Source: Opitutales bacterium
GTDB taxonomy: Bacteria; Verrucomicrobiota; Verrucomicrobiae; Opitutales; CAG-312
Assembly (NCBI GenBank): GCA_017623955.1
Contig: JAGAOA010000192.1
Coordinates: 1 to 5,586 of the forward strand
Direction of reading: 5' to 3'
DNA: 5,586 nt
Shown here one piece after another: positions 1 through 5,586 of the stretch. Each line of letters begins with the position of its first letter. Positions within the stretch are counted from its first letter, which is position 1. Below the pieces are notes generated by a model. The model did no database searches. It saw only the letters and a list, made by a program, of their open reading frames with translations, and was not told where the DNA came from. The position numbers were made by a program, and so were the translations under genes.

Positions 1-30
1 ATTATAAAGGGGGCAAAGCAACAAAGTCAA
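1..30 (-). promoter_or_regulatory. Candidate minus-strand promoter firing out of the window
   Basis: On the minus strand TTGACT (25-30) is followed after 18 bases by a perfect TATAAT (1-6), a good sigma-70/sigma-A promoter. The 18-base spacer carries a CCCCC tract that can pair with a GGGGG tract upstream of the -35 (G run 9-13 and C run 33-37 on the plus strand), so a regulator or DNA structure could act here. Any gene it drives lies beyond the left edge. This is prediction from sequence only. Confidence 0.5.
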
Positions 31-103
31 TACCCCCACCCTAAAAACTATGTAGATTTGCCAATCCTTTGTCAGTGGATTCTTTATGGCTCGCTAGTAA
101 TTT

Positions 104-132
104 ATAGTACTACTACTCACTGATTTAGTCAA
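104..132 (-). promoter_or_regulatory. Second candidate minus-strand promoter, with palindrome over the -35
   Basis: TTGACT (127-132) and TACTAT (104-109) are separated by 17 bases on the minus strand. The -35 lies in the palindrome ATTTAGTCAACTAAAT (123-138; 7-bp arms, 2-bp centre), a plausible operator. It stands about 100 bp upstream of the promoter at 1-30, so the gene to the left may have tandem promoters, or this one may have been brought in or exposed by the adjacent IS insertion. No ORF with a ribosome binding site begins between here and the left edge. Confidence 0.35.
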
Positions 133-139
133 CTAAATA

Positions 140-152
140 ATGACATTGTCAT
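140..152. repeat. 13-bp palindrome at the transposase stop codon
   Basis: ATGACATTGTCAT is a perfect palindrome with 6-bp arms and a single central base. It covers the transposase TGA stop (149-151). It has no adjacent T-run, so it is not a typical terminator. It could be a small operator or chance. Confidence 0.3.
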
Positions 153-1135
153 ATAATTTTTAAGATATTTTTCTTGTGTATTCCACCCCATAGTTCCTGT
201 CTGCGTTCAAACGGGGTTAGCAGTACGGAACGGCCGTTCCGTATGAAACGCAACGCCGCCGAAGGTGTGTTATTCGAGCGTTTTAGATATTCTGCCATTT
301 GCTCTTGCAAATCGGCCAAAGTATGAAAACGCATATTGCTGTAAAATCGCTTTTGGTCATTCCGGTGGCTACGCTCCACCTTTCCGTTATGCCTAGGCGT
401 GTATGCTTGGATTAGCTTATGCTCAATTTTTAACCGTTGGCATAGCCTATCGAAAGCGTGAGTCATAGCTTCCTTATTTTTGGACCGCACCGGGGTGAAC
501 TCTCGGCCATTATCCGTTTGGATAACTTTCGGTCGGTATCGAAAATACAGAATTGCTCGTTTGACAAAGTCAACCGTGGCTCTTGCGGAAATTTCATTGT
601 AAGCATAGATAAATCGTTCCCGGCTAGCTTCGTCTATCATCGTGTACTGGAAATACTTGTCTTTGTATGCCCGGCCAATACGACAATCGCTCGGAACAAA
701 CTTAACGTCCATTTGCCACTTCTCGCCTAGCTGTTGCGGTGTGTCGTATGGTTTAGGGACATACACTTCCTTGGTGTTTCGGTCATAGAATCCACCCTTG
801 TGCAAAAATTTCCACAAGCTTGCAATGTTCCGGGAATAACCAAACTCCACACGCAACCTACCATAAAGTTCATTCAAGCTTATTCCTGGATTATTGGCCA
901 CAACTTGAATTATTGCATTTTGTTCTTCTTCGGTGTGTGCTCTTGGGTGTGCCGAATGCGGACGACTAGACTTATTTTTTAAGCTTTCAGCTGTGCCGTC
1001 AAACTGTTTTTTCCACCGCCAGAGCGTTCGCTCCGAACATTCGAATTTAAGTGCCACATACCCAATTTTTGCGCCATTAGATAACATTTGCAGTGCCTTG
1101 AATTTTTGGGCATTGCTGTATTTTATAAAACTCAT
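149..1135 (-). CDS. IS481-family DDE transposase
   Basis: This 328-aa protein carries out cut-and-paste or copy-type transposition of its own IS. Residues about 5-45 form a helix-turn-helix with the SERTLWRWKKQF recognition-helix signature, which would bind the IS ends. A second winged or HTH-like segment spans about 65-115 (GISLNELYGRLRVEFGYS). The integrase core (RNase H fold) follows, with the metal-binding triad visible as D143 in QMDVKF, D208 in QTDNGREF and E254 in HNGKVERSHRND. The C-terminal tail contains the family-typical LTPFERR. Length and motifs match an intact IS481/IS3-like enzyme with no frameshift. The ATG start is supported by an AAAAGGGG ribosome binding site six bases upstream. 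The gene is a passenger unrelated to the conjugation or toxin functions nearby. Family assignment is by recognised motifs; the exact IS subgroup is not resolved. Confidence 0.92.
   Translation of the reverse strand: MSFIKYSNAQKFKALQMLSNGAKIGYVALKFECSERTLWRWKKQFDGTAESLKNKSSRPHSAHPRAHTEEEQNAIIQVVANNPGISLNELYGRLRVEFGYSRNIASLWKFLHKGGFYDRNTKEVYVPKPYDTPQQLGEKWQMDVKFVPSDCRIGRAYKDKYFQYTMIDEASRERFIYAYNEISARATVDFVKRAILYFRYRPKVIQTDNGREFTPVRSKNKEAMTHAFDRLCQRLKIEHKLIQAYTPRHNGKVERSHRNDQKRFYSNMRFHTLADLQEQMAEYLKRSNNTPSAALRFIRNGRSVLLTPFERRQELWGGIHKKNILKII
168..183 (+). repeat. Left terminal inverted repeat of the IS (candidate)
   Basis: TTTTTCTTGTGTATTC pairs with 1187-1202 with one mismatch. It codes for the Ile-His-Lys-Lys-Asn stretch near the transposase C-terminus. 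Confidence 0.5.
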
Positions 1136-1156
1136 TTTTATCCCCTTTTCAGTGCT

Positions 1157-1186
1157 ATTTTACACTTTTCGGGTACCAAAATACAA
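1157..1186 (-). promoter_or_regulatory. Transposase promoter (candidate)
   Basis: On the minus strand TTGTAT (1181-1186) and TAAAAT (1157-1162) are 18 bases apart, about 22 bp upstream of the transposase ATG. It lies immediately inside the proposed right terminal repeat, as expected for a compact IS. Confidence 0.45.
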
Positions 1187-1202
1187 GAACACACAAGAAA
1201 AA
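1187..1202 (-). repeat. Right terminal inverted repeat of the IS (candidate)
   Basis: Read on the minus strand this is TTTTTCTTGTGTGTTC, matching 168-183 at 15 of 16 positions. The first 13 of these bases, with the two flanking outer bases, also occur exactly at 5231-5245 inside the virB4-like gene, which lowers the certainty somewhat. Confidence 0.5.
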
Positions 1203-1322
1203 ATTTTTTGAAAATATCAAATACGCCACCAGTGGCTCGCTGTTGCAAATTTTCGTATGCTGTAAAGTGATTTTTCGTGGAAAATTTCCGTTCAATCTAA
1301 CCCCAGAAGACGCCGAAAAAAG
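1203..1322. other. Noncoding segment between the IS and palindrome copy 3
   Basis: I see no convincing gene here. Minus-strand reading gives only a TTG-initiated frame with no ATG and no ribosome binding site. The segment holds two small palindromes, GCCACCAGTGGC (1225-1236) and GGAAAATTTCC (1279-1289). It is probably leader sequence of the next gene of the element, now cut off from it by the IS. Confidence 0.4.
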
Positions 1323-1340
1323 CGTATAGACATCTATACA
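1323..1340. promoter_or_regulatory. Operator-like palindrome, copy 3 (imperfect)
   Basis: Plus strand reads CGTATAGACATCTATACA, sharing the GTATAGA/TCTATAC arms with the copies at 1580-1597 and 2829-2846. It differs at the first base and is asymmetric at the two central bases. It lies 23 bp past the stop of the 58-aa ORF. Unlike the other two copies it has no good -10 to its left on the minus strand. A CGCTTTTTT tract follows on the minus strand, so the RNA hairpin could also act as a weak terminator for the 58-aa gene. Confidence 0.65.
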
Positions 1341-1363
1341 CTATTTTGAACAGTTTTGAATTA

Positions 1364-1540
1364 TCAGTTTTTCTTGTCCGGTTTAGCGCTTTCGACATCA
1401 GCCTCATTCTCTTTTTTGGGTTTAATAAAATTATAAGCTTCATCAACATAAACCATACCTTCACTATGGATATAAGCCACGTGTTCACCACGGTTAGGTA
1501 TCTTTTCGTTTATCAACCTTGTTTGTTTTTTGGGGTTCAT
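1364..1540 (-). CDS. 58-aa protein of unknown function
   Basis: A small ORF that I do not recognise. It begins MNPKKQTRLINEK and ends SAKPDKKN. The centre is a short hydrophobic/aromatic block (HVAYIHSEGMVYVDEAYNFI), and the ends are basic or highly charged, with no transmembrane segment or signal peptide. It is very likely real because its expression signals are excellent: AAGGAG (1548-1553) lies seven bases before the ATG, and a consensus TATAAT (1564-1569) lies about 24 bp before the ATG. Palindrome copy 2 covers the matching -35. It ends with TGA followed at once by an in-frame TAA. The monocistronic promoter under the shared operator suggests coordinated control with the conjugation/toxin region. 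It is too small for a classical helix-turn-helix repressor; an accessory or modulator peptide of the element is a guess. Confidence 0.7.
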   Translation of the reverse strand: MNPKKQTRLINEKIPNRGEHVAYIHSEGMVYVDEAYNFIKPKKENEADVESAKPDKKN

Positions 1541-1547
1541 TTTAATT

Positions 1548-1553
1548 CTCCTT
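1548..1553 (-). promoter_or_regulatory. Ribosome binding site of the 58-aa ORF
   Basis: AAGGAG on the minus strand, seven bases upstream of the ATG at 1538-1540. It decides the start and supports the ORF as a gene despite its small size. Confidence 0.75.
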
Positions 1554-1563
1554 CGGTTAGATA

Positions 1564-1593
1564 ATTATACACTAAAAACTGTATAGACGTCTA
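1564..1593 (-). promoter_or_regulatory. Promoter of the 58-aa ORF, overlapped by the palindrome
   Basis: The -10 is a perfect TATAAT (1564-1569). With an 18-base spacer the -35 is TAGACG (1588-1593), four of six matches to TTGACA, and falls in the centre of palindrome copy 2. A protein bound to the palindrome would block RNA polymerase. The predicted 5' untranslated region is only about 17 nt. Confidence 0.65.
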
Positions 1594-1597
1594 TACA
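1580..1597. promoter_or_regulatory. Operator-like palindrome, copy 2 (perfect)
   Basis: TGTATAGACGTCTATACA is a perfect 18-bp palindrome. It starts one base past the stop codon of the ToxN-like gene and covers the -35 of the 58-aa promoter. The TATAGAC/GTCTATA half-sites resemble operators of GntR/HutC-type regulators, but that is only a resemblance. A secondary possibility is an RNA hairpin terminator for the toxin gene, since GTTTTT follows on the minus strand. Confidence 0.8.
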
Positions 1598-1598
1598 A

Positions 1599-2627
1599 CT
1601 ATCGGCTATTTTGGTCACTGTCTTTTCTAATTGGCTTGGTAACTACTAGTTGTTGGCTATTGATTTTTACTTGTGTGCTTACTTGTCGGTTTGCTGTTCG
1701 CTGTTCCCTTTGGGTATTGACTTCCGCACGAACTTTGGATTGCGCTTGCTTGTTCACTGTTCCGTCTTTTGCGTCATACACAAAAGAACGGGCAACCACT
1801 TTAACATCCAATTTTGAATTATCAGCCACTTTTTTCATATCTACACATTTCTCTGGTGGAATACCGTACTCAGTGGATATTTTCTTTAATTCAGTCGGTT
1901 TACCTTTGACATAGAAAACTCTCATTTGCATTTGTTTATCGACCATTGCCTTAATTTCTGGGTCAAAAGAATTGTCCTTATCATTATGTATAGCAATGCA
2001 AATAACTTTATCAAGTGTTAGTGAAGGGTCAGTTTTAGATTTTTCATCGAATAATTTCTGCGCCTTGGCAATTTGATTATCGGTTAATTTATACTTCTTC
2101 TGTGCCTTATTTGCAATGTGCGCTTTAACATCAAAATTTCCAGCTGCTTTTTCCAATTTGGCAAAATTGTTAATGTGATTCAATTCTGGGTTGTCAATTT
2201 TTAATTCATATACAGTATTAAACAAATTAAAAATTTTATTTTTTACTTCCCTTTCATTATAGTGATTAAACTCTGTTGAAACAAGTTTTACATAATCTTC
2301 TGTTTGAGTTTCTCTTAAAAATTTCATTGTTAAACGTCTATAAACTTTTTCCGGAACAGGAACCATAAAATTCATCTTTACAGCGGAAACATATTTTTGT
2401 TTTTTATCATTATAAAAACGGTATTCGTATTGATTTGACATATTGACGTGTGACGAGACCGGGGCAAAATACCTTAACGAATTTTTGACAAATCCCGTAT
2501 CTATAAAAAACTTTTCTCTTTTGGGATATTTGCTTTTGGGGACTTGCTTATCTCCGTTTTCCGAGTCACGCAAAAAGTTCAAATACTCTTCATCTATGTA
2601 GTAAAACTTTAATTCATCATTTGTCAT
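1599..2627 (-). CDS. ToxN/AbiQ-family endoribonuclease (type III toxin) with long C-terminal extension
   Basis: This 342-aa protein is predicted to be a sequence-specific endoribonuclease that cuts cellular mRNA and is held inactive by a cognate RNA pseudoknot. The N-terminal half matches the ToxN/AbiQ pattern as I recall it from Pectobacterium ToxN. LKFYYIDEEYLNFLR at the start corresponds to ToxN KFYTISSKYIKYLK. VP then leads to K39 in EKFFID, YFAPVSS ends at S58-S59 (ToxN YLAPLTS), and VKMNFMVPV (83-91) corresponds to ToxN INLKFMIPI. From FID to VSS the match to ToxN is gap-free. Residues equivalent to ToxN Tyr10, Lys33 and the Thr-Ser pair are Y15, K39 and S58-S59. Known members are about 170-200 aa. 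Residues about 167-342 are an extra charged segment ending in a Gln/Arg/Asn-rich tail that I do not recognise. The ATG at 2625-2627 places KFYYID as near the start as in ToxN. An in-frame ATG at 2634-2636 is an alternative and a TTG at 2661-2663 lies inside the terminator stem. The Shine-Dalgarno signal is poor. An antitoxin-like RNA and terminator lie directly upstream. Confidence 0.82.
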   Translation of the reverse strand: MTNDELKFYYIDEEYLNFLRDSENGDKQVPKSKYPKREKFFIDTGFVKNSLRYFAPVSSHVNMSNQYEYRFYNDKKQKYVSAVKMNFMVPVPEKVYRRLTMKFLRETQTEDYVKLVSTEFNHYNEREVKNKIFNLFNTVYELKIDNPELNHINNFAKLEKAAGNFDVKAHIANKAQKKYKLTDNQIAKAQKLFDEKSKTDPSLTLDKVICIAIHNDKDNSFDPEIKAMVDKQMQMRVFYVKGKPTELKKISTEYGIPPEKCVDMKKVADNSKLDVKVVARSFVYDAKDGTVNKQAQSKVRAEVNTQREQRTANRQVSTQVKINSQQLVVTKPIRKDSDQNSR

Positions 2628-2651
2628 TATGCCCATAATATCATTGACAAT

Positions 2652-2683
2652 AAAAAATAGCAACAGCGAACTGTTGCTATTTT
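2652..2683 (-). terminator. Intrinsic terminator between RNA antitoxin candidate and toxin gene
   Basis: On the minus strand AAAATAGCAACAG (2683-2671), loop TTCG (2670-2667) and CTGTTGCTATTTT (2666-2654) form a perfect 13-bp stem capped by a UUCG tetraloop. An uninterrupted run of six T (2657-2652) starts in the last base of the core stem. This is a textbook rho-independent terminator pointing toward the toxin gene, whose start is only about 25 bp further. In type III systems such a terminator sets the antitoxin RNA:toxin mRNA ratio by limited read-through. Confidence 0.9.
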
Positions 2684-2720
2684 CCTTACAATCTTGCTTT
2701 TAACGGCCGCAAGAGCCTAT
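2652..2720 (-). ncRNA. Candidate type III antitoxin RNA (single pseudoknot unit plus terminator)
   Basis: The predicted transcript is about 70 nt, from the promoter at 2725-2752 to the terminator. The 5' part can fold as an H-type pseudoknot. Stem 1 is GGC (2717-2715) with GCC (2707-2705). Stem 2 is CUUGC (2713-2709) with GCAAG (2697-2693), extendable by U2714-A2692. Loop 1 is one base or none, the inter-stem base is G2708, and loop 3 is GUUAAAA (2704-2698). A one-base loop over the deep groove and an A-rich seven-base loop over the shallow groove suit pseudoknot geometry, and ToxI-type antitoxins are pseudoknots. UUGUAAGGAAAAU follows, an A-rich linker where a ToxN-like enzyme could cut. Known ToxI, CptI and TenpI loci carry tandem repeats; I see only one unit here. 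Alternative: a leader/attenuator rather than an antitoxin. Confidence 0.6.
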
Positions 2721-2724
2721 GGGT

Positions 2725-2752
2725 ATATTACCACAAATAATTTTAATGTCAA
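2725..2752 (-). promoter_or_regulatory. Promoter of the antitoxin RNA candidate
   Basis: On the minus strand a perfect TTGACA (2747-2752) is followed after 16 bases by TAATAT (2725-2730), placing transcription start near 2717-2720. Nothing but a short structured RNA lies between this promoter and the terminator, so its main product must be a small RNA, with read-through into the toxin gene. Confidence 0.7.
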
Positions 2753-2793
2753 GACTTTTTGCCAACTTTTTTTGTGGTACAGTACCCGGTTAT

Positions 2794-2823
2794 ATTATAT
2801 GTTTTTTCTTTGTGTTTTATCAC
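2794..2823 (-). promoter_or_regulatory. Upstream promoter candidate beside palindrome copy 1
   Basis: A perfect TATAAT (2794-2799) has a partial -35, GTGATA (2818-2823), 18 bases upstream, just downstream of palindrome copy 1. An alternative uses TAGACA within the palindrome (2837-2842) and TAAAAC (2814-2819) with a 17-base spacer. Either would give a longer, operator-controlled transcript through the RNA and toxin. The small palindrome GGTACAGTACC (2776-2786) lies just past the predicted start. Confidence 0.4.
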
Positions 2824-2828
2824 TCTAC

Positions 2829-2846
2829 TGTATAGATGTCTATACA
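2829..2846. promoter_or_regulatory. Operator-like palindrome, copy 1
   Basis: TGTATAGATGTCTATACA on the plus strand has eight-base arms and differs from the perfect copy at 1580-1597 only at one central base. It starts two bases past the virB4-like stop codon, and its TAGACA half can serve as a -35 on the minus strand. Recurrence at three successive gene boundaries argues for a shared DNA-binding regulator. Confidence 0.78.
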
Positions 2847-2848
2847 AA

Positions 2849-5518
2849 TTATGCTACATCAGTCATAGCTGCTATTTCTTCTTTTGTGTGTACATTCGTA
2901 AACAAATCGCTTACCGTATCGTTGGCCACGACCTGGAAGCTGGTGCGTTCGCGTGCGCCAGAAATCAAGAAACAATGGCCACGTTGGCCGTTCGCAATTT
3001 CGGAACGTTCGGCTGGGTTAATCCCTCCGGCATTCTCGTACAAGTCAGTCAAGATTTCAAGGTCGGCCGGCGCCAACGGGAAGACAAAGCTGTACTGGCT
3101 ATTGTTTACAATGGCCGTTGTCCTCGAAATAATTTCCTGGTTACCAAAAATGTCGCCAAGGTTTTGCGTAATGAAGCAAATCATGCCGCCATATTTGCGA
3201 ATACGCTTGTACCACATATAGACGAAGTCCAAAGCAACTGGATATTTTGGATCAATGAAGTTATAACCTTCATCAATAATGATGCACGGGTGCAACCATT
3301 TGTCTTCCGGAACATCACGGTTCATTTCACGGATTTTAATAATCTGTTGTTCCAAGTAGCGCATAACCAACAACATTTGCGAGTTGGCCACAACGCTGTT
3401 TTTGCCTTCGAGCAATGACTGGAAGTTAAAGACTTCGAAGTCACTGTCGCTGGTTAAAGTACTTGGACCATTCCAAAGTTTCGCATTGCGTCCGTCGCCG
3501 GCAAACTTGGCAACATAGGTATTTACCAATTCAAGGTTGTGGCGTTGGATTGGATTTAAGTCAGTGTCCTGTGTAAGGTGGTTTTCAACGACTTTTTTCA
3601 AGTCATCAAAAATTGGAAATTGCTCTGGCTTAAAATTACTGCAATCGGTATCAGCAGTGATTCCTTTTGCCTTGTACGTTTCAAGTACAAAGTTATTCAA
3701 AATTTCAAAGCTGTCTTTATTCAAGTCTGGAATTGCGACTTTGAAGAAACTTTCCAAGAAGCGTAAATGGTTAGTGAAGACAACATCACTTGGTGCCGGT
3801 TCTCCGTTATCAGTCAACATTCCATAAATATGGAATGGGTTCAATCGACCAGTCACAGCCGAGCCAACATCTACCATATTGCCACTATAATTTTTTACCA
3901 TTACATCGTATTCATTCTCTGGGTCCAACACATAGAGTTTGCAATTATCGGAATGCAAATTTGACAAAAGTGTTTTGGTAAAATAGCTTTTACCGCCCCC
4001 AGACTTGCCGTAAATCGTCATATTGCTGTTTGTATGATTATAGTCGCGCTTCCAAGGGTCAAGCAATACGGGGTAATTGTTGTGGCCTAGTGGCAAACCT
4101 TTTTCGTCAATAATCGACGTAAAGATAAACGGGAAAACAGCAGCTAACGACTTGCTGTTAATGCCGCGTTCGTAACGACACAAACGGTTACGGCGCGTTA
4201 TCGAAGACGAAATGATACCGTCAATTTGACGAAAGCCGAGATAAGTTGTACGGAAGCCACCCCTGGCAATATCAGCGCGCAAATCCTTACGGAATGCTTG
4301 CTGGTCTTTGTTTCCATAGTTAAACCCGGTGACCGAAATAGTACAATCGAAAAGACTTTCGTTGCCGTTTTGCAAATCCACTAGCAACTCAGCCATTGTG
4401 TCAATGTGTGTTCCACCACCAATAATTTCACTATACTTTGTGACATTTTCACGCGCTTCGATTTCGGTACAAACTTTATCAATGCGCTTAATGGCCCTGT
4501 CTTTGTTAGTCGGTTTAATAGTCAAAACTACTTTGGTGTTGTCAATGTTAAACAAACCGCTTCCCCAAGCGTTATCAACATTTAACGGATAATCGGCCAC
4601 AGCCATAGTAACAGTTTCAATATCATCTACTTTGGCGCCAAAAGCGCTAAACTGGATACTGTTTGGCTTTACCCATTCCAAGTATTTATCCGGGGAAAGT
4701 TTGTCAATTTCGCGTTCATCGAAATTACGCGTGTAGCAGTATTTCAAAAATACGGCCACATCTTTTTGTCCAAGTTGTTCACTGGACAAGCCCATTTGCT
4801 GTAAAGACATCTTTACATTATCAAGTGTGCTTTGCAATGATTCTTTGTTATCATCAAATAACACAAGATAATAAAATGGTCGGTATTGTTTGACAACATT
4901 GTTTAGTGCGTCAAGTTGTGCTAGACGGGATTCCAACAAAACTTGGCGTACTTTATCTTCCTTGTCGCACGTTTGGATTTTATTGTTTACATGGTCGCTA
5001 ATTTTATCGAAGTTAATCGGTCGGTCGATTTTGACAATCTGTGCTTGTTGTTCGGTAGATAAACGGTTTAAGATTGCTGCAAACTGTTCAACCTTATTAT
5101 CCTGTGAATACTCGTCTAACAATCTAAACTCAATCGAAGACACCGAAAGTACGCCAGCATAATATAAACCGTCATACTCAATCACACCGTCTTCTGCAAT
5201 ACCAGTCTGTGGCATCAGCAAATCAATGCTATTTTTTCTTGTGTGCTTTTTCACGCCGTTACCGTACTTCTTGGCACCAAGCAAGTAACGGAGAACATTT
5301 TGGAAGATTTCATAAATTTTAATATCATCGTCACCGCGGAACAAGATGAGAACAAGCGCGATATAGATTATTTCCACAATCCACTTGCTCGGCAAGTTAC
5401 TAATTGCAATCAGTATGCCAATACCAGCAAACAACGCCATTAGCAACACATCAATAATTCCGTAGTTCTTCCATACGGTAAAGTTTACCTTTGATTTTTT
5501 TGGTATTTGTCTAATCAT
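2849..5518 (-). CDS. VirB4-like conjugation ATPase with PrgI-like membrane N-terminus
   Basis: This 889-aa cytoplasmic-face ATPase would power assembly and DNA transfer by a type IV secretion (conjugation) channel. Residues about 20-40 (IIDVLLMALFAGIGILIAIS) and 46-60 (WIVEIIYIALVLILF) are two membrane segments, the arrangement of the small PrgI-type channel protein, here fused ahead of the VirB4 body. The CagE/TrbE/VirB N-domain spans about 110-440. The RecA-like ATPase domain has Walker A GKSGGGKS (504-511; Lys510), LDPENEYD (531-538), Walker B IIIDEGYNF (746-754; Asp749, Glu750) and ITQN (783-786). All catalytic motifs are intact. The ATG start has AGGAG seven bases upstream and overlaps the upstream gene's TGA as ATGA, so translation is coupled. 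No strong terminator follows; palindrome copy 1 is two bases past the stop. It resembles TraE/VirB4 of Gram-positive integrative conjugative elements. A plasmid origin is equally possible. Confidence 0.92.
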   Translation of the reverse strand: MIRQIPKKSKVNFTVWKNYGIIDVLLMALFAGIGILIAISNLPSKWIVEIIYIALVLILFRGDDDIKIYEIFQNVLRYLLGAKKYGNGVKKHTRKNSIDLLMPQTGIAEDGVIEYDGLYYAGVLSVSSIEFRLLDEYSQDNKVEQFAAILNRLSTEQQAQIVKIDRPINFDKISDHVNNKIQTCDKEDKVRQVLLESRLAQLDALNNVVKQYRPFYYLVLFDDNKESLQSTLDNVKMSLQQMGLSSEQLGQKDVAVFLKYCYTRNFDEREIDKLSPDKYLEWVKPNSIQFSAFGAKVDDIETVTMAVADYPLNVDNAWGSGLFNIDNTKVVLTIKPTNKDRAIKRIDKVCTEIEARENVTKYSEIIGGGTHIDTMAELLVDLQNGNESLFDCTISVTGFNYGNKDQQAFRKDLRADIARGGFRTTYLGFRQIDGIISSSITRRNRLCRYERGINSKSLAAVFPFIFTSIIDEKGLPLGHNNYPVLLDPWKRDYNHTNSNMTIYGKSGGGKSYFTKTLLSNLHSDNCKLYVLDPENEYDVMVKNYSGNMVDVGSAVTGRLNPFHIYGMLTDNGEPAPSDVVFTNHLRFLESFFKVAIPDLNKDSFEILNNFVLETYKAKGITADTDCSNFKPEQFPIFDDLKKVVENHLTQDTDLNPIQRHNLELVNTYVAKFAGDGRNAKLWNGPSTLTSDSDFEVFNFQSLLEGKNSVVANSQMLLVMRYLEQQIIKIREMNRDVPEDKWLHPCIIIDEGYNFIDPKYPVALDFVYMWYKRIRKYGGMICFITQNLGDIFGNQEIISRTTAIVNNSQYSFVFPLAPADLEILTDLYENAGGINPAERSEIANGQRGHCFLISGARERTSFQVVANDTVSDLFTNVHTKEEIAAMTDVA

Positions 5519-5586
5519 TTTTTCACTCCTGCTTTTGCAGCATCTCTCGCTGCACGTTCAGCGTCAGTCAGTTTTCTATATCGGCC
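5515..5586 (-). CDS. 3' end of an upstream gene (partial, unidentified)
   Basis: Only the last 23 codons and the TGA stop are in the window, ending LTDAERAARDAAKAGVKK. The visible tail is hydrophilic, Ala/Arg/Lys-rich and probably helical. Its stop overlaps the VirB4 start by the four bases ATGA, so the two genes share a transcript and are translationally coupled. By position it is probably another conjugation-channel component, but 23 residues do not allow identification. The frame has no internal stop up to the window edge. Confidence 0.7.
   Translation of the reverse strand, partial: GRYRKLTDAERAARDAAKAGVKK
5526..5530 (-). promoter_or_regulatory. Ribosome binding site of the VirB4-like gene
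   Basis: AGGAG on the minus strand lies seven bases before the ATG and inside the last codons of the upstream gene. It fixes the VirB4 start at 5518. Confidence 0.8.

Follow-up and report, generated by a model that had tools for sequence, protein, structure and literature searches.

The window, the whole stretch of 5,586 nucleotides analysed here, probably carries a type III toxin-antitoxin module in a reduced form, with one antitoxin unit and with a toxin extended by a separate, exchangeable tail. A type III module is the best reading of the locus, since a protein of the ToxN/AbiQ family, which would be toxic, is preceded by a predicted ToxI fold. The family, the predicted fold, the single unit, the covarying unit structure in relatives and the exchange of the tail were obtained by computation. 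A tandem-repeat antitoxin serves as a criterion in PMC8860590 and is a key feature according to PMC5086642. Repeat searches found no tandem repeat between virB4 (2849) and the toxin (2627), so the locus is regarded as a variant of the type III kind. The assignment made in the preliminary description is retained for the family, the predicted ToxI fold and the order promoter, antitoxin, terminator, toxin as read from the sequence. The module consists of the following features:

1599..2627, minus strand: open reading frame of the toxin, a tailed ToxN-family protein of 342 aa
2636, minus strand: alternative in-frame toxin start, giving a 345-aa form (P0002)
2124..2627, minus strand: ToxN endoribonuclease domain, residues 1-168, with K39, S58 and S59 aligned with K33, T52 and S53 of ToxN
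1602..2123, minus strand: C-terminal tail, residues 169-342, predicted to be mostly helical to about 316-322, then a disordered basic end (TQ.K...QNSR)
2652..2683, minus strand: hairpin with a UUCG loop, followed by a T-run, which resembles a terminator and separates the antitoxin unit from the toxin; the A-rich cutting site is expected in GGAAAAUAG, at the hairpin base, by inference from PMC8860590
2684..2720, minus strand: predicted single ToxI-like antitoxin unit (pseudoknot scan, alignment, covariance model); stem 1 pairs 2717-2715 with 2707-2705, stem 2 pairs 2714-2709 with 2697-2692, A-rich loop 2704-2698
2725..2752, minus strand: promoter-like site TTGACA-16-TAATAT, with a probable transcript start at about 2718-2720, the 5' end of the unit
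2794..2823, minus strand: a further promoter-like site, GTGATA-18-TATAAT, which starts at a distance of 7 nt from a palindrome

The protein is a member of the ToxN/AbiQ family. The signatures noticed earlier (KFYYID, K39, APVSS and VKMNFMVPV) are present in the 342-aa frame, and the family profile PF13958 matches with 70.2 bits (curated cut-off 25). The gap-free match to ToxN was recovered as well: the phmmer alignment to 2XD0 is ungapped from K39 to S59 and pairs (ToxN/window) K33/K39, T52/S58 and S53/S59. The structure model of the window's protein has the ToxN fold; the predicted fold and three of the four named catalytic positions are shared with the ToxN of ToxIN (2XD0, 4ATO, 7D8O); the score to ToxN is much better than that to CptN. 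A "hypothetical" label, expected of a naive annotation, is not inevitable, because a profile search detects the toxin immediately, though NCBIfam gives no match.

The catalytic residues of ToxN are named as K33, T52, S53 and K55; toxicity is lost in K33A, T52V and K55A, and Lys55 is needed in E. coli ToxN (PMC8860590). K55 has no clear counterpart in the window, whose segment reads SSHVNMSN. By pattern match on the family sequences (130 matched, 12 more unmatched), 6 of the 130 lack a Lys at all four positions that follow the Ser pair, and three of these belong to the window's clade. The six are the window, P0003, P0007, L031, L034 and L035; L034 and L035 have Arg at that place and lie on the window's supported 13-row side of the toxin tree. 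The missing counterpart is the main doubt about toxin activity that arises from the sequence.

The toxin domain could be inactive or altered, in which case today's function would lie in the tail and might be, for instance, to regulate the element. The absence of the Lys55 counterpart from the window, P0003 and P0007 would fit this, as would the comparison with P0003-P0006, where the last 91 residues are 74-95% identical and the toxin domain 51-57%. This reading is considered unlikely: K39, S58 and S59 and the family residues N86, M88 and P90 are kept, P0004-P0006 have a Lys nearby, and nothing would then maintain the upstream pseudoknot.

The window's protein is about twice the usual ToxN length because of its C-terminal tail, which the preliminary description did not mention. 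Residues from about 169 to 342 are an addition outside ToxN. The structure model predicts helices for the tail, with pLDDT blocks of 77-96 to residue 280, and then a disordered, basic end. No Pfam family, no relative among plasmids and no convincing fold by structure comparison were found for it. Relatives of the protein number 7 by single-sequence search and 78 by profile search, the window's own being included in both counts. A C-terminal signature is shared by 12 of these proteins, each of at least 241 aa, again with the window's included; every one of the 12 has the T and the Q of TQ and ends in R or K, and the K and the late N are almost invariant.

The toxin domain of P0008 is 78% identical to P0009 and 21% to the window, while over its last 91 residues the identity is 74% with the window and 24% with P0009. 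P0007 has the opposite pattern, with 57% identity to the window in the toxin domain and 25% in the tail. These two proteins are read as cases of domain exchange, which suggests that the tail has been exchanged between toxins. A search for relatives of the tailed toxin gave none in viral contigs, and in genome contigs 11 loci, each matching the toxin domain alone.

The antitoxin was sought between virB4 and the toxin. The short structured RNA described there earlier corresponds to the best H-type pseudoknot of the intergenic stretch, at 2684-2720, but one place in virB4 scores better. The pseudoknot starts at 2717, with stem 1 GGC/GCC (3 pairs only), stem 2 UCUUGC/GCAAGA and loop GUUAAAA. Its score of -17.1 (a simple stacking sum) is reached in 6 of 1500 dinucleotide shuffles. 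Over both strands of the whole stretch, 6 of 180 frames score as well, three of them belonging to this locus and three overlapping the virB4 place (-19.5). The proposed TTGACA promoter is present (TTGACA 2752-2747 and TAATAT 2730-2725, 16 nt apart), but such sites occur at chance level, 7 being found in 1140-2900 against 7.1 expected. As for the intrinsic terminator, the hairpin 2683-2654 with its UUCG loop and the T-run 2657-2652 exist, but were unflagged by a terminator scan; the hairpin was recognised by inspection, and it also appears when 2640-2745 is folded (z -3.3; 1 of 200 shuffles folds equally well).

The upstream RNA could also be an unrelated leader, the antitoxin being encoded elsewhere, and Rfam has no match at the locus up to E 5. 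The silence of Rfam tells little, because at gathering score it also reports no ToxI for eight loci, of which five have arrays. Position and structure of the RNA match the units of other ToxN loci, and a leader is therefore very improbable.

This match with units of other loci underlies the reading of the RNA as a ToxI-like unit. In a MAFFT alignment made without structure, the window unit aligns with the single units of L073, L006, L074 and L072 and the last units of L079 and L071 (7 rows, mean column identity 80%). Covariation was assessed on 16 units hand-picked from 13 other loci, with the pseudoknot drawn by eye on those same sequences. The drawn pseudoknot is paired in 89.3% of cells, compared with 77.8% after shuffling, and slid versions reach at most 54.5%. 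Double-sided changes (14, shuffled 3.9) and the covariation score (0.374, shuffled 0.172) are each matched in 0 of 500 shuffles. The remaining two of the five measures are unremarkable: 5 pairs show a double-sided change (shuffled 2.8; equalled in 20 of 500), and the number of further pair types is 7 (shuffled 7.0; equalled in 333 of 500, no signal).

A covariance model of stem 2 was built from the 16 units, the window being left out. Its best match in the whole window (11.4 bits, E 0.21) covers 2686-2721 and has the correct orientation, the next matches elsewhere having 10.5 and 9.7 bits; this match is weak alone, but stands at the predicted place. Eleven further loci were searched with the model under default filters. 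A single unit was detected in each of L006 (nearly identical to a sequence in the model), L092 (22.1 bits) and L002 (17.2 bits); in L041, 2 units were recovered where there are about 4, and the arrays of L010 and L104 were missed. One match per locus is therefore weak proof of a single unit, since the model is insensitive and cannot count reliably.

The frequency of single units was estimated in a survey of 116 sequences, in which ORFs of at least 120 aa matching a ToxN profile built for the analysis were taken. Seven were dropped because the upstream region (L042, L095, L070) or the ORF (L075, L068, L077, L083) was too short, and the length filter removed shorter broken ORFs such as L003 and L004. 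Merging only where residues 11-120 are identical, and leaving out profile hits without locus assignment, gave 65 loci. In 55 of these an upstream tandem match outscores every one of 60 shuffles, and in 10, the window among them, none does. Near-duplicates are still present in this set; clustering at 90% identity gives 58 groups (49 with arrays, 9 without) and at 70% 53 groups (46 and 7).

By eye and pseudoknot scan, one recognisable unit stands before the hairpin in the window, L002, L092, L006, L073, L074 and L072, and no unit was recognised in L113. L071 and L079, of the Treponema phylum, apparently hold three successive ToxI-like pseudoknots with different stems, an array without sequence repeats, as judged by eye. 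Four changes are required to explain the distribution of the single-unit label on the toxin tree, and supported branches force four. With four places on the tree and seven loci read as single, one-copy antitoxins look real and repeated in a sample that is not random and where "one unit" is a reading of each sequence. One Treponema MAG (G301) has four ToxN genes, three with arrays and one read as single-unit. A coupling between tails and single units was rejected, since the long toxins of L001 and L041 stand behind arrays and the single-unit toxins of the Treponema phylum are tailless.

Other extended toxins were met in the survey. L001:9986-11541 (Lachnospiraceae UBA2864) encodes a ToxN of 518 aa that carries a Fic domain at its C-terminus (Pfam Fic, 2.4e-8); the gene lies behind a 4-unit array, with a VirB4 match on the same contig. 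C-terminal tails are also found in a 295-aa ToxN of a Pasteurella multocida conjugative plasmid (L041:1501-2388) and in a 293-aa ToxN of genome G568 from the Fusobacterium phylum draw (L092); by eye, these two tails are unlike the window's and unlike each other.

The main caveat on the single unit is repeat collapse in assembly. An ordinary ToxIN module could have been reduced to one unit during metagenome assembly: the window's own protein is on one contig only, of 13,007 bases, the great majority of the surveyed loci carry arrays, and AUAG at both unit ends is what a 1.1-copy remnant would show (by eye). Collapse would be expected to leave a longer partial copy, and repeat searches found none. 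The layout of promoter, unit and hairpin moreover recurs in loci of the Treponema phylum, including L072, which stands on a contig of more than 2 million bases, though its toxin frame is broken. Collapse is thus rather unlikely.

The locus could alternatively hold a short array of divergent units, in which the promoter-like site at 2823-2794 would drive a second unit, near 2787-2752, ahead of the one at 2720. The repeat search missed the differing units that L071 and L079 seem to hold, and a weak pseudoknot (GGU/ACC, ACU/AGU) can be drawn by eye at about 2784-2760. The drawn helices are weak, however, and the covariance model, itself insensitive, finds no unit there on that strand. A divergent array is judged improbable.

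In the proposed mechanism, transcription from the promoter would begin right at a single ToxI-like pseudoknot unit, with the transcript start, rather than cleavage from a preceding repeat, defining the 5' end of that unit. The toxin of ToxIN cleaves its repeat RNA at A-rich positions and then remains bound to the cleaved RNA (PMC8860590). Here ToxN could trim the 3' end within GGAAAAU, the A-rich stretch ahead of the terminator hairpin, and the product would keep ToxN blocked; one cut would be enough, since the promoter gives the 5' end. Read-through of a leaky terminator and a weak ribosome site would yield little toxin. When antitoxin synthesis stops, through loss of the element or shut-off of transcription by a phage, ToxN would be freed and would cut A-rich RNAs. 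The tail would be a separate module, joinable to distant ToxN domains. Transcription, processing, inhibition, toxicity and release are the steps that we infer.

The number of repeats required differs between the systems described. A single CptI repeat, when overexpressed, gives full protection (PMC4627078), whereas minimum repeat numbers are at least 1.8 for AntiQ and 2.5 for ToxI of Pectobacterium (PMC5086642). One unit would therefore be possible, but it may have to be plentiful.

The genes and palindromes around the module are:

2849..5518, minus strand: VirB4-type conjugation ATPase of 889 aa, Mbov_0397 ICE type (profile search)
2830..2845: palindrome GTATAGATGTCTATAC, between virB4 and the toxin-antitoxin module
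1581..1596: palindrome GTATAGACGTCTATAC, 3' of the toxin, overlapping the promoter-like site before the 58-aa ORF
1364-1540, minus strand: 58-aa ORF behind the second palindrome, with a good ribosome site (by eye)
1324..1339: palindrome GTATAGACATCTATAC, 3' of the 58-aa ORF
149-1135, minus strand: IS481-type transposase, profile match below cut-off

The claim that the module is carried by a conjugative element is supported by one VirB4 gene of the Mbov_0397 ICE type, but by that gene alone, and its match (1.7e-175, 585.2 bits) falls just under the cut-off of 590; the relaxase, coupling protein and integrase of such an element would lie outside the window. Of 299 genomes from the phylum that includes G002 (Emergencia), 31 carry VirB4 relatives at E <=1e-30, the best 42% identical; among 149 genomes of the Treponema phylum, a set without a positive control, there were none. 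Among the matches listed for the plasmid collection are 15 Spiroplasma rows with 25-28% identity. The transposase has 169 bits against a cut-off of 224 and relatives in 2 of the 299 genomes (E <=1e-40, 41-42%); a simple scan of parts of its flanks gave no terminal inverted repeats. The 58-aa ORF has no match in Pfam, NCBIfam or PADLOC.

The exact 16-bp palindrome GTATAGAYRTCTATAC has 3 copies, all in intergenic gaps, with 0 expected; a fourth copy with two mismatches lies inside virB4. One copy overlaps a promoter-like site and another is 7 nt from one. An operator of the element would suit this arrangement and is possible. A shared operator was not established; the single viral contig that has the 18-bp motif encodes unrelated long proteins.

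The tail might, as a guess, bind a partner encoded by the element or the host. Address labels of DNA-transfer machinery are C-terminal and basic. Because its basic disordered end (TQ.K...QNSR) is found on two distant ToxN branches, because the tail appears to be swapped between toxins, as a label would be, and because the gene adjoins VirB4, the tail could conceivably be such a label for the machinery of the element. ToxN would then enter the recipient with the DNA, and the recipient would survive only if it keeps the element and makes antitoxin; the whole proposal is a long shot.

In comparison with known systems, the order promoter, pseudoknot RNA, hairpin and toxin is that of ToxIN. Unlike ToxIN, the window has one unit in place of 2.8 to 5.6 repeats (PMC5086642, PMC8860590), and a toxin of 342 aa, with no clear Lys55 counterpart, in place of solved ToxN chains of 171 and 194. 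It differs likewise from AbiQ/AntiQ of Lactococcus (4GLK), where AntiQ has 2.8 repeats (PMC5086642), and from CptIN (4RMO), where CptI naturally has two (PMC4627078). By eye, the single-unit loci L006, L073 and L074 of the Treponema phylum share the promoter-like site, one pseudoknot unit, hairpin and toxin, but their toxins are of 163 aa, tailless and on a separate branch of the toxin tree. A literature search, in which ToxIN was partly matched as "toxin" and journal coverage was partial, gave no single-unit type III antitoxin or tailed ToxN.

The core of the preliminary description is right. The module is more unusual than described there, with a single-unit antitoxin, a toxin tail that appears exchangeable from sequence comparison and no clear K55 counterpart. 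Single-unit loci would be dropped by published searches, because these use repeats as a criterion (PMC8860590, PMC5086642). Should one unit be enough, the repeat array would be dispensable, and what it contributes (dose, processing, phage sensing) could be tested by comparing natural one-unit and many-unit loci. The tail would be a part of ToxN moved between toxins by evolution.
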